A DNA stretch of 64,000 nucleotides from a virus, in IMG/VR virus record IMGVR_UViG_3300028883_000033, positions 83,645 to 147,644 of that record; one strand, given 5' to 3'. The notes beneath the pieces are model-generated. The model was not told the DNA's origin. It did no database searches and saw only the letters and a program-made list of their open reading frames with translations. The position numbers were made by a program, and so were the translations under genes. Positions 1 to 64,000 of the stretch are shown piece after piece. Every line of letters starts with the position of its first letter. The stretch's first letter is position 1.

Positions 1-564
1 ACACTTTTCAAACATGAATAGATCAGCGTCTCCGCCCCATTCATCAAGAGTCCTGTTCTTTCCTGTGGCTGGATCAATTAGTACTGTGTTCTTATGTCTG
101 AGGAGCTGGATCATATCCTTATCTCCGCTAACAATAACGAACTCAGCATCATCATCAGTAACACTCAAAGTCTGGACGGCACCAGCGACTAGATCATCCG
201 CCTCTAATCCATCACCAGCCAGAGTGATGATTGTAGTATGATCACGAATCATATCTTCAAAATCCCCGAGATGGCTGAGGAATAGCTCAAAGCGTTCCTT
301 CTCTTTCGGAGTCATTTTTTGACGTCGTGTGCCTTTATACGGCTTTCCAGAAATACACACATCGGATGCGGTATATTCCTTTCGCCATGAGCTGCGGTCA
401 AAGCACATAATGATCTTATGTGGCTTATAGTGCTTGAAGTATTTGTTGATTGTTACTAACGCGGTGTGAGACGCCAGGCCTGCGACCGTGATATCATCTT
501 CAGTTTTATGAGCGAAGAATGTGCGATATAGAATGTTCGTTACGTCGAGAACAAGGTATTTCAC
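1..564 (-). CDS. 5'-3' exonuclease / RNase H (T4 Rnh-like), 3' end cut by window
   Basis: Partial gene: 188 codons are visible and it runs off the left edge. The product resembles the FEN/T4 RNase H family, which removes RNA primers during lagging-strand synthesis. Visible family features are KYLVLDVTNILYR at the N-terminus, IIMCFDRSSWRKEY, GDGLEADDLVAG and FVIVSGDKDMIQLL, i.e. the acidic metal-binding residues of this nuclease fold. The start is a GTG that overlaps the TGA stop of the upstream gene (GTGA), implying translational coupling. It sits in the replication cluster directly after the clamp and a small gene. Confidence 0.85.
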   Translation of the reverse strand, partial: MKYLVLDVTNILYRTFFAHKTEDDITVAGLASHTALVTINKYFKHYKPHKIIMCFDRSSWRKEYTASDVCISGKPYKGTRRQKMTPKEKERFELFLSHLGDFEDMIRDHTTIITLAGDGLEADDLVAGAVQTLSVTDDDAEFVIVSGDKDMIQLLRHKNTVLIDPATGKNRTLDEWGGDADLFMFEKC

Positions 565-944
565 TGAAACTCCCCATCTCCGTCAGCCTTTTCATCCATC
601 TGATTTGCCATATCATAAAGGAGCATAGCAACCCAACGCTGAACGACTTGATCATCGTCAGCACCAGTTATTCCTTGTGTGCGGAGATATTCAACAAACG
701 CATCATTCCACTCAAGTTCAACTCGAACACCTTGAGCGGTTTCAACCCAACCCTCAATTTCGACCCACGGATCGTCGGATGCTTTCATCATCTCAACGTA
801 CTCGTCGTGTTCCTTCTTTTGTTGTTCGCGGCGAATCTTCGCTTCTTCTCTCTTGCGAGTTTCTTCGCTCTTCATCTCCTGAATGACCTGCGCCTTAATA
901 GCAGCGATCATATCCTGGTCGATTTGTTTGTTGTCTTCGCTCAT
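561..944 (-). CDS. Hypothetical charged protein between clamp and exonuclease
   Basis: 127 residues, not recognised. Residues about 15-50 are a highly charged, probably helical segment rich in E, K and R. The second half is more globular (WVEIEGWVETAQGVRVELEW). It lies 6 bp after the sliding clamp gene and its stop overlaps the GTG start of the exonuclease, so it is probably co-expressed with DNA replication proteins. No function can be assigned. Confidence 0.75.
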   Translation of the reverse strand: MSEDNKQIDQDMIAAIKAQVIQEMKSEETRKREEAKIRREQQKKEHDEYVEMMKASDDPWVEIEGWVETAQGVRVELEWNDAFVEYLRTQGITGADDDQVVQRWVAMLLYDMANQMDEKADGDGEFQ

Positions 945-950
945 AATACA

Positions 951-1673
951 TTATACCTGTGGTAGTACGTACACCGTCAAACCGTTAACAGGAAAGCTCA
1001 GAATGCCTTTTTGACCGATACTGAAAGTACCTTCCGGGTTGCTACGGAACAGTGCAAGTAGTGTCTTTGCGGGATATCTATGGGCAAATTTCGTTGTGGA
1101 GGCCACGTTGCCGTCATCATCCGGAACCAATTGAGCATCATCAGCGAATGTATGTTTAAACACATCATTGTTAACATCAACTAGCTCAAACGACACACCT
1201 TCGTTGCTAATGATGGATACGTTCTCGGCAGCCATCGCAGCTGCACCCTTCTGTAAGAGAGTTACAGCTTCGGAAGTTAGGTTCACTTGGTAACGGAGAA
1301 CGTCATTGATTGAACGAGGCGCGTTGATTTTTGAAGGGTCGGCACAGCGATAATCAATCTTAGTGCCTTTGCCTTTCAAAATTAGTGAAGTAGCAAATTC
1401 GCTATCGCCTTCATTCTTCGTGCTGTATTCGACTGAAAAGTTCTGGGTGGAGTTGGCGATTTCATATCGAGCCATCAACACATCAATTCGGTTGATACCG
1501 ATGGAGTTAAACTCCATAGCTGGCACATCTTCATTCTGGAAGACTACAACTGTACGAGCATCATCCATTGCACGCACGGTGTTTGGTTCAATGATGATGT
1601 TGTCAATGCCAACAAGTTTAGCCGTTCTAACAACATTCAGAACGTAGGCAAGAGATTCGGGTTTTAGTTTCAT
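951..1673 (-). CDS. 45: Sliding clamp, DNA polymerase processivity factor (gp45-like)
   Basis: 240 residues, close to the 228 of T4 gp45. The family forms a trimeric ring that tethers the polymerase and, in T4, also activates late transcription. The start MKLKPESLAYVLNVVRTAKL and the pattern of alternating strands (DARTVVVFQNEDVPAMEF, GILSFPVNGLTVYVLP) fit the gp45 fold. It is the first gene of a replication group with the exonuclease; the polymerase gene ends about 460 bp upstream. Assignment is from overall resemblance plus context, since clamps have no catalytic motif. Confidence 0.8.
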   Translation of the reverse strand: MKLKPESLAYVLNVVRTAKLVGIDNIIIEPNTVRAMDDARTVVVFQNEDVPAMEFNSIGINRIDVLMARYEIANSTQNFSVEYSTKNEGDSEFATSLILKGKGTKIDYRCADPSKINAPRSINDVLRYQVNLTSEAVTLLQKGAAAMAAENVSIISNEGVSFELVDVNNDVFKHTFADDAQLVPDDDGNVASTTKFAHRYPAKTLLALFRSNPEGTFSIGQKGILSFPVNGLTVYVLPQV

Positions 1674-1715
1674 CGGTATTATGTCCTATAGTTATAATTT
1701 TGTGGCGTTATTGTA

Positions 1716-2132
1716 CTAAAAGTCCAGCAGATCGTCAACTACACGTCCCTGCTGCTCTGCAGCTAATTCTGCTTCATTCTTCCATTCCGGTATCCACCAC
1801 CCTGTTCGGTGTTCGATCCATTGAGTAAACAGGTGTCGGTGACAGAAATCGCGAGGCGATTCGTAGCAAAGAAAGAACGTGGGGTCTGGAGTACTATTCA
1901 GCCAAGAGATCAGTTTATCTGAATCGTAATTGAGGTTGGTAAGAAGTTTAAAGTACAACCTTGTATATTCTTGATGATCAATTTTTCCTTCACGTAGGTT
2001 CATTATCATGTCCCACGTGGGAGCAAACTCCGGCATATGCTCGCCTTGAAACCAGTCAGGTGGTTTGCGACTAATTGAAATTGCATTGGGGTGTGACCCC
2101 TTCCGGGCATAATTTGAAGTGTATATTGCCAT
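1716..2132 (-). CDS. DUF488-like protein ending in a clamp-binding-type peptide
   Basis: 138 residues. The segment FFLCYESPRDFCHRHLFTQW resembles the conserved core of DUF488 proteins (LCxE...CHR), whose biochemical role is unknown. Its last residues, VVDDLLDF, match the C-terminal LVDDLLDF of the polymerase encoded immediately upstream. In T4-type phages the extreme C-terminus of the polymerase is what binds the sliding clamp, so I infer that this protein also docks on the clamp. The start codon overlaps the polymerase stop by one base (TGATG). It stops with TAG. Confidence 0.75.
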   Translation of the reverse strand: MAIYTSNYARKGSHPNAISISRKPPDWFQGEHMPEFAPTWDMIMNLREGKIDHQEYTRLYFKLLTNLNYDSDKLISWLNSTPDPTFFLCYESPRDFCHRHLFTQWIEHRTGWWIPEWKNEAELAAEQQGRVVDDLLDF

Positions 2133-4807
2133 CAGAAATCCAATAAATCATCCACCAGTAATTCTTGTCGGGACGGTGCCTTTTTTCCAATTGCCCTGAA
2201 AATGTTGTTCAGGGGATTATCGACGAGGCGCTGTATATGTGCATCACGGTCGATAGTGTACTTCTCTAAGAACCATTCAGGCACTTGTTCAATATCAACA
2301 GGAATGGCGATGCTCTTGAACTTACCATACTTCTGAGTCAGGTAGAAGACCTTGATCTTCATCCCTGTCATAATTCGCATGCTCTCTTTATCGCCATATT
2401 CATCCAGACATTGGTTATAAAAGATTGATGCAGCTACATGCCCGGGTAACCGAGTACCTTCGCCGTGGATCTTATACTCTTGCGTGTAGTGTTCAACTTT
2501 CTTAACGCCCTTTGGAAGTCCAATGGACATTACGTCATCAGTAGTTTTAATTGAGTCTTTATAGTCGACAATATCTTTAGCAATATCATCCCACTGATCG
2601 CCTTTCAGGTACCGTTCAACAAATCCGTTGAGCACTTTCGATACTTCTTTTGGAAGGGTGGTTTTCTTGGTGTCAAGACCCATTACCTTCATCTTGTCAA
2701 CTTTATCGCCTTCGTTGTCGACGATATGTAAGATGTATCGTTTCTTATCCACAAAGATGCCACGATCGGATACGATCTCACGACCACAGGCAATCTTGTC
2801 GTTGAATCCTTCAGTACTAAGGAATGTGTCTTCCATGAACCCCTGAAACGAATCGCTAACAAGCTCACCAACTTTATCAGCAAATTTTACTGCTTCGTCA
2901 ATGTTCTCGGCGCGTGTAACAAAATAGCTGGAATCGGTATCGCCGTATACGACAGACCATTTATCAGAATAACCAAAATGATCACGACCCTCATCGTCTT
3001 TAACATGAACGTCGGGTAGTGTGTATTCCCCATCAAGAATTTCACATGCCTTGGCGCACTGATGCAGAAGAATCATTCGTCCTGTGCCAGTAGTACTCTC
3101 TCCCATTCGCAGATCATAGAATCGGAAATACGCGTTTGTTAGAGCGCCGTAGAATGAGTTTAACTTGATCTTGTATACGTACTGGAGCTTATCATAATAT
3201 GTTGCTTTAACTTTATCACCAGCTTCTTTTGCTTCGGCTTTCAGCCGCTGATATTTTTTGCGGGTAGCATACCAGTCTTCCAGGATCTTAGGAATAATTC
3301 CTTGCTTTTCTTGGCTGAACACTGTTCCATATCCACTAACAGCCCAGCCTTTCTCGATGAACGTGTCACGCCACTCATCTGCAGTTGCTGTTATGGTTTG
3401 TCCTCGTAATCTTGGAGGAACTTGTGTCGCGTCATCAAACGTACACGTTAATGCAGCAGCGGATCCCTTTGCTATTTCTTCGCACGCTTTGATTCGCTCA
3501 TCAAACTGACCCATTAATGTTTCCGGACTGATGTTGATAGCGCGAATAGCGGAAGGGTATAGAGAGTTGATGTCGATTGAACCTACATTCTCATGTAGAC
3601 CAATCTGTGGTAGCAATACGAATGCGCCTTGGATACTCCCAGAGTCTTCAGACTTATGGAAGTCGTTTACTATCAAACCACCTAGTTCATGATGGCAGTA
3701 GTTGACGGCAGCATATTCAGCGAGCTTCAGGGTTCCTGTGACGTACTTCCAGACGCCAGTAGATAGATGCATCATTTGGTTAGCAAGTTCAACATATCCT
3801 AGACGTTCTTCGAGACCCTGTAGGATCTCAGTATCACGGATGTTGTACCGAACGAACCATGCAAAGTTATCGCGGTATAGTTTGGCTAATGACCCTTCAT
3901 ATTCCAACTTAGGTAAGTCGGTTAACATTTCATCGGCAATAGCTTCCAACTTGTATGATGGGCGTTCAGCCATTTCATACTTACGAAACAGTACCATATA
4001 GTCAGCAGCAATACGTCCAAACGTATCGAGGGTGACGTTGATGTTACCCATCACCTCAACTTCGCGGAATTTTGGATCGGGTGCACCAGGGAACGACATC
4101 TTGCGGAAATACTTCTTGCCGAGTCTAAGCAATCGTTTTGCGATGTATGGGTGGTCAAAGAAGTCTGAGTTCCAACCACATATTACATCACTGTCCTCAA
4201 TCTCATCGATCAAGTACATCAGCAGCTCTGTTTCATTTGCACAGAAGATAATCTCAAGCTCCATATCCGGAGGGAGCTTGGCTATGCTGTGCATCTGCTG
4301 AACGAAATCCTCAGGGGCTTCCCCCGCTTCCCAAGTATCGTCTGTTGGGTTCATTGTTGCAAGGTTTGGAGGAATTGCAAGAACAACATACTTGCGTTTC
4401 CACATATGCACCAATGCCACTGAGTTGATCACTGCATATGGATTTTGTATTGAAGCGAATCCGATTTCGGGTGAGTAATCCACCTCGATATCGAGAAATG
4501 TCATGTTTAACTTTGGTGCAGGAACGTTGTAGTAGTGCTCGGATAGCACTTTCATTTCCATTGGGATGTCAGATTCGAAAAGCTCAATGCCATCTGACTC
4601 AAGCCGCTCACGAGCTTGTTGGAATGTTCTTGTATCAGGAAACTCGTGACGTTTTAACTTATCGCCATACATGCTGGTGTATGGTCCGTCGGGATCGCGG
4701 GTGTAGAAGTAATATGGAGCTCGAAATGTTTTCAGCTCTCTACCTTGATCGGTACGCTCCCAAACGAGAACGTCGTCTCTTATTCTTACGGCGTCTATGT
4801 AACTCAT
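2132..4807 (-). CDS. 43: Family B replicative DNA polymerase (gp43-like)
   Basis: 891 residues, the length expected for T4 gp43 (898). The 3'-5' exonuclease motifs are Exo I DIEVDY (about 105-110), Exo II CGWNSDFFDHPYI (about 210-222) and Exo III YNIRDTEI (about 321-328). Polymerase motifs are A DINSLYPS (about 412-419), B KLNSFYGALTN (about 548-558) and C YGDTDSS (about 621-627). All catalytic aspartates are present. The C-terminus ELLVDDLLDF is the predicted clamp-binding tail. It is uninterrupted, with no intron or intein visible. Confidence 0.98.
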   Translation of the reverse strand: MSYIDAVRIRDDVLVWERTDQGRELKTFRAPYYFYTRDPDGPYTSMYGDKLKRHEFPDTRTFQQARERLESDGIELFESDIPMEMKVLSEHYYNVPAPKLNMTFLDIEVDYSPEIGFASIQNPYAVINSVALVHMWKRKYVVLAIPPNLATMNPTDDTWEAGEAPEDFVQQMHSIAKLPPDMELEIIFCANETELLMYLIDEIEDSDVICGWNSDFFDHPYIAKRLLRLGKKYFRKMSFPGAPDPKFREVEVMGNINVTLDTFGRIAADYMVLFRKYEMAERPSYKLEAIADEMLTDLPKLEYEGSLAKLYRDNFAWFVRYNIRDTEILQGLEERLGYVELANQMMHLSTGVWKYVTGTLKLAEYAAVNYCHHELGGLIVNDFHKSEDSGSIQGAFVLLPQIGLHENVGSIDINSLYPSAIRAINISPETLMGQFDERIKACEEIAKGSAAALTCTFDDATQVPPRLRGQTITATADEWRDTFIEKGWAVSGYGTVFSQEKQGIIPKILEDWYATRKKYQRLKAEAKEAGDKVKATYYDKLQYVYKIKLNSFYGALTNAYFRFYDLRMGESTTGTGRMILLHQCAKACEILDGEYTLPDVHVKDDEGRDHFGYSDKWSVVYGDTDSSYFVTRAENIDEAVKFADKVGELVSDSFQGFMEDTFLSTEGFNDKIACGREIVSDRGIFVDKKRYILHIVDNEGDKVDKMKVMGLDTKKTTLPKEVSKVLNGFVERYLKGDQWDDIAKDIVDYKDSIKTTDDVMSIGLPKGVKKVEHYTQEYKIHGEGTRLPGHVAASIFYNQCLDEYGDKESMRIMTGMKIKVFYLTQKYGKFKSIAIPVDIEQVPEWFLEKYTIDRDAHIQRLVDNPLNNIFRAIGKKAPSRQELLVDDLLDF

Positions 4808-4812
4808 GAATA

Positions 4813-4989
4813 TTAATGCATACTATCTTCGTCTGGATCAATCAACAGCAGTTCCAGACGAGCTTTATAATCCTCAACGATCTGCGAGAGGGTTTTTATT
4901 ATTTCTCGTTGCTCGAGGTAGAGCTCGGCCCATAGTTCGGGATCGAGCTCCATATCCTCGGCAATCTCTTCCTTTGTTTGTGCTACCAT
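4813..4989 (-). CDS. Small acidic protein upstream of polymerase
   Basis: 58 residues starting MVAQTKEEIAEDMELDPE and ending DPDEDSMH. It is acidic and predicted largely helical (LYLEQREIIKTLSQIVEDYK). It fits tightly between the GroES gene (its ATG starts one base past the GroES stop, TGATATG) and the polymerase start, which supports it as a real gene. No recognisable function. Confidence 0.65.
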   Translation of the reverse strand: MVAQTKEEIAEDMELDPELWAELYLEQREIIKTLSQIVEDYKARLELLLIDPDEDSMH

Positions 4990-4990
4990 A

Positions 4991-5272
4991 TCAGCCGTGA
5001 ATGGCGAGAATTGCTTCTTCAGTTAGCACTAATAACTTCTCACCATCAACCTCAATCTCTTCAGCATTAGCACTCATGTATGACACATGCTCACCAACTG
5101 CAATGGTTACAGGTGTGAACTTGCCTTTATCGTCATACTTGCCAGGACCGACATGAGTGATTGTTCCTGTGGATACTTTATCGGGAGTGACTAAAGCAAT
5201 GCCACCTTTAGATTCGGTGGCTTCTTTATCAGGACGAATAGCGATTCTATCAGCTAGTAAACGCAAGCCCAT
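4991..5272 (-). CDS. GroES-type co-chaperonin (gp31-like)
   Basis: 93 residues, close to bacterial GroES (97). The start GLRLLADRIAIRPDK, the mobile-loop region ESKGGIALV and the roof/core pattern TGTITHVGPGKY and GEHVSYM are GroES hallmarks. T4 gp31 replaces GroES on host GroEL to fold the major capsid protein, and the same role is likely here, although this copy looks closer to bacterial GroES than to gp31. It lies directly after the DsbA-like gene, with one base between them. Confidence 0.9.
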   Translation of the reverse strand: MGLRLLADRIAIRPDKEATESKGGIALVTPDKVSTGTITHVGPGKYDDKGKFTPVTIAVGEHVSYMSANAEEIEVDGEKLLVLTEEAILAIHG

Positions 5273-5273
5273 C

Positions 5274-5570
5274 TTACGCAGCCTCGGAGTCGTTGGTCTT
5301 GCGACCCTCCACTACACTCTCGTACAGGAATTCGAAATGTTCATTTTCAGCCTGAACGTCAGCATAGTTGTGCTTATACATCGTGGAAGCGAGTTTGCGA
5401 GTAACTTTTGCTTTGATCTCGAACTCTTCCTCAACCATCTTGGTGATGTCTTTGATGTGCTCACGCTCATCGTCCATGCGCTGCATGCATGCAGTGATCT
5501 CAGCGAGCGCCTGCTTAAACTTCTGGCGGTCTTTGTCGTTTGTTGGAATTGGTAGGTGATGATCTGACAT
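5274..5570 (-). CDS. DsbA-like dsDNA-binding protein (late transcription)
   Basis: 98 residues. The pattern EFEIKAKVTRKLASTMYKHN followed by ENEHFEFLYESV matches the layout of T4 DsbA, which ends with a similar LxxLYHKDN...EELYDTV segment. DsbA binds double-stranded DNA and affects late transcription in T4. The sequence is mostly helical and charged. The match is from memory of family sequence, so the assignment is moderate. Confidence 0.6.
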   Translation of the reverse strand: MSDHHLPIPTNDKDRQKFKQALAEITACMQRMDDEREHIKDITKMVEEEFEIKAKVTRKLASTMYKHNYADVQAENEHFEFLYESVVEGRKTNDSEAA

Positions 5571-5597
5571 TTTTATTATTCTCCGTGTTGTTATACG

Positions 5598-6263
5598 TCA
5601 TTTGTAGAATATGTGATCGTCAATTTGAGCAACCATTTCGTAGTCATCGCTCCAGTACGGTGTCACATAATCAGCATGATAGTGAGTAGCACCTTCCGTG
5701 AAGTCGATGAAATTGTCAAGGGTGGCCCCGGCAAGCATAGCCTCCGCAATCTTGTAAATTTCCTCATATGCAGCTTTGTTGGCGATTTTGTCTGATTTGC
5801 CGTCAAGAGTCCAGGAAAAGTGTGCTGTCATTTTTCCTGTTTTTTTGCTACGTGCTTGGAACCAAACAACCTCACATATGCTATCTTTGAAGTGTTTGCT
5901 CTTGACGCGGTTGATGGTCGTTAGTCCAATTCCAACCTTGCCCTGCATGGACTGATTCCGGCCCTCGAAGTATATGTTGTCTGCGAGACATTTGACCTCA
6001 TCTTTTAGACTATCATATTTCCAACGCGATGCCTCAATAGGCACAGGTTCCCCGAATGAGCCAGGCATATATGGGTGGACTTTGGGGTTGTCTGGAATTG
6101 GAACGATAATCATCGTCGGAGGACCAGCTGGTGGTGCTGAAACAGCAACAGCAATGCCGAACACGAAACCAACGAACATGAAAGCCAAAGCTACTAGGCT
6201 AGCCAATGTCCATTTAAGAGGACGTGAAAGAATCTCGTACCTGATTACAGGGGTCTTCACCAT
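5598..6263 (-). CDS. SleB/CwlJ-type cell-wall hydrolase, probable endolysin
   Basis: 221 residues. Residues about 17-42 form one hydrophobic helix rich in A, V, F and G with basic residues before it, resembling a signal-anchor. The catalytic domain (Hydrolase_2 family) begins near residue 85 with CLADNIYFEGRNQSMQGK; Glu100 is the expected catalytic residue. The domain continues with GLTTINRVKS and THYHADYVTPYW. This is the only lysozyme-type enzyme in the window, so it is the likely endolysin. The N-terminal membrane segment allows export without a classical holin gate. Confidence 0.85.
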   Translation of the reverse strand: MVKTPVIRYEILSRPLKWTLASLVALAFMFVGFVFGIAVAVSAPPAGPPTMIIVPIPDNPKVHPYMPGSFGEPVPIEASRWKYDSLKDEVKCLADNIYFEGRNQSMQGKVGIGLTTINRVKSKHFKDSICEVVWFQARSKKTGKMTAHFSWTLDGKSDKIANKAAYEEIYKIAEAMLAGATLDNFIDFTEGATHYHADYVTPYWSDDYEMVAQIDDHIFYK

Positions 6264-6323
6264 AGGGGGTCTCCGTCAATATCGGGCCCTATTATCCCAC
6301 GACCCTAATTAAAGTTCAACTAC

Positions 6324-6944
6324 TTATAGGCCCTTAAACCACGAGTGGTAATCGCCAGGAAATTGCGAAGGATCATAAAGATACGGCAGTTTTGTTGCCA
6401 TGTGGATACGTGCTTGGAACAGGTCGCCGGAAAGGACCGTCGTTGACGCATTAATAAAATGAGGTCCACTTGGATATACGATCAGAGTTCCACGTTGGGG
6501 GTTGAACCCAAAACCGTGCTGTGGAAATTCCAACTTCCCGCCATAACACTCATATTCGCTATCGAATGGTGGGTTGTCGTTATAGTCGCTAAGAAACAAC
6601 ACGCCAGTAATGTCACGATCTTTTGTTCGTACCCACTTCTTGCGAAGATAATCACTATTCTCGCAAATTGGTTCGGCAGCGACACCAGCGGCAAAGTATT
6701 CGAATTGAATCGTTTCAGTTGCTCGGTACTCCGCCCCGTAATATTCCATCAGGTTAGGAATCAAAGGTTGCAGCCGATTGAAAACAGTCATTTCTGACTC
6801 TTCTCGATATCGGTACATTTTTACTGGATTACCATCCCGATCAAAGTCGGGTGAATAAAAATCGAGGTCATCCACGATCTTCTCACACTGTTTGGGTGAG
6901 AGAAAGTTTTGAATGACATAAAAGGGGGATTTAGCTACTGCCAT
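6324..6944 (-). CDS. 2OG-Fe(II) oxygenase-like protein with altered ligand positions
   Basis: 206 residues. The layout ITGVLFLSDYND...YGGKLEF...NPQRGTLIVYPSGPHFI is that of phage 2-oxoglutarate/Fe(II) oxygenases (prolyl-hydroxylase-like double-stranded beta helix). The usual HxD pair appears as ICEN near residue 94. At the distal-histidine position I read FINASTTVLSG, i.e. Asn instead of His. It may therefore have a different metal site or be a non-enzymatic relative. Its start overlaps the stop of the upstream 80-residue gene by one base. Confidence 0.7.
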   Translation of the reverse strand: MAVAKSPFYVIQNFLSPKQCEKIVDDLDFYSPDFDRDGNPVKMYRYREESEMTVFNRLQPLIPNLMEYYGAEYRATETIQFEYFAAGVAAEPICENSDYLRKKWVRTKDRDITGVLFLSDYNDNPPFDSEYECYGGKLEFPQHGFGFNPQRGTLIVYPSGPHFINASTTVLSGDLFQARIHMATKLPYLYDPSQFPGDYHSWFKGL

Positions 6945-7186
6945 TAGTCTGTGAATATCTCTGGCAAACGACCATAACGATCAGAACGATAGTCATGGTC
7001 GTTTGCGTGGTTTTCTAAACTAAACCTAATGATAGACAGACGTCCGAGTTCGCGTGCGAGCTCGTCCGCTATTTCTTCTTGATTCTTTGTCTGTGCTTCT
7101 TTCAGTTGTCGTTTGACTAAGTCTTCACGGCATCTAACAGAGTAGATCAAATCCTCTACTTCTAGTGCGCTGTTTGGTGTGTACAT
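6944..7186 (-). CDS. Hypothetical helical protein
   Basis: 80 residues, not recognised. It is charged and strongly helical (EDLIYSVRCREDLVKRQLKE). It lies one base after the retropepsin-like gene and overlaps the start of the oxygenase-like gene by one base, so all three are probably translated from the same transcript. Confidence 0.7.
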   Translation of the reverse strand: MYTPNSALEVEDLIYSVRCREDLVKRQLKEAQTKNQEEIADELARELGRLSIIRFSLENHANDHDYRSDRYGRLPEIFTD

Positions 7187-7187
7187 T

Positions 7188-8129
7188 TTAGTACGTCAAT
7201 TCCTCAAATCTTTCTACTGCTTTCGTGCGAACGTGTCTGAACAGATCGCTTATGGTTATATTGGCGTTATCCAGAGCTTCATACAATTTTGCTACTTCCT
7301 CTGGATCAGGACCATTCCCCAAATCAATCTGCGGGGAGACGTCCTCAACGAGCGACATGATAATATCATCTGTAATTTCAGACAACTCTTCATCTGTTAG
7401 CCACTCTTCATCTTCTTTGATTCCGTCCTGTTTTGGGTTGACTAAGAAATTTGTTTTCTCGAGAACATTCTGACCTATCAGAACAGGATACTCCATCTCC
7501 GAACGATCATTAAGGTTAAACAATGCCTTGGTGACACGTTTTCCGTTTATTTCAATGTCAAGCTCAATAACCGGACGATACTCGGTTCCACCATCAGCTG
7601 ACGACACAGCTTGCTGATCGACTAAGCGTGCTTGAATAGCATTTGGAGAAGCGTTGCGGTTAAAAAATTGAACCACCTGGCCGACAATCTTCGGAGTTCC
7701 GTCAACATGCAAAGAGCTAATTTCCGCTCCAGTATCCACTTTGCCTTTCAGAGCAATGACACCTGAAGGAAGCGCAATCTTGAGGAGAGCGACATCACCG
7801 ATAGTTTCCACTTGTTCGTACATAACCTTCCCGCGCGCAACGGACGTGGTTCGGACGTCGTATGGCATTAAAGTCAAACCATCGGAAGTACCCCACAACA
7901 TCACAATCCACTGCTGAAGGTCTTGCTTCAATGCATCTTCTTTGTTTGTTGCTGCGGTTGTGTAAATTACATATGGATTCCTACCATCACGAACGGCTTC
8001 AGCAAAATCCCATGAAGATGATCTGATATAAGTGTAATGAATTCCACCGATCATGAAGTCTTTTGGGTACTTAAACTCCCCAGAAGCCCAAGCCGATCGT
8101 AGTTCTTGTAAGTCAGCATATTCATTCAT
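7188..8129 (-). CDS. Retropepsin-like aspartic protease (RimB / ATP-dependent zinc protease family) with extra domains
   Basis: 313 residues. The middle section carries KGKVDTGAEISSLHV (Asp132 in DTGA), YRPVIELDIEI and LNDRSEMEYPVLIGQNVL. This is the order typical of the PF05618 'ATP-dependent zinc protease' family, which is related to retropepsins and often linked to RimK. The N-terminal about 110 residues and the acidic C-terminal about 90 residues are extra to that family. Function in phages is unknown; processing of a phage or ribosomal partner is possible. It overlaps the nuclease stop by 4 bases. Confidence 0.75.
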   Translation of the reverse strand: MNEYADLQELRSAWASGEFKYPKDFMIGGIHYTYIRSSSWDFAEAVRDGRNPYVIYTTAATNKEDALKQDLQQWIVMLWGTSDGLTLMPYDVRTTSVARGKVMYEQVETIGDVALLKIALPSGVIALKGKVDTGAEISSLHVDGTPKIVGQVVQFFNRNASPNAIQARLVDQQAVSSADGGTEYRPVIELDIEINGKRVTKALFNLNDRSEMEYPVLIGQNVLEKTNFLVNPKQDGIKEDEEWLTDEELSEITDDIIMSLVEDVSPQIDLGNGPDPEEVAKLYEALDNANITISDLFRHVRTKAVERFEELTY

Positions 8130-8794
8130 TTTTGGTGTGCCTTTTCGTATTCTCTAACGCGTTCCAGTAACGGTTTTACGTATTTATCAATCTTTTCTCT
8201 GAAAACCAGCGGAACCATACCTTTCTCAACAGTCATTAGAATAACAACATCTTCTATTGGCTCACCAGTTAATTCGTGCCACATAATAGCGTAAGCAGTG
8301 GTTTGTAGGAAATAATCTTCGATCATGTCCTTATCTTTGTTGTTATTTGACGTTTTGAAATCAATGATTGCTAAAGTTCCGTCGTATTCACCGATACAGT
8401 CAACGCGACCAGCCACTCGCAGTTTATCACTCCAAAGAGCGATTTCTTGGGCGCGAATGTTATCAATGTGATTCACTCGCATCTTTAGCTGGTTGAACCC
8501 ACGAACGTGTTCCTGTGCGTATCCTTTTGTGAAATCATCCTCGTTATTGAGGTAGCGCTCGATCATCTCATGGATTGCAGTTCCACGATCTGCGCAGCGT
8601 TTCTGCTCTTTGGCGGCTTTATCTGGGCCCAGCATATTTTGCCACTCTTTAAGCCACGGCTTTTCTTTATGGCCAAGGACGGTGGTAATTGAAGGGTATA
8701 CAATACCTTCAGGAGTCGTATAGTGTCGGACGCCCGTGGGTGAAGTATTAGACTTTAAGTCAGGTAAGTTAGGTGCACCTTGGTGTATAAACAT
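8126..8794 (-). CDS. PD-(D/E)XK nuclease (RecB/Cas4-like exonuclease)
   Basis: 222 residues from the ATG at 8794. A longer reading would need TTG at 8815, inside the late promoter, so I reject it. Motifs are YPSITTVLGHK, RGTAIHEMIERYL, AGRVDCIGEYDGTLAIIDFK (the D...DFK core) and the downstream QTTAYAIMW. These fit the PD-(D/E)XK exonuclease family found in T4-like phages, probably for recombination or host DNA breakdown. A TATAAATA late element sits 8 bases before the ATG, which predicts an mRNA with almost no leader. Confidence 0.85.
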   Translation of the reverse strand: MFIHQGAPNLPDLKSNTSPTGVRHYTTPEGIVYPSITTVLGHKEKPWLKEWQNMLGPDKAAKEQKRCADRGTAIHEMIERYLNNEDDFTKGYAQEHVRGFNQLKMRVNHIDNIRAQEIALWSDKLRVAGRVDCIGEYDGTLAIIDFKTSNNNKDKDMIEDYFLQTTAYAIMWHELTGEPIEDVVILMTVEKGMVPLVFREKIDKYVKPLLERVREYEKAHQK

Positions 8795-8802
8795 AGCAGA
8801 AG

Positions 8803-8810
8803 TATTTATA
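8803..8810 (-). promoter_or_regulatory. Late promoter TATAAATA
   Basis: Perfect T4 late consensus, eight bases before the nuclease ATG at 8794. Confidence 0.75.
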
Positions 8811-8836
8811 CACAAAAATTACACAAAATTCAACGG

Positions 8837-9100
8837 TTAGTCGAATTTTCCGCCTTCGTATTCATACCCCATTACAAGGTCACTAAGGTGTTGATATACT
8901 ATGGATTTTGCGTGCTCTTTGCCGGCAATTTGAGATAGGCGGTCTATAGTTGCTGCCACCACATGATCAATATCATTGAATTGGCGTTCTTTCGCCTGCT
9001 GAATTTGCTTATTAGTGTCGGAAATCTGCTGTTCGTGCTTCTTATGACGAAACGCGCCGATATCTGTAACGTCAGCTTCGGTGATATCTCTGAATCTCAT
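8837..9100 (-). CDS. Small protein with capsid-targeting-like N-terminus
   Basis: 87 residues starting MRFRDITEADV. The N-terminus resembles T4 capsid-targeting peptides (MKTYQEFIAEA), with a possible prohead-protease cut after ITE. The rest is helical and charged. Last gene of a four-gene late cluster (10815 to 8837) with overlapping starts and stops. Internal head protein or core component is inferred, not shown. Confidence 0.65.
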   Translation of the reverse strand: MRFRDITEADVTDIGAFRHKKHEQQISDTNKQIQQAKERQFNDIDHVVAATIDRLSQIAGKEHAKSIVYQHLSDLVMGYEYEGGKFD

Positions 9101-9429
9101 TACGCTTTTCCGGACAGGCGTTTGTTCATCTTTGCTACTAACCGTGAGATGGACTTACGCTTCGTGATACCAGCTTTGCGTTTGATCGTACCTTTCTTTG
9201 ACCGCATGACTTTACGGCCGCGACGCACGTTCTTAGGATCTTTACGAGTAGCGCACTTTCCAGGTTCGGAAACGAGTTTGCCAGCCTTTGGGCCACCTAC
9301 GCAACGGTACCGCTTTTTAATTTCATTACCAACGCGCTTGAACTGACGTTTTGCTGCTTCGTTGAGAATGTTGCCATCCTCATCTAACCAAACTTCTTCG
9401 CATTCATTAATTACTTCAAACAGTTTCAT
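9100..9429 (-). CDS. Very basic small protein, candidate head-internal DNA-binding protein
   Basis: 109 residues. It starts MKLFEVINECEEVW and then becomes extremely rich in Lys and Arg, with many RR, RK and KK pairs and one cysteine pair spaced about 15 residues apart. Such a charge pattern fits binding to packaged DNA. The N-terminus resembles T4 capsid-targeting peptides. Its stop overlaps the start of the next gene by one base and its start overlaps the preceding gene by 14 bases. Confidence 0.7.
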   Translation of the reverse strand: MKLFEVINECEEVWLDEDGNILNEAAKRQFKRVGNEIKKRYRCVGGPKAGKLVSEPGKCATRKDPKNVRRGRKVMRSKKGTIKRKAGITKRKSISRLVAKMNKRLSGKA

Positions 9430-9682
9430 CTTGCTGATCTCCAGCCATCAGTTCCTTGATGCGGCGTTGGATGTCTGCTTTCGCGCGTGGGTCGGCTGTG
9501 TTTTGAAGTCGCTTACGCAAAGCCATCATTTGCTTACGTTTTGCCATTTCAGGATTGTTGCGCTTCAGTTGAGCCAGACGACGCATTTCCATTGACTGTT
9601 TCTCCATTTCTTCTGGAGGCATATCTTCTGGATCGTTCTGATCGGGAGCGCCTTCAATCAAATATTGTTTGAACGTTAACAT
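9416..9682 (-). CDS. Small Met/Gln-rich helical protein with capsid-targeting-like N-terminus
   Basis: 88 residues. MLTFKQYLIEGAPDQ closely matches the T4 internal-protein targeting signal, with a good prohead-protease site at LIE/GA. The remainder is a charged helix rich in Met, Arg and Lys. It may be an internal or core head protein (compare T4 gp67, gp68 and the IP proteins). One-base overlap with the preceding gene (ATG at 9682). Confidence 0.7.
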   Translation of the reverse strand: MLTFKQYLIEGAPDQNDPEDMPPEEMEKQSMEMRRLAQLKRNNPEMAKRKQMMALRKRLQNTADPRAKADIQRRIKELMAGDQQDETV

Positions 9683-10815
9683 TATCGAATACTTCCTTGT
9701 AGTCTGCGGATTAACTCATCGGCCAATGATTGGACGGAAATTGGCTGTGTCTGCTGAGCCTGATTAGCTTCGCGTTCCTGTCGAACAGTTTCCTCTTCTT
9801 CAGCCATTTTGACCTCAGCTGATTGAGCCTGGTCATGCTTCCACTTGGCAAGTTGTGCTAAGCGTTTGGCTTCCTCTTCTTCAGCCTTCTTTTGCTCGTT
9901 ATATGCTTCCATATCGAGCACTTGTTCTTCTTGTTTGACTTTATTAGCAGCGGCGTTTGCGTTTGCTTCAGCGGCGCGTGCTTCAGCTTCCTTAGCGCGT
10001 GCTTCGGATTCTGCCTTGCGTGCTTCTGCATCTGCTTTTAGCATGTCGATAACTTGTTGCAGAGCAGACTCAGTTCCGCCTTCGGGTTCCATTTCCATAT
10101 CACCCTCGCCTTCCATGTCACCACCTTCGAGATCACCAAGGTCTTCCATGTCACCGCCTTCCATGTCGCCTTCGGCTCCACCTTCATCGCCACCAACAGC
10201 ATCCATGAAGCTATCGCCGCCTTCCATGTCGCCTTCGGCTCCACCTTCAAGCTCTTGCTCTTCTTCTTCGTCGCCTTCGATTTGTGGCCATTCGACATCA
10301 ACAATGTCAAACTTATCTTTCAACTGGAAGAGAACTTCAGCGATCTCAACTCCTTCAAGAGCACCATCCTCATCCTCATCAGCGTCTTCGCCAGCTAGCA
10401 TGGATGCTAGAGTGCTTTCGAATTCATCCGCTTGTTCGGCACGAACGTAAACTTTTACGAGGTTGCCGTCTTCGTCTTCCATACCAAAAGGAACAGTGTC
10501 GTCTTCTGCTTTTACGCGGCTTTCGGCATCTTTGAGTTTGGAGATGACGTCAGCTGGATCAAAAGTCGTTTCTTCGCGCTGGCCTTTACCCATTTCCATC
10601 ATTTCGCCGATCACGCGCCAGCTCCAAGCGTTCTTGTGCTTTGGCAGAGTAACTTCGGCTGGGTCGAGGCGGTACGCCTCTTTGACTTTCTTCCTTTTCT
10701 TATTGCGCTGAACGACACCACCGCCAAAAAGCGAGCCGTGAGTGGCTGCAACCGCACCTGCGCTTGTAGCACCAGCAGCGGCCATTTCTTTTAATAGATC
10801 CTGAAGTAAAGACAT
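9682..10815 (-). CDS. Acidic repeat and coiled-coil protein, probable prohead core component
   Basis: 377 residues. The N-terminus MSLLQDLLKEMAAAGATSAG and the following SLFGGG segment resemble prohead-associated proteins of T4-like phages. The middle (about 130-250) is very acidic with repeats of the type GGAEGDMEGGD. Residues about 255-350 are an Ala/Glu/Lys coiled coil. The composition resembles a scaffold/core protein such as gp22, although the length and sequence are not a clear match. An AATAAATA late element lies 33 bases upstream. Confidence 0.65.
   Translation of the reverse strand: MSLLQDLLKEMAAAGATSAGAVAATHGSLFGGGVVQRNKKRKKVKEAYRLDPAEVTLPKHKNAWSWRVIGEMMEMGKGQREETTFDPADVISKLKDAESRVKAEDDTVPFGMEDEDGNLVKVYVRAEQADEFESTLASMLAGEDADEDEDGALEGVEIAEVLFQLKDKFDIVDVEWPQIEGDEEEEQELEGGAEGDMEGGDSFMDAVGGDEGGAEGDMEGGDMEDLGDLEGGDMEGEGDMEMEPEGGTESALQQVIDMLKADAEARKAESEARAKEAEARAAEANANAAANKVKQEEQVLDMEAYNEQKKAEEEEAKRLAQLAKWKHDQAQSAEVKMAEEEETVRQEREANQAQQTQPISVQSLADELIRRLQGSIR
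10090..10260. repeat. In-gene repeats encoding GGAEGDMEGGD
   Basis: Several imperfect repeats with CCTTCCATGTCGCCTTCGGC inside the acidic core-like gene; they code for acidic Gly/Glu/Asp/Met repeats. Confidence 0.7.
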
Positions 10816-10847
10816 AGCATTTTCCCTTTGTATTAACGCTTTAGCGT

Positions 10848-10855
10848 TATTTATT
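10848..10855 (-). promoter_or_regulatory. Late promoter AATAAATA
   Basis: Within the end of the RNA ligase gene and 33 bases upstream of the acidic core-like gene; drives the four-gene head-type cluster. Confidence 0.65.
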
Positions 10856-12086
10856 AGTCTGGGAAGGCTAACTGCATTTGTTTTCCGTATATGGCCCGTG
10901 CTAACTCATTCCAATTGGTGGATTGTGCAATATTTTGTCGTATCACATTCAATTCACGGAGGATTTCGGCAAATACTACCAAAGTTCTCTTGTAAATCTC
11001 TTCCGTGTATCTAATGACCTTTCCTGATGTTAATACGAGTTCATATGTTGTCCACTGTCGTTTAAAAGCACCTCGGGCTGTATCTAACCGACCCAACGCA
11101 CTATTGACGGCATGATCAAACACAGCCTTTGCAGCATCAAGGTCATATAAATTCCAGTCCGCGAGAAATTGTTCGACCGTTTCGTACTTTTTAAGTGTAC
11201 GAGTAATCGTCATATATTTCCCAAGGCCCGTAATGCCAATCAGCTCTGCAATCTCTGATAGCATGTTATCGTATATTGATGTTTTTTGATACCCAACAGT
11301 GGCCGCAAACGTGTCATACAGATGTTTGTTGTTTGCTGGATTGAATCGAGGACCAGCCGACTTGAGCTCATTGCGGATAGCAAAATTGAACTGATTGATT
11401 AACGTAAATGTATGTTTATCAACCAGCTTTACAGTTACTCCCGTCTTTGGGTCTTGTATTACAATTCCTTCTACTCCAAAATCTTCGTGCGGCTCTACAT
11501 TCGCGGCGTCGCGGAAGACAGGTTTGATGTTACGGAGAATTTGATCCACGAGCATGGTTTTTAGTTCGTCCTTGGAAGTACTATCGCTGATGTATACGTT
11601 ATCCACCATGATTGAAGGAACATCATGAAACGTCCATGAAGAGGTCACGCGTTCACTGTATGTCTCAATCCCATCATCTGAGAATATCATATTCGTACTA
11701 ACTTCCACGGGTCCTTTGGGAAGGGGCTTTGGATATTTGTTGATGAACACTATACGATTTGAACCATACACCACAGCATTTGGCTGACGTCCATATAGGA
11801 TTTCAATCTCATACTGCGTTCCGGGGATGGGCTGTCGACTCAACTTGGCTGATAATGCAACATGCGCTGCTTTGAACGTATTGTTGACGGGAATGTCTTC
11901 ATAGTCGGCATGCGTGTAATATAGCTCGGCCCGACCCTTGTTCATGCGTGTTGTATAAAATCTACCACTGTCATCAAAACCAAAGACTAGATTCGAACCG
12001 TCAATCTTTTCAGTAACCCTCATGTTGCGGAGGTTCTTCACCATATGCATCATCTGATCTTTGGGTAATTCTTCGATATGCTTCAT
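10854..12086 (-). CDS. ATP-dependent RNA ligase (nucleotidyltransferase superfamily)
   Basis: 410 residues. Motif I is TEKIDGSN with Lys27 as the AMP-accepting residue. Motif III is YEIEILYG (near 93), motif IV EGIVIQD (near 215) and motif V VKLVDK. The C-terminal half has no OB-fold pattern that I recognise, so an RNA ligase rather than a DNA ligase is preferred. In T4, RNA ligases reseal tRNAs cut by host anticodon nucleases. A strong terminator precedes it at 12108-12131. Confidence 0.8.
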   Translation of the reverse strand: MKHIEELPKDQMMHMVKNLRNMRVTEKIDGSNLVFGFDDSGRFYTTRMNKGRAELYYTHADYEDIPVNNTFKAAHVALSAKLSRQPIPGTQYEIEILYGRQPNAVVYGSNRIVFINKYPKPLPKGPVEVSTNMIFSDDGIETYSERVTSSWTFHDVPSIMVDNVYISDSTSKDELKTMLVDQILRNIKPVFRDAANVEPHEDFGVEGIVIQDPKTGVTVKLVDKHTFTLINQFNFAIRNELKSAGPRFNPANNKHLYDTFAATVGYQKTSIYDNMLSEIAELIGITGLGKYMTITRTLKKYETVEQFLADWNLYDLDAAKAVFDHAVNSALGRLDTARGAFKRQWTTYELVLTSGKVIRYTEEIYKRTLVVFAEILRELNVIRQNIAQSTNWNELARAIYGKQMQLAFPD

Positions 12087-12107
12087 TTATTATTGTCCTT
12101 AAACGAA

Positions 12108-12131
12108 AAAGCCCGGCAGGCGCCGGGCTTT
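12108..12131 (-). terminator. Rho-independent terminator
   Basis: AAGCCCGGCGCCTGCCGGGC hairpin followed by TTTTTCG on the minus strand, after the 105-residue gene and before RNA ligase. Confidence 0.85.
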
Positions 12132-12156
12132 ATTCTACGTTGGTTCAATGAAACAG

Positions 12157-12474
12157 TCAATCAAGAATTTCAGTGTTGTCTTTCTTGAACGTCCGCCACT
12201 TTGCGGAAACAGTCTTGCCGGTAGAATGTTCTACCCACGTTTCGAAATCGAACAGTGCAGCAACAGCAGTCTGGTAGTATGACTGATAGTCAGCCCAAAG
12301 CTGCTGAAACTCATCTCGCTCTTCTTCCGTTAGGGTTGTAACATCAATTGCCTTGATGTTGTCCTGTGGGATGAAGGTCGGAATAATGTACCGTTCGGTG
12401 ACTTCACCTTGTTCACCACCTCCTAGGCTGGTGGCTCTTTTATACTTGATATGCGTTATTTCGTTCTGTTTCAT
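12157..12474 (-). CDS. Hypothetical protein
   Basis: 105 residues, not recognised. It begins MKQNEITHIKYKRATSLGGG with a beta-like first half (ERYIIPTFIP), then a helical segment rich in E, Q and Y. It is followed by a strong rho-independent terminator and preceded by 8 bases after the 96-residue gene, so it ends the helicase transcript. Confidence 0.7.
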   Translation of the reverse strand: MKQNEITHIKYKRATSLGGGEQGEVTERYIIPTFIPQDNIKAIDVTTLTEEERDEFQQLWADYQSYYQTAVAALFDFETWVEHSTGKTVSAKWRTFKKDNTEILD

Positions 12475-12482
12475 CTCAAGGA

Positions 12483-12773
12483 TTACTCACCGTCTGGCGA
12501 GGCCTCGGTTGTAGCTTCTACTGCTTCCTCGGCTGCTGCTTCAGCATCCCCTGCTTCAGCTTCTTCCTTCTCCTTGCGGACCTGAAGAATGATCTGACGG
12601 GAGAGATCGTTCTTTGCTGCACTGATCTGCATCAGGCGGCCGCGGGCATCAGCTTCATCCTGCGCCCACTCATTAAAGATCTCGACCATTGCCTTAACTT
12701 CATTAGACATACCGTCGACTGCGTAAGGGGTTCCGTCGATGTTAAGAACCTTGATATCTTCTACTTTTGGCAT
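12483..12773 (-). CDS. Hypothetical acidic protein
   Basis: 96 residues. The N-terminus KVLNIDGTPYAVDGMS resembles a short phage family in which this sequence precedes a helix (EVKAMVEIFNEWAQDEADAR). The C-terminus is an Ala/Glu-rich tail. Function unknown. Lies about 50 bases after the helicase. Confidence 0.7.
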   Translation of the reverse strand: MPKVEDIKVLNIDGTPYAVDGMSNEVKAMVEIFNEWAQDEADARGRLMQISAAKNDLSRQIILQVRKEKEEAEAGDAEAAAEEAVEATTEASPDGE

Positions 12774-12826
12774 TTTAGTTTCTCCTATTGCTAGCTATAG
12801 TTGTAGTTATAAAACTCAGACCTGCG

Positions 12827-14155
12827 TCATACCGAGGACATCAGATCCAAGAGTGAGTTTCCACCATTTGTGCTGGAAGAGTCAACGAAGTCGCTCTTAT
12901 CGTCTTTCTTTTTGAATTCCAATTTGTTGGGGGTGCCCCTGTCATCTTCGTCGACAATTCGTAGGTGACTGCCAATCCATTTCATATAAACGGTTTGACC
13001 GACACCATCACTGTTACGTGTTTTCTGGAACGTAAACGCACAAACGCCTTGCGCCTTCATTGCTTCGGTTAGCTGAATGGTCCACCAAGTGTCACATTCG
13101 TTAATTTTACTAACACCTCCAGCAATGTGTTCATGACCGACGCGTGTTGCTTTATGTGCTTCTCTATTTAGCTGTGAAGCTGTCGCGATTGCCATATTGT
13201 ATTCAATACCCAAATCGCGGGCCTGTTCAGATACGAGTTTGTCCTTTGTCCACACGTCGCTCATGTCAATGTTTTGATTCGGACTCATTTTATCAATATA
13301 GTCAATGATCAGAACATCAGGCATGATACCGTAGTGTAAACTGTATTCTTTCAGATACGCTTTGATCTGGTTTGCTTTAGTTCCTGAAGGCATTAACTTG
13401 ATATCGAGTACCCCAATGCCCTCGGTTTGTTCAGCCATTGCCAAACGGGTGGTAATTTCACTAACGTGTTGTTTCCATACCTTACGGCTGACACCTGTAA
13501 ACATGGTATCAAAGCGTTGAGCAACAACATCCTCTGCAAGCTCAAGCGATAGGTACAGAATGTTATACCCTTGATGTATCATGTTGAACGCAAGGTTGGA
13601 TAGGGTGATAGATTTACCACCACCTGATGTTGCGGATACCAACAACAGTTCCTTGCGAGAAATTCCACCAAACAACATTTCGTCAACATCTTTCCAACCT
13701 GTTGATAGTACAGGACTCTCTGTCAGCATGCGTTGCAGTCGAGCTTCTGGATCTTCAAAGTATCGTAAACCGAGGTTTCGGTTGAGAGATATCAGGACGG
13801 CATCGCGTATAATGCTCTCCATTTTACCATAATCGCCTTCCTCAATTAACTTAGGGGTTGCGAGCACGGCTTTTTCGATTGCACGTCGCCTACAGAAAGT
13901 CTCAATTTCGTTTGTTGTGTATTCTAGTTGGTCTTTTGTTACTTCTTTCTTCGAGAGATGAACACCCGTTTCTGCTTCCACCTGCGATGGATCTGGCGTG
14001 GTGTTATACTCTTCGAAGTAGTCCTTCATGAATCGAACAGCATTCTTATATTCCGGATCAAAATAATCCGGTTCAACAATAGCCTGACAGATGCCAAACG
14101 TGTCGGTGGAAGAGATGAGATATTCGATTAAGAGTTTCTGCTTATTATTATCCAT
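12827..14155 (-). CDS. 41: Replicative DNA helicase (gp41-like, DnaB superfamily)
   Basis: 442 residues. Walker A is ATSGGGKS at about 175-182, Walker B is LIIDYIDKM, and the RecA-type core continues with ATASQLNREAH and AGGVSKINECD. The N-terminal about 130 residues are the helical primase-interacting domain. It would unwind DNA at the fork together with the primase at 33454. A near-consensus sigma70 promoter ends only 8 bases before the ATG, so the predicted early mRNA is leaderless or nearly so. Confidence 0.93.
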   Translation of the reverse strand: MDNNKQKLLIEYLISSTDTFGICQAIVEPDYFDPEYKNAVRFMKDYFEEYNTTPDPSQVEAETGVHLSKKEVTKDQLEYTTNEIETFCRRRAIEKAVLATPKLIEEGDYGKMESIIRDAVLISLNRNLGLRYFEDPEARLQRMLTESPVLSTGWKDVDEMLFGGISRKELLLVSATSGGGKSITLSNLAFNMIHQGYNILYLSLELAEDVVAQRFDTMFTGVSRKVWKQHVSEITTRLAMAEQTEGIGVLDIKLMPSGTKANQIKAYLKEYSLHYGIMPDVLIIDYIDKMSPNQNIDMSDVWTKDKLVSEQARDLGIEYNMAIATASQLNREAHKATRVGHEHIAGGVSKINECDTWWTIQLTEAMKAQGVCAFTFQKTRNSDGVGQTVYMKWIGSHLRIVDEDDRGTPNKLEFKKKDDKSDFVDSSSTNGGNSLLDLMSSV

Positions 14156-14163
14156 AGAACGGA

Positions 14164-14193
14164 ATTATAAAGACAATTTGTGGTGAACGTCAA
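14164..14193 (-). promoter_or_regulatory. Sigma70-like promoter of the helicase gene
   Basis: TTGACG (14188-14193), 18-base spacer, TATAAT (14164-14169) on the minus strand. The ATG starts 8 bases after the -10 box, so the transcript would be leaderless or nearly so. Early gene pattern. Confidence 0.8.
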
Positions 14194-14196
14194 CCG

Positions 14197-15198
14197 TTAT
14201 ACGGAGCGAATAAGAGGGTAAACGTCGCGAGGAACCTCTGGCACAACAAAAAATTCGCCGTTGTTGTAATAGAATCCGCTTGGATTCTTTTCGGAGGTTA
14301 CATCCGTTACATCGACGTACTGGTTGAGAATCTTATCAACTGGCTGATACGGCGACCCAGCGAGGAGAACAAGTATATCCCCAGTTGCTATGGGAGATGG
14401 TGTTCCTGTTCCCCCGGAACTATCAACGCCGGTAAATTTGAAAGTAGACCCAGATCCGATTGCTCCGAATGTCATCTCGGGGACGATTCCATTGAATGAC
14501 CGAACACTGTAGATTTGTCCCTTAACAATGACTCCTTGGTCGTAATCCACCCATGGTGATGCGAGAGATGGCTCAGTATCGATTGAGTACTGAACAGTGT
14601 CAGTGATACCTGATGGTGTTGTAAATTCAACTTCCAGCGAAATCGCTGAAGTAGCATTAAATGACCCAATCCTTGTTGCAATGGAGATTTCACCTCCACT
14701 GGAGAATTGTATTGGGGATTCCACTTCAACGGCCTCTCTGATTGTGGGTTTAAACAGATCAGGATCTGATTGTCTGGCAACGAGTTGAGCAATACCTGAC
14801 CACGACCTACTAAAGACCAACCTGATTGTGTTGTCGTTGACGATAATAATATCGTCTGGTGTAATCTCTTCGCGGTTGTCTAGGTTACCCTCAATCGGGC
14901 GGTCAACGAAAACGGATACGATGGGAACAGCGCCCATGTTATGAACAATGATCCACTCGTCACGCTCGACAGCCTGAGCGTGATTGTGTAATACTTTTCG
15001 GCTTTTCCAATCATCTAACCCCGAAACAGGATCGGGAATTGTTCCTCTGATGTAATCAGGCAACAGTCGTACTTGGTATAGTTTACCACGACACCCATGA
15101 GTGATATTGCAGCGACCTACGTGCTCCAACCCCTCTATGTTGCGTTGTAATTCAATTTCACGCTTACACGTGTCGCATTTGTAAACTACGATTGCCAT
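14197..15198 (-). CDS. Zinc-ribbon protein, probable structural
   Basis: 333 residues. The N-terminus has CDTCKREIEL and CNITHGC, a four-cysteine zinc ribbon. The rest is beta-rich with Ser, Thr and Gly, including HNHAQAVERDEWIIVHNMG and a phage-tail-like segment. It is adjacent to LysM-like and Sm-like genes. A baseplate or tail role is possible but cannot be fixed from sequence. Confidence 0.6.
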   Translation of the reverse strand: MAIVVYKCDTCKREIELQRNIEGLEHVGRCNITHGCRGKLYQVRLLPDYIRGTIPDPVSGLDDWKSRKVLHNHAQAVERDEWIIVHNMGAVPIVSVFVDRPIEGNLDNREEITPDDIIIVNDNTIRLVFSRSWSGIAQLVARQSDPDLFKPTIREAVEVESPIQFSSGGEISIATRIGSFNATSAISLEVEFTTPSGITDTVQYSIDTEPSLASPWVDYDQGVIVKGQIYSVRSFNGIVPEMTFGAIGSGSTFKFTGVDSSGGTGTPSPIATGDILVLLAGSPYQPVDKILNQYVDVTDVTSEKNPSGFYYNNGEFFVVPEVPRDVYPLIRSV

Positions 15199-15204
15199 TT
15201 AGTG

Positions 15205-15492
15205 TTACAGTCCTGTTGCTAACTGGATGCCTGAAGTCTGCTGCAGGTACCCATCTTCCAATTCCTTTGGAACATTCGTTGCACGGTGCATAATATCAAC
15301 CTTTCGTAGTGGAATTTCATCGTCCGGTACGGTAGCCATCCATGGAACCATCACGAGGCCTACTTGCCCCGGCCCGGTCGGTTGCATAATCAGCACCCGT
15401 GCATTTTTTATGGTTAGTGTGTTTTCGGTGTTTTCGGTTACTTTAGCGATAACTTCTTCGCCACTAACCAGTTTCATTAGTGCTATTTCCAT
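15205..15492 (-). CDS. Sm-like (LSm-fold) small protein
   Basis: 95 residues. MKLVSGEEVIAKVTENTENT followed by LTIKNARVLIMQP and VPWMATVPDDEIPL looks like the short Sm1-type beta barrel that occurs in T4-like phages of marine bacteria. Hfq/Sm proteins bind RNA; whether this one does is unknown. Its start overlaps the preceding membrane protein gene by about 28 bases. Confidence 0.6.
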   Translation of the reverse strand: MEIALMKLVSGEEVIAKVTENTENTLTIKNARVLIMQPTGPGQVGLVMVPWMATVPDDEIPLRKVDIMHRATNVPKELEDGYLQQTSGIQLATGL

Positions 15493-15742
15493 CTTTATCT
15501 CCTATCTCTTTATTTAGTCTGATGTATATTGCGTAAAAATCCACGAAAATGAACGAGACGTTGAGCCATAGTAGGGCCCATTCTTTCATCTGCCACGAAG
15601 CGACTGACCAAATAATATGACCAACAAGAAAACCAACATATGCCCACCACTCAGTCGCCCACCGTATATTAAACGATACTAGAATGGCACTGATAGTAAT
15701 GAACGCGGTGGCGCTCCATTTAAAAATCTCAAATTCACTCAT
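15464..15742 (-). CDS. Small membrane protein
   Basis: 92 residues with three hydrophobic segments (about 8-26, 33-50 and 55-75), rich in Trp and Phe, and a polar charged C-terminal tail. It could be a transporter-like or holin-like protein, but no family is recognised. It overlaps genes on both sides, so it is part of one operon. Confidence 0.65.
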   Translation of the reverse strand: MSEFEIFKWSATAFITISAILVSFNIRWATEWWAYVGFLVGHIIWSVASWQMKEWALLWLNVSFIFVDFYAIYIRLNKEIGDKDGNSTNETG

Positions 15743-16385
15743 CGGTGAAAATCTTGTGGTTGTTTTCGTGTCTGTAGCAGAAAGGTAGCAACACAGGGAC
15801 TTGAACAGTCTGCCCTAGTTTCGGTGGTAGTGATTCCACATTAATGCGAGAAAATTCATATACCAGTTTATCAATCACCTGCCGGCTAACGCTCATGTCA
15901 TTGTATAGACGAATCACAGCTTCGATGGTTTCGTTCGGACGTGCAAACGTATACGGGTACAGACGAACGCTAAGGGCTCCCAATTTTTTGACTGGAGGTT
16001 TGTTATCCTCGGGGTCCGGTTCCGGTTTAGCCGGTTCTGGTTTTGGCTCAGGCTCCGCTTCGGTTGGTTTAACTTCTCGGGTTACTTGAGGTTCTGGTTT
16101 TGGCTCCTCGACCGGCGGCAACTCTTCTTTAATTTCAACCGGTTTTTGGGGGACGAAATCTTCTCGTGATAATAGATCGCTGTGATTTTTATGAAACGGT
16201 GGTAAGATGGGAATGTAGACCTCAGTTCCCGGAACCACTCGTAGGTGCTTGTTCGATCGATTGAACTCTTCAACAATTTTTTCTACTATACTGCCTGGCA
16301 GTTTTGGATTGTTAAAAGCAGCTACTTGGGTGTTCACTGGTTCGCTAGTAAACGTAGCCTGCTTATATTTGAAGTCAATCGACAT
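15735..16385 (-). CDS. Two-domain LysM-like protein with Pro/Glu linker
   Basis: 216 residues from the ATG at 16385; a longer reading would use TTG. The protein has an internal duplication. The N-terminal copy ends VPGTEVYIPILPPF and the C-terminal copy ends KLGQTVQVPVLLPF; each is preceded by an amphipathic helix (IVEKIVEEFNR and VIDKLVYEFSR). The two are joined by about 60 residues rich in PEPKPEP. The PG-T-V-IP ending is LysM-like, as in T4 baseplate gp53. A baseplate role is inferred. Confidence 0.65.
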   Translation of the reverse strand: MSIDFKYKQATFTSEPVNTQVAAFNNPKLPGSIVEKIVEEFNRSNKHLRVVPGTEVYIPILPPFHKNHSDLLSREDFVPQKPVEIKEELPPVEEPKPEPQVTREVKPTEAEPEPKPEPAKPEPDPEDNKPPVKKLGALSVRLYPYTFARPNETIEAVIRLYNDMSVSRQVIDKLVYEFSRINVESLPPKLGQTVQVPVLLPFCYRHENNHKIFTDE

Positions 16386-16986
16386 TTTGTAGTTCCTCAA
16401 TCTCTTTTAGAAGATTTTCGTAATTATCAACGGTTGATGTGCGGATGGCGTAGAAGTACGGTATGTTGTACAGGATGATTTCGGATCCGGATTCTATTCC
16501 TTCGTGTAGTTTCTCGGAAGTGTATGTAAATTTCAACAGATCTGTTATTACGCTATTTCCCCGATCCGACCCAAACTCTTCGAATATGGCATCAAAAACA
16601 GTTTTGTAATCTTGGCTGGAATTCTCGACTTCACGCGAATACATGAACTGATAACCGTCGATGGGGAATACGTAAAAGGGTTCAAGATCATCATGGTCGG
16701 CTGGTTCAAACGATAACTCACCATTTGCGAATATCGCTCGTTCGCGTAAGTTTCGCATCTCGTTTTCGAATGCTTCATTGAATGCTTCCGAGAATTCACC
16801 GGATGGATCGGATTTCCGTTGTTTGCGCTTTCGCACCTTTACTTTATGAAAATCACCGTAATTGCTCGAGAGATTTTTGAGCAAAGCACGACCTTCAGCC
16901 TCCTCGAAGAATTGGGAGCACCGTTCAGCGAGAATCTGAAGTTCTTCGCGAGAATCGTCGGTTTGTATTAGATCATCTACACGCAT
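16375..16986 (-). CDS. Hypothetical structural-type protein
   Basis: 203 residues, not recognised. It has an acidic start (MRVDDLIQTDDSREELQ), a basic patch near residue 55 (KVKVRKRKQRK) and an alternating C-terminal half (EPFYVFPIDGYQFMY). The first gene of the leftward group, with TCTAAATA five bases before its ATG. Its stop overlaps the LysM-like gene start. Divergent from the tail fibre. Confidence 0.65.
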   Translation of the reverse strand: MRVDDLIQTDDSREELQILAERCSQFFEEAEGRALLKNLSSNYGDFHKVKVRKRKQRKSDPSGEFSEAFNEAFENEMRNLRERAIFANGELSFEPADHDDLEPFYVFPIDGYQFMYSREVENSSQDYKTVFDAIFEEFGSDRGNSVITDLLKFTYTSEKLHEGIESGSEIILYNIPYFYAIRTSTVDNYENLLKEIEELQNVD

Positions 16987-16991
16987 GGGTA

Positions 16992-16999
16992 TATTTAGA
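16992..16999 (-). promoter_or_regulatory. Late-promoter variant TCTAAATA
   Basis: Five bases before the ATG at 16986, the same spacing as four other start-proximal elements. Confidence 0.5.
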
Positions 17000-17016
17000 C
17001 GTCATCAAGCCGAAGG

Positions 17017-17024
17017 AATAAATA
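17017..17024 (+). promoter_or_regulatory. Late promoter AATAAATA of tail fibre
   Basis: Plus-strand element, 31 bases before the tail fibre ATG; divergent from the element at 16992. Confidence 0.7.
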
Positions 17025-17055
17025 CACGAAAATCATATATTGGAGAGAATGCACC

Positions 17056-20000
17056 ATGAAGCATTACGGTTTTGAGAACCCTGAAGGCAGTAGCCTAAAA
17101 AATATAACAGCCCCTAGCGGAACGGCGTTTCCTAGTGGAACGGAGAATGCTGGTGAATTATTTTTCCGAACCGACGAAAGCAAACTGTATTGTTATAATG
17201 GGTCTGGTTGGGTAGATTTAGCTGCAAGCGCTGTTGGAATTTCGGACATTGTTAGTGATACAACACCACAACTTGGTGGTGATTTGGACCTCAATGGGCA
17301 TAATATTACAGGTGACGCCACCTTTACTGGTGTTGTGACCATTGAACAGGCATCTCCTGCAATCAAGATTATTGATACAGACAACGCAACTGCTGGGTAT
17401 CACACGATCAATACTACTGGTACGAATGGGCAGAACTTTAACATTTCTATCGACCCTACCAATGAAGAAACGAATTCAAAACTCAACGTATGGATCGATG
17501 GTACAACAGTATTCACCATTGCGAATGACGGTACCCTCGAAGCAGTAACTCCCACATACGAAAACCTTGTACTGGACGATAATGATATTCCGAACAAGAA
17601 GTACGTTGATGATAAGGTTATATCAGGAGCTCTGCAGAACGTCGTAGAGGATACCAGTCCACAGCTTGGTGGTGACCTGGACGTAAACGGAAATTCAATA
17701 ATTAGTTCTCTCCAGGGCGGCAATATTGCAGTTGTAAGTGGTGATAATGCGAGCGGATCTGCAGGAAGTGTTATAATTTCAACGGGCTTTGGCACTGCGG
17801 ATAATGGAACGATTGAGTTTAATATTGGTAGCACATTAGCACTAGAAATCGAAACCGACGGAACCCTATCTACAAATGTTGTTTCGTATGAATCGCTAAT
17901 CGTTGATAACAATGACATACCAAATAAAAAGTATGTTGACGATGCTATTGACACTGCTGTTGACACTGCCGTAACTGCAAATCCATTTGTTATCAGCGGT
18001 CTTATCCCCACTTTGAAAATTATCGAAACTGATGCAACAGCCGATAATAAGAATTGGTCATTGAAAGCCAACGACGAGGAACTATATTTCCAAGCTCTTA
18101 CTGATGCTGACTCTGGTGGTGGAAATGTTATTGCAATTACGCGGGCTGCGCAGCAAATCAACACACTCGAATTCCGCCAGGCTGGTGTTACTTGGGCCAA
18201 ATTTGACAACGTGGATAAAGAGGTCACAATTACGGGGTCTGTTTGGATAGATGATCCAAACGTTCTGTTTAACCTAGATGATATTGTTGCACCAGATGGA
18301 TATGCGTTTAAACGCATAACAACAAATGATGGCGGTGGCAACCTCAATATACGTAACGGTATCTACTACGATGGTGGGTTCAAATACGCTACAGCAGCAG
18401 ACGGTGGAGCGTTTTTAACTCTTGGTGGTGAGCTTGCCACCGGAGATGATCATGGAACGGTAACGCTTGGTGCATACAAAGCCAACACAGGGTCGGCAGG
18501 TGATGCTGCCGGGAACCCAACAACCCGCTTGTCGCTTCGTGACGTTATTCGAATGAGTATGGACGACACGGATGTGTTCAAAGTTGATACTGACGGAACA
18601 ATATCTGCAGGCGACACGGTAAACTACAAAGACCTTGTTATTGATGATAATGATATCCCAAACAAAGCATATGTTGATGCTGTGGCTCAGGGATTAAGTA
18701 CTCGCGCCGCAGCTAATGCAGCGACGACGGCAGCAATAACCGCCACGTACAGTGCTGGAACTGGCTCCCCCGAAATTGGTATTGGTTCTACACTAACAGG
18801 AACGAGCAACGGAGCACTCCCAGCACAAGACGGTGTTACGCTTGGACTGAATGATCGCTTGTTGGTCAAAAACCAAGGTGGCGGTTCGCCTGACCTAAGC
18901 TACCAGAACGGCATCTATTACTTGTCGCAAGTTGGTGATGCTGGCAATCCATTTATCCTAACGCGATGCTTATGCACCGATGAGAATGATGAAGTGTCGG
19001 GAGCATATACGTTTATCCAGGATGGTAACACATACCAGAGCACTGGATGGGTTCTGCAAGTCGATGATCCCACAACGTTCCAAATTGGAACTGACGCAAT
19101 TACTGCTGTGCAATTCTCGGCTGCTGGTTCATACACGGCAGGGTCGAATATTGATATAACAGGCAACGCTATCAGCGTTGTGGATGGTTCTGGTTCTGGT
19201 CTTGATGCTGATACTGTTGATGGTATTGAAGCAGCATCATTCTTGCGTTCTGATACTTCCGACACTGCAATAGGCACTCTAACGTTTACCAACACGGTTA
19301 GCTTGGAACGTGCTAATCCGTTCATACAGTTTGTTGATACCGATGGGGTGGTTGATGATAAGACGGCTAGACTGTACTGGTATGAGAATGGTTTCCTGTT
19401 CCGTTCAATGTACGACAACAACACAACCAAAGCCAACATACTTAAACTTGATGATAGTGCTTTTCTATACCTAGACAATGTAATTTGGCACGCTGGTAAT
19501 GATGGTTCTGGTTCTGGTTTGGATGCTGATACCGTTGATGGTCTGGAAGCATCACAACTCGTTCGTGGAGATGCTGTAGATCACGCCGCTGATGTAATCA
19601 TTCGTGTTGATGACGCAGACTTTGCTGTTGAAGATAGTACAGAAACGACATTCAAATATATTTTCCGCGATCATTCTGCTGGCCTTCTGTATCTTGGCCT
19701 AGAGCCTAGTGAGAGTGTGGGTACTGGCGCCTTCTTAACATTCCGCTCCGGTGTTGATTTTGGTGGGTATGATTCATATGGAATGAACTTCCTAACTTTC
19801 ACCAACAGTGAGCCATCACAACTAACAGCGGACGGTCAAGTTGGATTCGATAGTTCTCGGGGACTCATACTCTATCGCACACAGCACGTGGGCCAAGAAT
19901 CTGGTGATGGTGGTTACACGGTTCTCGATACTTCAAATATTACTGGTGGGACAAACATCGAAATCACCAACACAGCAGCTAACACAGCTGGTACAGAAGC

Positions 20001-21099
20001 GATCACTTTCAATGTAACTCAGGGTTCCGGTTCAGGTCTTGATGCTGATACGGTTGATGGTGTTGAAGCAGCTGATATCGCACAACTGGATGTGGCAAAC
20101 ATATTCACTGAAGACCAGGCAATCAGAAACACATCTCCGGAGTTGAAACTTCAGAATACCGACGTAACCGGTAACTCTGTCATTTGGTTCCAAGACGCTA
20201 CGGGGGCGGTGGCTGGTGATGCAGCGATTTTCTACAATCCTCCTGGAGATTTCTTGCGCGAACAAGTATATACATCTAATCATACTGACCTGGCGACATA
20301 CATCACGCAGTACAGGTCTGGTATTATTACGTTCGGCGCTGGTGGGTCGAACGGATCCAATGCTACTGAAGTAATGCGGATCAACGCCAATGGTGAGCTG
20401 CAGATTGGTAACGCCACTGACCTGGGCGATTACAAACTCCAGGTTACAGGCGATATCTACTCCACGACCAATGTGCGCACTAATAACTATGCGATGATCG
20501 GATCGGATAGTGGTAATGGGTTCCACATGGAATGGGATACCACCAATTCTCGCTTCAAGCACCACTTGACGTACAATGACGGTGGCGGTAACTGGAATAT
20601 GCGCATTGGTCACATATACTCCGGTGGCTTGGTTTGTACTGAAGCATCATACCCGTTCGCTATGGTTCATAATCAGACCAACGGCAATATGATCTTCTAT
20701 ACTACCAGCACAGCATATGCTGTTAACGATTCCGTAGCATTTAACAACACATTTACGTTTGCCCCCACTGGTGACTTTACGGCATCGGGCAACGTAACGG
20801 CTTATTCTGACATTCGTCACAAAACAGCAATTGAAAACATCGACAATGCGTTGGATAAAGTCAAAGCTATCCGTGGCGTCACGTATGAACGTATTCACGG
20901 CAACAAAGGCGAAAGAGAAGCAGGTGTTATTGCTCAGGAAGTCGAGAAAGTGTTGCCCGAAGTCATCCGCGAAGATGGAGATGGCATGAAGTCAGTTGCT
21001 TATGGCAATATGGTTGGTTTGCTAATTGAAGCAATCAAAGAACAGCAGGAACAGATTGACGCATTGAAAGCAGAAGTCGCCTCTCTGAAAGGAGAATAA
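17056..21099 (+). CDS. Tail fibre with C-terminal S74 intramolecular chaperone
   Basis: 1347 residues, one of few plus-strand genes. The shaft is built of repeats such as SPQLGGDLDVNG, NDIPNKKYVDD and four copies of GSGLDADTVDGxEA. The last about 100 residues (SDIRHKTAIENIDNALDKVK, then GVIAQEVEKVLPEV and a terminal coiled coil) are the peptidase S74 chaperone. That domain trimerises the fibre and cleaves itself off at the Ser in YSDIRHK. Late promoter AATAAATA is 31 bases upstream. A terminator hairpin begins at the stop codon. Confidence 0.95.
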   Translation: MKHYGFENPEGSSLKNITAPSGTAFPSGTENAGELFFRTDESKLYCYNGSGWVDLAASAVGISDIVSDTTPQLGGDLDLNGHNITGDATFTGVVTIEQASPAIKIIDTDNATAGYHTINTTGTNGQNFNISIDPTNEETNSKLNVWIDGTTVFTIANDGTLEAVTPTYENLVLDDNDIPNKKYVDDKVISGALQNVVEDTSPQLGGDLDVNGNSIISSLQGGNIAVVSGDNASGSAGSVIISTGFGTADNGTIEFNIGSTLALEIETDGTLSTNVVSYESLIVDNNDIPNKKYVDDAIDTAVDTAVTANPFVISGLIPTLKIIETDATADNKNWSLKANDEELYFQALTDADSGGGNVIAITRAAQQINTLEFRQAGVTWAKFDNVDKEVTITGSVWIDDPNVLFNLDDIVAPDGYAFKRITTNDGGGNLNIRNGIYYDGGFKYATAADGGAFLTLGGELATGDDHGTVTLGAYKANTGSAGDAAGNPTTRLSLRDVIRMSMDDTDVFKVDTDGTISAGDTVNYKDLVIDDNDIPNKAYVDAVAQGLSTRAAANAATTAAITATYSAGTGSPEIGIGSTLTGTSNGALPAQDGVTLGLNDRLLVKNQGGGSPDLSYQNGIYYLSQVGDAGNPFILTRCLCTDENDEVSGAYTFIQDGNTYQSTGWVLQVDDPTTFQIGTDAITAVQFSAAGSYTAGSNIDITGNAISVVDGSGSGLDADTVDGIEAASFLRSDTSDTAIGTLTFTNTVSLERANPFIQFVDTDGVVDDKTARLYWYENGFLFRSMYDNNTTKANILKLDDSAFLYLDNVIWHAGNDGSGSGLDADTVDGLEASQLVRGDAVDHAADVIIRVDDADFAVEDSTETTFKYIFRDHSAGLLYLGLEPSESVGTGAFLTFRSGVDFGGYDSYGMNFLTFTNSEPSQLTADGQVGFDSSRGLILYRTQHVGQESGDGGYTVLDTSNITGGTNIEITNTAANTAGTEAITFNVTQGSGSGLDADTVDGVEAADIAQLDVANIFTEDQAIRNTSPELKLQNTDVTGNSVIWFQDATGAVAGDAAIFYNPPGDFLREQVYTSNHTDLATYITQYRSGIITFGAGGSNGSNATEVMRINANGELQIGNATDLGDYKLQVTGDIYSTTNVRTNNYAMIGSDSGNGFHMEWDTTNSRFKHHLTYNDGGGNWNMRIGHIYSGGLVCTEASYPFAMVHNQTNGNMIFYTTSTAYAVNDSVAFNNTFTFAPTGDFTASGNVTAYSDIRHKTAIENIDNALDKVKAIRGVTYERIHGNKGEREAGVIAQEVEKVLPEVIREDGDGMKSVAYGNMVGLLIEAIKEQQEQIDALKAEVASLKGE

Positions 21100-21118
21100 G
21101 GGGCCGAAGCCCCTTATT
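21095..21118. terminator. Bidirectional terminator between convergent genes
   Basis: AATAAGGGGC / GCCCCTTATT hairpin with a CGAA-type loop, starting at the tail fibre stop codon; serves both strands. Confidence 0.8.
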
Positions 21119-21122
21119 CCGA

Positions 21123-21371
21123 TCATTTCTCGTTTTCGAGCTTTTCGATCAGTGCGTTAGCTTCCTGGATCGTTTTAGGAGTGCTATACGCAGGATCGCA
21201 TTGAATGCTATTGATCAAATAGCAGAAGTCTACTTGGTAGTCGTAGAACACCGAGCCTTTGGGTTCAGACATTTTCCCGCCGGCCTTGTAAAGTGCGTTA
21301 GCAAACGCACGGTTGAGATATTCGACAACACGATCGGTGTCGATTTTCTTTTCGCCTCTGTTCGGCTTCAT
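21123..21371 (-). CDS. Hypothetical protein convergent with tail fibre
   Basis: 82 residues, not recognised. Starts MKPNRGEKKIDTDRVVEYLN; mixed helical, with two cysteines. A good AGGAG ribosome site precedes the ATG. It shares the bidirectional terminator at 21095-21118 with the tail fibre. Confidence 0.65.
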   Translation of the reverse strand: MKPNRGEKKIDTDRVVEYLNRAFANALYKAGGKMSEPKGSVFYDYQVDFCYLINSIQCDPAYSTPKTIQEANALIEKLENEK

Positions 21372-21404
21372 ACCGAATCTCCTTTTGTTTAGAGGTGAGT
21401 GGGA

Positions 21405-21572
21405 TTACCAGAAGAATTTCTTCAGGCGGTGAAGCGGTTGGTATTTTCCGTCTTCTTTTTCGCCAAAGGCAACGATCAGAAGCACCGAGCCGATGACGGC
21501 CCCGAAAAATAAACCCATGTGACCAGCAATAAACGCACCAGCTTGTGCATCGGTGAAAAGTAGGTTCTCCAT
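21405..21572 (-). CDS. Small single-span membrane protein
   Basis: 55 residues starting MENLLFTDAQAGAFIAGHMG. One hydrophobic segment covers about residues 11-36, followed by a basic tail ending HRLKKFFW. AGGA lies about 10 bases before the ATG. Topology is N-out or N-in with a short basic tail; no family recognised. Confidence 0.6.
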   Translation of the reverse strand: MENLLFTDAQAGAFIAGHMGLFFGAVIGSVLLIVAFGEKEDGKYQPLHRLKKFFW

Positions 21573-21652
21573 CTATATGTTCCTATGTGATTATGAACCC
21601 TTGACACTAGTGGTAGTGCCCCCAACGCGCCATTCGCGCGATATATCTATTA

Positions 21653-21865
21653 TCAGTTTTTCTTATTCGATGTCAACGGCTTTCTGTGTTCCAAAAACAT
21701 TTGTGTTTCAAGGGTATTCTCAAAATCCGCAAGGATTGCATAGGCCCTATCATACATGTCCCCTATAACATCGGGGTCAGAAACCACTTGTTCTGTTTCT
21801 TCCACGAATGTTAGAAGATGGAACTCTAGGTAGCCGAGAAAGGCTTCAATTTGATTTGCATTCAT
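21653..21865 (-). CDS. Hypothetical protein
   Basis: 70 residues from the ATG at 21865; the longer reading begins at TTG and is unlikely. It starts MNANQIEAFLGYLEFHLLTF and is helical and acidic with a Lys-rich end. Faces the divergent nucleotide-metabolism operon. Function unknown. Confidence 0.55.
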   Translation of the reverse strand: MNANQIEAFLGYLEFHLLTFVEETEQVVSDPDVIGDMYDRAYAILADFENTLETQMFLEHRKPLTSNKKN

Positions 21866-21943
21866 GTAAAGTACATTACTCAAAATTATATTAGTGTTCA
21901 ACGATCACAATACCGTTGATTAAAAACACAAAAATATTTATCA

Positions 21944-21972
21944 TTGACAGATATAACAACAATAAGTAAATA
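21944..21972 (+). promoter_or_regulatory. Possible sigma70 promoter of the dCMP deaminase/RNR operon
   Basis: TTGACA (21944-21949), 17 bases, then TAAATA (21967-21972). The -35 is perfect and the -10 poor. It stands 15 bases before the deaminase ATG. The GATAAATA on the opposite strand nearby may serve leftward genes. Confidence 0.45.
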
Positions 21973-21987
21973 GGACTCACGCATCAT

Positions 21988-22401
21988 ATGAAAGAAAAGC
22001 ACAAACATGCTCACATGCGTTCGGCGTTTGTATATGCTGACCTATCCTACTGCAAAAGAAAGCAGGTAGGATGTGTGATTGTTAAGGATGACAATCCAAT
22101 TGCAGTGGGCTACAACGGTACACCATCAGGAGAGGAAAATGTCTGCGAGGATGATGAAGGATTCACTAAACCAAACGTTATTCATGCAGAGGATAACGCT
22201 CTTCGTAAACTTACCCGAAGTCACGAATCTTCTGTAGGCGCGCACGTGTTTATCACGGCAGCGCCTTGCATTCGTTGTGCTGAAAAACTGAAGGATGCTA
22301 AAGTAGCAAAAGTATATTACGCCGAGGTATATGGAGGCCACACGGAAGGGCTGGTATATCTCGAGAAACACAACATAGAAACTGAATTAGTAGAACAATA
22401 A
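21988..22401 (+). CDS. dCMP deaminase
   Basis: 137 residues. Zinc-binding deaminase signature HAEDN (His66, catalytic Glu68) and PCIRC (Cys94, Cys97). The N-terminal region CKRKQVGCVIVKDD and NGTPSGEENVCED is typical of dCMP/CMP deaminases. It converts dCMP to dUMP, feeding the thymidylate synthase encoded at 42006. First gene of the plus-strand dNTP operon, behind a possible TTGACA promoter. Confidence 0.92.
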   Translation: MKEKHKHAHMRSAFVYADLSYCKRKQVGCVIVKDDNPIAVGYNGTPSGEENVCEDDEGFTKPNVIHAEDNALRKLTRSHESSVGAHVFITAAPCIRCAEKLKDAKVAKVYYAEVYGGHTEGLVYLEKHNIETELVEQ

Positions 22402-22420
22402 TAAAACGGGAGCCGCATAG

Positions 22421-24763
22421 ATGGTATTTGATGACTTGACCGTCACTAAGCGTGACGGGCGCGTTGAACCTTTTGACCTAGAAAAGATTCACAAAGTGTT
22501 ATTCTGGGCATGTGAAGACATAGCCAACGTGTCCGTATCGGAAATTGAAGTCCGAACGCACATGCAACTGTACAACAAAATCCCCACTTCTGAGATCCAT
22601 GAAACTATTATCAAGTCGGCCGCCGACCTGATATCTGAAGAATATCCTAATTATCAATTTGTAGCAGCACGTTTGGTTCTGTTTACGCTGCGCAAACAGG
22701 TATATCATAGGTTTGAACCCCCATATCTCGTTGATCATGTTAAGAAGAACGTAGGCCTTGGAGTGTATGATGGGGCACTGTTGGACAAATACGATGAGTC
22801 TGAATGGGAAAAGCTCGATAAGATAGTAAACCACAATCGTGATTGGTTGTTGACATACGCCGCAACAGAACAATTCCGAGGAAAGTATCTTGTTCAAGAT
22901 CGTACGACACATACGTATTATGAAACCCCTCAGATGGCGTATATCTTAATTGCAGCCACCCTTTTTGCTGATTATCCTAGTGACATTCGGCTGCAATATA
23001 TCAAAGATTATTATGATGCAATCTCTAAAGGACCAAAGTCGACAATTACACTACCTACGCCAATTCTCGCCGGCGTCCGCACGCCAACGCGTCAATTCAG
23101 TTCTTGTGTGTTAATTGAATCTGGTGACAGCCTTGACAGTATCAACGAAACTGCATCGGCTATTGTGGATTATGCATCGCGCCGTGCTGGCATTGGCATT
23201 AACGCTGGTCGGATTCGCGCAAAAGGATCCAAAGTGCGAGGGGGTGAAATCTTTCACACAGGTAACATTCCATTCTACAAATATTTCCATGCGGCACTGA
23301 AGTCCTGCTCACAGGGCGGTGTGCGTGGAGCTTCTGCCACTACATATTACCCTTTGTGGCACCTGGAAGCTGAAGATTTAATCGTTCTAAAGAACAACAA
23401 AGGAACAGACGAATCTCGTGTTCGTCACATGGACTATGGTGTTCAGCTGAACGGATACCTGTATCAGCGGTTGATCAAGAATGAACAAATTACTTTGTTC
23501 AGTCCTAATGAAGTTCCAGATCTGTATGACGCATTCTTTACTGACCAGAAAAAATTTGCCGAACTGTATGAAAAGTATGAGCGAGCGCATTCAGTCCGTA
23601 AAAAAGTAGTTCCAGCGCTTGAACATTTCAATAACATGTTAATAGAGCGCAATAATACAGGCCGCATTTACATCCACAATGTTGATCATACAAACGAGCA
23701 CGGCGCCTTTTTGGACACCAGCCCGGTCCGTATGTCCAACCTATGTGTTGAAATTACCCTACCAACCGAACAGCTAACACGCAAGAGTCGTATTCCGTTC
23801 ATCAAGAAATTTGTAGAGGATGTGTGGGATCTGTCTTGTCAGGATTTTCGTAAGGAATACGGTGAGATCGCTCTCTGTACCCTAAGTTCCCTCAACTGGG
23901 GCGCAATGTCTTCACCGGCTGATTTCGAAAAGCCAGCTGAGTTAGCAGTAAGAGCTCTTGAAGAGTTGTTGGATTATCAGGACTATCCTATGCTCGCAGC
24001 AGGTGTTCCAGCCAAGAAACGCAGATCGTTGGGGGTTGGCGTAAGTAACCTAGCGTACTTCCTTGCTAAGCATGGCCGCAAATATTCTGATGGATCTGCG
24101 AATGACTTGGTTAATGAATATGCTGAAGCAATGTCGTACTATTTGATCAAAGCATCCGTCACGCTTGCCAAAGAAAAGGGCGCATGTGATTGGTTTGATG
24201 AAACCAAATATTCTAAGGGTATTCTTCCAATTGACACATATAAAGCGGCAGTTAATGACATAGTCGGTTCTGAGCTAAAATGTGATTGGGAGGCTCTCAG
24301 AAAAGATATTGCCGAATTTGGTATGCGGCACTCAACACTGATGGCACTAATGCCTGTTGAATCTAGTTCACAGGTTATCAACGCTACAAACGGTATGGAG
24401 CCACCTCGAAGCATGGTATCAATTAAGGGATCTAAAGACGGAACACTCCGTCAAGTTGTTCCGGAGATTATGCGACTAAAGAACAAGTATGAGTACCTGT
24501 GGGATATGCCACATACTCGTGGCTACTTAGAAATCGCCGCTATATTCCAGAAATATACTGACCAGTCGATTTCCACCAATACATCATATAATCCAGCAAA
24601 TTATCCAGGAAACAAGGTCCCGATGTCTGAACTAATAAAGGACCTAGTTTATGCATACAAGCTGGGCATTAAAACATTATATTACCAAAACACAGACGAC
24701 GGCTCTGGCGACGTGTGGGATCCTGATAAGAAACAGGATGACTGCGAATCGTGCAAGCTGTAA
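22421..24763 (+). CDS. nrdA: Class I ribonucleotide reductase large subunit
   Basis: 780 residues. An ATP-cone begins at TVTKRDGRVEPFDLEKIHKV. Active-site parts are visible: SSCVL, the NLCVE triad (Asn-Cys-Glu), LCTLSSLNWG, the Tyr pair in KTLYYQNT and the C-terminal DDCESC shuttle cysteines. It reduces ribonucleotides with NrdB. The next gene starts 12 bases downstream. No intron or intein is seen. Confidence 0.97.
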   Translation: MVFDDLTVTKRDGRVEPFDLEKIHKVLFWACEDIANVSVSEIEVRTHMQLYNKIPTSEIHETIIKSAADLISEEYPNYQFVAARLVLFTLRKQVYHRFEPPYLVDHVKKNVGLGVYDGALLDKYDESEWEKLDKIVNHNRDWLLTYAATEQFRGKYLVQDRTTHTYYETPQMAYILIAATLFADYPSDIRLQYIKDYYDAISKGPKSTITLPTPILAGVRTPTRQFSSCVLIESGDSLDSINETASAIVDYASRRAGIGINAGRIRAKGSKVRGGEIFHTGNIPFYKYFHAALKSCSQGGVRGASATTYYPLWHLEAEDLIVLKNNKGTDESRVRHMDYGVQLNGYLYQRLIKNEQITLFSPNEVPDLYDAFFTDQKKFAELYEKYERAHSVRKKVVPALEHFNNMLIERNNTGRIYIHNVDHTNEHGAFLDTSPVRMSNLCVEITLPTEQLTRKSRIPFIKKFVEDVWDLSCQDFRKEYGEIALCTLSSLNWGAMSSPADFEKPAELAVRALEELLDYQDYPMLAAGVPAKKRRSLGVGVSNLAYFLAKHGRKYSDGSANDLVNEYAEAMSYYLIKASVTLAKEKGACDWFDETKYSKGILPIDTYKAAVNDIVGSELKCDWEALRKDIAEFGMRHSTLMALMPVESSSQVINATNGMEPPRSMVSIKGSKDGTLRQVVPEIMRLKNKYEYLWDMPHTRGYLEIAAIFQKYTDQSISTNTSYNPANYPGNKVPMSELIKDLVYAYKLGIKTLYYQNTDDGSGDVWDPDKKQDDCESCKL

Positions 24764-24775
24764 GAGGATAGAGAC

Positions 24776-25897
24776 ATGACAAGTGTAGTTTTTAATCAGG
24801 ATGCTACTGACCATCTCAAGGCAAAATTATTCCTTGATGAAGGTGGAAACCCTGAAATTCAGCGGTACGAACAAGTACGCTACGACACGTTGGAAAATTT
24901 TGTTGATAAGCAGCTGAGTTTTTTCTGGCGCCCTGAAGAAGTCGACCTATCGAAAGATAAGAACGACTTCCGTGATTTGCCGGAAGCTCAACAGCATATT
25001 TTTACGTCGAATCTATTCCGTCAGATCCTCCTAGACAGTGTCCAGGGCCGCGGCCCTAATATGACGCTGTTGCCGATCTGTTCTCTGCCAGAAATGGAAG
25101 ATTGGATCACGAACTGGTCCTTCAATGAGACGCTACATTCGCGTGCATACACCCACGTTATCCGCAATGTATATTCAAACCCATCGCAAGTGATTGACGA
25201 AATTACGAAGATTCCCGAGATCCTGCAATGTGCCGCTGCTGTATCCAAGCACTACGATCAGCTGGCATATTGGAACGCAATCTGGCAAGCACGCCGGTTG
25301 GGCGTTGATGTTAATTCAGCATATGACGAATACGAACACAAGAAGTCGCTGTGGATGACTTTAAATTCTATCAATGCTCTGGAAGGTCTTCGGTTTTATG
25401 TATCGTTCGCATGCTCGTGGAATTTCGCCGAACAGAAAAAGATGGAAGGAAATGCAAAAATTATCCGATTGATTTGTCGGGATGAAAATCTGCATCTCGG
25501 CAGCACACAATATATACTACGTACCCTTCCTAAGGATGACAAAATATACAAGGATATTGCTGCAAAAACAAAAGATGATGTAATGCAGTTATTCTTGGAT
25601 GTTGTCCAGCAGGAGAAGGACTGGGCCACATACCTGTTCAAGTACGGCTCGATGATTGGATTGAATGCTGAGATTCTTCATCAGTACGTGGAGTGGATTG
25701 CTTCTCGCCGTATGAGAACAATCGATTTGGACGTACCGTTCAATCATCCAACATCTGATCCACTACCTTGGACGAAAAACTGGATTTCTGGCAAAGAAGT
25801 GCAGTATGCCCCACAAGAATCGGAGATTGCGTCCTACTTGATCTCCGATGTTGAACAAGACGTTGACGCATCCACACTGGATGGACTAAGTTTATAA
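24776..25897 (+). CDS. nrdB: Class I ribonucleotide reductase small subunit
   Basis: 373 residues, the normal NrdB length. It shows the ferritin-like helices with the metal ligands spread through EEVDLSKDKNDF, NWSFNETLHSRAYTHV and RDENLHLGSTQ. It supplies the radical for NrdA. Located between nrdA and the glutaredoxin in one operon (14-base gap to the next gene, with AAGGAGAT as ribosome site). Confidence 0.96.
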   Translation: MTSVVFNQDATDHLKAKLFLDEGGNPEIQRYEQVRYDTLENFVDKQLSFFWRPEEVDLSKDKNDFRDLPEAQQHIFTSNLFRQILLDSVQGRGPNMTLLPICSLPEMEDWITNWSFNETLHSRAYTHVIRNVYSNPSQVIDEITKIPEILQCAAAVSKHYDQLAYWNAIWQARRLGVDVNSAYDEYEHKKSLWMTLNSINALEGLRFYVSFACSWNFAEQKKMEGNAKIIRLICRDENLHLGSTQYILRTLPKDDKIYKDIAAKTKDDVMQLFLDVVQQEKDWATYLFKYGSMIGLNAEILHQYVEWIASRRMRTIDLDVPFNHPTSDPLPWTKNWISGKEVQYAPQESEIASYLISDVEQDVDASTLDGLSL

Positions 25898-25911
25898 GGA
25901 GATTAACACAA

Positions 25912-26172
25912 ATGGATATCACTGTTTTCGGAACCCCTATTTGCCCCAACTGCAAGAATGTAACATCATTCCTCGATTCCGCTGGTGTAGGATACAAATA
26001 CAAAACGATTGGTGAGGATGTTGATAAATCGGATGTTGATGCGTTGGTGGGCCGTTCTGTGCGATCCGTGCCTGTGATTGTCTCTAACGGTTCTGAAGTG
26101 TCATTTGAGGACCTACGCCGCCAGGTTTCAGTGTCTGAAATGACGAGTACGTTAGCTGCATTGGAGTTATAA
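25912..26172 (+). CDS. Glutaredoxin / thioredoxin-like (NrdC role)
   Basis: 86 residues. MDITVFGTPICPNCKNVTSF carries the CPNC redox motif (Cys11, Cys14). VRSVPVIVSNG contains the cis-proline loop, and FEDLRRQV is the usual C-terminal helix. It would recycle electrons to the reductase encoded by the two preceding genes. Its 3' end overlaps the convergent phosphatase gene by 6 bases. Confidence 0.9.
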   Translation: MDITVFGTPICPNCKNVTSFLDSAGVGYKYKTIGEDVDKSDVDALVGRSVRSVPVIVSNGSEVSFEDLRRQVSVSEMTSTLAALEL

Positions 26173-26691
26173 TCCAATTTCCTTTAATTGACGTATGGTG
26201 TCCTCAGCTGATGTGTGGAGGACACCAATCCCTCCAGCCTCCATCCAAGGATTGATAGCTTTCATTTTATCGTCTATGAGGATGTGATTAGGCGCGGCGT
26301 GTTGAGCCTTCTCCGCAGCACGTATGGTCGTATTGACGACAACGTCCTCGCCAAGATAGTTATTGACCCATCGACGCTTTTGGTCATGCCCTCCGAACTT
26401 TGGATCGCCTGTGGCTGACAAAATTTCAGCAGGCCCGTGTGGAGAAATATATTCCCACAACTGGAAAGCGTCTTCCATAGGCTGAGCATCATACCACAAT
26501 TCCCCTCCGTGGGTGAATTGGTATTCGGTGGCGACGTGCCACATCATATCTCGAGTGGCTTGATCTGTTTCGTATAGTTTTTCTGAATACGGAAGACGGT
26601 AGCCGAGAACAACATCCATAATGCGGCCGACCCCGCCCGCGAAGTCCACAAGGACTCCGTCCATATCACAGAAAATTTTATACTGCATCAA
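26167..26691 (-). CDS. HAD-family 5'(3')-deoxyribonucleotidase-like phosphatase
   Basis: 174 residues. HAD motif I is FCDMDGVLVDFAG (nucleophile Asp and acid/base Asp), motif II EILSATGDP, and motif IV ILIDDKMKAIN. The family hydrolyses nucleoside monophosphates or other small phosphates. Close to the RNR operon, so a role in nucleotide balance is likely. It overlaps the preceding small gene by 4 bases (ATGA). Confidence 0.85.
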   Translation of the reverse strand: MMQYKIFCDMDGVLVDFAGGVGRIMDVVLGYRLPYSEKLYETDQATRDMMWHVATEYQFTHGGELWYDAQPMEDAFQLWEYISPHGPAEILSATGDPKFGGHDQKRRWVNNYLGEDVVVNTTIRAAEKAQHAAPNHILIDDKMKAINPWMEAGGIGVLHTSAEDTIRQLKEIGL

Positions 26692-26939
26692 TAATAGTCG
26701 TCGTATGTTTGCTTTCCGTGTCCGAAACCTTCGGTGTAATCCATTTCGTCCTGTTCGAAGCTGAAGTCAGCCCACTCTCCTATGGAGATGAACGAACGAT
26801 TATATGTTGGATCGAAGACTGAACCGTCCTCTTTGATTTCGATACCGTAAATTCTTTCTACTTCATCACGAGAAAGATTTTTTACGTCATTGACCACATG
26901 CGTCACTTCGTGCGCGTGAATGTGGTGGTGTCGGCTCAT
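26688..26939 (-). CDS. Hypothetical His-rich acidic protein
   Basis: 83 residues. The N-terminus MSRHHHIHAHEVTHVV has five histidines; the remainder is acidic with aromatic residues (SIGEWADFSFEQDEMDY). Not recognised. Overlaps the phosphatase start. Confidence 0.6.
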   Translation of the reverse strand: MSRHHHIHAHEVTHVVNDVKNLSRDEVERIYGIEIKEDGSVFDPTYNRSFISIGEWADFSFEQDEMDYTEGFGHGKQTYDDYY

Positions 26940-26965
26940 TATGCACCTCTGCGTTAGCCTTAGGG

Positions 26966-27223
26966 TTACAGTGCCAGGATCGTTAGGATTCCGGCGGATA
27001 CGGCAAGGTTGATGATACCCAAAATGAGGTTAACAGTCAACAGCTTGCGGTTTTTGGAAAGTAGTTCAGTGGTCTCAATGTGGCGTGCCTCTGAGTTCCG
27101 GGCTAGGTCCTCGGCAACAGCCAGTGTTGTTAGTGATACGTCGACAGCTTCGCGAGCTGTATTCGCAGCACGTTGAACTTCTTCTTTAGTGACATTCGGT
27201 AGGTCGTCCGAATATGATTTCAT
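26966..27223 (-). CDS. Small protein with C-terminal membrane helix
   Basis: 85 residues. Helical, charged N-terminal two thirds followed by a hydrophobic C-terminal segment (VNLILGIINLAVSAGILTIL), consistent with a tail-anchored protein. Overlaps the 81-residue gene upstream by 4 bases. Part of a three-gene membrane cassette with a lipoprotein. Confidence 0.6.
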   Translation of the reverse strand: MKSYSDDLPNVTKEEVQRAANTAREAVDVSLTTLAVAEDLARNSEARHIETTELLSKNRKLLTVNLILGIINLAVSAGILTILAL

Positions 27224-27465
27224 TTTGCGAGTACTCCAACTATAGTCTTTAGTATATTGAATGCTTGTATGATTTTTATCTTGCGTTCTAACGTGTCCGA
27301 CATCCGTCGAACTTCGTCCACTTCGAGTAGATCGTTGACCAACTCTTCGAACTGTTCTTTTGACAGATCGTCGTTATATAGGCCATCATTTAAAACAGAA
27401 ATTTGTTGCGCAGCTTCGCGTATAATAGGGTCTTCGTGATTGAGAAAATCTTCTAAACGTTCCAT
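27220..27465 (-). CDS. Small helical protein with weak C-terminal hydrophobic end
   Basis: 81 residues, acidic helices then IIQAFNILKTIVGVLAK. Residues about 65-81 are amphipathic or weakly membrane-binding. Partner gene of the tail-anchored protein that follows, with a 4-base overlap. It begins 6 bases after the lipoprotein gene ends. No family recognised. Confidence 0.6.
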   Translation of the reverse strand: MERLEDFLNHEDPIIREAAQQISVLNDGLYNDDLSKEQFEELVNDLLEVDEVRRMSDTLERKIKIIQAFNILKTIVGVLAK

Positions 27466-27471
27466 GTTGAC

Positions 27472-27867
27472 TTACCTCGCCTTTTGGGCAACAGCTTCCA
27501 GAGCCGTGCGAACTTTCTTCAAGAACAGCTGAGATTTTAGCGTGCAGTAGGTCTTGGTGGCTGCGTCCTTTTCGTATTGCGCCTTGAACTCTAAAACATC
27601 ACCCTTGAGAATGTCAGCAATTCCATAAACTTCAGTGTTTCGGGGGGTGTAGAAAGTATATGTGTGGAGCAGGCGAGCGTTGTATTCAAGCTCGGGAATA
27701 TAAGACCGCACGACATCGTTATTGCCGCAGTTCTCGTTAATTAGAACCACCGAAGTTTCTAAACGAGCGAGAATTTCATACTCGTTGTTATCGTAGCTCT
27801 GCGGGACCATAGCACATCCCGATAGCACTGTAACCGCTAGAATGGTGGAAAGTAGTATGTTCTTCAT
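27472..27867 (-). CDS. Phage-encoded lipoprotein
   Basis: 131 residues. A lipoprotein signal peptide MKNILLSTILAVTVLSGCAM has lipobox LSGC with the acylated Cys at residue 18. The mature part has two further cysteines. It would be attached to a membrane after export. Possible roles are surface exclusion or an outer-membrane spanin, both unproven. An ACTAAATA element stands five bases before the ATG, predicting a leaderless late transcript. Confidence 0.75.
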   Translation of the reverse strand: MKNILLSTILAVTVLSGCAMVPQSYDNNEYEILARLETSVVLINENCGNNDVVRSYIPELEYNARLLHTYTFYTPRNTEVYGIADILKGDVLEFKAQYEKDAATKTYCTLKSQLFLKKVRTALEAVAQKAR

Positions 27868-27872
27868 ACAAC

Positions 27873-27880
27873 TATTTAGT
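27873..27880 (-). promoter_or_regulatory. Late-promoter variant ACTAAATA
   Basis: Five bases before the lipoprotein ATG at 27867. Confidence 0.5.
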
Positions 27881-28094
27881 CGATTCGATTACCATCTTCA
27901 TCGTAATGTCCGAGAACTTGCTGTTTTCCCGCCAGAACGGCACTTCGCAACTTCATCTCAGCGCGGTTTAGGTTCCCATCACAATCATCCAGATCGATAA
28001 AGAACACCCATCTCCACTCCCCATCAGACAGAATCTGTTTCTGCGCGATCAGATCGCCGTTACCATCTTCGACTATACGGTAACTATACATCAT
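27876..28094 (-). CDS. Hypothetical protein downstream of topoisomerase subunit
   Basis: 72 residues from the ATG at 28094 (MMYSYRIVEDGNGD), which has AGGAAG as its ribosome site and overlaps the end of the topoisomerase gene by 11 bases. A short beta-rich protein (DGEWRWVFFIDLDD). Function unknown. Confidence 0.6.
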   Translation of the reverse strand: MMYSYRIVEDGNGDLIAQKQILSDGEWRWVFFIDLDDCDGNLNRAEMKLRSAVLAGKQQVLGHYDEDGNRID

Positions 28095-29430
28095 ACTTTT
28101 TCTTCCTGTAGTTTGTAAGAACGTCTTTGAGTTCTTCAACGTAGACGTCCTTTCGCCTTTTTGGTGACTTGAGCAGCGACCGGTATTCCTTCATCAGAGC
28201 TTCAGCATCTTTCAGTTTCTGCTCCACCTTATTCTTCTCTTCTTCGGTGAAACGGTAAACAGGAAGATCGGCGATGTAGTCAATATAAACAATACCAATT
28301 TCCGTCAGGAACTCTTTGAGTTCGGACCGCGACCCAATTTTCTTCGCAACACCGCCCACGTTGCGGTTAATGGCTCGAAGTACATCTTTGTAGCGTTGGA
28401 TATCAATTTCCAAAAGCCCGGCCAATCGTTCGTATCGTTTGACATACCAGCTTAACCTCCAATCACAGAAATCTTGAATGATTTCTTGATAGTTAGTTGA
28501 CCATACACTCTCGCCGTCAAAGTTAATGACGTTCATGTTTTCGCCAACGTTGTTTAACAAACCCAAATAATTCAGAACGCCCATCTCATCTTTCATGGAT
28601 TCATGTGATAGTGTTCCTTTTTTAAAGCGAACCTCGATGTTGTATGAGTCTCGAGAGTTGTCAGTATATTCCTGAATCTTTCCATCTTCCTCGAGCTTGT
28701 TGAGTTTCTCAACGTACTTTTCGTGAGTGGTTCCGTATGGAAGATTGGTAATACGAATGGTTGTTGCATTAACCTTTTCATATTCGCCCAGGAAGGTATA
28801 CTTGTACCCGCCAGTGCCAGTTTCTACCCAATCAACCGCCTTCTGTTTAATCGGAACGAGCTCGGGCAGGTCTTCGTAAAAATCTCTACCTTCAAGATAA
28901 TCTATTTGAGCCTTAATGATGCTGGGGAGGGAACGGGGGAGAATGCTCGAAGCAAAACCTACTGCGATACCGTCTTGCGGATTCAGGAGGACAATAGGGA
29001 TAAGCGGTAGGAAATGCTTCGGCTCCTCTAAAGTGCCATCATAATTTTCTTGCAGGGGAACTATTTCAATGTCACGAAAAACAACATCCTTTGTAAACTC
29101 ACTAACCTTGACGCTAGTGTATCGAGCAGCACCATATGCTGTGGGCGCGAGCAGCGTACCGAATGCACCATCTCCATTAAGGAGTGGAATGTTGTTGCCG
29201 TAGGGAGCAGCTAATGTGTTAACAGCCCCCTCAGGAGATTGGTGAGGATGGATAGGCATTGTTGCGCCAGCAAGCGTTGCAGACTTGAACTTGCTTCCGT
29301 TTCTAGCTGTCCACAGCACTCTTCGCGCAGCAGCCTTTAGTCCATCCGCTGCGTGAGGAATAGCTCTCGATTGTAGAACGTATAGTGAATAATCTCTACG
29401 TTCATTGTTCACATATTCAGAACTTTTCAT
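28084..29430 (-). CDS. 52: Type II topoisomerase, DNA-cleaving subunit (gp52-like)
   Basis: 448 residues, the length of T4 gp52 (442). The GyrA/ParC-type core shows ARRVLWTARNGSKFKSATL, NTLAAPYGNNIPLLNGDGAF and the catalytic Tyr104 in GAARYTSVKV. It pairs with the ATPase subunit at 31148. Stop codon is TAG. It overlaps the 64-residue gene upstream by 4 bases. Confidence 0.95.
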   Translation of the reverse strand: MKSSEYVNNERRDYSLYVLQSRAIPHAADGLKAAARRVLWTARNGSKFKSATLAGATMPIHPHQSPEGAVNTLAAPYGNNIPLLNGDGAFGTLLAPTAYGAARYTSVKVSEFTKDVVFRDIEIVPLQENYDGTLEEPKHFLPLIPIVLLNPQDGIAVGFASSILPRSLPSIIKAQIDYLEGRDFYEDLPELVPIKQKAVDWVETGTGGYKYTFLGEYEKVNATTIRITNLPYGTTHEKYVEKLNKLEEDGKIQEYTDNSRDSYNIEVRFKKGTLSHESMKDEMGVLNYLGLLNNVGENMNVINFDGESVWSTNYQEIIQDFCDWRLSWYVKRYERLAGLLEIDIQRYKDVLRAINRNVGGVAKKIGSRSELKEFLTEIGIVYIDYIADLPVYRFTEEEKNKVEQKLKDAEALMKEYRSLLKSPKRRKDVYVEELKDVLTNYRKKKYDV

Positions 29431-29621
29431 AAGATTGTCATAGCTCTATCATAATCATCTTCAGGATCGTGCGAATGTTGCCTGAGGTACCTAGTCAGCC
29501 GATCAGCCATTTCGGCATGCTGTTCATCTCGAACTTCTTCGATAAATTCAAGAACATCATCAGGTACGTGGTCGACACCATTCAATTCAATTTCGGTTGA
29601 GATAACTAGTTTAACTGACAT
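29427..29621 (-). CDS. Hypothetical protein between topoisomerase subunits
   Basis: 64 residues from the ATG at 29621 (MSVKLVISTEIEL), which has GGGAGAG upstream and overlaps the phosphoesterase stop. Acidic and His-containing (HSHDPEDDYDRAM). Function unknown. Confidence 0.6.
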   Translation of the reverse strand: MSVKLVISTEIELNGVDHVPDDVLEFIEEVRDEQHAEMADRLTRYLRQHSHDPEDDYDRAMTIL

Positions 29622-30285
29622 GTTCCATACTCTCCCATCGCGTTCTTGCAATTTCTATCAAGCGGTGCCAATGCATTGGCTTATATTCGATAACCTCTAC
29701 GCTAACATTTATGTGTCGTAGGCTGTTGGTGTCATACGCGTTGTGGATGTGTCCATGAACATTAATCCAATCAGCTGGGCAGGTTTCGAACGGGAAGTGC
29801 GTAAACACCAAAGGTGGGCTCAACCCAGGGAGTGCGTAGATTAGATGTTTTTCCTTGAAGTGAAGATTCTTAACTTTACCTTTATTGATATCGTGGTTGC
29901 CAATAATAAGGATTCTATCGCCGTTGAGATTAGCAAGGATTTCATTTGCCCGCTGATCCCCCATAAACGCAACGTCGCCAACCCATATGACAAGATCATC
30001 ATCTCCAACCGTTTCGTTGTGATTTGTAATCAGTTGTTGAGACATATCATCTAAATCGCAGAAAGGACGGTTGCAGTACTTGATGATATTTTTGTGTCCG
30101 AAGTGAGTATCACTCCACACCCAAATATTTTCATATTGAGGAGTGTGGTCAGCTTCCATTAGAGGAATTTGTTCGTAATGTGATACCTTTCGTACGCGCG
30201 GTCGCTTAGTCTTTCCACCATCATAAGAAACAAGTTTCTTTAGATCGTCTATGTATAACTGACGTAAATGTTCAATCTCGTTCAT
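29611..30285 (-). CDS. Metallophosphoesterase (calcineurin-like)
   Basis: 224 residues from the ATG at 30285. Family motifs run in order: WSDTHFGH (DxH), WVGDVAFMGD (GDxx), ILIIGNHDINKG (GNHD), VFTHFPFE and VHGHIHNA (GHxH). These coordinate two metals. Phosphodiesterase or phosphatase on an unknown substrate. The N-terminal 60 residues are an added helical and basic extension. An upstream ATG at 30327 would overlap the preceding gene; I prefer the closer start. Confidence 0.85.
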   Translation of the reverse strand: MNEIEHLRQLYIDDLKKLVSYDGGKTKRPRVRKVSHYEQIPLMEADHTPQYENIWVWSDTHFGHKNIIKYCNRPFCDLDDMSQQLITNHNETVGDDDLVIWVGDVAFMGDQRANEILANLNGDRILIIGNHDINKGKVKNLHFKEKHLIYALPGLSPPLVFTHFPFETCPADWINVHGHIHNAYDTNSLRHINVSVEVIEYKPMHWHRLIEIARTRWESMEHVS

Positions 30286-30287
30286 TG

Positions 30288-30995
30288 TTATGACCAATAA
30301 GTGTATATCATTGGTTGAAGCTGCCATATTGTTTTTTCGTCAGTGAACATTTCCGTATACCGGAAGAACTCAACCAAAACTTCGGGGATGACAACGTTGT
30401 ATTTCTCAGTCCAGTGCAATTCGCACCCAAGTTTTTCTAAGGCCACTAATTGCAAATCAAATTTATCTTCCCCGGCTGCGTTTCGGTACAAGTAAATTAA
30501 CTGTTCGATTGTCCGATCAGCACGTTCGCCAGTTTCGTTGTTAATGTACCCATCGTAAGGGTATAACGGAACGTCGAGAACCTTCACTGAAGGCTCAATA
30601 CCAATCCCAGCGTCATAGTAGTCGATGGTATCGTCGTATCGAGTCCACCTATTATCCGTGAATGGGGTAAAAGTTACAACATCCGGCAGCCCGCCTTCGT
30701 TTTCATATGATACGCAGTAGTGAATGTCTCTGAAGTGGCTCTCTTCGAAATCTCTTTGGAGCATTAATGCTAACGCGAAATGTTCGTATGGATCACTTTC
30801 ATCGACTAATCGTTGGCAGTGTTGTTTAAACCCTTCTGTCGTCCAACGGTCTTCCCTCTCGGACCAGTCTGTGTGCCACCAACCATTGGGATTAAAGCGA
30901 GGGTCGTCAACTTCTCTTGTTCCGTACTTGTCGACCTCTTTGGTTTTTAGGTCAACTAACCCATACCCAAGAACTTTATGAATTCGGATTCCCAT
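30288..30995 (-). CDS. Hypothetical protein
   Basis: 235 residues, not recognised. Starts MGIRIHKVLGYGLVDLKTKE; acidic with many Trp and Tyr residues. The type of N-terminus recurs in T4-like phage proteins of unknown role. Flanked by genes with short gaps or overlaps in the topoisomerase operon. Confidence 0.7.
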   Translation of the reverse strand: MGIRIHKVLGYGLVDLKTKEVDKYGTREVDDPRFNPNGWWHTDWSEREDRWTTEGFKQHCQRLVDESDPYEHFALALMLQRDFEESHFRDIHYCVSYENEGGLPDVVTFTPFTDNRWTRYDDTIDYYDAGIGIEPSVKVLDVPLYPYDGYINNETGERADRTIEQLIYLYRNAAGEDKFDLQLVALEKLGCELHWTEKYNVVIPEVLVEFFRYTEMFTDEKTIWQLQPMIYTYWS

Positions 30996-31161
30996 CTTTT
31001 TCTTTTAGCCTCTTTTCCAGTTGTCGAATTCTCCAATACATCCACACTGCACAACTACGGTCGTGGAAATGGGGGTCGGGTGTTTTTGTCAAACAAGTAC
31101 AGCCGCCGACGGGGTATTCGGGATCCTCATCTGGTAAATCTTCGTAGTCAATTTTCTTCAT
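30976..31161 (-). CDS. Small probable zinc-binding protein
   Basis: 61 residues from the ATG at 31161, which overlaps the topoisomerase stop region. GGCTCLTKTPDPHFHDRSC offers three Cys and two His that could bind one zinc. The C-terminal half is a charged helix. Function unknown. Confidence 0.6.
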   Translation of the reverse strand: MKKIDYEDLPDEDPEYPVGGCTCLTKTPDPHFHDRSCAVWMYWRIRQLEKRLKEKDGNPNS

Positions 31162-33031
31162 TTGTTTGTAGCCACTCTTTTCTGGCATCGGAATCGTTGC
31201 TAAACAACAACTTCAACGTATCTTGCATTTTACCATCATCGGTAATTGGTATCAAGGTATTAGTTTCGCCTGAAAGAATCATCTCCCAGTCTTTCTGGAC
31301 CATACTGCCAAGACCCTTATAGTAGCTTATCGACCAGCCCTTGTGTTTAGATTTTGCTTGTTCGAATTCATTCCGTGTTGGGAAGTGAATCCTTTTATCT
31401 CCTTTCACTGCACATACGTTTGGTGCTACCAACCGATAGACGAAAGGATCGTAGTTGGGGTCGAATAGTTCAGGCCAATACGTGTAGAATAGATTAACAA
31501 GAAGGGTAAAGATATCACCACCGTCTACATCAGCATCTGTGGCGATGACGACCCGCCCATAGTTCAACTCACTCCTCAATGCTCGCTGGCCAGGAACCAA
31601 ACCAATGGCAGTAATCAGGTCAGTAACCTTACCCATCTTCAATAGCTGTGCTACAGTAGACCCATATACGTTATTAATCTTACCTGTTAAAGGGTAGGAT
31701 GCGTGTATCCTAGGATCTCTCGCTTGGGTAATCATACTGGCCGCAGAAAGCCCTTCCGTAACCAACAATTGAGTTTCCCACCGGTTCTTGCTTGTAGCAT
31801 CAATCAAACCTGGAACTTTTTTCTTGAGGTTCTTTTGGTGTTCTTTAACGGCTTTCTTGTTGGCGTTAGCGTGGTACCGAACCATCGCCCGTTCGAGAAC
31901 GGTTGATAGCCAGTCCTTATTCTTGCGCATAAAGGATGCCCACTGAGCATCAATCATGTCACTAACTTCTTTGCGTAAGTTAGGACCCGTTAGTCGCGTT
32001 TTCGATTGTGCGTCGTATTGAGGGTCCGACAACCGAAGATTTCCGATGACCAGTAAGTGGTTACGGACATCGTTCTTGGTAACTTCGCATTTTGCTTTTT
32101 TTGCTTCTCTTGAGAGCTGGTTGATTGTTCTGTCGTAGAACGCATTAAGAAATTGCGTGTTACATAATCCACCATCGAAGAGAAGCGAGCTGTTAACCCA
32201 CGAATATACTTGTTCATCCAATCCCTCGTTTACGTCGAACACGACGTAGAATTCCATTCCATCTGCTTCGAACTTGAAATAGTCCTTTGAAATCTTTTTG
32301 ATAATTTCCTCGAAGCCCTTTCGGTACTTATATCGTTTGCCGTTGTATTCGGCTGTAACGCCTGGGTTGGTTAGAGCGATTTCGATCGCCCTATTTTCCA
32401 TCAACTGCTCTGGTAGTGTAATATCGTCAAATACCTCAGGGTCGAGCTGAAACTCGATCGTGGTACCAGACTTTGCGCTTCCTTTGCGAATTGAGGGCTT
32501 GGTGACGTGATTCGCTCCGTTGCTAAACGTTTGGCGGTACCGCTTATTGTCGCGATGAATGTCAATCTTGAATTCAGTGCTACAGAAATTAACACAAGCG
32601 GATCCGACGCCATTCTGACCAATAACTCCAGCCTCTTTATCATCGTCAAAGTTGCGGCCAGAACGCAATTGACCAAATACTACTTCTGGTGTGTGTGGTC
32701 CAGTTTCGTGCTTGCTAATTGGAACACCTCGACCATTGTCAGAAATTGTGTACATCCCAAGAACTGGATGAGCATCGATCGTAATGTGTTTGCCAGCTAG
32801 AGACGTCTGAGCGAATTCATCCAAGCAGTTATCAATGATTTCGCCGACCGCTTTATACACGGCAGGAATGAATGTGATGTTTTGAACAGAAAACGTGTTG
32901 TTGAGAAACGACGGGACGGAGTAAGTCGTCTCTTTCATATTCCCAAGATAAATTTGTGTCCGCAATCTGACGTGATCGCGATCCGACAACACCTTAATGT
33001 CGTCTGCGGTATAGTTATTTTTGCGAGCCAT
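31148..33031 (-). CDS. 39: Type II topoisomerase, ATPase subunit (gp39-like)
   Basis: 627 residues. The GHKL ATP-binding fold shows EIIDNCLDEF and ISDNGRGVPI. The TOPRIM metal site has LLVTEGLSAA and IATDADVDGG. T4 splits this subunit into gp39 and gp60, but here it is one gene. Together with gp52 it removes supercoils during replication. It starts 3 bases after the SprT-like gene ends. Confidence 0.95.
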   Translation of the reverse strand: MARKNNYTADDIKVLSDRDHVRLRTQIYLGNMKETTYSVPSFLNNTFSVQNITFIPAVYKAVGEIIDNCLDEFAQTSLAGKHITIDAHPVLGMYTISDNGRGVPISKHETGPHTPEVVFGQLRSGRNFDDDKEAGVIGQNGVGSACVNFCSTEFKIDIHRDNKRYRQTFSNGANHVTKPSIRKGSAKSGTTIEFQLDPEVFDDITLPEQLMENRAIEIALTNPGVTAEYNGKRYKYRKGFEEIIKKISKDYFKFEADGMEFYVVFDVNEGLDEQVYSWVNSSLLFDGGLCNTQFLNAFYDRTINQLSREAKKAKCEVTKNDVRNHLLVIGNLRLSDPQYDAQSKTRLTGPNLRKEVSDMIDAQWASFMRKNKDWLSTVLERAMVRYHANANKKAVKEHQKNLKKKVPGLIDATSKNRWETQLLVTEGLSAASMITQARDPRIHASYPLTGKINNVYGSTVAQLLKMGKVTDLITAIGLVPGQRALRSELNYGRVVIATDADVDGGDIFTLLVNLFYTYWPELFDPNYDPFVYRLVAPNVCAVKGDKRIHFPTRNEFEQAKSKHKGWSISYYKGLGSMVQKDWEMILSGETNTLIPITDDGKMQDTLKLLFSNDSDARKEWLQTNEEN

Positions 33032-33034
33032 GTA

Positions 33035-33457
33035 TTAGTCGTCTATGTATTCTGATAATGGTAGGTTTAGTTCACGCTTTATTAGTGGTGCCCATTCATA
33101 AAAATTTTGTCCGTGTGACATTCTTCGGTGATACACCCATTCATATTGATGAACCATCTCATGAACCAAGACGGTAATAAACTGTTTTCGATCTTCCAAC
33201 TGTCGCCGGACACCCATGATAACATCATCAGTTCGAAGGACTGGCGATGTCCATCCGTATGAACCATCACGAAAGTTTCTGCACACAATATCTTTCGGTG
33301 GGTAGAGTATACCTCTGAAAACTGCGTGGTTCAACTGATACCACCAATGCAGTACGAACGTAGGGGTGACGTCGAGAAGTTCTTCCCCCCGTTTCTTGAG
33401 GTGTGATTTAATGCGTTTCCTGGCCGCTATTGTTTTTGTTGTGGCCTCGTTCGTCAC
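33035..33457 (-). CDS. SprT-like metallopeptidase-fold protein
   Basis: 140 residues. VLVHEMVHQYEWVYH provides the HExxH zinc motif and GQNFYEWAPLIKREL the third-ligand region, as in SprT/Spartan-type proteins of T4-like phages. Spartan degrades DNA-protein crosslinks in eukaryotes; the phage role is unknown. Placed between primase and topoisomerase, which fits a DNA-linked task. It overlaps the primase stop by 4 bases. Confidence 0.85.
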   Translation of the reverse strand: MTNEATTKTIAARKRIKSHLKKRGEELLDVTPTFVLHWWYQLNHAVFRGILYPPKDIVCRNFRDGSYGWTSPVLRTDDVIMGVRRQLEDRKQFITVLVHEMVHQYEWVYHRRMSHGQNFYEWAPLIKRELNLPLSEYIDD

Positions 33458-34482
33458 TCTTTGCAGTATATCCTAGCGTTCAGCTCAGCCTCAAACCCCG
33501 AAGCTGTGTGTTGAGCAAGTGTCTGCATTACATACAACTTGCCATACTTTTGGACTGCCGCGCTAACATCTTTACAATCACCGAAGTCTGGTGTGCTTAT
33601 ACTCCAGCCGGCATCGATAGCCTGTTTCGCTGCACGGAATCCATCTCCGAATTGGTCTGGGATGTACACTTTCTTGCGCCTGGAACGATTTAACCATTTG
33701 ATTTTCGTAGAAGAAAATTCGTTTCCGAATATTGCAACTCCATCTATAACGAAAGCATCAAACCAGCCCTCTACTATGTATAGGGGGAGGTCATTATTTT
33801 CAAAAAGTTTGTCAAACCCATAAATGACGCGATCTCGACTAACTGCCGGACTTTCGTACTTTTTCAGTGCTTTTCCAGTTAAATCTCGACCAGTGTAAAA
33901 GATCACCTTATTGTCTTTGTAAATTGGGATAATTACACGTCCAAACCATTTCTTTAAGTGTGGGATGTCTGTCTTTTTGGACAGCATAAAGGGGTAACTG
34001 CTGGGATCTATCTCCCGGTCTTCGAGGTAGTATCGAGCAATCATCGCCCACTTATCATCTTCGGTGGCTTCAGTAAGTGGGTAAAATGTATCAGGAAGTG
34101 GGACTTCCATGGGCTCGATTGACGTTTGGACTTCGCTAGCTTTTGCCGGTACAACTCCACTATCACGGTTCTTTAGCGCAGACCACAGCACTTGTTGCCA
34201 TTCATCTTCGGGAATATTGAAATCCGCCATCACCTGCTGCATGTTGTTTGACATCAACGGCTGCCCTTCTCGTCCTATGTGATTAGGATCATAAACAGCT
34301 TTGAGGGGGCAGTTGAAACAGTGGAATGCGACTTTATCGCCATCAAACTTGAATGCTGCTCGAGGGCCTTTCTTTCCATGATCGCAAGCAGTATGGAGCA
34401 CAGGATACCATCCAGTGCCTGAAGGCATAGACGGTAGATGAACATATTGGCGAATTAGTTGTTCTAGGGTTACAGAGTCCAT
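33454..34482 (-). CDS. 61: DNA primase (gp61-like)
   Basis: 342 residues, as in T4 gp61 (342). The N-terminal zinc site is formed by Cys33, His35, Cys55 and Cys58 (TACDHGKKGPRAAF and HCFNC). The TOPRIM part includes YIVEGWFDAFVIDG. It lays down RNA primers together with the gp41-like helicase. A sigma70 -10 box TATAAT ends six bases before the ATG, so the early transcript should begin at about the start codon. Confidence 0.93.
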   Translation of the reverse strand: MDSVTLEQLIRQYVHLPSMPSGTGWYPVLHTACDHGKKGPRAAFKFDGDKVAFHCFNCPLKAVYDPNHIGREGQPLMSNNMQQVMADFNIPEDEWQQVLWSALKNRDSGVVPAKASEVQTSIEPMEVPLPDTFYPLTEATEDDKWAMIARYYLEDREIDPSSYPFMLSKKTDIPHLKKWFGRVIIPIYKDNKVIFYTGRDLTGKALKKYESPAVSRDRVIYGFDKLFENNDLPLYIVEGWFDAFVIDGVAIFGNEFSSTKIKWLNRSRRKKVYIPDQFGDGFRAAKQAIDAGWSISTPDFGDCKDVSAAVQKYGKLYVMQTLAQHTASGFEAELNARIYCKE

Positions 34483-34488
34483 CCGGTA

Positions 34489-34517
34489 ATTATACCGAAC
34501 GCAGAAAAGACAATCAA
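34489..34517 (-). promoter_or_regulatory. Sigma70-like promoter of the primase gene
   Basis: TTGATT (34512-34517), 17-base spacer, TATAAT (34489-34494). The primase ATG starts six bases after the -10 box, at the expected +1. Predicted leaderless early mRNA. Confidence 0.8.
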
Positions 34518-34518
34518 C

Positions 34519-34581
34519 TCACTCCCAACTATCATCCATAAACCGGTAAATCCACATATAACGATTTTTTGTACCCTTCAT
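34519..34581 (-). CDS. Possible 20-residue micropeptide upstream of primase
   Basis: An ATG-to-TGA frame encoding MKGTKNRYMWIYRFMDDSWE. The composition looks protein-like (aromatic and charged, no rare codon runs). There is no clear ribosome site and it overlaps the primase promoter -35 region. Reported only as a possibility. Confidence 0.2.
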   Translation of the reverse strand: MKGTKNRYMWIYRFMDDSWE

Positions 34582-34615
34582 TTAGTACAATGTTTTTATT
34601 ATTTGCATTTATCTA

Positions 34616-34963
34616 TCAACTTGGCCAATTGACGTCGGTTGAAGGGTCGTAAGCCTCGACCTGTGCAATTGGTACAGTCTGTACCTGATTGATCTTGTTT
34701 TTTGCATAAAGGTAAATGTCTTTTACCAGTGTGCCAGTTGCTGTTGGCGTAAATAACGGAAAGATCATTTTCAACATCTTCACCTCCTCAAAGGTATCTA
34801 CGTCTGGTAATACTGCTTGAATGCGTGTTAACGCATTAACCTTTATCTCTAATTTCTTTTCAGCACGGATACTTTCTTCCATGTCCGCTGCTATTTGAGC
34901 TAACTCCTCTGCTGTTTCTTCTACGAGTGTACTAGAGCCATCTTCATTAATTATTTGTTTCAT
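34616..34963 (-). CDS. Tail-fibre-associated small protein (possible assembly factor)
   Basis: 115 residues, starting MKQIINEDGSSTLVEET and acidic-helical to about residue 60. The C-terminus ends with a beta-like section. It starts 11 bases after the second tail fibre stops, the usual place for a fibre assembly chaperone. That role is inferred from position only. Confidence 0.6.
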   Translation of the reverse strand: MKQIINEDGSSTLVEETAEELAQIAADMEESIRAEKKLEIKVNALTRIQAVLPDVDTFEEVKMLKMIFPLFTPTATGTLVKDIYLYAKNKINQVQTVPIAQVEAYDPSTDVNWPS

Positions 34964-34974
34964 ACCATATTCTC

Positions 34975-37900
34975 CTATATTCCTGCTGTTTTAATGCCAT
35001 ATAAATAGTAATTTCCACTCACAAAATTGCCGCTACTCCATAGTAATTGGCAACCATCAACCTTACCATTTTGTGGTGAAGCTATACGTTTTCCCCACAT
35101 ATGGGTAGCTGCTTGGGCGCTATTGAAGGCGGTCTCGTAAGAACTATACGACCACCATGTTGATGATATACCATTTACATCAGCAGCATGGCAATGTATA
35201 ACCGCATTGGTTCTGTCACCTGTATCTGTGCCTGCCCCAGTAGTTATCTGGAACGCGGTCTGGTTTGTGGAGTAAGTTGGTGCTGTCGCTACACTCTGTT
35301 CAGTATAGTCGTAAGTGGAAAGTGTTTTCACAGTACCGTTCTCTCGCGTTCTTAACAGCAACTTAGCATTATTGGATGATGGGTGTGCATTGATTATTAC
35401 GATCTTTAGCTCTGTGTAATCAGATGGGAAGGGGATAGTAATTGAAGATACTGCTCCTATCGCACCACTAGATATTACCTCCCATGCACCACCGCCACCA
35501 GATGATACTGCATCATCAACATATTTCTTATTAGGGATGTCGTCATCATCAGTAACAAGTGTTTCATAGTCAGTTGTACCTGAAACATTTAATGTTCCAT
35601 TATCCTCAATTATTAACGCTGTAGTTAAACTGCTACTAGTTTTAAAATGCAACTGTCCTTGAGTAGAACTTGCACCACGATAACTTGTGATTTCTGCCAT
35701 AGAGTTGCCAGCAAGATCACGGAAGCGAATTGCAGCTTTATCAGAACTGTTTGCATTGTTAGCACCATAAAGGTCTAACTCTCTTGCAGGACTTGCAATA
35801 GCACCTATAGCACACCTACTAGCAACGGCTATTTGCTGCGAACTATTAATTACTAATGCTTCGGTTTTAGTACCTGTTCCAGTATAGAAGGTTGCATTGC
35901 CAGCCGATTCATCCCACTTAAAGAAGACATCAGCACCATTTCTCAACAGTAGATCGCCACCATTAGTGTGTGATGCACCATACGCAACCATATTCGCACC
36001 AGCTGCAGAACCACTTCCACCTGACAGTACTATTGCCGCATCACCATCTCTATGTACTATAGAAAAGGTTCCACCATTACCAACATCCAATATGCTACCA
36101 GATAACTCAAACATAGGAGTCTTAGCAGCAGTACCAGTAGATATAGTTAAGGAGCCAGCTGACTCATCCCATTCAAAGAAAGGATTGTTGTTAGCTTGCA
36201 GTATGACATCATTCGCCAGCGTAGCGTGGGTGCTACCATACATGATAAGGCTTGATGAGTTTGCTGAACTTCCTCCACTTCGAATAGTAAGAGACCCATC
36301 ATTGACATACTTGTTGATGACAGTTCCACTTGCAGCGGTTAGCCCACCGACCGAGATAATGTTATCAACAACCTGTATCATTTCAAAAGTAGCATTATCA
36401 TCTATACCAATTGAAGTGAATGTTCCTGTTGATAACGAAGTGGTTACCAAATCAGGATTAACTCTCAACCCAGCAGTTGAATTTTGCAATAATGTGCTAT
36501 CAGTTTTAATATACAACTTAGCGTCTGTTCCGGTACTTGATGCGGAACCGTTTTCAGTTAATATCAAACCACCATTAGTTGCATCATATAAATCAATTCC
36601 AATCTCATCGCTCGGAAGTTCTTTAATACCGGCGCCAAGATTTGCGTTGATCGTCTCGCCGCTAATTTCTAAACCAACACCTGCTGTGATTGTACCAGGA
36701 CCAGAAATAATTACCCATACGTCAGTATCATTGTGATACAAGTACGACTGACCGAAATGAGAACAATCAGAGTTGTTACATAATACTGTAATACCGTCAC
36801 GGATTTCTGGTTCCGCTGTACCGCCTGTAGAAACAACAGTTGCCTCTTCGACAGTAACAGTTGCACCTGAAACGTTGGAAATAGTATACACACCGTTGCC
36901 AGCAGAACCACCAGCATATGTGAAAGTATTACCGACTTTCATCGAACGTGACTGATCTGCAGCCATCGTAAAGTTGCTCGATGCATCGACAGAAGTTACA
37001 GCAAATGTAACTCCACCGGCACGACCGTGTGGGAAATCCCAGTTTGCAATCTGTCTTGGATCAGCACTAGTAGCACCAACGTAAACAGCAATGTCATCTT
37101 TGACCATACCAGAAGGAAGGGTTCCTTCGTTGTCTACAGATGCAACGTTGAACCCAACGCCAATGCGTGTTTCGACGCCATCAATGTTACCATCAACTTC
37201 CCAGTGATAACCACCAGCACCGTCTGATGTCCAGTGAACCATGTCATATTCATTAACTGATACACCACCAGTCCATGTTTGTGAATATGTACCACCATAA
37301 GCAATGTACATACCAGAAACGATAGGAGTTGATGGTTCTGATGAAACGATATCAACTAAATCAGGCTGTGCAACAGGATCTTGCCATACCACACTACTTG
37401 AAACTAATGCATCAACATATGCTTTTGACGTTGCAGATGTAGCTCCTGAAGGAGTTGTAGGAAGACCGCTTACTTCACCACCACCTGTAAAGATCAAATT
37501 TGCGGCTGAATTCATAGTATCGCCAGCCTTCTCGACCCATACGTCACCAGCACCACCTGCTTCTAACCCAGCGAGTTTTGTTTCCTCGGCAGATGTATAT
37601 GATGCTGTAGTGTTTTGAAGAATCGTTGAGAATGCTTGGATTGTAGATCCGATATCAGCATCTTTGAGAATTGTGGCATCAGCTGGCTCGTAGTTGCTTG
37701 CAGCCGCTGCAATACCATTATCCACATATTGTTTGGTTGCAGCATCGTTGTTTGATGCGGGGGCGGCAAGACCTGTGATTGATTCGCCGTTCATATTGAA
37801 ACCGACCTGAACCTGGATTGGATTCGCGTCGGATGATGTCAGGTTATTTCCCGCTTGCAGTGAAAGAGTACCCTTCATTTGAATGATACCTGTTCCATCT

Positions 37901-38247
37901 GGCAAGAATTCAATATCTCCAGACCCTTGTGATTTTACCTGGATATTCTGATCATCATCCGCAGATAGTACGATCGTTCCAGAACTCTCTTCGATAACCT
38001 TCTGGCCATTAACATATAACGATCCTGGGCCGATGAACACGTCCTGCCACATATGAGTAGCAGATCCTAGAGATCTGGTGTTATCAACATCAGGGATGAT
38101 GTCCTGGCTTACCGCTGACAGATCCAACGCGTTGCTGATATCTGATATTGTTGTTTTGTAGGTAGTGCCGCCCTGGACTATTACAAGTTCTTCTGTTCCT
38201 GAAAGGGTACCGGCAGCCGGCAGCTCACTAATTTTTTTAGATGCCAT
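34975..38247 (-). CDS. Second tail fibre / tail spike-type protein
   Basis: 1090 residues. The start MASKKISELPAAGTLSGTEE and GGTTYKTTISDI is typical of phage fibre N-termini. The shaft repeats AAPASNNDAATKQYVDNGI and DDIPNKKYVDD are shared with the fibre at 17056. Unlike that fibre there is no S74 chaperone; it ends in a short beta domain (YYLYGIKTAGI). Two adhesins suggest that host range can change. Stop is TAG. Confidence 0.9.
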   Translation of the reverse strand: MASKKISELPAAGTLSGTEELVIVQGGTTYKTTISDISNALDLSAVSQDIIPDVDNTRSLGSATHMWQDVFIGPGSLYVNGQKVIEESSGTIVLSADDDQNIQVKSQGSGDIEFLPDGTGIIQMKGTLSLQAGNNLTSSDANPIQVQVGFNMNGESITGLAAPASNNDAATKQYVDNGIAAAASNYEPADATILKDADIGSTIQAFSTILQNTTASYTSAEETKLAGLEAGGAGDVWVEKAGDTMNSAANLIFTGGGEVSGLPTTPSGATSATSKAYVDALVSSSVVWQDPVAQPDLVDIVSSEPSTPIVSGMYIAYGGTYSQTWTGGVSVNEYDMVHWTSDGAGGYHWEVDGNIDGVETRIGVGFNVASVDNEGTLPSGMVKDDIAVYVGATSADPRQIANWDFPHGRAGGVTFAVTSVDASSNFTMAADQSRSMKVGNTFTYAGGSAGNGVYTISNVSGATVTVEEATVVSTGGTAEPEIRDGITVLCNNSDCSHFGQSYLYHNDTDVWVIISGPGTITAGVGLEISGETINANLGAGIKELPSDEIGIDLYDATNGGLILTENGSASSTGTDAKLYIKTDSTLLQNSTAGLRVNPDLVTTSLSTGTFTSIGIDDNATFEMIQVVDNIISVGGLTAASGTVINKYVNDGSLTIRSGGSSANSSSLIMYGSTHATLANDVILQANNNPFFEWDESAGSLTISTGTAAKTPMFELSGSILDVGNGGTFSIVHRDGDAAIVLSGGSGSAAGANMVAYGASHTNGGDLLLRNGADVFFKWDESAGNATFYTGTGTKTEALVINSSQQIAVASRCAIGAIASPARELDLYGANNANSSDKAAIRFRDLAGNSMAEITSYRGASSTQGQLHFKTSSSLTTALIIEDNGTLNVSGTTDYETLVTDDDDIPNKKYVDDAVSSGGGGAWEVISSGAIGAVSSITIPFPSDYTELKIVIINAHPSSNNAKLLLRTRENGTVKTLSTYDYTEQSVATAPTYSTNQTAFQITTGAGTDTGDRTNAVIHCHAADVNGISSTWWSYSSYETAFNSAQAATHMWGKRIASPQNGKVDGCQLLWSSGNFVSGNYYLYGIKTAGI

Positions 38248-38262
38248 GTGAAAGTTCCTGAA

Positions 38263-38367
38263 TTAATAGATTAAAAGATCACCGGATTCTGTCGTTAACA
38301 TGAAACCGTCTTCGGTTAGCAGAATGAGCTCACCGTATCCCTGCTTATATTGAAAAATTAAAAACAT
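38263..38367 (-). CDS. 34-residue protein made of LLTEDG-type repeats
   Basis: It encodes MFLIFQYKQGYGELILLTED and ends LLTTESGDLLIY-like (about two repeats of L-L-T-E-x-G). Such short beta repeats occur in phage fibre tips. GGAG lies 8 bases before the ATG, and an AATAAATA late promoter lies about 30 bases upstream. It immediately precedes the second fibre gene. Confidence 0.55.
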   Translation of the reverse strand: MFLIFQYKQGYGELILLTEDGFMLTTESGDLLIY

Positions 38368-38396
38368 TATAAATGCTCCAAACGAATAGTTTAGGG

Positions 38397-38404
38397 TATT
38401 TATT
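38397..38404 (-). promoter_or_regulatory. Late promoter AATAAATA of second fibre block
   Basis: About 30 bases before the 34-residue repeat protein, which precedes the second tail fibre. Confidence 0.65.
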
Positions 38405-38444
38405 GTATGTTAAATTGTGGTCGGTAATATACGTTAAACGCGTG

Positions 38445-38495
38445 TTAAATCTCGTAAAATACTGCTGCTACTTGAACTTGTGCGGCACTTAGCAC
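38445..38495 (-). CDS. Possible 16-residue peptide after ClpP-like gene
   Basis: GTG start 2 bases after the protease stop, with AGAAAGG about 7 bases upstream; it encodes VLSAAQVQVAAVFYEI. It could be a genuine micropeptide or chance. No homolog recognised. Confidence 0.2.
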   Translation of the reverse strand: MLSAAQVQVAAVFYEI

Positions 38496-38497
38496 AA

Positions 38498-39163
38498 TTA
38501 TACCTTTCTGCTGCTGCTTTTTTTCTTAGCAACTCGTTTTTTGCGTGGTGTTTTTGGTTTGTGATCGACGCCTTCAGCAGCTGCTTTTTCTTCAGCTTCC
38601 TGTTCCGCTATCATGATCTCAACCATATTAACAAGCCTTTCGCGGATTTCTGGGGGATGCATATAAACATCCGCTCCAGCAATCACCCTATCAACTTCCT
38701 CTTCGGAAAGGAATGGGATGTACATTCGATGCATAAAATCACGCGACCATGTTGTTGCAGATTCAAGTGCAGCGATTTGCTCATGTCCCTTTCCAAACAC
38801 CCCACCGGAATAGTTGTGGATCATCATTGAACTATTGTCATGGACAATAAATTCATCTGCAGCAAGGAAAATAAAAGTTCCCATCGACGACACCTCGCCT
38901 TCGATTGAGGCGATGACGTGAGCGTTGGACGACTTCATTGCGTTTATGATTTGAATTCCGGCGTCCATATACCCACCAACGGTGTTCAAATGCATAAAAA
39001 TTACATCATCAGGTCCAGCAGTTTGGATCCTGAAAACCATGTCCGTATACTTCAGAGCTTCTTCGATTAAACTGCTGACGTAGAAGTGGTGAACGGTTCG
39101 AACAATCTGTTGTTGCTTGTATGCGTAAGGTAAGTATTCCAGCTCGTCGTCTTTTTCTGCCAT
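38498..39163 (-). CDS. ClpP-like serine protease
   Basis: 221 residues. The ClpP/crotonase-type fold is visible: IFMHLNTVGGYMDAGIQI, IEGEVSSMGTFIFLAADEF with nucleophile Ser93, and SSMMIHNYSGG with His116. The C-terminal tail is rich in Lys and Arg. Phages use such enzymes for head maturation or, as stand-alone proteases, for host protein turnover. It is separate from any capsid gene in this window, so the target is unknown. Confidence 0.88.
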   Translation of the reverse strand: MAEKDDELEYLPYAYKQQQIVRTVHHFYVSSLIEEALKYTDMVFRIQTAGPDDVIFMHLNTVGGYMDAGIQIINAMKSSNAHVIASIEGEVSSMGTFIFLAADEFIVHDNSSMMIHNYSGGVFGKGHEQIAALESATTWSRDFMHRMYIPFLSEEEVDRVIAGADVYMHPPEIRERLVNMVEIMIAEQEAEEKAAAEGVDHKPKTPRKKRVAKKKSSSRKV

Positions 39164-39167
39164 GTGA

Positions 39168-39308
39168 TTATTCTTCTGTGTTGGTTTTGCCTGTGAAGGC
39201 TTTCCACTTATTTACGATCCAATCTTGTACCCATTTTGCATAGAAAGGTTGAGGGAAATTCCATCCAATAAAGGCGCCAACTGCAATCCAGAATAGTGTG
39301 TCTAACAT
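39168..39308 (-). CDS. Small membrane protein
   Basis: 46 residues from the ATG at 39308 (AGGAG seven bases upstream), beginning MLDTLFWIAVGAFIGWNFPQ. One hydrophobic segment with Trp and Phe at the interface. It has its own late element CATAAATA at 39338-39345, located after the tmRNA terminator. It lies four bases before the ClpP-like gene, so the two are probably co-transcribed. Confidence 0.65.
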   Translation of the reverse strand: MLDTLFWIAVGAFIGWNFPQPFYAKWVQDWIVNKWKAFTGKTNTEE

Positions 39309-39337
39309 TATCATTCTCCTGTGTTGATTGTGTGTAT

Positions 39338-39345
39338 TATTTATG
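39338..39345 (-). promoter_or_regulatory. Late promoter CATAAATA
   Basis: Lies between the tmRNA terminator and the small membrane protein at 39308; restarts transcription towards the ClpP-like gene. Confidence 0.65.
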
Positions 39346-39351
39346 GAAAAC

Positions 39352-39377
39352 AAAAGAGGCGCCGAAGCGCCTCTTTT
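39352..39377 (-). terminator. Terminator of tmRNA
   Basis: AAAAAGAGGCGC-TTCG-GCGCCTCTTTT on the minus strand, right after the tmRNA. Confidence 0.85.
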
Positions 39378-39390
39378 TACGGTTTGTTAA

Positions 39391-39672
39391 CAAGGCCTAT
39401 TTGCCCCGTACGCGACTGTTTCTTAGGCAGCCATTGCGTAGTCGTAGTAATCGTCGTTTGCGTTTACTTTAATTTGTGCTGATTACGTCAGTCACCTGTC
39501 GATCATCTCGTCTCATCTTCGCCCGCCCCGTCGAAACTGGTTCGGGCCCATCAAAAGTCCTCTCGGCGGTATAAGGAAATGAAATGCTCACATTTCCCCA
39601 GTGTCCGGAGCATCGGAGTAGGACTTTTGGTGGACCCGGCCGGCACTGCCCCGGCGTCCGCAACGTCTCCAA
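39391..39672 (-). ncRNA. ssrA: Permuted two-piece tmRNA (alphaproteobacterial type)
   Basis: Read on the minus strand. The acceptor piece comes first (about 39672-39628): GACGTTGCGGACGCCGG, a 5-bp T stem and CGGGTCC then ACCA. A spacer (39627-39550) begins AAAAGTCCT and ends AGGACTTTT, which pair. The coding piece starts at 39549 with GGGCCCG, pairing with CGGGTCC and giving the G3-U70 pair expected for alanine charging. It then has GTTTCGACGGGGCGGGCG. The tag frame (39461-39423) encodes ANDDYYDYAMAA plus TAA. The tag rescues stalled ribosomes and marks proteins for degradation. Late promoter upstream, terminator downstream. The T loop reads GGCAGTG instead of TTCGANT. Boundaries are approximate. 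Confidence 0.92.
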
Positions 39673-39694
39673 CTTGAGTCATCAACGATAGTGT

Positions 39695-39702
39695 TATTTA
39701 TA
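39695..39702 (-). promoter_or_regulatory. Late promoter TATAAATA of tmRNA
   Basis: Perfect late consensus about 23 bases before the first acceptor-piece bases, so the tmRNA is expressed late. Confidence 0.75.
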
Positions 39703-39730
39703 CGCGAACTGCGTTAAAAATTCAACAGGT

Positions 39731-40075
39731 TCAATATCCGTTGTGGAGGCAAGCTGCTATTTCCTGTATAGCCTCTTCCTCGGCCGCTTCTAGTGAGATT
39801 GGGTCCTCACGGTAAGCATCACGGACGATTCGCTGCATGTCAATATACGTAGCTCGTTTGATCCCTTTTAGGGAATAAGATTCCTTCCAATCCCGTTCAA
39901 GAACTTGTAGAGCCTTTTCTAGTGGAATCTTATCGCGGTATTGTTGTGTGAACAGTACAGCATCTCCTTTGGCGAAACATGCAGGAGGGATGATAATGTT
40001 TCCGTTTTCATCCGTAGGGTACGCAAATACTGTTGAGGTTATTAGCAGTAAACTAGCTAGCGTCCAAATCTTCAC
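39731..40075 (-). CDS. Secreted small protein
   Basis: 114 residues from the GTG at 40075, with GGAG six bases before it. The N-terminus KIWTLASLLLITSTVFAYPT is a signal peptide ending near VFA. The mature part has two cysteines (PPACFAK and IAACLH), probably a disulfide in the periplasm, and is otherwise helical. It overlaps the Acb1-like gene by 23 bases. Function unknown. Confidence 0.65.
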   Translation of the reverse strand: MKIWTLASLLLITSTVFAYPTDENGNIIIPPACFAKGDAVLFTQQYRDKIPLEKALQVLERDWKESYSLKGIKRATYIDMQRIVRDAYREDPISLEAAEEEAIQEIAACLHNGY

Positions 40076-40514
40076 TGTACTCTCCAATGATCTTAATCTT
40101 ACTTTTGAACTCAGGCAAAGACTCTAAGTCGATATCTTTTGCGTCGTATGATAATGTGACGTGGGGCTCATACAAATCAAAGTCATATGTAGCTCCGTGC
40201 TGCTGCATCAGTTTGTGGTGGCGTTGATACAATTGCGGACAAGAAAATTTCACAACAAGCGCATTCTTTTCGGGGCCAAATAAGTCTAGTCCTATTGGCG
40301 TACCTATAAATGGTTTTGTGTATTTTTCGATTGGTTGATAGTTTGGCAGGTGTTTTCTGCTATAGAGCAGGGTGGCATGCCAGTTATCATAATCACCAGC
40401 GACGCCAACCTTTTCGGCAAACTTCTTTAGTGCGTTGATTGTGCGTTTATCGAAACGGACCGCTGCGTAGGTCCCCGGTTCGCCCTCTTTCTCTATAACT
40501 TCGCTCAGTTTCAT
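40053..40514 (-). CDS. acb1: 2H phosphoesterase, Acb1-like (T4 gp57B-type anti-CBASS)
   Basis: 153 residues, about the size of T4 57B/Acb1. Two catalytic HxT motifs are WHATLLYS (His46) and EPHVTLSYD (His118). The stretch YSRKHLP and HGATYDF are also as in the T4 protein. Acb1 cleaves cyclic oligonucleotide signals used by CBASS immunity, so this is likely an anti-defence enzyme. Family motif evidence is strong; substrate is inferred. Stop is TAG. Confidence 0.85.
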   Translation of the reverse strand: MKLSEVIEKEGEPGTYAAVRFDKRTINALKKFAEKVGVAGDYDNWHATLLYSRKHLPNYQPIEKYTKPFIGTPIGLDLFGPEKNALVVKFSCPQLYQRHHKLMQQHGATYDFDLYEPHVTLSYDAKDIDLESLPEFKSKIKIIGEYSEDLDAS

Positions 40515-40662
40515 GTTCTATCCATTTTGATGCGGCCTTCCAAGTACCGAATGTTTGTTCTTTATTATTTACAGTGGCTTTAATTTCGCCGTTTTGTTTT
40601 TCCATGATAAAGAACAGTGCTCCCTTGCACCATCCAGAACTTGCAGTCAATGTCACTACCAT
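40447..40662 (-). CDS. Hypothetical small basic protein
   Basis: 71 residues from ATG at 40662, just past the DHFR stop with AGGAG close upstream; an inner ATG at 40605 gives 52 residues. The core FFIMEKQNGEIKATVNNKEQ and WKAASKWIEHETERS looks like a real fold. It overlaps the Acb1 start by 68 bases, so its end is questionable. Confidence 0.5.
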   Translation of the reverse strand: MVVTLTASSGWCKGALFFIMEKQNGEIKATVNNKEQTFGTWKAASKWIEHETERSYRERGRTGDLRSGPFR

Positions 40663-41165
40663 CTTCTCCTTTTGTATGTTACAAATTTGAGACCATCGCC
40701 GAGTTTTCCATCAACGATAGCAAACTTTTCGAGTGTTTTGATGGGAAAGAACCTATCACAATCATAATCACCGTCCATGATGGTCATGTGTATAGTTTCA
40801 GTCCAGGCCAGGGCCTCTATGAACAGCTTCTCTCCGCCGAGAACAAATACGGGGCGGTGATCATTTCCGTCAAGAGATTGAACAGCGGCACGCAGCCCAT
40901 TAACTACGGTTGCGCCAGGTGCTTCAAACTCGTTATTACTTGTAACGACAAATGATTGTCGGCCAGGAAGGATCTCTTTAATATTGTCCTTATCTTTTTT
41001 CATGGCCAGCATATCCTCGTAGGTCTTACGACCCATAACACAAGGATGTCCTTTGGTGACCTCTTTAAAGTGTGCAAAATCTTCCTTGCTGTGCCAAGGA
41101 ATCTTTCCATCTTTACCAAAACCACCGGACTCATCAACAGCAACAATGATTGCCATTGGCCTCAT
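40656..41165 (-). CDS. Dihydrofolate reductase
   Basis: 169 residues from the ATG at 41165 (MRPMAIIVAVDESGGFGKDG); a GTG at 41192 overlapping the upstream stop (GTGA) would add nine. DHFR features are GKIPWHSKEDFAHFKEVT, VMGRKTYEDM, SFVVTSN and PVFVLGGEKLF. It regenerates tetrahydrofolate for the ThyA encoded nearby. It ends TAG immediately followed in frame by TGA, a double stop. Confidence 0.92.
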   Translation of the reverse strand: MRPMAIIVAVDESGGFGKDGKIPWHSKEDFAHFKEVTKGHPCVMGRKTYEDMLAMKKDKDNIKEILPGRQSFVVTSNNEFEAPGATVVNGLRAAVQSLDGNDHRPVFVLGGEKLFIEALAWTETIHMTIMDGDYDCDRFFPIKTLEKFAIVDGKLGDGLKFVTYKRRRW

Positions 41166-41188
41166 ATTTTCTCTAAAGCTCATATATA

Positions 41189-41659
41189 TCACCCATAGCG
41201 GTACTCTTGATTTCTCAGATTAATTTCAAAGAGTTCGCGTTCATAATCCCATTCTGTGTCTGGCGTAAGGTCAACAAAGATTCGGCTAAACATGTACCCA
41301 TAGAACCTCCGCTCGAATCCTCTATACGGATGCGCGAATGTGAACGTCATATCAGTATTTTCGATATGCAACTGTTGCCTCTGCCGCCTCGGTTTGACGG
41401 TGAACCCCTCTTGGGTTAGAACATTGTACATTGGGCGGATAGCATATAACTCGGTTGCAATATCAGTCTGGCCGATGTATAGATAGTGGTTACCATGATC
41501 CCCTTGAAGCACCTCGTGGATCATGCGTATAAACACACCGAACGTATTACCAGCACCACGAACCCACTTATACCTGCCCTCTATCACCGCATGGAGGCGA
41601 TCGATATCCATCTTGCGGTCAAGCCACAGTTCCTCGAAAGAGTGTGTTTGTGGTAGCAT
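41189..41659 (-). CDS. Hypothetical protein between DHFR and ThyA
   Basis: 156 residues, not recognised. WVRGAGNTFGVFIRMIHEVL and GNHYLYIGQTD suggest an alpha/beta nucleotide-binding-like fold, without a clear P-loop. One-base overlap with the gene upstream and a GTGA junction to DHFR. Confidence 0.65.
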   Translation of the reverse strand: MLPQTHSFEELWLDRKMDIDRLHAVIEGRYKWVRGAGNTFGVFIRMIHEVLQGDHGNHYLYIGQTDIATELYAIRPMYNVLTQEGFTVKPRRQRQQLHIENTDMTFTFAHPYRGFERRFYGYMFSRIFVDLTPDTEWDYERELFEINLRNQEYRYG

Positions 41660-42009
41660 TACATTACAAAATCGATGGTTAAATCACCATCATCTTCAAT
41701 TTCGTAGTGGAGCGTTGTTGTGTTAAGACAGTGGCGCTGTTTATATACAACATCCATTACATATTTTCCGTTACTCATATCGGATGCTTTGTTGTTGCGG
41801 CCATCGCAGCGAACGTCCCATTGTTCGATTTTACCTTCATCAGCAAGCTCCATCATGTAGTCTTCAATAAACTCCACAAACGAATCGCGCTGAACATCGC
41901 TACTCCAGTTGACGCCGGTTTCGGTCATTCCCTCGACAACAATTTCGTGGACCTCCGCTAGCAGTGATTTGCTATTCACTGCTTTGCTCGTGAGCTTCCA
42001 GTTTATCAT
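41659..42009 (-). CDS. Hypothetical protein
   Basis: 116 residues, an acidic helical first half and a beta-rich end ([20 protein letters not shown]). Short phage family of unknown role. Overlaps ThyA stop by 4 bases and the next gene by one. Confidence 0.65.
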
Positions 42010-42986
42010 ACAGCAACCTCCATTTTAATTGTTGGGTGGTAGTTATCATAGCCAACAATCTCGATGTCTTCAAAGGTGAAATCATCAATCTCTTCGACTT
42101 TGGGATTCAGTCTTAGGGTTGGTGATGGATATGGCGTCCGATCGAGTTGTTCATACAATTGTTCGCGGTGGTTATTGTAGATATGAACATCGCCACCAGT
42201 CCATACAAATTCAGTTGCTACATGATTAGTCACATGAGCAATCATGTGTGTTAGTATGCTGTACTGAACTATATTGAAAGGAACTCCCAGACCAACATCG
42301 CAGCTTCGTTGGTAGAGATGACATTTTAGGCCACGCGTTGGGATGTTGTAGTTATCCAACAACTTTTCTACCTTATAGAATCCAGTATGGTCGGGATCAA
42401 TAGTAGGAAACCGCTCTCTCATTACGGTTTTCCGCTGTTCCAATGTTAATTCAGCGGACCAGAACTGAAATGCCATATGGCACGGCGGAAGTGCCATTTC
42501 ATCAAGTTCACCGACGTTCCAGGCGTTGACTATGATACGCCGATCATCAGGATTGTTTCTTAGTTGATCGATAATCTTTGCAATTTGATCAATCTCATCC
42601 CAATGAATTAATGCTCGCGAAGGATCATATGTGTAATCAACGTAAGCGTATTGAGGGGTTTTCCAACGCCGCCACTGAGCACCATATACTGGCCCCAGTT
42701 CACCATCTTCATTAGCCCATTCGTCCCAGATAGTAACGTTATTGTCATTGAGGTACTTAATGTTCGTGTCGCCGCGAAGGTACCATAAAATCTCGTAGAT
42801 GATACTTCGTGTGTGCATCTTTTTGGTGGTGAGGAGGGGAATGCTACCGCCGCCAAGATCGAACCGCATTTGTTGTGCGAATGTGCTTAGAGTTCCAGTT
42901 CCAGTACGGTCTGTCTTTTCAGTACCGAACATCAACACATTATCTACAAGTCTGAGATATTCGTTGTCGTGATATTTTTCACTCAT
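42006..42986 (-). CDS. thyA: Thymidylate synthase (ThyA)
   Basis: 326 residues. ThyA motifs: [39 protein letters not shown] with catalytic Cys169, [20 protein letters not shown] and [10 protein letters not shown]. It methylates dUMP made by the deaminase at 21988. Between FQFW and LKCHLYQRS there is an insertion of roughly 40 residues (from about 178 to 218) not present in E. coli ThyA. The enzyme core appears complete. Confidence 0.95.
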
Positions 42987-43194
42987 TTTTCATCTTCCCC
43001 TTCTCTACAGCTTTCTTTATTTCTTCCAACAATCGCTCACTCGTCGGTGGCGCTTGTGAATGGTGTATTTCATATAATTCGTCCAATCGAACCCATCGTC
43101 TCATTGGATCGTTAAGATTAGTTGATCTAACCTCAAAAAGCAAATTTTCTTTGCGGCGCGAAGTAACTTTACTGGCCGTCCTCCCGGTCAGCAT
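42979..43194 (-). CDS. Hypothetical protein, paralog of the next upstream gene
   Basis: 71 residues from the ATG at 43194 with GAAGGA in front; a further upstream start at 43263 would overlap the neighbour by 95 bases. It begins [20 protein letters not shown] and contains [10 protein letters not shown], matching MMTGRTARK and WVRKDELYEI in the gene upstream. A tandem duplicate of unknown role. Confidence 0.6.
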
Positions 43195-43459
43195 CACTTC
43201 CTTCTTCTCCAAGAGAAATATTCTCTTTCGGAGCTGTTCCATCGTTATCTGATTTTGGCTCATCTACTATTTCATAAAGCTCGTCTTTACGAACCCACTT
43301 TTTCCATGAACCATCTTCGTTGTTGGTAGGCGTAATCTCATACAAGATATCTATGCGTCTTACGGTTCGCCCGCTCCTGGTGGCCACAGAATTTCCTTCC
43401 TTCCTGGCCGTTCGTCCGGTCATCATGACCTCAGAACCATTCCACACATATGCCGTCAT
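43169..43459 (-). CDS. Hypothetical protein, paralog of the next downstream gene
   Basis: 96 residues. MTAYVWNGSEVMMTGRTARK with an IDILYEITPTNNEDG beta segment and WVRKDELYEIVDE. The C-terminal tail is acidic and covers the start of its paralog. Function unknown. Starts four bases before the Thg1-like stop (ATGA). Confidence 0.65.
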   Translation of the reverse strand: MTAYVWNGSEVMMTGRTARKEGNSVATRSGRTVRRIDILYEITPTNNEDGSWKKWVRKDELYEIVDEPKSDNDGTAPKENISLGEEGSDADREDGQ

Positions 43460-44253
43460 AACATCCCCTCAATATATCTACGGTCTTTGGTGAATATTGG
43501 GATTTCTTCATCAATCACAATACGGCTTCGTTCGACAGTCTCAACATCTGTTACAAGCGATTGATCGCCATCAACGTACCTCCAATCAGTCGCAATGAGT
43601 TCTGTTTTGCGAACAACACAAGTTCCACGCTTCTTCCAAGTATCCATATCATTCCAGTTCACGCCCTTTTCCAACATGAGCATGTCTTGAATCTGACTAT
43701 TGTTTTTCTTGTGAAGTTCCTTGTGTGAGAAATACTCACGACCCAGCATTTGGACGCTATTGCGGGAGGCGTCTTGTTGGCGCCAGATGAAGTAGTTAAC
43801 CACCTCCTCTCGAGGAATGTTGAAAACCCGCGCGTCGAAGAATGCTGTTTCGTGAAGGAAATTTACTTGACTTTCGGCGTGACTGTCGCAGTGCGTATGA
43901 TACAGCGCGTTGAAATACCCAGTAGCCAAGCTGGCAGATACTGATGCCATTTTCTGAACCGCACCGCCGAACCATTGATCGGTTTCTAACGTTTTCCAGT
44001 CATTCAATAGAATAGAAATTTCGTCAGACTGTGTGTATCCGAGTACGGCGTTCTGTACGCTGCTGCAGAGTAGCTCGGTTGTTCCGACCATCAGCTCGTG
44101 CATCGTGTCGTTGAACGATCCGTGGAACCGTTTGGTGAACGTGTGGAAAGCCTTCCCGTCGATCCTAATAATGACAGGAGTTCGACGAAGCAATTTAGTC
44201 TTTGAAGTCGCTTCGTATTGTTTCATACGATCGCCAAGAGTTGTCTTATCCAC
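43456..44253 (-). CDS. Thg1-like 3'-5' polymerase (tRNA 5'-end repair)
   Basis: 265 residues from the GTG at 44253, with AGGAG eight bases upstream; an ATG at 44286 is the longer option. Thg1 motifs: LRRTPVIIRIDGKAFHTFTK (metal-binding Asp), GYTQSDEISIL (second Asp) and FIWRQQDASRNSV. Bacterial and phage Thg1-like proteins add nucleotides to 5'-truncated tRNAs in the 3'-5' direction. It would suit repair of tRNAs cut by host defence nucleases, alongside the RNA ligase. Confidence 0.93.
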   Translation of the reverse strand: MDKTTLGDRMKQYEATSKTKLLRRTPVIIRIDGKAFHTFTKRFHGSFNDTMHELMVGTTELLCSSVQNAVLGYTQSDEISILLNDWKTLETDQWFGGAVQKMASVSASLATGYFNALYHTHCDSHAESQVNFLHETAFFDARVFNIPREEVVNYFIWRQQDASRNSVQMLGREYFSHKELHKKNNSQIQDMLMLEKGVNWNDMDTWKKRGTCVVRKTELIATDWRYVDGDQSLVTDVETVERSRIVIDEEIPIFTKDRRYIEGML

Positions 44254-44512
44254 CCAGGAATCTCCTAAACCATGATTTCTTTGCAATGTCGCTCATGACA
44301 CCTTCACTGATCTGAATACCTCTCCGTTCCCCCTGAATCGTACTCAGTATAAGTTGATGGAATTCTTCTGGAACGTTGGACAGGTCAAATGTAGCTTCGA
44401 CGGTACCGAGAACCGTGCTACCATATCTGATAGTGTAATGGTCCTGACTAACCAACTTGGGTTCGGTTTCGACGACGAATTGTTCCGTTTCGTCTGTGCT
44501 GATGTTAATCAT
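44246..44512 (-). CDS. Hypothetical protein
   Basis: 88 residues, beta-rich first half (HYTIRYGSTVLGTVEATFDL) and a helical end. Not recognised. Overlaps the Thg1-like start by 8 bases and the PTH2-like stop by 4. Confidence 0.65.
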   Translation of the reverse strand: MINISTDETEQFVVETEPKLVSQDHYTIRYGSTVLGTVEATFDLSNVPEEFHQLILSTIQGERRGIQISEGVMSDIAKKSWFRRFLGG

Positions 44513-45039
44513 CTCGCTAACCCATAATTGTTTAATCGGCAGATCAATTCAAACTGCCACTTGGAAATATCTTTACGGACAACCTGTGGAATCAAGTTAA
44601 CCAGATAGCTTTTGTCCTCAAACATGACATATCCCCTTTCGCGCAACTCCTCAGTTGCATTCGGCCCTCCCTCGCGGATCTGTTTTGCACCTTCGTAGAT
44701 GTATTCAGGAAGGATGATGCTGACGGTAGTAATGGCGCCGTCGAGTGAGGCTTCTTCTTCGGAGAAAGGAGCGAATGGGTAGGGGTTTTCGTCGTCGTTG
44801 AAAAATTTAACGAGGTCATGGATCTCAGATCCAAATCCCGCGTTAAGGAGAATCATTGTTTTGTGATTACTGGCCCATTCGGTTAGCATGCGATACGCGC
44901 TTGATGACTCATCACATTCTTCGTCAGTATAGAATGGTTGATATTTGACGAACATGTCGGCGGTGGCGTGGGCAGCTTGAATCCCCTGTTGAATAGAGGA
45001 AAGGTACATGTTGCCGAAATAATAAGCGCGCAGATCCAT
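44509..45039 (-). CDS. PTH2-like (peptidyl-tRNA hydrolase II fold) phage protein
   Basis: 176 residues. The start RAYYFGNMYLSSIQQGIQAA followed by HATADMFVKY and HKTMILLNAGF resembles phage proteins annotated as PTH2-like. In PTH2 the same position carries GK-AAQ-xHA. Whether it hydrolyses peptidyl-tRNA is unknown. Moderate confidence because the catalytic residues are not certain. Confidence 0.5.
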   Translation of the reverse strand: MDLRAYYFGNMYLSSIQQGIQAAHATADMFVKYQPFYTDEECDESSSAYRMLTEWASNHKTMILLNAGFGSEIHDLVKFFNDDENPYPFAPFSEEEASLDGAITTVSIILPEYIYEGAKQIREGGPNATEELRERGYVMFEDKSYLVNLIPQVVRKDISKWQFELICRLNNYGLAR

Positions 45040-45071
45040 AGGATTCTCCCAAGAAGGTTAATGCGCTTATT

Positions 45072-45425
45072 TTACCGAATCGTAGCGTGTTCGTCAACCT
45101 CTACGGAATTGAGTTTATGCAGTCGTTTCCAGTGTTTGTACCCGATTTCGGTCATATATCCTAATAATGGGATAAGACCTATTCCAACAAACGCGACGGT
45201 GGAAGGGATCATATGAATCAGACCAGGCCATATGAATACTACAATAAATGTAACGATTGTGGCGACCGCGGTTACTAGAAACACAAGGATGTCAGATGTT
45301 CTTGCAGCCCCTCGTAGTTGTCTAGCTTCAACTATTATACGTCCAGTAATGAGAGCAATTCCACCTGCCCACACCCCCAGTGTGATAACCATATACGTTA
45401 TAATGCTAATTATTAGTGGATCCAT
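45072..45425 (-). CDS. Multi-span membrane protein
   Basis: 117 residues from the ATG at 45425. Three to four hydrophobic segments (about 3-26, 45-72 and 75-95) and a charged C-terminal tail. Late promoter TATAAATA on its strand is about 25 bases upstream, so it is a late gene. A holin is one possibility, since none is identified elsewhere, but nothing proves it. Confidence 0.6.
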   Translation of the reverse strand: MDPLIISIITYMVITLGVWAGGIALITGRIIVEARQLRGAARTSDILVFLVTAVATIVTFIVVFIWPGLIHMIPSTVAFVGIGLIPLLGYMTEIGYKHWKRLHKLNSVEVDEHATIR

Positions 45426-45450
45426 GATCACCCCCTGAATTCATGACCTT

Positions 45451-45462
45451 TATTTATAAATA
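45451..45462. promoter_or_regulatory. Palindromic divergent late promoter
   Basis: TATTTATAAATA is its own reverse complement and contains TATAAATA on both strands, overlapping by four bases. It lies between the leftward membrane protein (45425) and the rightward coiled-coil gene (45490). Confidence 0.75.
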
Positions 45463-45489
45463 TATAGCAACTTTCAGGGAGAATGAATA

Positions 45490-45897
45490 ATGGTTGAAAA
45501 CACCACAGCAAAAGAACGTCGTGGGATAATCCAGACGCTGGTAGATCCTAAAACACTGCCGACGTTGATTCCTATTCTCCTCGCAGTCGGTTCGGCCTTT
45601 ATGGTTCATGATCGGTCAATTAATACGTTGCAAGTTACGGTTCAGCAACATGAACGTATAATAGGCACCAACACAAACCGTGCTGAAACTGTACGTGATA
45701 TTCAAAGTCGACTTGGAATTCTGGAGAGTGCTATCTCTAACTTTGCTGCTGATCACCGCGAGTTTAGTGAAGAGATACGGGAATTGCATAAATTAACGAC
45801 CTCTCTACAACAGTCGGTAATGTTTGATGAACGTCAGGTTGGGGATATTCTCGTTCGTCTCCGAGCATTGGAAACAAAAGCGAACCACCATCCATAA
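45490..45897 (+). CDS. Membrane-anchored coiled-coil protein
   Basis: 135 residues. One hydrophobic segment (about 20-37, LPTLIPILLAVGSAFMV), then a long coiled coil (RIIGTNTNRAETVRDIQSRL onwards). Single-gene plus-strand unit with a late promoter and strong terminator. The shape resembles a spanin or a tail-measure accessory. Topology parallels the protein at 56948. Confidence 0.65.
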   Translation: MVENTTAKERRGIIQTLVDPKTLPTLIPILLAVGSAFMVHDRSINTLQVTVQQHERIIGTNTNRAETVRDIQSRLGILESAISNFAADHREFSEEIRELHKLTTSLQQSVMFDERQVGDILVRLRALETKANHHP

Positions 45898-45925
45898 AAA
45901 AGGGCTGTTAAAACAGCCCTTTTTT
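45896..45925. terminator. Bidirectional terminator between convergent genes
   Basis: AAAAAAGGGCTGTT / AACAGCCCTTTTTT hairpin between the coiled-coil gene and PhoH; works in both directions. Confidence 0.9.
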
Positions 45926-45948
45926 AACCTTCGGCGAAAGGTTAGTGG

Positions 45949-46710
45949 TTATGCAACTCGCTGACAAGCCATAATCCAGGACTTGACGAGGTCGCCTCTT
46001 ACGATATCATGAACGTTAAATTCAATGCAGGAGAACTCCTCCATGTTCTCAAAGACCTGCATTGCAGTAGAAAGCCCTTCCTTGCCGAGTTTTTTCGAAC
46101 CGTCAAGGTCAGTTTGTTTTGTATCGCCGGTGAGAATGATGCGGGTGTTTTGACCAAGACGTGTCATGACGTTGTCAATCTCATGCATAGTCAAATTCTC
46201 TGCTTCATCCACAATTACGATAGCATTATCCCATGTCAATCCACGCAAGAATGATGTGCTGTGAAATTCGATCTTACCAGCTTCCTTCATGTCCTTATAC
46301 GTCGACGGGCGACCCATCAGTTCCCAAAGGATATCTTCGTAAGGTGCTTCGAATTGCATTAGCTTCTCTTCCAGCGTCCCAGGCAAGTGTCCGACTTCAC
46401 GTGTAGTGACTGCCGAACGAACAACAATGATGCGTTGGTAGCGCTGCGAAAGAACTTCCTCAAGGGCGAGGTAAAATGCTAGGAAAGTTTTGCCTGTGCC
46501 AGCTGACCCATGCGCGCATAGGTTGTAGCCGTTTATCCAGGCGTGGAAAAGGTCTTCTTGTGTGGGGGTTAGTGGTCTAATAGATTTCAGATCGTGCATA
46601 CTCCAATGTTTCCGTTGTGGGCCCTCCTGTTGTGCGACTCCGTTTAGACATAATGCTAATTCCAAGTGCTCGAGTTCGGCCTTGCGGCCAGTTCTACGCT
46701 TCTTTGGCAT
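45949..46710 (-). CDS. phoH: PhoH family ATPase
   Basis: 253 residues from the ATG at 46710 (GGAGG six bases upstream). Walker A GSAGTGKT, the motif VVRSAVTTREVGHLPGTLEE, Walker B VIVDEAENLT and TGDTKQTDL are the PhoH hallmarks. Common in marine T4-like phages; function uncertain, possibly RNA or phosphate-stress related. Confidence 0.93.
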   Translation of the reverse strand: MPKKRRTGRKAELEHLELALCLNGVAQQEGPQRKHWSMHDLKSIRPLTPTQEDLFHAWINGYNLCAHGSAGTGKTFLAFYLALEEVLSQRYQRIIVVRSAVTTREVGHLPGTLEEKLMQFEAPYEDILWELMGRPSTYKDMKEAGKIEFHSTSFLRGLTWDNAIVIVDEAENLTMHEIDNVMTRLGQNTRIILTGDTKQTDLDGSKKLGKEGLSTAMQVFENMEEFSCIEFNVHDIVRGDLVKSWIMACQRVA

Positions 46711-46789
46711 AGAATTCCTCCTAGTTTTCAAAAAGCCGAAGGTACTACTACATTGCGTCTCACATTGCAGTAGTCTTGGTATTTAGCAG

Positions 46790-46827
46790 AAAAAGAGAGG
46801 GGGCGTTACCCTAAAGGTAACACCCCC
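46790..46827 (-). terminator. Terminator of the PrkA-YeaH-SpoVR operon
   Basis: GGGGGTGTTACC-TTTA-GGGTAACGCCCCC followed by TCTCTTTTTC on the minus strand, after SpoVR and before PhoH. Confidence 0.85.
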
Positions 46828-46865
46828 TAAACACGCAGGATTTTCTGATGGTTTACGTTCTAATT

Positions 46866-48413
46866 TTAAGCATCGTCCAAGAATATATCGAACAGAGTTT
46901 CTTGATCCTGCATATCAAACACCGCTCTGGTTTTTCCTTCCGAATCAACCGACTCCAACTTAACATTATATCCCCACAGGTAGGCTAGAAAGTTCAGTGT
47001 GTCGACGGTTTGTTCCGGATTGAGCGGAATATTATTAACCATGAAGTGTCTGAGAGTCATGGTGCGATCGCCCCACCGGTCAACGTCTACCACCTGAATA
47101 TCAGGAATCATGTACCCGATGTTGTACTGCGTTGACAGGTCGTTGCGAATCCGTTTGTACCCCTGACGATTATGAATAGCAGCAACTTCCAGTTTTGGAT
47201 CATCTTCATCGTCGTGGATGTTGAATAGCTTAAAGTCACGAATGACCTTTGGTGTCAGGTATTGTTGGATAAAACTCTCATCCTTGAAATTAGCCCATGC
47301 GTGATGCAACGCGCTAACATAGTCGCCAGATCCAACCCATTCTTGATTGCCAAACCAGTCACGGTCTTCGTCTGTTGGGTTAGTAGCAACACGCTCAATA
47401 TCTTGCATCATTGCAAAACCGAGGGCATAGGGATTGATACCACTGTAACGAGGATCATCAAAGTCTGGTTGAAGGATTACGTTGGTGTGTGACACCAAGA
47501 ACTCTTTATATGCGCTATCGTCAATAATGCGTTCGTCATAAAGATCACGCATGATCTTGTAATGCACATATGTGGCACACCCTTCGTTCATTACCTTTGT
47601 TTGCATTTGTGGGTAAAAGTATTGACCCATCTTACGAACGATGCGAATGATTTCACGCTTCCAAGGTTCAAGACGAGGAGCATTCTTTTCAATAAAATAC
47701 AGAAGGTTTTCCTGAGGCTCTCTAGGAAACTTATCTGCGTTGTCATTGTCTGCTGATTCAGACTTCGTGCGTGGAATTGTATTCCAGATTTCATTAACCT
47801 GGGATTGAATATAAGCATCGCGCTCTTTGCGTTGCTTTTCCTCTTCAGCTGCAGACATGCGTGGTGGACGTTTGTACTTATCCACTCCATGGTGCTGCAG
47901 AGAGTGAGCTGCGTCAAGCACCGCTTCCACTTCATCAATACCATATCGCTCTTCACACTGACGGATGTACTTCTTGGCAAATGCAAGATAGTCGATAATG
48001 GCTTCAGCGTCAGTCCACTGCCTGAACAAGTAGTTGTTCTTGAAGAAGTGGTTGTGTCCAAAAGACGCATGTGCGATGACAAGCGTTTGCATCATCATCG
48101 TATTCTCTTCCATCAAGTAAGCAATGCATGGGTCGGAGTTGATAACAATTTCATATGCCAAGCCCATGTATCCACGTTTATATGATTCCAGCTGTTTGAC
48201 AAATGCCTCACCAAAAGACCAGTGAGCATACGACAATGGCATACCCACGCTAGTGTATGCGTCAAGCATCTGTTCAGAAGTAATCACTTCTAGCTGGTTG
48301 GGATAGAAGTTTAGACGGTACTTCTCGCGAGCTATACGGTCAATGTGACTGTATACCTCTTCTACGAGATCAAACGTCCAATCTTGCCCTGATGTTACAA
48401 TCGGTCTAGTCAT
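46866..48413 (-). CDS. SpoVR family protein (YcgB-like)
   Basis: 515 residues from the ATG at 48413 (CGGAGA in front). Matches SpoVR across its length: DWTFDLVEEVYSHIDRIARE, LNFYPNQLEVITSEQMLDAY, YAHWSFGEAFVKQ, YEIVINSDPCIAYLMEEN and FGHNHFFKNNYLF. In bacteria ycgB sits with yeaG and yeaH, tied to stationary phase and stress. Last gene of a three-gene operon here, then a terminator. Very unusual cargo. Confidence 0.95.
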   Translation of the reverse strand: MTRPIVTSGQDWTFDLVEEVYSHIDRIAREKYRLNFYPNQLEVITSEQMLDAYTSVGMPLSYAHWSFGEAFVKQLESYKRGYMGLAYEIVINSDPCIAYLMEENTMMMQTLVIAHASFGHNHFFKNNYLFRQWTDAEAIIDYLAFAKKYIRQCEERYGIDEVEAVLDAAHSLQHHGVDKYKRPPRMSAAEEEKQRKERDAYIQSQVNEIWNTIPRTKSESADNDNADKFPREPQENLLYFIEKNAPRLEPWKREIIRIVRKMGQYFYPQMQTKVMNEGCATYVHYKIMRDLYDERIIDDSAYKEFLVSHTNVILQPDFDDPRYSGINPYALGFAMMQDIERVATNPTDEDRDWFGNQEWVGSGDYVSALHHAWANFKDESFIQQYLTPKVIRDFKLFNIHDDEDDPKLEVAAIHNRQGYKRIRNDLSTQYNIGYMIPDIQVVDVDRWGDRTMTLRHFMVNNIPLNPEQTVDTLNFLAYLWGYNVKLESVDSEGKTRAVFDMQDQETLFDIFLDDA

Positions 48414-48423
48414 GCTTTCTCCG

Positions 48424-49713
48424 TTACACGTTGCCCGGCTTCTTCTCAAACAAGCCTCGGAACACTGGATAAATTTCCGCGACGTCTGATATCACTTGAG
48501 TTGCGAAGTTGTCGTTCGAAGTTCTGAGTTTCTCATAGTATGGCCACAAATCGCTGTCTTTGCCACCACGACGATCAATCTCCACATATGCATAGTACTG
48601 AATGTATCGTAGCATATGTTGTAGCAGATCCACCGCCACTTCTGAGTCAGCTCCCCAGTTATCTCCATCCGATGCCTGACAAGCAAAGATGTTCCACTGC
48701 TGAGGGTTGTACCGCTCTTCGATGATTTCCTTCATGAGCTCGAGGCTTGTTGATACTAACGTACCGCCCGTTTCTCTTGAATAGAAGAACTCTTCTTCGT
48801 CAACCTCTTTGGCGGAGGTGTGATGTCGAATGAAAATGATGTCAACTCGCTCATAGTTGCGGAACAAGAACATGTACAGCAACATAAAGAAGCGTTTAGC
48901 CATCTCTTTTTCCCACTCTCCCATACTAGCCGAGACGTCCATGATGGCAAACATTACAGCCTGTGTGGCTGGAATGGGAACCTTCTCCCAACGGTTGTAG
49001 CGAAGATCAACATCATCAATAAACGGAATAGCTTTGATTTTGCGCTTGAGAGCAGCAATCTCCTCTTCGAGTTCGAAGATGCGTTTATGATTGTTCTCTT
49101 TGTCGTCCTGTGCCAGCAAAAGCTCGAGTTCTTCTTCCAATTCTCTTAGCTTTTTCTTCTTCGGCGAACGAAGAGCAAGTCGCCGAGTCTTAGACTGACG
49201 CATTGAGCGTTCAATGTTCAGCCTGGATGGGTTGCCGTCCACAGCGAATCCTGCTCGACGATTAACCCACTCATCTACTTTCGAGATCTCTTTCTTCACG
49301 AGATCGGGAAGTTCAAGATCCTCAAAGAAGAGGTCAAGAAATTCTTCTCGAGTTAGGTGGAATTCGAAGCTATCATCGCCTTCACCATCAGGAGAGGCTT
49401 GATTACCACCGCCACCGCCACCACCTTGAGGTGGTCGGTTAATACGATCGCCTTGTGTGAACTCCTTGTTACCAGGGAAAACTCGATCAGTTACACCACC
49501 TTTATCTTGTTGGAACGTAGGTTGCTTCAATCCCTTTCCAGGAATCTTGATCTTCTTACCATCTTTACTGGTAATATCTTTGATGTTACCATCACGGATA
49601 GTTTTCTTTACAGCTTCGCGGACTTGTTCTTTGACACGACGGACGTACCGCTGACGGTTTACGGTGCTTTTACCTTTGTCGTTTTTTCTGCGGTCGATAA
49701 TAATATGTGCCAT
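48424..49713 (-). CDS. YeaH/YhbH family (DUF444, vWA-like) protein
   Basis: 429 residues. The N-terminus has a nucleic-acid-like basic region (NRQRYVRRVKEQVREAVKK). A glycine-rich section follows (about 95-105). The C-terminal vWA domain has DVSASMGEWEKEMAKRFF (MIDAS DxSxS), FIRHHTSAKEVDEEEFFYSR and ACQASDGDNWGADS. YeaH works with the kinase YeaG/PrkA in E. coli. Ten bases before SpoVR. Confidence 0.95.
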   Translation of the reverse strand: MAHIIIDRRKNDKGKSTVNRQRYVRRVKEQVREAVKKTIRDGNIKDITSKDGKKIKIPGKGLKQPTFQQDKGGVTDRVFPGNKEFTQGDRINRPPQGGGGGGGNQASPDGEGDDSFEFHLTREEFLDLFFEDLELPDLVKKEISKVDEWVNRRAGFAVDGNPSRLNIERSMRQSKTRRLALRSPKKKKLRELEEELELLLAQDDKENNHKRIFELEEEIAALKRKIKAIPFIDDVDLRYNRWEKVPIPATQAVMFAIMDVSASMGEWEKEMAKRFFMLLYMFLFRNYERVDIIFIRHHTSAKEVDEEEFFYSRETGGTLVSTSLELMKEIIEERYNPQQWNIFACQASDGDNWGADSEVAVDLLQHMLRYIQYYAYVEIDRRGGKDSDLWPYYEKLRTSNDNFATQVISDVAEIYPVFRGLFEKKPGNV

Positions 49714-49744
49714 AATTAGTTCCTGTTTGTTAGTTCGATATTAT

Positions 49745-49760
49745 GGGGCCCGAAGGCCCC
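49745..49760 (-). terminator. Hairpin between PrkA and YeaH genes
   Basis: GGGGCC-TTCG-GGCCCC stem-loop in the 64-base gap; no T run, so more likely an mRNA-stability or attenuation element than a full terminator. Confidence 0.5.
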
Positions 49761-49777
49761 ACCTTCGTGACTCACAA

Positions 49778-51736
49778 TCAGTTATGCTTACGATAGCGCA
49801 TGTACCATTCGACCAGCAAGCGAACTTGCTTCTTCGTGTAGCCCTTCGACATCATACGTGATACGAACTCGTTGTGTTTCTTCTCTTCATCTTCCGTCTG
49901 CTTCTTGCTGAACGAAATGACTGGGAGCAGATCTTCGGTGTTCGCGAACATCTTCTTCTCGATGACCTCACGCAACTTCTCATAGCCAGTCCAATCAGGA
50001 CTCTTACCGCCATTGTCAGCGCGGAAGCGGATGACGTAACCGACAACTTCGTTTCGGAAGTCTTTCGGGTTGCCGATACCAGCAGCTTTTTCGATCTTTT
50101 CCAACTCACTGTTCAGTGAATCGCGATCAAACATCTCGCCAGTATCTGGATCGCGGTAATCCTTATCCTGCAGCCAGAAGTCGGCGTACATGATGTAACG
50201 ATCGAACAGGTTCTGGCCATACTCGTGATATGACTCGAGGTACGCTTTCTGCAATTCATCACCAAGGAACTCAGCAAAATCTGGTGCCAGGATTCCCTTG
50301 ATAAACGAGATTCGCTTTTCCTCTTCTTCGGAACCTAACTCTTCGTGTTTCAGAGTCTTCTCGAGGATGTGCATCAAGTGAATTGGGTTTGCGGCCAGTT
50401 CACTTGGATCGTAGTTGTATACCTTCGACAGGATCTTGAATGCGAAGCGAGTGGATGAACCATTCATCCCTTCGCGAACCCCAGCGTCTTCGCGGTACTC
50501 CTCAAGCGACTTCGCTTTTGGATCTTTATCTTTCAGGTTCTTGCCGTCATAGATTTCCATCTTTGAGAACAGGCTGCTGTTGTCAGGCTCGACGAGACGT
50601 GACAGAACTGAGAAACGAGCCATCATTTCCAGCGTTCCTGGTGCGCATGGGGCCTCAGACAGTTCGCTGTTTGCAATCAGCTTCTCGTAGATTTTCACCT
50701 CATCAGAAACACGAAGGCAGTAAGGGACCTTGATGATGTTAACACGATCGAGGAACGCTTCGTTGTCTTTGTTGTTGCGGAACTTCGTCCATTCAGACTC
50801 GTTTGAGTGAGCCAGAATAACACCCTGGAAAGGCATTGCTCCAAAGCCAGATTCGGTACCGTTGTAGTGACCTTCCTGTGTGGCGGTCAACAGTGGGTGC
50901 AACATCTTGATGGGAGCTTTGAACATCTCAACGAACTCCATCACGCCCTGAGTTGCGATATTCAGACCACCGGAGAAACCATATGCGTCAGGATCATGCT
51001 GGTCATACTCTTCCAGCATGCGGATATTGACTTTACCGACCAGGCTGGAAATGTCCTGGTTGTTTTCATCACCAGGTTCAACCTTTGTAATACCAACCTG
51101 TTTAAGGATGTCGGGCCACATTTTGACGACTTTGAATTTACTCAGATCGCCTTCAGCCTCTTCCATACGCTGGACGGCCCATGGCGAAATGATGTACTTC
51201 AGGTAGCGACGAGGAATACCATACTGCTCCTCGATTTCAGGACCATCTTCATCTGGATCGAACAACCCAAGAGGAGACTCATAGATAGGAGAAATTTCCC
51301 ATTTGTCGGTCCTGGCATTATATGCCTTCAGTACATAGATAGGAACACGCTGCATCAGCTGCTTCAGCCTTTCTGACAGAGACGATTTACCACCACCAAC
51401 AGGGCCCAAAAGGTAGAGAACCTGCTTGGATTCCTCCAAGCCCTGAGCAGCGTGTTTAAAAAATGATACGATTTGCTCAATCGTTTCTTCCGCACCATAA
51501 AAATCCCCAAATGCTTGTGGGTAAATTTTGATTTTGCGGTTAGAAAAGATTCGACTGAGACGGTCATCTCTGCGGGTGTCGATCACTTCTGGCTCTCCAA
51601 TTGCCATCAACATACGCTCTGCAGCGTTGGCATAGAAGCCCCGATCTTCTTTACATCCTTCGAGGTATTCCTCAATGGACATTTCTTCCGCTTGGTACCG
51701 TTCGTACCGATTTTGGTATTTCGAAAAAATACTCAT
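49778..51736 (-). CDS. prkA: PrkA family serine protein kinase (YeaG-like AAA+)
   Basis: 652 residues, the same as bacterial PrkA/YeaG (about 640). It includes the AAA part GPVGGGKSSLSERLKQLM (Walker A), SPLGLFDPDEDGPEIEEQYG and the C-terminal kinase-like domain (MNGSSTRFAFKILSKVYNYD). Preceded by a TTGACA-17-TACTAT promoter (51781-51809), with AGGAGAT as ribosome site. First gene of the PrkA-YeaH-SpoVR operon. In E. coli YeaG alters nitrogen-stress and stationary physiology. Confidence 0.96.
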   Translation of the reverse strand: MSIFSKYQNRYERYQAEEMSIEEYLEGCKEDRGFYANAAERMLMAIGEPEVIDTRRDDRLSRIFSNRKIKIYPQAFGDFYGAEETIEQIVSFFKHAAQGLEESKQVLYLLGPVGGGKSSLSERLKQLMQRVPIYVLKAYNARTDKWEISPIYESPLGLFDPDEDGPEIEEQYGIPRRYLKYIISPWAVQRMEEAEGDLSKFKVVKMWPDILKQVGITKVEPGDENNQDISSLVGKVNIRMLEEYDQHDPDAYGFSGGLNIATQGVMEFVEMFKAPIKMLHPLLTATQEGHYNGTESGFGAMPFQGVILAHSNESEWTKFRNNKDNEAFLDRVNIIKVPYCLRVSDEVKIYEKLIANSELSEAPCAPGTLEMMARFSVLSRLVEPDNSSLFSKMEIYDGKNLKDKDPKAKSLEEYREDAGVREGMNGSSTRFAFKILSKVYNYDPSELAANPIHLMHILEKTLKHEELGSEEEEKRISFIKGILAPDFAEFLGDELQKAYLESYHEYGQNLFDRYIMYADFWLQDKDYRDPDTGEMFDRDSLNSELEKIEKAAGIGNPKDFRNEVVGYVIRFRADNGGKSPDWTGYEKLREVIEKKMFANTEDLLPVISFSKKQTEDEEKKHNEFVSRMMSKGYTKKQVRLLVEWYMRYRKHN

Positions 51737-51780
51737 GTTATATTATCTCCTGTGGTGTACTTCTGTGGTATCGTCTCAAG

Positions 51781-51809
51781 ATAGTAAGGTTTTATGCGTT
51801 GACTGTCAA
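51781..51809 (-). promoter_or_regulatory. Sigma70-like promoter of the PrkA operon
   Basis: TTGACA (51804-51809, full consensus), 17-base spacer, TACTAT (51781-51786). About 40 bases of leader with AGGAGAT then lead to the PrkA ATG. It overlaps the end of the MazG-like gene. Predicts independent early expression of the PrkA-YeaH-SpoVR operon. Confidence 0.8.
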
Positions 51810-52384
51810 GGGTTATTCCCCTCTTCAAGCACTTCTCTCTCGGCGTCAAGGTCGCGGTTGTTTGCTTCATCTGCAGAGAAGCCGTCTTTGTACCGTGCTT
51901 TGTCGCTCTTTGAAAGTTTGTTAATATTTGTTTCCATTACTGATGCGAATGAACTATCAACTGCGTCAATGCCGATGGCCTGGTACCAGTTTAAGTCACC
52001 CAGCTCTTCGATGAAATTAACTTTATCGAATTCGGGTTGTGATAGAGCTTCGAGTAGTTCGACAGATTCTGTAGTTAGACCGACGATCGAGTGAAAGATT
52101 CTGGGATCAAAAGTGGTTACACCTTCAACTGCATTGCCTTTTTGAATGTCTTCAAGTGCGGGCTTGAGATAGTCGAGAGCATTAATGATATTGAAAAATT
52201 CATTGACCAGTTTATCGAAGTCGTAGTCGCGCTGATAGAAAACGTGTTTCTTGATTTGGTCAAGCATGTTGCCACTCGAGATCATGATCTCGAATACTGC
52301 TCCAAGCAGCGCTGGGTTAACAACAACTTGATCTACCTTGCTTTCTGTTTTTAGTGCCTCTGTAATGTATTGTTCTGTATCCAT
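51806..52384 (-). CDS. MazG-like nucleotide pyrophosphohydrolase
   Basis: 192 residues. The all-alpha NTP-PPase signature is GLTTESVELLEAL, FIEELGDLNWYQAIG (EEL..D) and NINKLSKSDKARYKDGFS...NNRD. MazG-like enzymes remove non-canonical dNTPs or lower ppGpp-type signals in phage-infected cells. The N-terminal 90 residues are extra helices. Its 3' end covers part of the PrkA promoter. Confidence 0.85.
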   Translation of the reverse strand: MDTEQYITEALKTESKVDQVVVNPALLGAVFEIMISSGNMLDQIKKHVFYQRDYDFDKLVNEFFNIINALDYLKPALEDIQKGNAVEGVTTFDPRIFHSIVGLTTESVELLEALSQPEFDKVNFIEELGDLNWYQAIGIDAVDSSFASVMETNINKLSKSDKARYKDGFSADEANNRDLDAEREVLEEGNNP

Positions 52385-52395
52385 ATTGCTCTCTA

Positions 52396-52698
52396 TTATG
52401 CTAATAATTTTGATTGTGTTGCATCCTCGTCAACAACCATTGGCGTGCGTCCAAGAAGACAGTCGATTGCATACCGCCTAACATCTTTTGGCACACGTCC
52501 TGTATGCCAAAACCTGGCAAACATATGGTCGATGTGGTTAGCGTATGCACTTCCTCGCTTGATCAACAATGCCGCGAAGATCACCTGATAAACACTAACA
52601 TCAAAAGTTCTTGATGCAAGATCGAGCACGAACTCGTCGTTTAATTCGCTATGCGATAACGTATCGAGTTCGTCTCTGGTGATATGCTCGCCGGGCAT
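52396..52698 (-). CDS. Hypothetical protein
   Basis: 100 residues. Starts MPGEHITRDELDTLSHSELN; helical. Not recognised; sits between MazG-like and a basic protein gene in the same leftward run. Confidence 0.65.
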   Translation of the reverse strand: MPGEHITRDELDTLSHSELNDEFVLDLASRTFDVSVYQVIFAALLIKRGSAYANHIDHMFARFWHTGRVPKDVRRYAIDCLLGRTPMVVDEDATQSKLLA

Positions 52699-52703
52699 TT
52701 ACA

Positions 52704-53015
52704 TCAGGCGATTCTTTTATTTCGACCTGAAGGTGACTTCTGGCCTTTGTACCCGTTTTTGCGAGTAACAGCTCGAGCCCGCTGTTGCGCTTTGCGTCTT
52801 GCTTTGCGTTGCTTGCTCGTGGTTTTCTTTTTGGTGAAATCACTACCGAAGATACCCATCTCTGCTCGCATGCCAGCAGCTTGACGAGAACTGATGCTAC
52901 CAATTTTTAGAGCGTTGGAAATGATTTGGAGGATATCGCCTTTGTTCAGTTTGGTTTCAGTGGTAGGCGCTTCTTCGGTTACTTCTTCGACGTTGTCGAC
53001 TTTTGACTCTTCCAT
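52704..53015 (-). CDS. Hypothetical protein with basic C-terminal half
   Basis: 103 residues. An acidic N-terminus, then LNKGDILQIISNALKIGSIS, then RQAAGMRAEMGIFG and a tail with KKKTTSKQRKARRKAQQRAR. The basic tail suggests nucleic-acid binding. Unknown role. Short frames overlapping its tail in another frame are not real. Confidence 0.7.
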   Translation of the reverse strand: MEESKVDNVEEVTEEAPTTETKLNKGDILQIISNALKIGSISSRQAAGMRAEMGIFGSDFTKKKTTSKQRKARRKAQQRARAVTRKNGYKGQKSPSGRNKRIA

Positions 53016-53024
53016 AGGTTCCCC

Positions 53025-53594
53025 TTATGATTTGTTCAGTTGTGCTTTAATTGATTCAAGATTGTGGCGCTGTTTCTTTTGAGCTTTACGAATCTTTTTC
53101 TTGATTCTATTCTCCTTGAACCAGGACGAACCGTCAACGAATACCTTGCCTTTAAGGTGATCGATTTCGTGCAAAATAGCGAATGCGTATAAGTCACGAA
53201 ACTCGACAGTGTGCTCTTCACCAGTAGTGTCTTTAAACTTCACGACTATAAAATTAGGACGTTTACGTTTTTCGAAATACCCAGGAACGGATAAACACCC
53301 TTCTTCCCATTCAAACTCTTCTTCGCTAACTTCAACCACTTCGGGGTTGATCAGAGCGAGAGGATTTGAGTTCTCAAGTCGGATAACCAGCACGTTGCTA
53401 AGTTCACCAATCTGAGGCGCAGCCATACCCACACCTTCATTTGCAACCATTGTTACAAACATATCAGCGACGAGGTGTTCTAGGTCTTCGTTGAAGTCGA
53501 CAATATCATGACATTCCACATGCAACCCATCATCGGGCCATACGAGAATGTCGCGGATTTGGGGGGTATATTTTTCTTTTGTAGTATCCATATT
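53025..53594 (-). CDS. def: Peptide deformylase
   Basis: 189 residues from the ATG at 53594; a further upstream ATG lies inside a terminator hairpin. All three deformylase motifs are present: GVGMAAPQIG (53-62), EGCLS (97-101) and HEIDH (141-145). The C-terminal tail (RIKKKIRKAQKKQRHN) is basic. It removes formyl groups from nascent proteins; phage versions are known in marine myoviruses. Confidence 0.96.
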   Translation of the reverse strand, partial: NMDTTKEKYTPQIRDILVWPDDGLHVECHDIVDFNEDLEHLVADMFVTMVANEGVGMAAPQIGELSNVLVIRLENSNPLALINPEVVEVSEEEFEWEEGCLSVPGYFEKRKRPNFIVVKFKDTTGEEHTVEFRDLYAFAILHEIDHLKGKVFVDGSSWFKENRIKKKIRKAQKKQRHNLESIKAQLNKS

Positions 53595-53610
53595 ATCTCT
53601 TTTATATTGA

Positions 53611-53636
53611 AAACGGCCCACCGGAGTGGGCCGTTA
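53611..53636 (-). terminator. Terminator after HNH gene
   Basis: AACGGCCCACTCCGGTGGGC continuing CGTTTTC on the minus strand, directly after the HNH stop. Confidence 0.85.
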
Positions 53637-53638
53637 CG

Positions 53639-54223
53639 TTACGCCAATAACAGGCGGCTTTCTTTTGGAACCTGCTTCATCAGAAATTCCATCTGGTCTG
53701 CCAGAATCCTACGATTCCTCAGAATCAGATATTCAGCACGGTTTGGCACGTATGGCACAAACAGCAACTGCATTCCTGCTTCTTCAGGCGTACGGTCGTC
53801 CTTATGCTTGTTGCAGTGGTGGCAAGCAGTAACGACGTTCATCCAAGTGTTTGGACCGCCACGAGATACAGGCAGGATATGATCACGTGACAACTCATGT
53901 GACGCAAAGGTATTCCCGCAGTAACCACACACGTGCTGATCGCGACGGAACAATGTGTCGTTTGTCAGCGGGACGCGATTCATCTGCTCAAGCTGCTTTG
54001 AGTTCACTTTGCCTTTGATCGCGATGATTGTATCCATGGTTAGCGTGGACTGTTCACCTGTCATGCGTGACGTTCCGCCGTGCAAAGTGAAGTCCTCCGC
54101 TTGCATTGACCATGCAACCAGATCTTTTGTGTAGTAGTATGCTGCTTTCTCGTGCGTAATCCACGTGTGTGGGTTACCGGCAACGTCCAGCTGCAACACG
54201 AGTGGTAATTCCCTCATTTTCAT
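53639..54223 (-). CDS. HNH endonuclease
   Basis: 194 residues. The zinc-HNH core is DQHVCGYCGN, LSRDHILPVSRGGPNTWMNV and ACHHCNKHKDDRTPEEAGM. The N-terminal 95 residues are a separate beta-helical part. It resembles free-standing bacterial HNH proteins rather than an intron-borne one. A near-consensus sigma70 promoter (54278-54306) and an overlapping CTAAATA sit upstream. A terminator follows. Confidence 0.9.
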   Translation of the reverse strand: MKMRELPLVLQLDVAGNPHTWITHEKAAYYYTKDLVAWSMQAEDFTLHGGTSRMTGEQSTLTMDTIIAIKGKVNSKQLEQMNRVPLTNDTLFRRDQHVCGYCGNTFASHELSRDHILPVSRGGPNTWMNVVTACHHCNKHKDDRTPEEAGMQLLFVPYVPNRAEYLILRNRRILADQMEFLMKQVPKESRLLLA

Positions 54224-54277
54224 GTCCTCCTGTATGACATTTTCTCTATACGCTCTAGCTATTTAGAGCACCCGCCG

Positions 54278-54306
54278 ATTATAACTCATTCCCCTATGCG
54301 AGGCAA
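54278..54306 (-). promoter_or_regulatory. Sigma70-like promoter upstream of HNH gene
   Basis: TTGCCT (54301-54306), 17-base spacer, TATAAT (54278-54283). Downstream is a GCTCTA/TAGAGC inverted repeat (about 54252-54269) containing CTAAATA, and then the HNH gene. Confidence 0.7.
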
Positions 54307-54312
54307 CGCGTT

Positions 54313-54708
54313 TTACTCGTAAAGGTCTGCGATATCTACCGGTTCGTGGGGTTTGGGTTCTTCATAATCTTCCAACCAGAATTCATACTCTTCGAAGTTA
54401 TCGTAAACCTTCTGAACCACTTCCCGCCAGATATCATACCGCCCAGCAACCTGCCGAGCAATATACTCACATTGATCGACCCTAGGCATGCAATCCTGGC
54501 ATGCGCAGAAGTCCGGGTAATCCTCCCAATCATTTTCCCAATATACCTTTCGATGGTCCCGACATGCATCCTTCCCGCAGAAGCTGCATCTCATGATTCG
54601 AGATGTCCCGCAACATCCTGAGTTATGGTCAGTTTGTGTGTCGCAGAAGTCACACTTCCATGTGGTGACTTCTTTCTCGACCATAACCTTTCTCTTGGTT
54701 ATGCTCAT
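54313..54708 (-). CDS. Zinc-finger-type Cys-rich protein
   Basis: 131 residues. At least eleven cysteines in CxxC pairs (KCDFCDTQTD, MRCSFCGKDAC, CACQDC) with histidines (RDHRKVYW). Probably binds two or more zinc ions. C-terminal half is acidic. Function unknown. Overlaps the next gene upstream by 4 bases. Confidence 0.7.
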   Translation of the reverse strand: MSITKRKVMVEKEVTTWKCDFCDTQTDHNSGCCGTSRIMRCSFCGKDACRDHRKVYWENDWEDYPDFCACQDCMPRVDQCEYIARQVAGRYDIWREVVQKVYDNFEEYEFWLEDYEEPKPHEPVDIADLYE

Positions 54709-55160
54709 GCGACCTCTCCTTCGAACTTTGCTTTTAGTTCGAGGTACTTCTTGCGCTCACGCTCTTCATTTTCACGCTTGCGCCTAGCAGCTGCTTCTTC
54801 AGCCTTGCGTTTCTTTTCTTCTTCCATTTTACGAATCTTCTCTTTGACATCGTCGAGATAATTCTCATCGAAGAAGTAAGACAGGGGAATGTCAATTCCG
54901 TGTGTTTCCCATTCACTACACCCGAGATACTCTTCATATTCGGCTGTAATACTTCCATTCTCGAACGAGATTTCCTCACTGTCAATTGAGTACTTGCCAC
55001 CCTTGAGCTTAACCATCGCTGTAGCGATTTCAGCTGCACGTTCCTGAAGTTGTTGAATAATCTCTAGCAGTTCATACAACTCGTTGGCATTGTTAAATTC
55101 GAGAGTGATTGGTTTGACCTTAATGCCTTGGTAGTCATCACCAGTGCTCTGAAGTTTCAT
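54705..55160 (-). CDS. Hypothetical coiled-coil protein
   Basis: 151 residues. The first 100 residues are mixed (ITLEFNNANELYELLEIIQQ). Residues about 105-145 are an E/K/R-rich coiled coil. Not recognised. Overlaps genes on either side by four bases. Confidence 0.65.
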   Translation of the reverse strand: MKLQSTGDDYQGIKVKPITLEFNNANELYELLEIIQQLQERAAEIATAMVKLKGGKYSIDSEEISFENGSITAEYEEYLGCSEWETHGIDIPLSYFFDENYLDDVKEKIRKMEEEKKRKAEEAAARRKRENEERERKKYLELKAKFEGEVA

Positions 55161-55639
55161 GCTGCGTCCTCCACATCCAGCGCAAAGAGCTCAGCGAACG
55201 TATTTGGACGCGCTCCATTAAGGATTTTCTTCTTCAGACGCAGCCCCTGACCATAGTCTGCCCAGAGGGTTTCAACCTTCTCAACCTCGATCCACTGAAG
55301 GTCGTCTACAACCAGGGTTCCTTCGAATGGCGCAATGAAGTCATTGACCCAGCCCTGCCTAAAATCATTGACCCAGCCTTCGCTTACCATGCGGCTAGAC
55401 CAGTCAGCAATCCTCATGTACTCATTGACAGCGTCGACGAATCCGTGATTCAGACGAGTTCCGTTATTCAGTTTGTTGTGGTTCGTAACAGGCGTGAAGC
55501 CGTGGTCCAGATCCTTACCGCGAATGGCATTATACATTACCATATGTGCTGCAGTAATTTTACCAGCCTGAGCAGCTTTAGCCCATGCGTTACGGAATGC
55601 GATGAATTGTTCTTTAGTTTCGAAATATTTGGTAGTCAT
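55157..55639 (-). CDS. Hypothetical protein with short internal repeat
   Basis: 160 residues from the ATG at 55639 (AAGGAG seven bases upstream). It contains a direct 8-residue repeat GWVNDFRQ/GWVNDFIA in the middle, from a 24-base near-duplication. MTTKYFETKEQFIAFRNAWA begins it. Unknown function. Confidence 0.65.
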   Translation of the reverse strand: MTTKYFETKEQFIAFRNAWAKAAQAGKITAAHMVMYNAIRGKDLDHGFTPVTNHNKLNNGTRLNHGFVDAVNEYMRIADWSSRMVSEGWVNDFRQGWVNDFIAPFEGTLVVDDLQWIEVEKVETLWADYGQGLRLKKKILNGARPNTFAELFALDVEDAA

Positions 55640-55766
55640 TGTAATCTCCTTGAGTAATAAAGTTATTTCGTTTGAAAAGTGAGGTTCAAACGTTCTCAAG
55701 GAGGTCCACGGGCGTGGATCTACCAGAATGGGAGCTTAGTTATCTACAAGCCAGGTTTTACGTCTT

Positions 55767-56054
55767 TCATATGCCTTTCTCAATTAACACAGTGAATTTA
55801 TCACCAATATTTAGCGACGTGCCGCAAAAGAAGGAAAGTTTTTTGTTATCTTCGCGTTGAGCGATGTAAAAACCAACCTTACCAGTTCCAGTACATCTAT
55901 CTAGTTCATACCTATCAGTACTTAGGATCACAGTCATTTCGACTATTTCCTCGCCAATCCTGAGGTCACGAGCTTCCGCTGGTGAGTAGATCAGACTGTC
56001 GGCAGTAACAATAGTACTTATACTTAGCAACAATGTCAACAAAAATACTCTCAT
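55767..56054 (-). CDS. Small exported protein
   Basis: 95 residues. The N-terminus MRVFLLTLLLSISTIVTADS is a signal peptide. The mature part has two cysteines and a beta-like sequence (VEMTVILSTDRYELD). CCTAAATA is five bases before the ATG, predicting a leaderless late mRNA. Function unknown. Confidence 0.65.
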   Translation of the reverse strand: MRVFLLTLLLSISTIVTADSLIYSPAEARDLRIGEEIVEMTVILSTDRYELDRCTGTGKVGFYIAQREDNKKLSFFCGTSLNIGDKFTVLIEKGI

Positions 56055-56059
56055 TGGAG

Positions 56060-56067
56060 TATTTAGG
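56060..56067 (-). promoter_or_regulatory. Late-promoter variant CCTAAATA
   Basis: Five bases before the exported protein ATG at 56054, just downstream of the CUA tRNA. Confidence 0.5.
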
Positions 56068-56071
56068 GTGT

Positions 56072-56147
56072 TGGTGCCCCGTGCAGGAATCGAACCCGCG
56101 ACACAGAGATTTAGAGTCTCCTGTTCTAACCGCTGAACTAACGGGGC
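56072..56147 (-). tRNA. Amber-suppressor-type tRNA, anticodon CUA
   Basis: A complete 76-nt cloverleaf. Acceptor GCCCCGT pairs with ACGGGGC, A73 then encoded CCA. The D stem GTTC/GAAC, anticodon stem GGAGA/TCTCT, loop CTCTAAA, 5-nt variable loop and T arm GCGGG-TTCGATT-CCTGC are all intact. Positions 34-36 read C-U-A, which decodes UAG. The loop CUCUAAA is the same as in known amber-decoding tRNAs. The 5' end abuts the TAG stop of the gene upstream. Charging amino acid is not known. Confidence 0.9.
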
Positions 56148-56423
56148 CTAACTTGAATAATGCCACGATCCATCATCGTTCGTATACACTTCAACGGCCT
56201 TATCGTACAACATATTTGCTGCCTGAGCAGGCGTCAACTTATTGTGATAGCACGTATTAATGATGGTTTTGAAATCAATGGCCGCAACTTCTGCCGGACG
56301 CAGCGGAACGCCTTTTTTGATCAAAAAAGCCACAACGTCCTCTTTATAATCCCACGAACGGTGGTCAACGTGACCAATATTGCGAGGATTGTTAGGGTTG
56401 GTTAGATTGGATGAAGTTGCCAT
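56148..56423 (-). CDS. Hypothetical protein ending at the tRNA 5' end
   Basis: 91 residues from the ATG at 56423 (MATSSNLTNPNNPRNIGHVD). Helical with KEDVVAFLIKKGVPLRPAE. Its TAG stop touches the first tRNA base, so mRNA and tRNA are separated by processing. Unknown function. Confidence 0.6.
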   Translation of the reverse strand: MATSSNLTNPNNPRNIGHVDHRSWDYKEDVVAFLIKKGVPLRPAEVAAIDFKTIINTCYHNKLTPAQAANMLYDKAVEVYTNDDGSWHYSS

Positions 56424-56459
56424 AATGGGTATTATCCCAAAATGGGTGGGTGATGGCAA

Positions 56460-56624
56460 CTAGTCGTCGGACTTATCGCACCCGCGTTTGAAAATGCAGC
56501 ATTTGAAGGAGCATGCTTTTTGGCATACGGCCATCAATAGAACGACGGCAGCAGAAATACCTGCCCAGCCACCAAGTAATATCGTTCCGCTGTCAAAACT
56601 GGCAGCCGTTTCAATACCAAACAT
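56460..56624 (-). CDS. Small Cys-rich membrane protein
   Basis: 54 residues starting MFGIETAASFDSGTILLGGW. One hydrophobic span (about 14-33), then CQKACSFKCC and RGCD with five cysteines. GGGAG upstream of ATG. Stop is TAG. Unknown function; small phage membrane protein. Confidence 0.55.
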   Translation of the reverse strand: MFGIETAASFDSGTILLGGWAGISAAVVLLMAVCQKACSFKCCIFKRGCDKSDD

Positions 56625-56696
56625 TTTAGTTCTCCCGTAAATCAGTAGATGGTAATATCCACTATTTACGCGGAAAAGACAACGGAAAAAATTTCC

Positions 56697-56966
56697 CTAC
56701 TGGTTCGGGCATTTATCCTGCCAAGTTTCCAACTTGTATTTGTAATACTCAGAGGTTGGGTCCTCTCTAACCTTATCTCTGTACCATTTGAGCTTAGTTC
56801 CACAGCGGTCTTGCTGTTCTTCTTGGATCTTCTGATATTGTTCTTTTTCAATGCGCAGCTCGTACACATTATCCCACCAATCTTTAACCCAAGTATCAGT
56901 TCCACCATCCATGGCGAAAGCGGTAGGTGCAAACATCAAAACAATGATTATTGATATTCTTTCCAT
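56697..56966 (-). CDS. Small exported protein
   Basis: 89 residues. A signal peptide MERISIIIVLMFAPTAFAMD, cleaved probably after AFA. The mature part is helical, rich in Trp and Lys, with two cysteines (DRCGTK and DKCPNQ). Overlaps the preceding gene by 19 bases. Stop is TAG. Could pair with the membrane coiled-coil protein upstream. Confidence 0.6.
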   Translation of the reverse strand: MERISIIIVLMFAPTAFAMDGGTDTWVKDWWDNVYELRIEKEQYQKIQEEQQDRCGTKLKWYRDKVREDPTSEYYKYKLETWQDKCPNQ

Positions 56967-57298
56967 CTTTCTTTTATCTCAGTTAGTTGATCACGGTACG
57001 TTTCCAATTGAAGCCATTTCCGCTCTGGGACAACCTCGCCGTTCTTTAACGCGGTGTCAATTTCGCGTTCCATTATACGTATACGCAAGGCCAAATCATC
57101 TTTGTGGAGCTCAATCACATCAAATGTGGATCGTTTGATCTCTTTTGTTATCTGAACAGTACTAGCTGTGACTGCACTCTTAATCTGTTTATCAATCGTG
57201 AACCACAGACCTAAAGTTGAAGTTATAAATGCAACAATCGCACCGCCAGTAGCTAGTGCAACCTTCAGGTTAAATTTATTTGGTGTATCATCACCCAC
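56948..57298 (-). CDS. Membrane-anchored coiled-coil protein
   Basis: 116 residues from the GTG at 57298 (GGGAG about six bases upstream, overlapping the neighbour's stop). One membrane segment (about 12-35, VALATGGAIVAFITSTLGLW) then a long helical stretch (ELHKDDLALRIRIMEREI). Arrangement resembles an inner-membrane spanin with the small exported protein as partner; unproven. Confidence 0.6.
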   Translation of the reverse strand: MGDDTPNKFNLKVALATGGAIVAFITSTLGLWFTIDKQIKSAVTASTVQITKEIKRSTFDVIELHKDDLALRIRIMEREIDTALKNGEVVPERKWLQLETYRDQLTEIKERWKEYQ

Positions 57299-57434
57299 TT
57301 TTAACTCCCTCCCTCCCTGAGGTGTTTGGTTCCTCAAACTGTTTGTCCTTAATCGAGCGAAGCGAGCGCGACTTTTTAAGGCCACGCTCATACTTTGCTT
57401 TCGTTTTAGGATCCTTTAACTCAAACAGTTTCAT
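57291..57434 (-). CDS. Small basic protein
   Basis: 47 residues, MKLFELKDPKTKAKYERGLK then SRSLRSIKDK. Its N-terminus resembles the MKLFEVINE start of the basic protein at 9100. The start overlaps the stop of the discoidin-like gene (TAATG). Not recognised. Confidence 0.55.
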   Translation of the reverse strand: MKLFELKDPKTKAKYERGLKKSRSLRSIKDKQFEEPNTSGREGVKSG

Positions 57435-58435
57435 TAGTCGATAGGGAAAGATTTAGTTTCACCATCCTCAAACTTAATACCAGCCTGCTGGTCAGCTAGC
57501 TTCCAGCCACCATCCATCCAATACATCAGCTGCCATGAGCGCGGAGCTGTTTCTGTCTTGCGAGCGGTGATTGTATATTCAGCGACATTCGGATAACGGC
57601 TAGGATCGCCAACCCAGAAAGTATACTGAAGAGCCAGTGGACTGCGCTGAGTAGGTGCGCGTCGTGATTTAAACCAAGATGCTGCGTTACCGTCGAAAGC
57701 GACGACTGCTGCACGGTTTGGAATTAACTCACTTGGTGGGATTGCATCACCTGGGCGATCGTTAGCGACAGTATCAAAAGAACTACCAATAATGGTAGCT
57801 GCACCAACAACCGGCTCTGGGAACACAATTTCAACATCATTGTTAGCGGCTGCTCCACCAGTAGCAGGAAGGCCAGCTCCAGTAACCATCGTTACCGAAG
57901 TAGCTTCAATTGCATTTGGCTGAGGTAGTGCCGCTGTTGTTGTAGAAACAGTCATTGCAACCCATGCACCACCATCCCATTGAGTAAATGCATCACCTAC
58001 CACCGAATACCACACATCACCAATTTCTGGAGTGGCTGGTGCTGGATCGCCGGAAAAATATTCAACTTCTTCCCACGCCAGGTGCGAACGATAGCTCAGA
58101 ACCATTGTATTTGTGTTCAGATAATATTCGCCTGGAGCAACAACGTCAACGTCGTATGCGATAATGCTAACGTCTGAGAACTTGCTCTGAATGCCCATGT
58201 TGTGAGAAATTGACCAAGTGGCAGCGCCAACTGCTGCAGTTTCTTCGTGGGTATATGAACGAATCAGATCAAGAACACTTGCGTCGGAACTGTCCAGCAA
58301 GTCGATTTCAGGAACTTCTACAATTCCTTCCTGGCTTGCAGTAATTTCAAGACGCCAAATCTGTGCTGGGCCAGCTGCGAACGCAGACCCTGCAAAAAAT
58401 GCCGCGAAAATGACGGCAAGTAGAGGTTTAAACAT
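57434..58435 (-). CDS. Exported discoidin-like (F5/8 type C-like) protein
   Basis: 333 residues. N-terminal signal peptide MFKPLLAVIFAAFFAGSAFA. Residues about 65-140 form a phage-structural-like region (WSISHNMGIQSKFSDV). The C-terminal 140 residues (FDGNAASWFKS, PLALQYTFWVGDP, EYTITARKTETAPRSWQLMY) resemble F5/8 type C carbohydrate-binding domains. A late AATAAATA element is 32 bases upstream with AGGAG before the ATG. A secreted sugar-binding phage protein is unusual. Confidence 0.7.
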   Translation of the reverse strand: MFKPLLAVIFAAFFAGSAFAAGPAQIWRLEITASQEGIVEVPEIDLLDSSDASVLDLIRSYTHEETAAVGAATWSISHNMGIQSKFSDVSIIAYDVDVVAPGEYYLNTNTMVLSYRSHLAWEEVEYFSGDPAPATPEIGDVWYSVVGDAFTQWDGGAWVAMTVSTTTAALPQPNAIEATSVTMVTGAGLPATGGAAANNDVEIVFPEPVVGAATIIGSSFDTVANDRPGDAIPPSELIPNRAAVVAFDGNAASWFKSRRAPTQRSPLALQYTFWVGDPSRYPNVAEYTITARKTETAPRSWQLMYWMDGGWKLADQQAGIKFEDGETKSFPID

Positions 58436-58466
58436 GACAAAATACTCCTATAGTAAATTATAGAAG

Positions 58467-58474
58467 TATTTATT
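58467..58474 (-). promoter_or_regulatory. Late promoter AATAAATA of discoidin-like gene
   Basis: 32 bases before the ATG at 58435 and right after tRNA-Pro. Confidence 0.7.
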
Positions 58475-58480
58475 AGAAAG

Positions 58481-58557
58481 TGGTCGGAGTGGAGGGATTC
58501 GAACCCCCGACCCACTGCTCCCAAAGCAGTTGCGCTACCAAGCTGCGCTACACTCCG
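58481..58557 (-). tRNA. tRNA-Pro, anticodon UGG
   Basis: A 77-nt cloverleaf: acceptor CGGAGTG/CACTCCG with the C1-G72 pair usual for proline, D arm, anticodon loop TTTGGGA (anticodon TGG), T arm GGGGGTTCGAATCCC and encoded CCA. An ACTAAATA element stands eight bases upstream and overlaps the bS21 stop. It probably supports phage CCN codon use. Confidence 0.93.
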
Positions 58558-58565
58558 AGTATGAG

Positions 58566-58573
58566 TATTTAGT
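58566..58573 (-). promoter_or_regulatory. Late-promoter variant ACTAAATA before tRNA-Pro
   Basis: Eight bases before the first tRNA base and overlapping the bS21 TAA stop. Confidence 0.45.
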
Positions 58574-58784
58574 GTTGTTTGGAGGGCAATTGGCCTTCTT
58601 GTGACTGTCGTTGCGCACGCTTTTTGGCAGCAGCACGTTCGCGTTTGCGCAGAGCACTTGGTTTTTCGTAGAATTCGTGTTTACGAAAATCCTGCATAGT
58701 ATTTGCTTTCTCTACCGATTTCTTCCATCGGCGCATTAGGCTTTCAAATTTTTCGTGGGCGTGTTTCAGGGTTACTCGTGGCAT
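58569..58784 (-). CDS. rpsU: Ribosomal protein bS21
   Basis: 71 residues, the size of bacterial S21. FESLMRRWKKSVEKANTMQD followed by FRKHEFYEKPSALRKRER and the basic KKRAQRQ tail are the bS21 pattern. bS21 contacts the anti-Shine-Dalgarno end of 16S rRNA, so a phage copy may bias initiation to phage messages. Neighbour to tRNA-Pro. Confidence 0.93.
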   Translation of the reverse strand: MPRVTLKHAHEKFESLMRRWKKSVEKANTMQDFRKHEFYEKPSALRKRERAAAKKRAQRQSQEGQLPSKQH

Positions 58785-58816
58785 TAAAATTTACCGTTGT
58801 GTTGATTAAAAGGATG

Positions 58817-58840
58817 GGTGGGTAAGAGTTCCTACCCACC
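58817..58840 (-). terminator. Hairpin after DUF2828 gene
   Basis: GGTGGGTA / TACCCACC stem then ATCCTTTT on the minus strand, between DUF2828 and bS21. Confidence 0.65.
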
Positions 58841-58850
58841 GTACTCCTAT

Positions 58851-60350
58851 TTACTCAGCCCGGATAGCGGCGTACCGCTCCTGGTTGAGCACTTCCAGCA
58901 TGAGATCATACGCGCTGGTTGCCTTGTTAGACAACAGGCTCGTGAAGATGCTTGGGGAGCATCCACTCACCAACTGGAAGCCGCGCTGGTCCATAGACAT
59001 TGGCTGCTGGTCGTTACGGGAATCAACGTTCCAGAATACCAGGAATGGCATTTTGTAACCAGCCTCAGTGTAACGACGCTCGATTGTCTGGAACAGACGC
59101 TCGTCAACGTTGCCACGAGAGTGCCAGCCGTCACCAGTTGCTGCATCGAATTCCATGTCGGAGACGATGTACAGGTGAGTTGGTAGCTCGTCCTGAGACG
59201 CACCAGTTTTCTGTGCTGTCTTCAAAATCAAGTTGAATACAGCTTCAATGTCGGTGTTCATATCCCAGGCAGCGCGAGAAAGGTTACGAACCTTTTCTGC
59301 AATGTCGCTGCCCTCAACCGTCTGAAGGGTTGGGCGTGCGCTGAAGGTAATGAACTTACCAGCAAACGGACCACTGTTACGCTCTGCAGTGTAAATGGCC
59401 AGAGAGATAGACACGTCCATTGGACGGCCACTCATAGAGCCAGATACGTCTGCTACTACGAGACCACGAACTTCGTTGTCGCCAAAGTAGTTAGGCAGTG
59501 CGTTCCACATTGCATCCAAAGATGCGTCATCCGCGCTTTTACCGCGGCCATAACCATAGCCACCGCACTTTTCAACGATCTCGTATGGGTACAGGGTACC
59601 CGCGTTGATCGTCTTCGTACCAGACTTAACTTCCTCCAGGAAGTGAGCGTAACGCTCTGCATCGTGGCGGTAGAAAGCCTTACGGTACTGCAAGCCTGCT
59701 TTTGAAGGCAGCTTGTCATACTGGATTTCACTCCAGTTGTTTTCAGAAATTGTCTGCTCCACCAGCCCGATCTTTGAACGGATCGCAGACAGAGTCTTAC
59801 GATACTGACGTGGGCTCATGTTTAGAGCCTGACGGGTCTTACGGCCATAGCGCTTGGTGGTAGAAGAACTTGCGTTCTCACTAGCCAGCCACTTCGCGAG
59901 CAGAGACGGATTGTCACTGTTCATGTCTTCAGCGAGCTGAACGTCGATCACAGTGAACATATCTTCTTCCAGATCGGTATCGATCAAGGAATACAGGTCG
60001 TCCCAGCGACCATACTCTGCAATCAAAGGCAGATTGGCGCGGACAACTTCCGGACGGTTTACCGCAAGGTGGTTCAACAGGATACGGAACGTACGACGCT
60101 CGCCCTGACCACCGCGGATATCCCGGAAATAGAACATGGCCTTTGTGGCCAGCAGAGGGTTCTCTGCATATGCCTTCTCGAATACGTTGACGATGCTGGA
60201 CTCATCGCGTGAACGCAAAGCTCCACCATTGGCGAAGAAGTCCAGAACGGAGCTATTCGTTGAAGCGAAAGCTACCGCACCATTTTCCGTGAACGCAACG
60301 TTGCCGTCGCCGTTCATTGTGGTTTCCAATTCATCAAGATAATTTACCAT
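58851..60350 (-). CDS. DUF2828 / Ro60-like protein with vWA domain
   Basis: 499 residues. The first about 270 are helical repeats (LATKAMFYFRDIRGGQGERR). The C-terminal vWA domain has VADVSGSMSGRPMDVSISLA (MIDAS DxSxS) and YIVSDMEFDAATGDGW. This is the DUF2828 layout, distantly like the RNA-binding ring protein Ro60. Ro proteins bind non-coding and damaged RNA. A terminator hairpin follows. RNA-binding here is inferred. Confidence 0.85.
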   Translation of the reverse strand: MVNYLDELETTMNGDGNVAFTENGAVAFASTNSSVLDFFANGGALRSRDESSIVNVFEKAYAENPLLATKAMFYFRDIRGGQGERRTFRILLNHLAVNRPEVVRANLPLIAEYGRWDDLYSLIDTDLEEDMFTVIDVQLAEDMNSDNPSLLAKWLASENASSSTTKRYGRKTRQALNMSPRQYRKTLSAIRSKIGLVEQTISENNWSEIQYDKLPSKAGLQYRKAFYRHDAERYAHFLEEVKSGTKTINAGTLYPYEIVEKCGGYGYGRGKSADDASLDAMWNALPNYFGDNEVRGLVVADVSGSMSGRPMDVSISLAIYTAERNSGPFAGKFITFSARPTLQTVEGSDIAEKVRNLSRAAWDMNTDIEAVFNLILKTAQKTGASQDELPTHLYIVSDMEFDAATGDGWHSRGNVDERLFQTIERRYTEAGYKMPFLVFWNVDSRNDQQPMSMDQRGFQLVSGCSPSIFTSLLSNKATSAYDLMLEVLNQERYAAIRAE

Positions 60351-60404
60351 TTTCTCTATCTCCTATAACAAGACGCGATTTTTCATATCGCCTGAATGAT
60401 AATA

Positions 60405-60499
60405 AGTTGCTGTTAGCGTCTTTAAACAGTCAAGGCACAATTTTGTTTCAGTTTCAAATAACAGAATTTTTAAGGTTGCTGTTAGTGCCTTTAAATCGT
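60405..60499. repeat. Imperfect direct repeats upstream of DUF2828
   Basis: Two copies of about 20 bases, GTTGCTGTTAGCGTCTTTAA and GTTGCTGTTAGTGCCTTTAA, about 65 bases apart, in the 174-base gap between DUF2828 and the 92-residue gene. No gene seen in this gap; could be a regulator or RNA-binding site. Confidence 0.7.
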
Positions 60500-60515
60500 G
60501 GAGGCCGAAGCCTCC
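60500..60515 (-). terminator. Hairpin after the 92-residue gene
   Basis: GGAGGC-TTCG-GCCTCC stem-loop on the minus strand soon after a TAG stop; the following sequence is AT-rich but lacks a clean T run. Confidence 0.6.
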
Positions 60516-60524
60516 GGCTGATAC

Positions 60525-60803
60525 CTAGATATCAGCGTAATCCCATTCTACGTACATATGATACTTTAAAAAGTGATCTAAAGCCAACTGGCTTTCCGCT
60601 GTTACTTCATGTTCGAAGTTTCCCTCGATTTTTCCGTACACCGGATGAGTCGCAGTAAAGTCATTAACCCACTCATAATAGTCTTCACATACAACGCCTT
60701 CGATTGTCCATCCATCGTCGTGGGTTCCTATGTCACCAGGCGATAGTGTACGAGCCGACCACATTGCATTTTGTACTTCTTGGGAATAGTCTACAGTTAT
60801 CAT
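60525..60803 (-). CDS. Hypothetical protein
   Basis: 92 residues, MITVDYSQEVQNAMWSARTL and a beta/aromatic middle (WVNDFTATHPVYGKIEGNFE). Good AGGAGG ribosome site. Stop is TAG followed by a terminator hairpin. Function unknown. Confidence 0.65.
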   Translation of the reverse strand: MITVDYSQEVQNAMWSARTLSPGDIGTHDDGWTIEGVVCEDYYEWVNDFTATHPVYGKIEGNFEHEVTAESQLALDHFLKYHMYVEWDYADI

Positions 60804-60950
60804 GATGAAGTCCTCCTCTGTTGGTCATCAGGACTTCACTCAGATTGTTCATCACAATCGCTGTAACGTATTCAAACGAGACACAAGATCGAATAGGCTC
60901 GTTCCAACACCCTCCGATATATCCCTCGCCAGTACGGGTCACCGAAATTT
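60804..60950. other. Gap with no convincing gene
   Basis: About 150 bases between the 92- and 50-residue genes. All minus-strand frames give short or overlapping peptides (for example VITEAENFGDPYWRG from GTG) that I cannot support as genes. No RNA gene is visible. Confidence 0.5.
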
Positions 60951-61103
60951 TCAGCCTCGGTAATCACGGCCTGTTTGCTTTTCTGCCCGAGGGCCTTCAT
61001 GTCCGAAGACATCCGCAAACTTCTCATAGTAGTAGTTGGTTTGCTGTATGTGTCTCAACAACTGAGGAAGCACTTTACTCATGCGCTCCCTAAAAGTCAA
61101 CAT
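60951..61103 (-). CDS. Hypothetical small protein
   Basis: 50 residues from the ATG at 61103 (MLTFRERMSKVLPQLLRHIQ); starts at 61136 or 61082 are also open. Helical, basic, with an aromatic YYYEKF. No family recognised. The 150 bases downstream hold no convincing gene. Confidence 0.45.
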   Translation of the reverse strand: MLTFRERMSKVLPQLLRHIQQTNYYYEKFADVFGHEGPRAEKQTGRDYRG

Positions 61104-61148
61104 TAGTGTCTCTTGATCTCCCCAGATAAAAGACATAGGTATATAGGA

Positions 61149-61168
61149 AGGGGAGGTTAACCTCCCCT
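61149..61168 (-). terminator. Hairpin after the discoidin-like gene
   Basis: AGGGGAGGTTAACCTCCCCT is a perfect 20-base palindrome downstream of the metacaspase operon; no clear T run. Confidence 0.55.
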
Positions 61169-61206
61169 AACTACTTGATTTTAGGTAGGAAATTTGTAGC
61201 TAAAAG

Positions 61207-61659
61207 TTAGAACGTAATGATGTTTTCTGTTGCTGGCCACGATGGAGTATATGTGACAGAATATATCGTTGTCCAATCAACAGCATTGTCGGAATACTGA
61301 AGATCGACTTGCGGTAGAGCATATGCACTATTTTGCCAGAATTTCATCTCAACAATTGCTTTCTCATTTCCAGCACCAAAGTCCTGACCTACCCACTCCC
61401 CAACATCAGGACCGGCAGGCTCCCAATACTCACCACCGGAAATGCCAACACCGGTGTTGTTGAATGCCTCTTGTCCAGTTCCACTACTTGCAATAGCAAA
61501 GCTCGTTGAGGTCACATCAGGGCCTCCCACACTTTCTCTCATTTCGATTTCACAAATGATTGCTCGTGGATGGTTCATTGCTGTTATTAACATGCGCCAA
61601 TACCGGTGCGTGGCCGACGCACCTGTTCCTTCAACATATCCCATTACCAAATATGGCAT
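61207..61659 (-). CDS. Discoidin-like (F5/8 type C-like) protein
   Basis: 150 residues. YWRMLITAMNHPRAIICEIE, GEWVGQDFGAGNEKAIVEMK and LQYSDNAVDWTTIY follow the discoidin-fold order found in carbohydrate-binding phage proteins. N-terminus MPYLVMGYVEG is shared with the next gene upstream (MPYLVLGLTQG). Third gene of the metacaspase operon. Confidence 0.7.
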   Translation of the reverse strand: MPYLVMGYVEGTGASATHRYWRMLITAMNHPRAIICEIEMRESVGGPDVTSTSFAIASSGTGQEAFNNTGVGISGGEYWEPAGPDVGEWVGQDFGAGNEKAIVEMKFWQNSAYALPQVDLQYSDNAVDWTTIYSVTYTPSWPATENIITF

Positions 61660-61671
61660 AATTATTTCCTG

Positions 61672-62355
61672 TTAATATGGTGCTGCAGGTGGTGTGAAAT
61701 TCTCCGTCCAGGCAGCACCCGATGCGTAACGAAACTCGTCGATATAAATGTTGCTGGCCGGGAAATTCCCTGTTCCGTATCTTGCACCAATAGCAAATTG
61801 GGTAGATGCAGCATCTCTAGTGCTGTGACCTACCCACTGTGGTCCGAACACTCCATCAACAGCAACGTTGATAAATCCATCGTCGCGTCTAATGAATGCG
61901 TAGTGTGTCCATGTATTGGCCGGAATGGTGGTATTAAGAATACCACCACCGTTAGAAGCGCTACTCCATACGTTCCACGATTGGACAAGGTCAGTTCCTG
62001 ACGTATGGGCCTGTGGACCATATGCACCGCCAATAAGACCACCTGAGAACAACCCCGCAGTTCCCAACGATCCAGTCCGATAAAGCCAAAAGTCTATAGT
62101 GAATGCGCCAAATCCAACAGCAAGTGATGCATCACTCACCAACAGCGCACCAGCTGTAAATTTCAAACTAGAAGTTCCAAATTTTGATTGTTCGGTGCTA
62201 TGAACTACTGTTCCAGTTGTAGAGATAGTAAGACCGCTAGCAGAACTGTCAGTGAATGTTGTGCTACCATTCGTAGTATCCGAATGAACAAGTAACAGAT
62301 TGGTAACTGGGTTAGTTCCCAGACCTTGCGTTAGTCCTAAAACCAAATATGGCAT
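61672..62355 (-). CDS. LamG / concanavalin-like lectin-domain protein
   Basis: 227 residues. SSLKFTAGALLVSDASLAVG, AFTIDFWLYRTG, NTWTHYAFIRRDDGFINVAV and YIDEFRYASGAAWTENFTPP are the strands of the LamG-like jelly roll typical of phage head decoration or tail-associated lectins. It starts within the stop of the metacaspase gene (TAATG) and has GGAGG upstream. Likely virion surface protein. Confidence 0.8.
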   Translation of the reverse strand: MPYLVLGLTQGLGTNPVTNLLLVHSDTTNGSTTFTDSSASGLTISTTGTVVHSTEQSKFGTSSLKFTAGALLVSDASLAVGFGAFTIDFWLYRTGSLGTAGLFSGGLIGGAYGPQAHTSGTDLVQSWNVWSSASNGGGILNTTIPANTWTHYAFIRRDDGFINVAVDGVFGPQWVGHSTRDAASTQFAIGARYGTGNFPASNIYIDEFRYASGAAWTENFTPPAAPY

Positions 62356-63431
62356 TACATACCTCCACCAAAAATTGCCACTGCCGCAATGACTACAACT
62401 ATCACGACGGCTATAATGATTTTCTTCTTATCTTTTTTCTTACCGTCATCGTCGTCATCGTCATCAGGCTTGCTTGGAGCGGGGCCTTCAGGATCCGTAT
62501 CAATTACCGGTGGGTTTGGTTCTGGTTGTGATGGGGTAGATGGCTCCTCAACAACAGGCTCTTCTTCCTCTACCCCTTCAGGTTTTTTTCCGCCAAGAAA
62601 CTTCTCCTCAAACAGAGCGGCACTACCGTTCAATTCAGGACGCTGCGAGAAACGATTGGTGACCATAAACTGGTTCATCTCATCGACGAGCTGCTTGTAT
62701 GAGACGTCATAATTGTGACGCTTCAGTGTGGAGATCAGAGAGTATGTAGCAGCTCCACAATACATGTTACTGATCCACGCATCTGCTGAAGTCTGGTTAG
62801 ACTGACATCCTGTAACCAGCATACCTGTTGTATCAACATCACGAGCTACTGGTAGCTTGCGAGTACTCAGATCTAGGCCCATTCCGCGGTTAGCAATATC
62901 TGCAGGCATTGGAAGCATACGAGAGCGGTTTGGACTATCTGGACCAAACTCACGAGCTTCGCCTATGCCAAGAGGCTGATACTGGTTTGCGTGGTCGAGT
63001 ATGGAACCACTGTGGCAGCAATCAGTAACGACTGTTAAGTGAACACCAGCAGGAACTTTGTTGAAAATAGACTTCAGCATGTCGTCTGTGATAACCTTAT
63101 CACGCCAGTTCAAATCAACCGGACATAGGATTTCATCAAGACCATCCGGCTCTTCGTCGGAGTCGTATTTGCTGTCAATCATCTGAGAACCGTGACCGGA
63201 GAAATGGAAGAACAGGGAGTCGCCTGCTTTTGCATCCTTTACCAGCCAGTCGAGGCGTTCGAGAATATTCGCAGTAGTTGCCGCCTCATCGGTCAGCATG
63301 CGTTTTTCTTTTGTTGAAAAACCGAACTGCTTTGTCAGCATTTCGGACATCATGTTTGCATCATTTACGCAACCACGTAGTGGTGCTGAGGGATATGCGT
63401 TAATCCCGACAATAAGAGCTTTCTTAGCCAT
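62355..63431 (-). CDS. Type I-like metacaspase with C-terminal membrane anchor
   Basis: 358 residues. The caspase-fold (Peptidase C14) is strong: MAKKALIVGINAYPSAPLRG, CVNDANMMSEML, FFHFSGHGSQ with catalytic His80, DGLDEILCPVD and VVTDCCHSGSILD with catalytic Cys139. Residues about 285-335 are a Pro/Glu-rich linker ending in a run of aspartates and KKKDKKK. The last about 20 residues are purely hydrophobic (IIIAVVIVVVIAAVAIF), i.e. a tail anchor. Late AATAAATA is upstream with AAGGAGG before the ATG. Target unknown. Confidence 0.95.
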   Translation of the reverse strand: MAKKALIVGINAYPSAPLRGCVNDANMMSEMLTKQFGFSTKEKRMLTDEAATTANILERLDWLVKDAKAGDSLFFHFSGHGSQMIDSKYDSDEEPDGLDEILCPVDLNWRDKVITDDMLKSIFNKVPAGVHLTVVTDCCHSGSILDHANQYQPLGIGEAREFGPDSPNRSRMLPMPADIANRGMGLDLSTRKLPVARDVDTTGMLVTGCQSNQTSADAWISNMYCGAATYSLISTLKRHNYDVSYKQLVDEMNQFMVTNRFSQRPELNGSAALFEEKFLGGKKPEGVEEEEPVVEEPSTPSQPEPNPPVIDTDPEGPAPSKPDDDDDDDGKKKDKKKIIIAVVIVVVIAAVAIFGGGM

Positions 63432-63462
63432 GACAAATCCTCCTTGATTAGGGGCGCATGAC

Positions 63463-63470
63463 TATTTATT
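63463..63470 (-). promoter_or_regulatory. Late promoter AATAAATA of metacaspase operon
   Basis: 32 bases before the metacaspase ATG, with AAGGAGG between; overlaps the stop of the 60-residue gene. Confidence 0.7.
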
Positions 63471-63648
63471 CTTCTTCGATGATTCCTAGGGTCTTCTTCA
63501 AGTTCTTAGCTTCTTCAAGCATCCGTTTTGTGTGTTCTTTATTTAACTCACCAGTTTCGCGGGCTTTTTTGATTTTCTTGCACAGTTTATCTAGCTTATG
63601 TCGGAATACCTCTAGGTACCCCTCAATTTTGTGTTTTTTCTTGCTCAT
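63466..63648 (-). CDS. Small Lys-rich helical protein
   Basis: 60 residues, MSKKKHKIEGYLEVFRHKLD and a coiled helix to the end. A GGTAAATA element stands five bases before the ATG. Function unknown; could bind nucleic acid. Confidence 0.6.
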   Translation of the reverse strand: MSKKKHKIEGYLEVFRHKLDKLCKKIKKARETGELNKEHTKRMLEEAKNLKKTLGIIEEE

Positions 63649-63653
63649 TCGAG

Positions 63654-63661
63654 TATTTACC
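63654..63661 (-). promoter_or_regulatory. Late-promoter variant GGTAAATA
   Basis: Five bases before the ATG at 63648; the following CTCGA spacer nearly repeats the CTCCA spacer at 56055-56059. Confidence 0.45.
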
Positions 63662-64000
63662 GAGGTACTGTTGGGTCGTTAACGGGACATTTGATTGCGA
63701 ACGTGTTGTATAGGAATGTGAGATCAGCGTCCCTCATGGCTTTCCCGGATTCATGAGGTGGATAGAACCATGATACGTATGTAATCCCGTCCCTCGCACC
63801 ACCTACTGGGATCTCAAACACAATACTGTATGTGTCTTCAGATGATCCTGCTGGGTAAAAGGTCTTCACGAGATCCATATTGACTGGTTTGTTTGGCTTC
63901 TTACCGTCACGGCGCTGGATTGTGGTATAGTTGTTAACTGGATTTGTTACGGTGTACTCACCACCCATAACTTGATCGACTTGTGATCTCGCAAAATTCT
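63657..64000 (-). CDS. Hypothetical protein, 5' end outside window
   Basis: The frame stays open to the right edge (NFARSQVDQV before the first visible Met), so the start is outside. Visible 114 residues include MGGEYTVTNPVNNYTTIQRR and a beta-rich SIVFEIPVGGARDGITYVSW. Not recognised. Ends about 10 bases before the Lys-rich gene. Confidence 0.6.
   Translation of the reverse strand, partial: NFARSQVDQVMGGEYTVTNPVNNYTTIQRRDGKKPNKPVNMDLVKTFYPAGSSEDTYSIVFEIPVGGARDGITYVSWFYPPHESGKAMRDADLTFLYNTFAIKCPVNDPTVPR

Follow-up and report, generated by a model that had tools for sequence, protein, structure and literature searches.

The window, the whole stretch of DNA analyzed here, is composed of 64,000 nucleotides and spans positions 83645-147644 of a virus record 147,644 bases long. 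At the end of this contig sits a gene for a metacaspase. Metacaspases are cousins of animal cell-death enzymes, and caspase-fold proteases in bacteria are mostly discussed as host death or immune effectors. A preliminary description of the locus had placed the gene correctly at 62355-63431 without a strand, which is minus. The features of the locus are as follows.

61207-61659, minus strand: second gene downstream of the metacaspase, 150 aa, F5/8 type C-like fold, kin to phage tail/virion proteins (phrog_11660, tail, 2.2e-10; Pfam F5_F8_type_C 2e-5, just below the cut-off)
61672-62355, minus strand: gene directly downstream, 227 aa, LamG/ConA-like lectin domain, kin to baseplate-wedge-associated phage proteins (Laminin_G_3 4.4e-9; phrog_13163, baseplate wedge, 4.3e-15)
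62355-63431, minus strand: metacaspase gene, 358 aa, stop codon included (open reading frame and translation; Pfam PF00656; Foldseek against solved metacaspases, E down to 1e-25)
62367-62438, minus strand: C-terminal hydrophobic helix, residues 332-355, a predicted tail anchor (Kyte-Doolittle; AlphaFold helix; similar tail in three related phage proteins)
62430-62591, minus strand: disordered Pro/Glu/Asp linker with a D7 run and a basic KKKDKKK stretch, residues 281-334 (composition; low pLDDT over 281-331)
62592-63431, minus strand: caspase/metacaspase catalytic domain, residues 1-280, with p20- and p10-like parts and without an N-terminal prodomain
62994-62996, minus strand: Asp146 codon, equivalent by alignment to TbMCA2 Asp220 and CgMCA-I Asp245, which are Ca2+ ligands (PMC4357240, PMC9622860)
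63015-63017, minus strand: codon of the catalytic Cys139 (DCCHSG), from the translation
63192-63194, minus strand: codon of the catalytic His80 (SGHG), from the translation
63437-63444, minus strand: ribosome-binding site AAGGAGGA, from the sequence
63463-63470, minus strand: late-promoter-like motif AATAAATA, 31 nt before the ATG (positional test of ATAAATA)
63466-63648, minus strand: upstream charged open reading frame, 60 aa, from the ORF list

The open reading frame is a genuine metacaspase of a T4-like phage, and this identification is solid. PF00656 (Peptidase_C14) matches residues 3-269 with E=2.3e-35 and 122.8 bits (cut-off 21.4), and the complete C14 domain reported earlier, with His80 and Cys139, is present. 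The closest solved sequences are those of yeast metacaspase-1 (4f6o, 5e-38) and T. brucei MCA2 (1e-34), with Candida metacaspases also among them, and phmmer aligns residues 3-271 with yeast Yca1. AlphaFold, run on a 72-sequence alignment of phage and cellular proteins, gave a model of mean pLDDT 84.4; an earlier 6-sequence alignment gave 64. The model has a confident caspase domain at residues 1-280, with pLDDT >90 over most of it, a disordered linker at ~281-331, and a helix at 332-355. The best PDB matches found by Foldseek are all metacaspases, namely Arabidopsis MCA-IIf (E=1.2e-25) and the C. glabrata and yeast enzymes (~1e-17), with MALT1 next, and the TM-score against solved metacaspases reaches 0.73 by target. 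A profile search and a structure prediction had been proposed as a check in the preliminary description, and both lead to this family and fold. A chance or fragment ORF is ruled out by fold, conservation, and the ribosome-binding site.

Both dyad residues are invariant in the 72-row alignment, as are Asp24 and Asp137. The latter are the alignment equivalents of Asp95 and Asp211 of TbMCA2, which form an acidic S1 pocket for Arg/Lys (PMC4357240). A p10-like part is present, since residues 203-271 align with the p10 region of yeast Yca1; within it, the AlphaFold model has strands and helices at 203-258. The first strand begins at residue 3, leaving no N-terminal prodomain, and the bacterial relatives likewise lack one. 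Many type I metacaspases, though not all, have such a prodomain, which is not strictly defining. Judged by its sequence, the enzyme belongs with the type I-like metacaspases (MEROPS C14B) and is probably active. Residues 169-179 (62894-62926, minus strand), in the loop that follows the catalytic Cys, contain a conserved R-[FYM]-L-P-P/M-P motif that is also found in relatives. Its Arg171 is Arg in 65/72 and Lys in 6/72 of the aligned sequences, and the loop is possibly a self-cleavage or substrate-mimic loop.

The carrier of this gene is a T4-like phage, of which the contig is a fragment. It encodes the gp23 major capsid protein (E=2.7e-92), the gp21 prohead protease (E=1.9e-29), and a terminase, together with a gp43-type DNA polymerase, topoisomerase II, RNR, a distal tail fiber, and tail tube, sheath, neck, and baseplate proteins. 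The gp23, terminase, gp21, polymerase, topoisomerase, and tail fiber genes rule out a binning artefact or a bacterial contig. The start of the LamG gene overlaps the metacaspase stop (TAATG), and the metacaspase is by this arrangement predicted to be translationally coupled to virion-type genes. The LamG and F5/8C-like proteins have the same MPYLV start.

A single-sequence scan of IMG/VR returned no relatives; alignment scans recovered them, with 47 metacaspase loci and then several more, giving ~50 further viral-contig metacaspases. A terminase is recognizable in 20 of the 44 checked records (43 from viruses or phages and one MAG), many of which are fragments. The protein of locus L013 is 56% identical to the window protein over residues 1-356, and that of L008 is 43% identical. 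The window protein and those of L013, L008, and L150 form one clade, and the latter three are the nearest relatives of the window protein. Support is 100/99 for the window protein with L013 and L008, an SH-aLRT of 99 for L150 with L008, and 93 for all four. A tree of 119 proteins has at least six virus-cell changes, and the metacaspase gene has therefore moved repeatedly between cells and phages. L055, a relative from Fermentibacteria with a terminase on its contig, was counted as viral in later trees, and the cellular set came from a pattern-based, non-exhaustive scan with 80 proteins fetched. Among 399 Pseudomonadota genomes and 19 of the L132 phylum, the full-length query turned up no cellular relative that was closer or carried an anchor. 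At p-AU 0.49, an AU test leaves a special kinship of the window clade with eukaryotic metacaspases standing as a weak possibility.

Outside IMG/VR, such genes are scarce. Each of five metacaspase queries run on 50,697 GenBank phage records matched LR745208.1 alone, a 485-kb uncultured phage without annotation. A structure search of BFVD had giant-virus metacaspases or caspase-domain proteins as its confident matches and no phage proteins among them. No description of phage-encoded metacaspases was found in a literature search over a collection with few subscription papers and no bioRxiv preprints, and caspases, proteases, and peptidases are unmentioned in the main text of the huge-phage paper.

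The genes around the metacaspase differ among the window, L013, L008, and L150 phages, and the flanking ORF of the window has no similarity to the gene after the L013 metacaspase. Clustering of neighbors at 46 viral loci gave no general partner gene, only Hsp20 in L008 and L150. In L150, the metacaspase with its predicted tail anchor is directly followed by a phage Hsp20 and a phage ClpS (2738-3515) and then by a SufBD-core protein.

The C-terminal part of the protein is a linker and a helix. Residues 281-334 include 12 Pro, 9 Glu, and 10 Asp, the protein tail reads ...DDDDDDDGKKKDKKKIIIAVVIVVVIAAVAIFGGGM, and the Kyte-Doolittle value is 3.23 over the 19 residues 338-356. The Pro/Glu linker, poly-Asp run, basic residues, and terminal hydrophobic helix noted at the outset all bear up under composition, hydropathy, and AlphaFold. 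The layout fits a tail anchor, with a single C-terminal hydrophobic helix, KKKDKKK before it, and about 3-6 residues after it. By the positive-inside rule, a basic flank before a helix and almost nothing after it place the N-terminal domain in the cytoplasm. The helix of the window protein has such flanks, as expected of a tail anchor, and the N-terminal protease domain apparently lies on the cytoplasmic side of the inner membrane. Among the ~50 viral relatives, only L013, L008, and L150 have a comparable tail, again with basic residues directly ahead of the helix and few behind it; the end of L039 is weaker and amphipathic. A C-terminal hydrophobic helix is absent from all 80 cellular relatives that were fetched.

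The putative Ca2+ site also sets the clade apart. TbMCA2 binds Ca2+ through Asp173, Asp189, Asp190, and Asp220 (PMC4357240), and D99, D116, D117, and D146 of the window protein occupy all four of these positions. The residue of C. glabrata MCA-I that corresponds to Asp220 is Asp245, which binds Ca2+ and orders the loop bearing the catalytic Cys (PMC9622860). This fourth position, seven residues past the Cys, is Arg in 76 and Lys in 3 of the 79 scorable cellular relatives. In phage proteins, it is Asp in the window, L013, and L008, Asn in L150, and Arg or Lys in most others. The distribution suggests that the window clade is Ca2+-gated and that its relatives are wired differently. The window metacaspase should be Ca2+-dependent and should cut after Arg/Lys.

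The preliminary description also named a T4 late promoter and a ribosome site. The latter, AAGGAGGA, does precede the metacaspase ATG. Of the promoter claim, the canonical TATAAATA falls away, as it is neither at the metacaspase gene nor clearly enriched in the window; the variant AATAAATA stands, and although its count shows no clear enrichment in the window either, its ATAAATA core is positioned far above chance. Of the 39 ATAAATA sites in the 147-kb contig, 17 have, 18-34 nt further on, the start of an ORF of >=100 aa that is equipped with a ribosome site; the other 20 permutations of its letters reach 0-27% (median ~5%). The runner-up permutation, AATAAAT, overlaps the ATAAATA motif itself. 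Among the genes downstream of ATAAATA are those for the tail tube, a neck/head-tail adaptor, the baseplate hub, a gp25-like wedge, the tail sheath, and the distal tail fiber. ATAAATA also comes out on top of the permutations in the phage of L013 (9/26 sites), where it likewise stands ahead of tail, neck, and baseplate genes, and AATAAATA lies upstream of the L013 metacaspase among different neighbors. Assessed by position, rather than by transcripts, in two contigs that are both fragments, ATAAATA behaves as a late promoter core of the window phage would. Its position before late-type structural genes agrees with the late expression predicted earlier. The 3' end of the upstream 60-aa ORF overlaps the late motif, and the metacaspase thus appears to open a new transcription unit. 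Neither the anchor, which recurs in three related phage proteins, nor the late motif, which recurs in at least one, looks like an accident of the window contig.

Eukaryotic type I metacaspases (Yca1/Mca1, C. glabrata MCA-I, and T. brucei MCA2) match the phage protein in fold, in the His/Cys dyad and the S1 aspartates, in a Ca2+ site of four Asp with the Asp220 equivalent among them, and in having p20 and p10 parts. The phage enzyme differs in having no N-terminal prodomain, in its predicted C-terminal tail anchor, in being phage-encoded, and in its late-type signal. Bacterial single-domain metacaspases (Thermodesulfobacteriota, Nitrospirota, Myxococcota, and others) share 40-45% identity, domain length, and catalytic and S1 residues with it, but they have no C-terminal anchor (0/80) and carry Arg/Lys at the fourth Ca2+ position (79/79 scored). 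Seven cyanobacterial species have metacaspases with a C-terminal transmembrane helix (PMC3501461), so the anchor architecture is not unprecedented in biology. These also place an intracellular caspase domain before the helix but are cellular. Fadolivirus, clandestinovirus, medusavirus, and Heterosigma virus encode proteins of the metacaspase fold, but these giant viruses have eukaryote hosts. The Peptidase_C14 proteins of other IMG/VR contigs and LR745208.1 are viral-contig-encoded too, and are mostly single-domain, without an anchor, and of diverse lineages and neighborhoods. Orthocaspases are prokaryotic and without p10 (PMC8283722), whereas the window protein has a p10-like part; the Ca2+ independence of orthocaspases rests on one cyanobacterial enzyme (PMC7475262). 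A caspase-containing bacterial defense system would be expected to show a full-length match to the defense profile and sensor or partner genes. The PADLOC 'caspase' match of the window protein is partial (residues 4-177 on 4-130 of 453 profile positions), and no defense partner genes were seen among the scanned neighbors, the adjacent ones being virion-type. The window protein is a known kind of enzyme in an unusual carrier, with an architecture specific to one phage clade.

Our favored reading, with a probability of about 0.38, is a Ca2+-dependent Arg/Lys metacaspase that is made late, tail-anchored on the inner membrane, and activated by Ca2+ inflow when the membrane is breached. The enzyme would be produced late in infection from a late promoter of the ATAAATA type, and its flexible acidic linker and C-terminal tail anchor would hold it at the inner membrane, on the cytoplasmic face. 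Because free Ca2+ is low in the bacterial cytosol, the anchored metacaspase would be mostly silent until a breach. Holin opening, a depolarizing host suicide effector, or a superinfecting phage could each provide one. The inflowing Ca2+ would activate the protease exactly at the membrane, where it would cut host or phage proteins, and the benefit would most plausibly be help with the final stage of infection. Family and fold, the dyad, the S1 and Ca2+ residues, the sequence of the anchor, the late motif, and the recurrence are observed; the activity, orientation, Ca2+ gating, substrate, and benefit are what we infer. Some observations count against the Ca2+-gated membrane protease. The fourth Ca2+ position of L150, a member of the clade, is Asn; the hydrophobic helix might conceivably be a virion or protein-interaction helix instead; and no partner gene conserved across the clade was found, the neighbors differing among the four phages. 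That a T4-like phage clade turned a bacterial metacaspase into a calcium-triggered executioner, by gaining an anchor and replacing Arg/Lys with Asp at the fourth Ca2+ residue for on-the-spot activation near lysis, is a tentative extension that we consider doubtful.

The preliminary description suggested three roles, all conjectural: triggering lysis, processing virion proteins, or cutting a host defense protein. The late signal and the neighbors can also be read as those of a virion-morphogenesis protease, which would work at the inner membrane, the site of T4-like assembly, on proteins of the tail, the baseplate, or adhesin type, with the coupled LamG and F5/8C proteins as substrates or partners. 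The metacaspase is first in the late unit and overlap-coupled to two virion-type proteins, its late motif is common to structural genes, and in the huge phage LR745208 the metacaspase lies near a vWA-like protein and other large ORFs. The window and L013 phages, however, each have a canonical gp21 prohead protease; the metacaspase is not a replacement for it, and head maturation by the metacaspase is unlikely because gp21 is present. Processing of tail proteins is possible, but the window neighbors are not kept beside the metacaspase in L013, L008, and L150, and the morphogenesis reading as a whole is doubtful. The predicted membrane position could equally serve counter-defense or superinfection exclusion, by cleavage of membrane-associated host abortive-infection proteins or of incoming-phage proteins. 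The patchy distribution with its virus-cell transitions would suit this role, and the partial PADLOC match recalls that bacterial defense systems include caspase-like proteins. Given a late rather than early expression signal, a match to only part of that profile, and no anti-defense neighbors seen, we regard counter-defense as unlikely.

A role in proteostasis, in which the enzyme would trim misfolded or aggregated proteins and pass the fragments to host Clp proteases, has a parallel in the aggregate clearance reported for yeast Yca1. Both sister phages, L008 and L150, have an Hsp20 gene a short way downstream of the metacaspase, with ClpS next in L150, and these two genes are rare among 32 metacaspase-bearing records (Hsp20 in 5 and ClpS in 3). 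L008 and L150 are related, so they count as one observation, and neither gene was found in the 147-kb contig of the window or the 110-kb contig of L013. We consider this role improbable. Metacaspases are common in bacteria, and the gene might be a recently captured and functionally idle host gene, but the dyad and pockets are intact, many phages carry relatives, the anchor is clade-specific, the gene has its own predicted late promoter, and its GC content is 0.47 against 0.45 for the phage. Idle capture is thus very improbable.

Here the virus itself carries a caspase-fold protease, predicted to be membrane-tied, in its late gene set, and relatives occur in ~50 viral contigs yet are essentially missing from annotated phage genomes. 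If the enzyme is active, bacterial viruses would use a death-type protease for their own ends. It would then offer a small single-gene model for studying the substrates of prokaryotic metacaspases, and a test of Ca2+ entry as a usable signal at the end of phage infection.

Several other genes of the window are of interest. About 5 kb downstream of the metacaspase, two overlapping small genes (56697-57391, minus strand) encode, as read from their translations, one protein with a signal peptide and another with an N-terminal-in membrane helix and a coiled coil; the two may be a pair of the spanin or holin type. A 499-aa, TROVE/vWA-like DUF2828/DUF7788 protein (58851-60350, minus strand) matches phrog_850, annotated as RNA-binding, with E=2.9e-148. 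Adjacent SpoVR, DUF444 (YeaH/YhbH-like), and PrkA serine kinase (YeaG) genes (46866-51736, minus strand) make up a bacterial stress triad, and the PrkA shares 59-67% identity with its counterparts in phage LAU1 and some huge phages. A tRNA with anticodon CTA (56072-56147, minus strand), labeled tRNA-Pyl by ARAGORN, is a predicted amber suppressor. TAG is the rarest stop (8/102 long ORFs) and little coding length is gained by opening it, which gives no indication of recoding. A 1090-aa protein without a PHROG match (34975-38247, minus strand) contains a segment with 47-60% identity to proteins 2-5 kb from the metacaspases in three related phages, L016, L026, and L030. The segment is also matched in two proteins of the L013 phage and is probably a tail-fiber/adhesin module.
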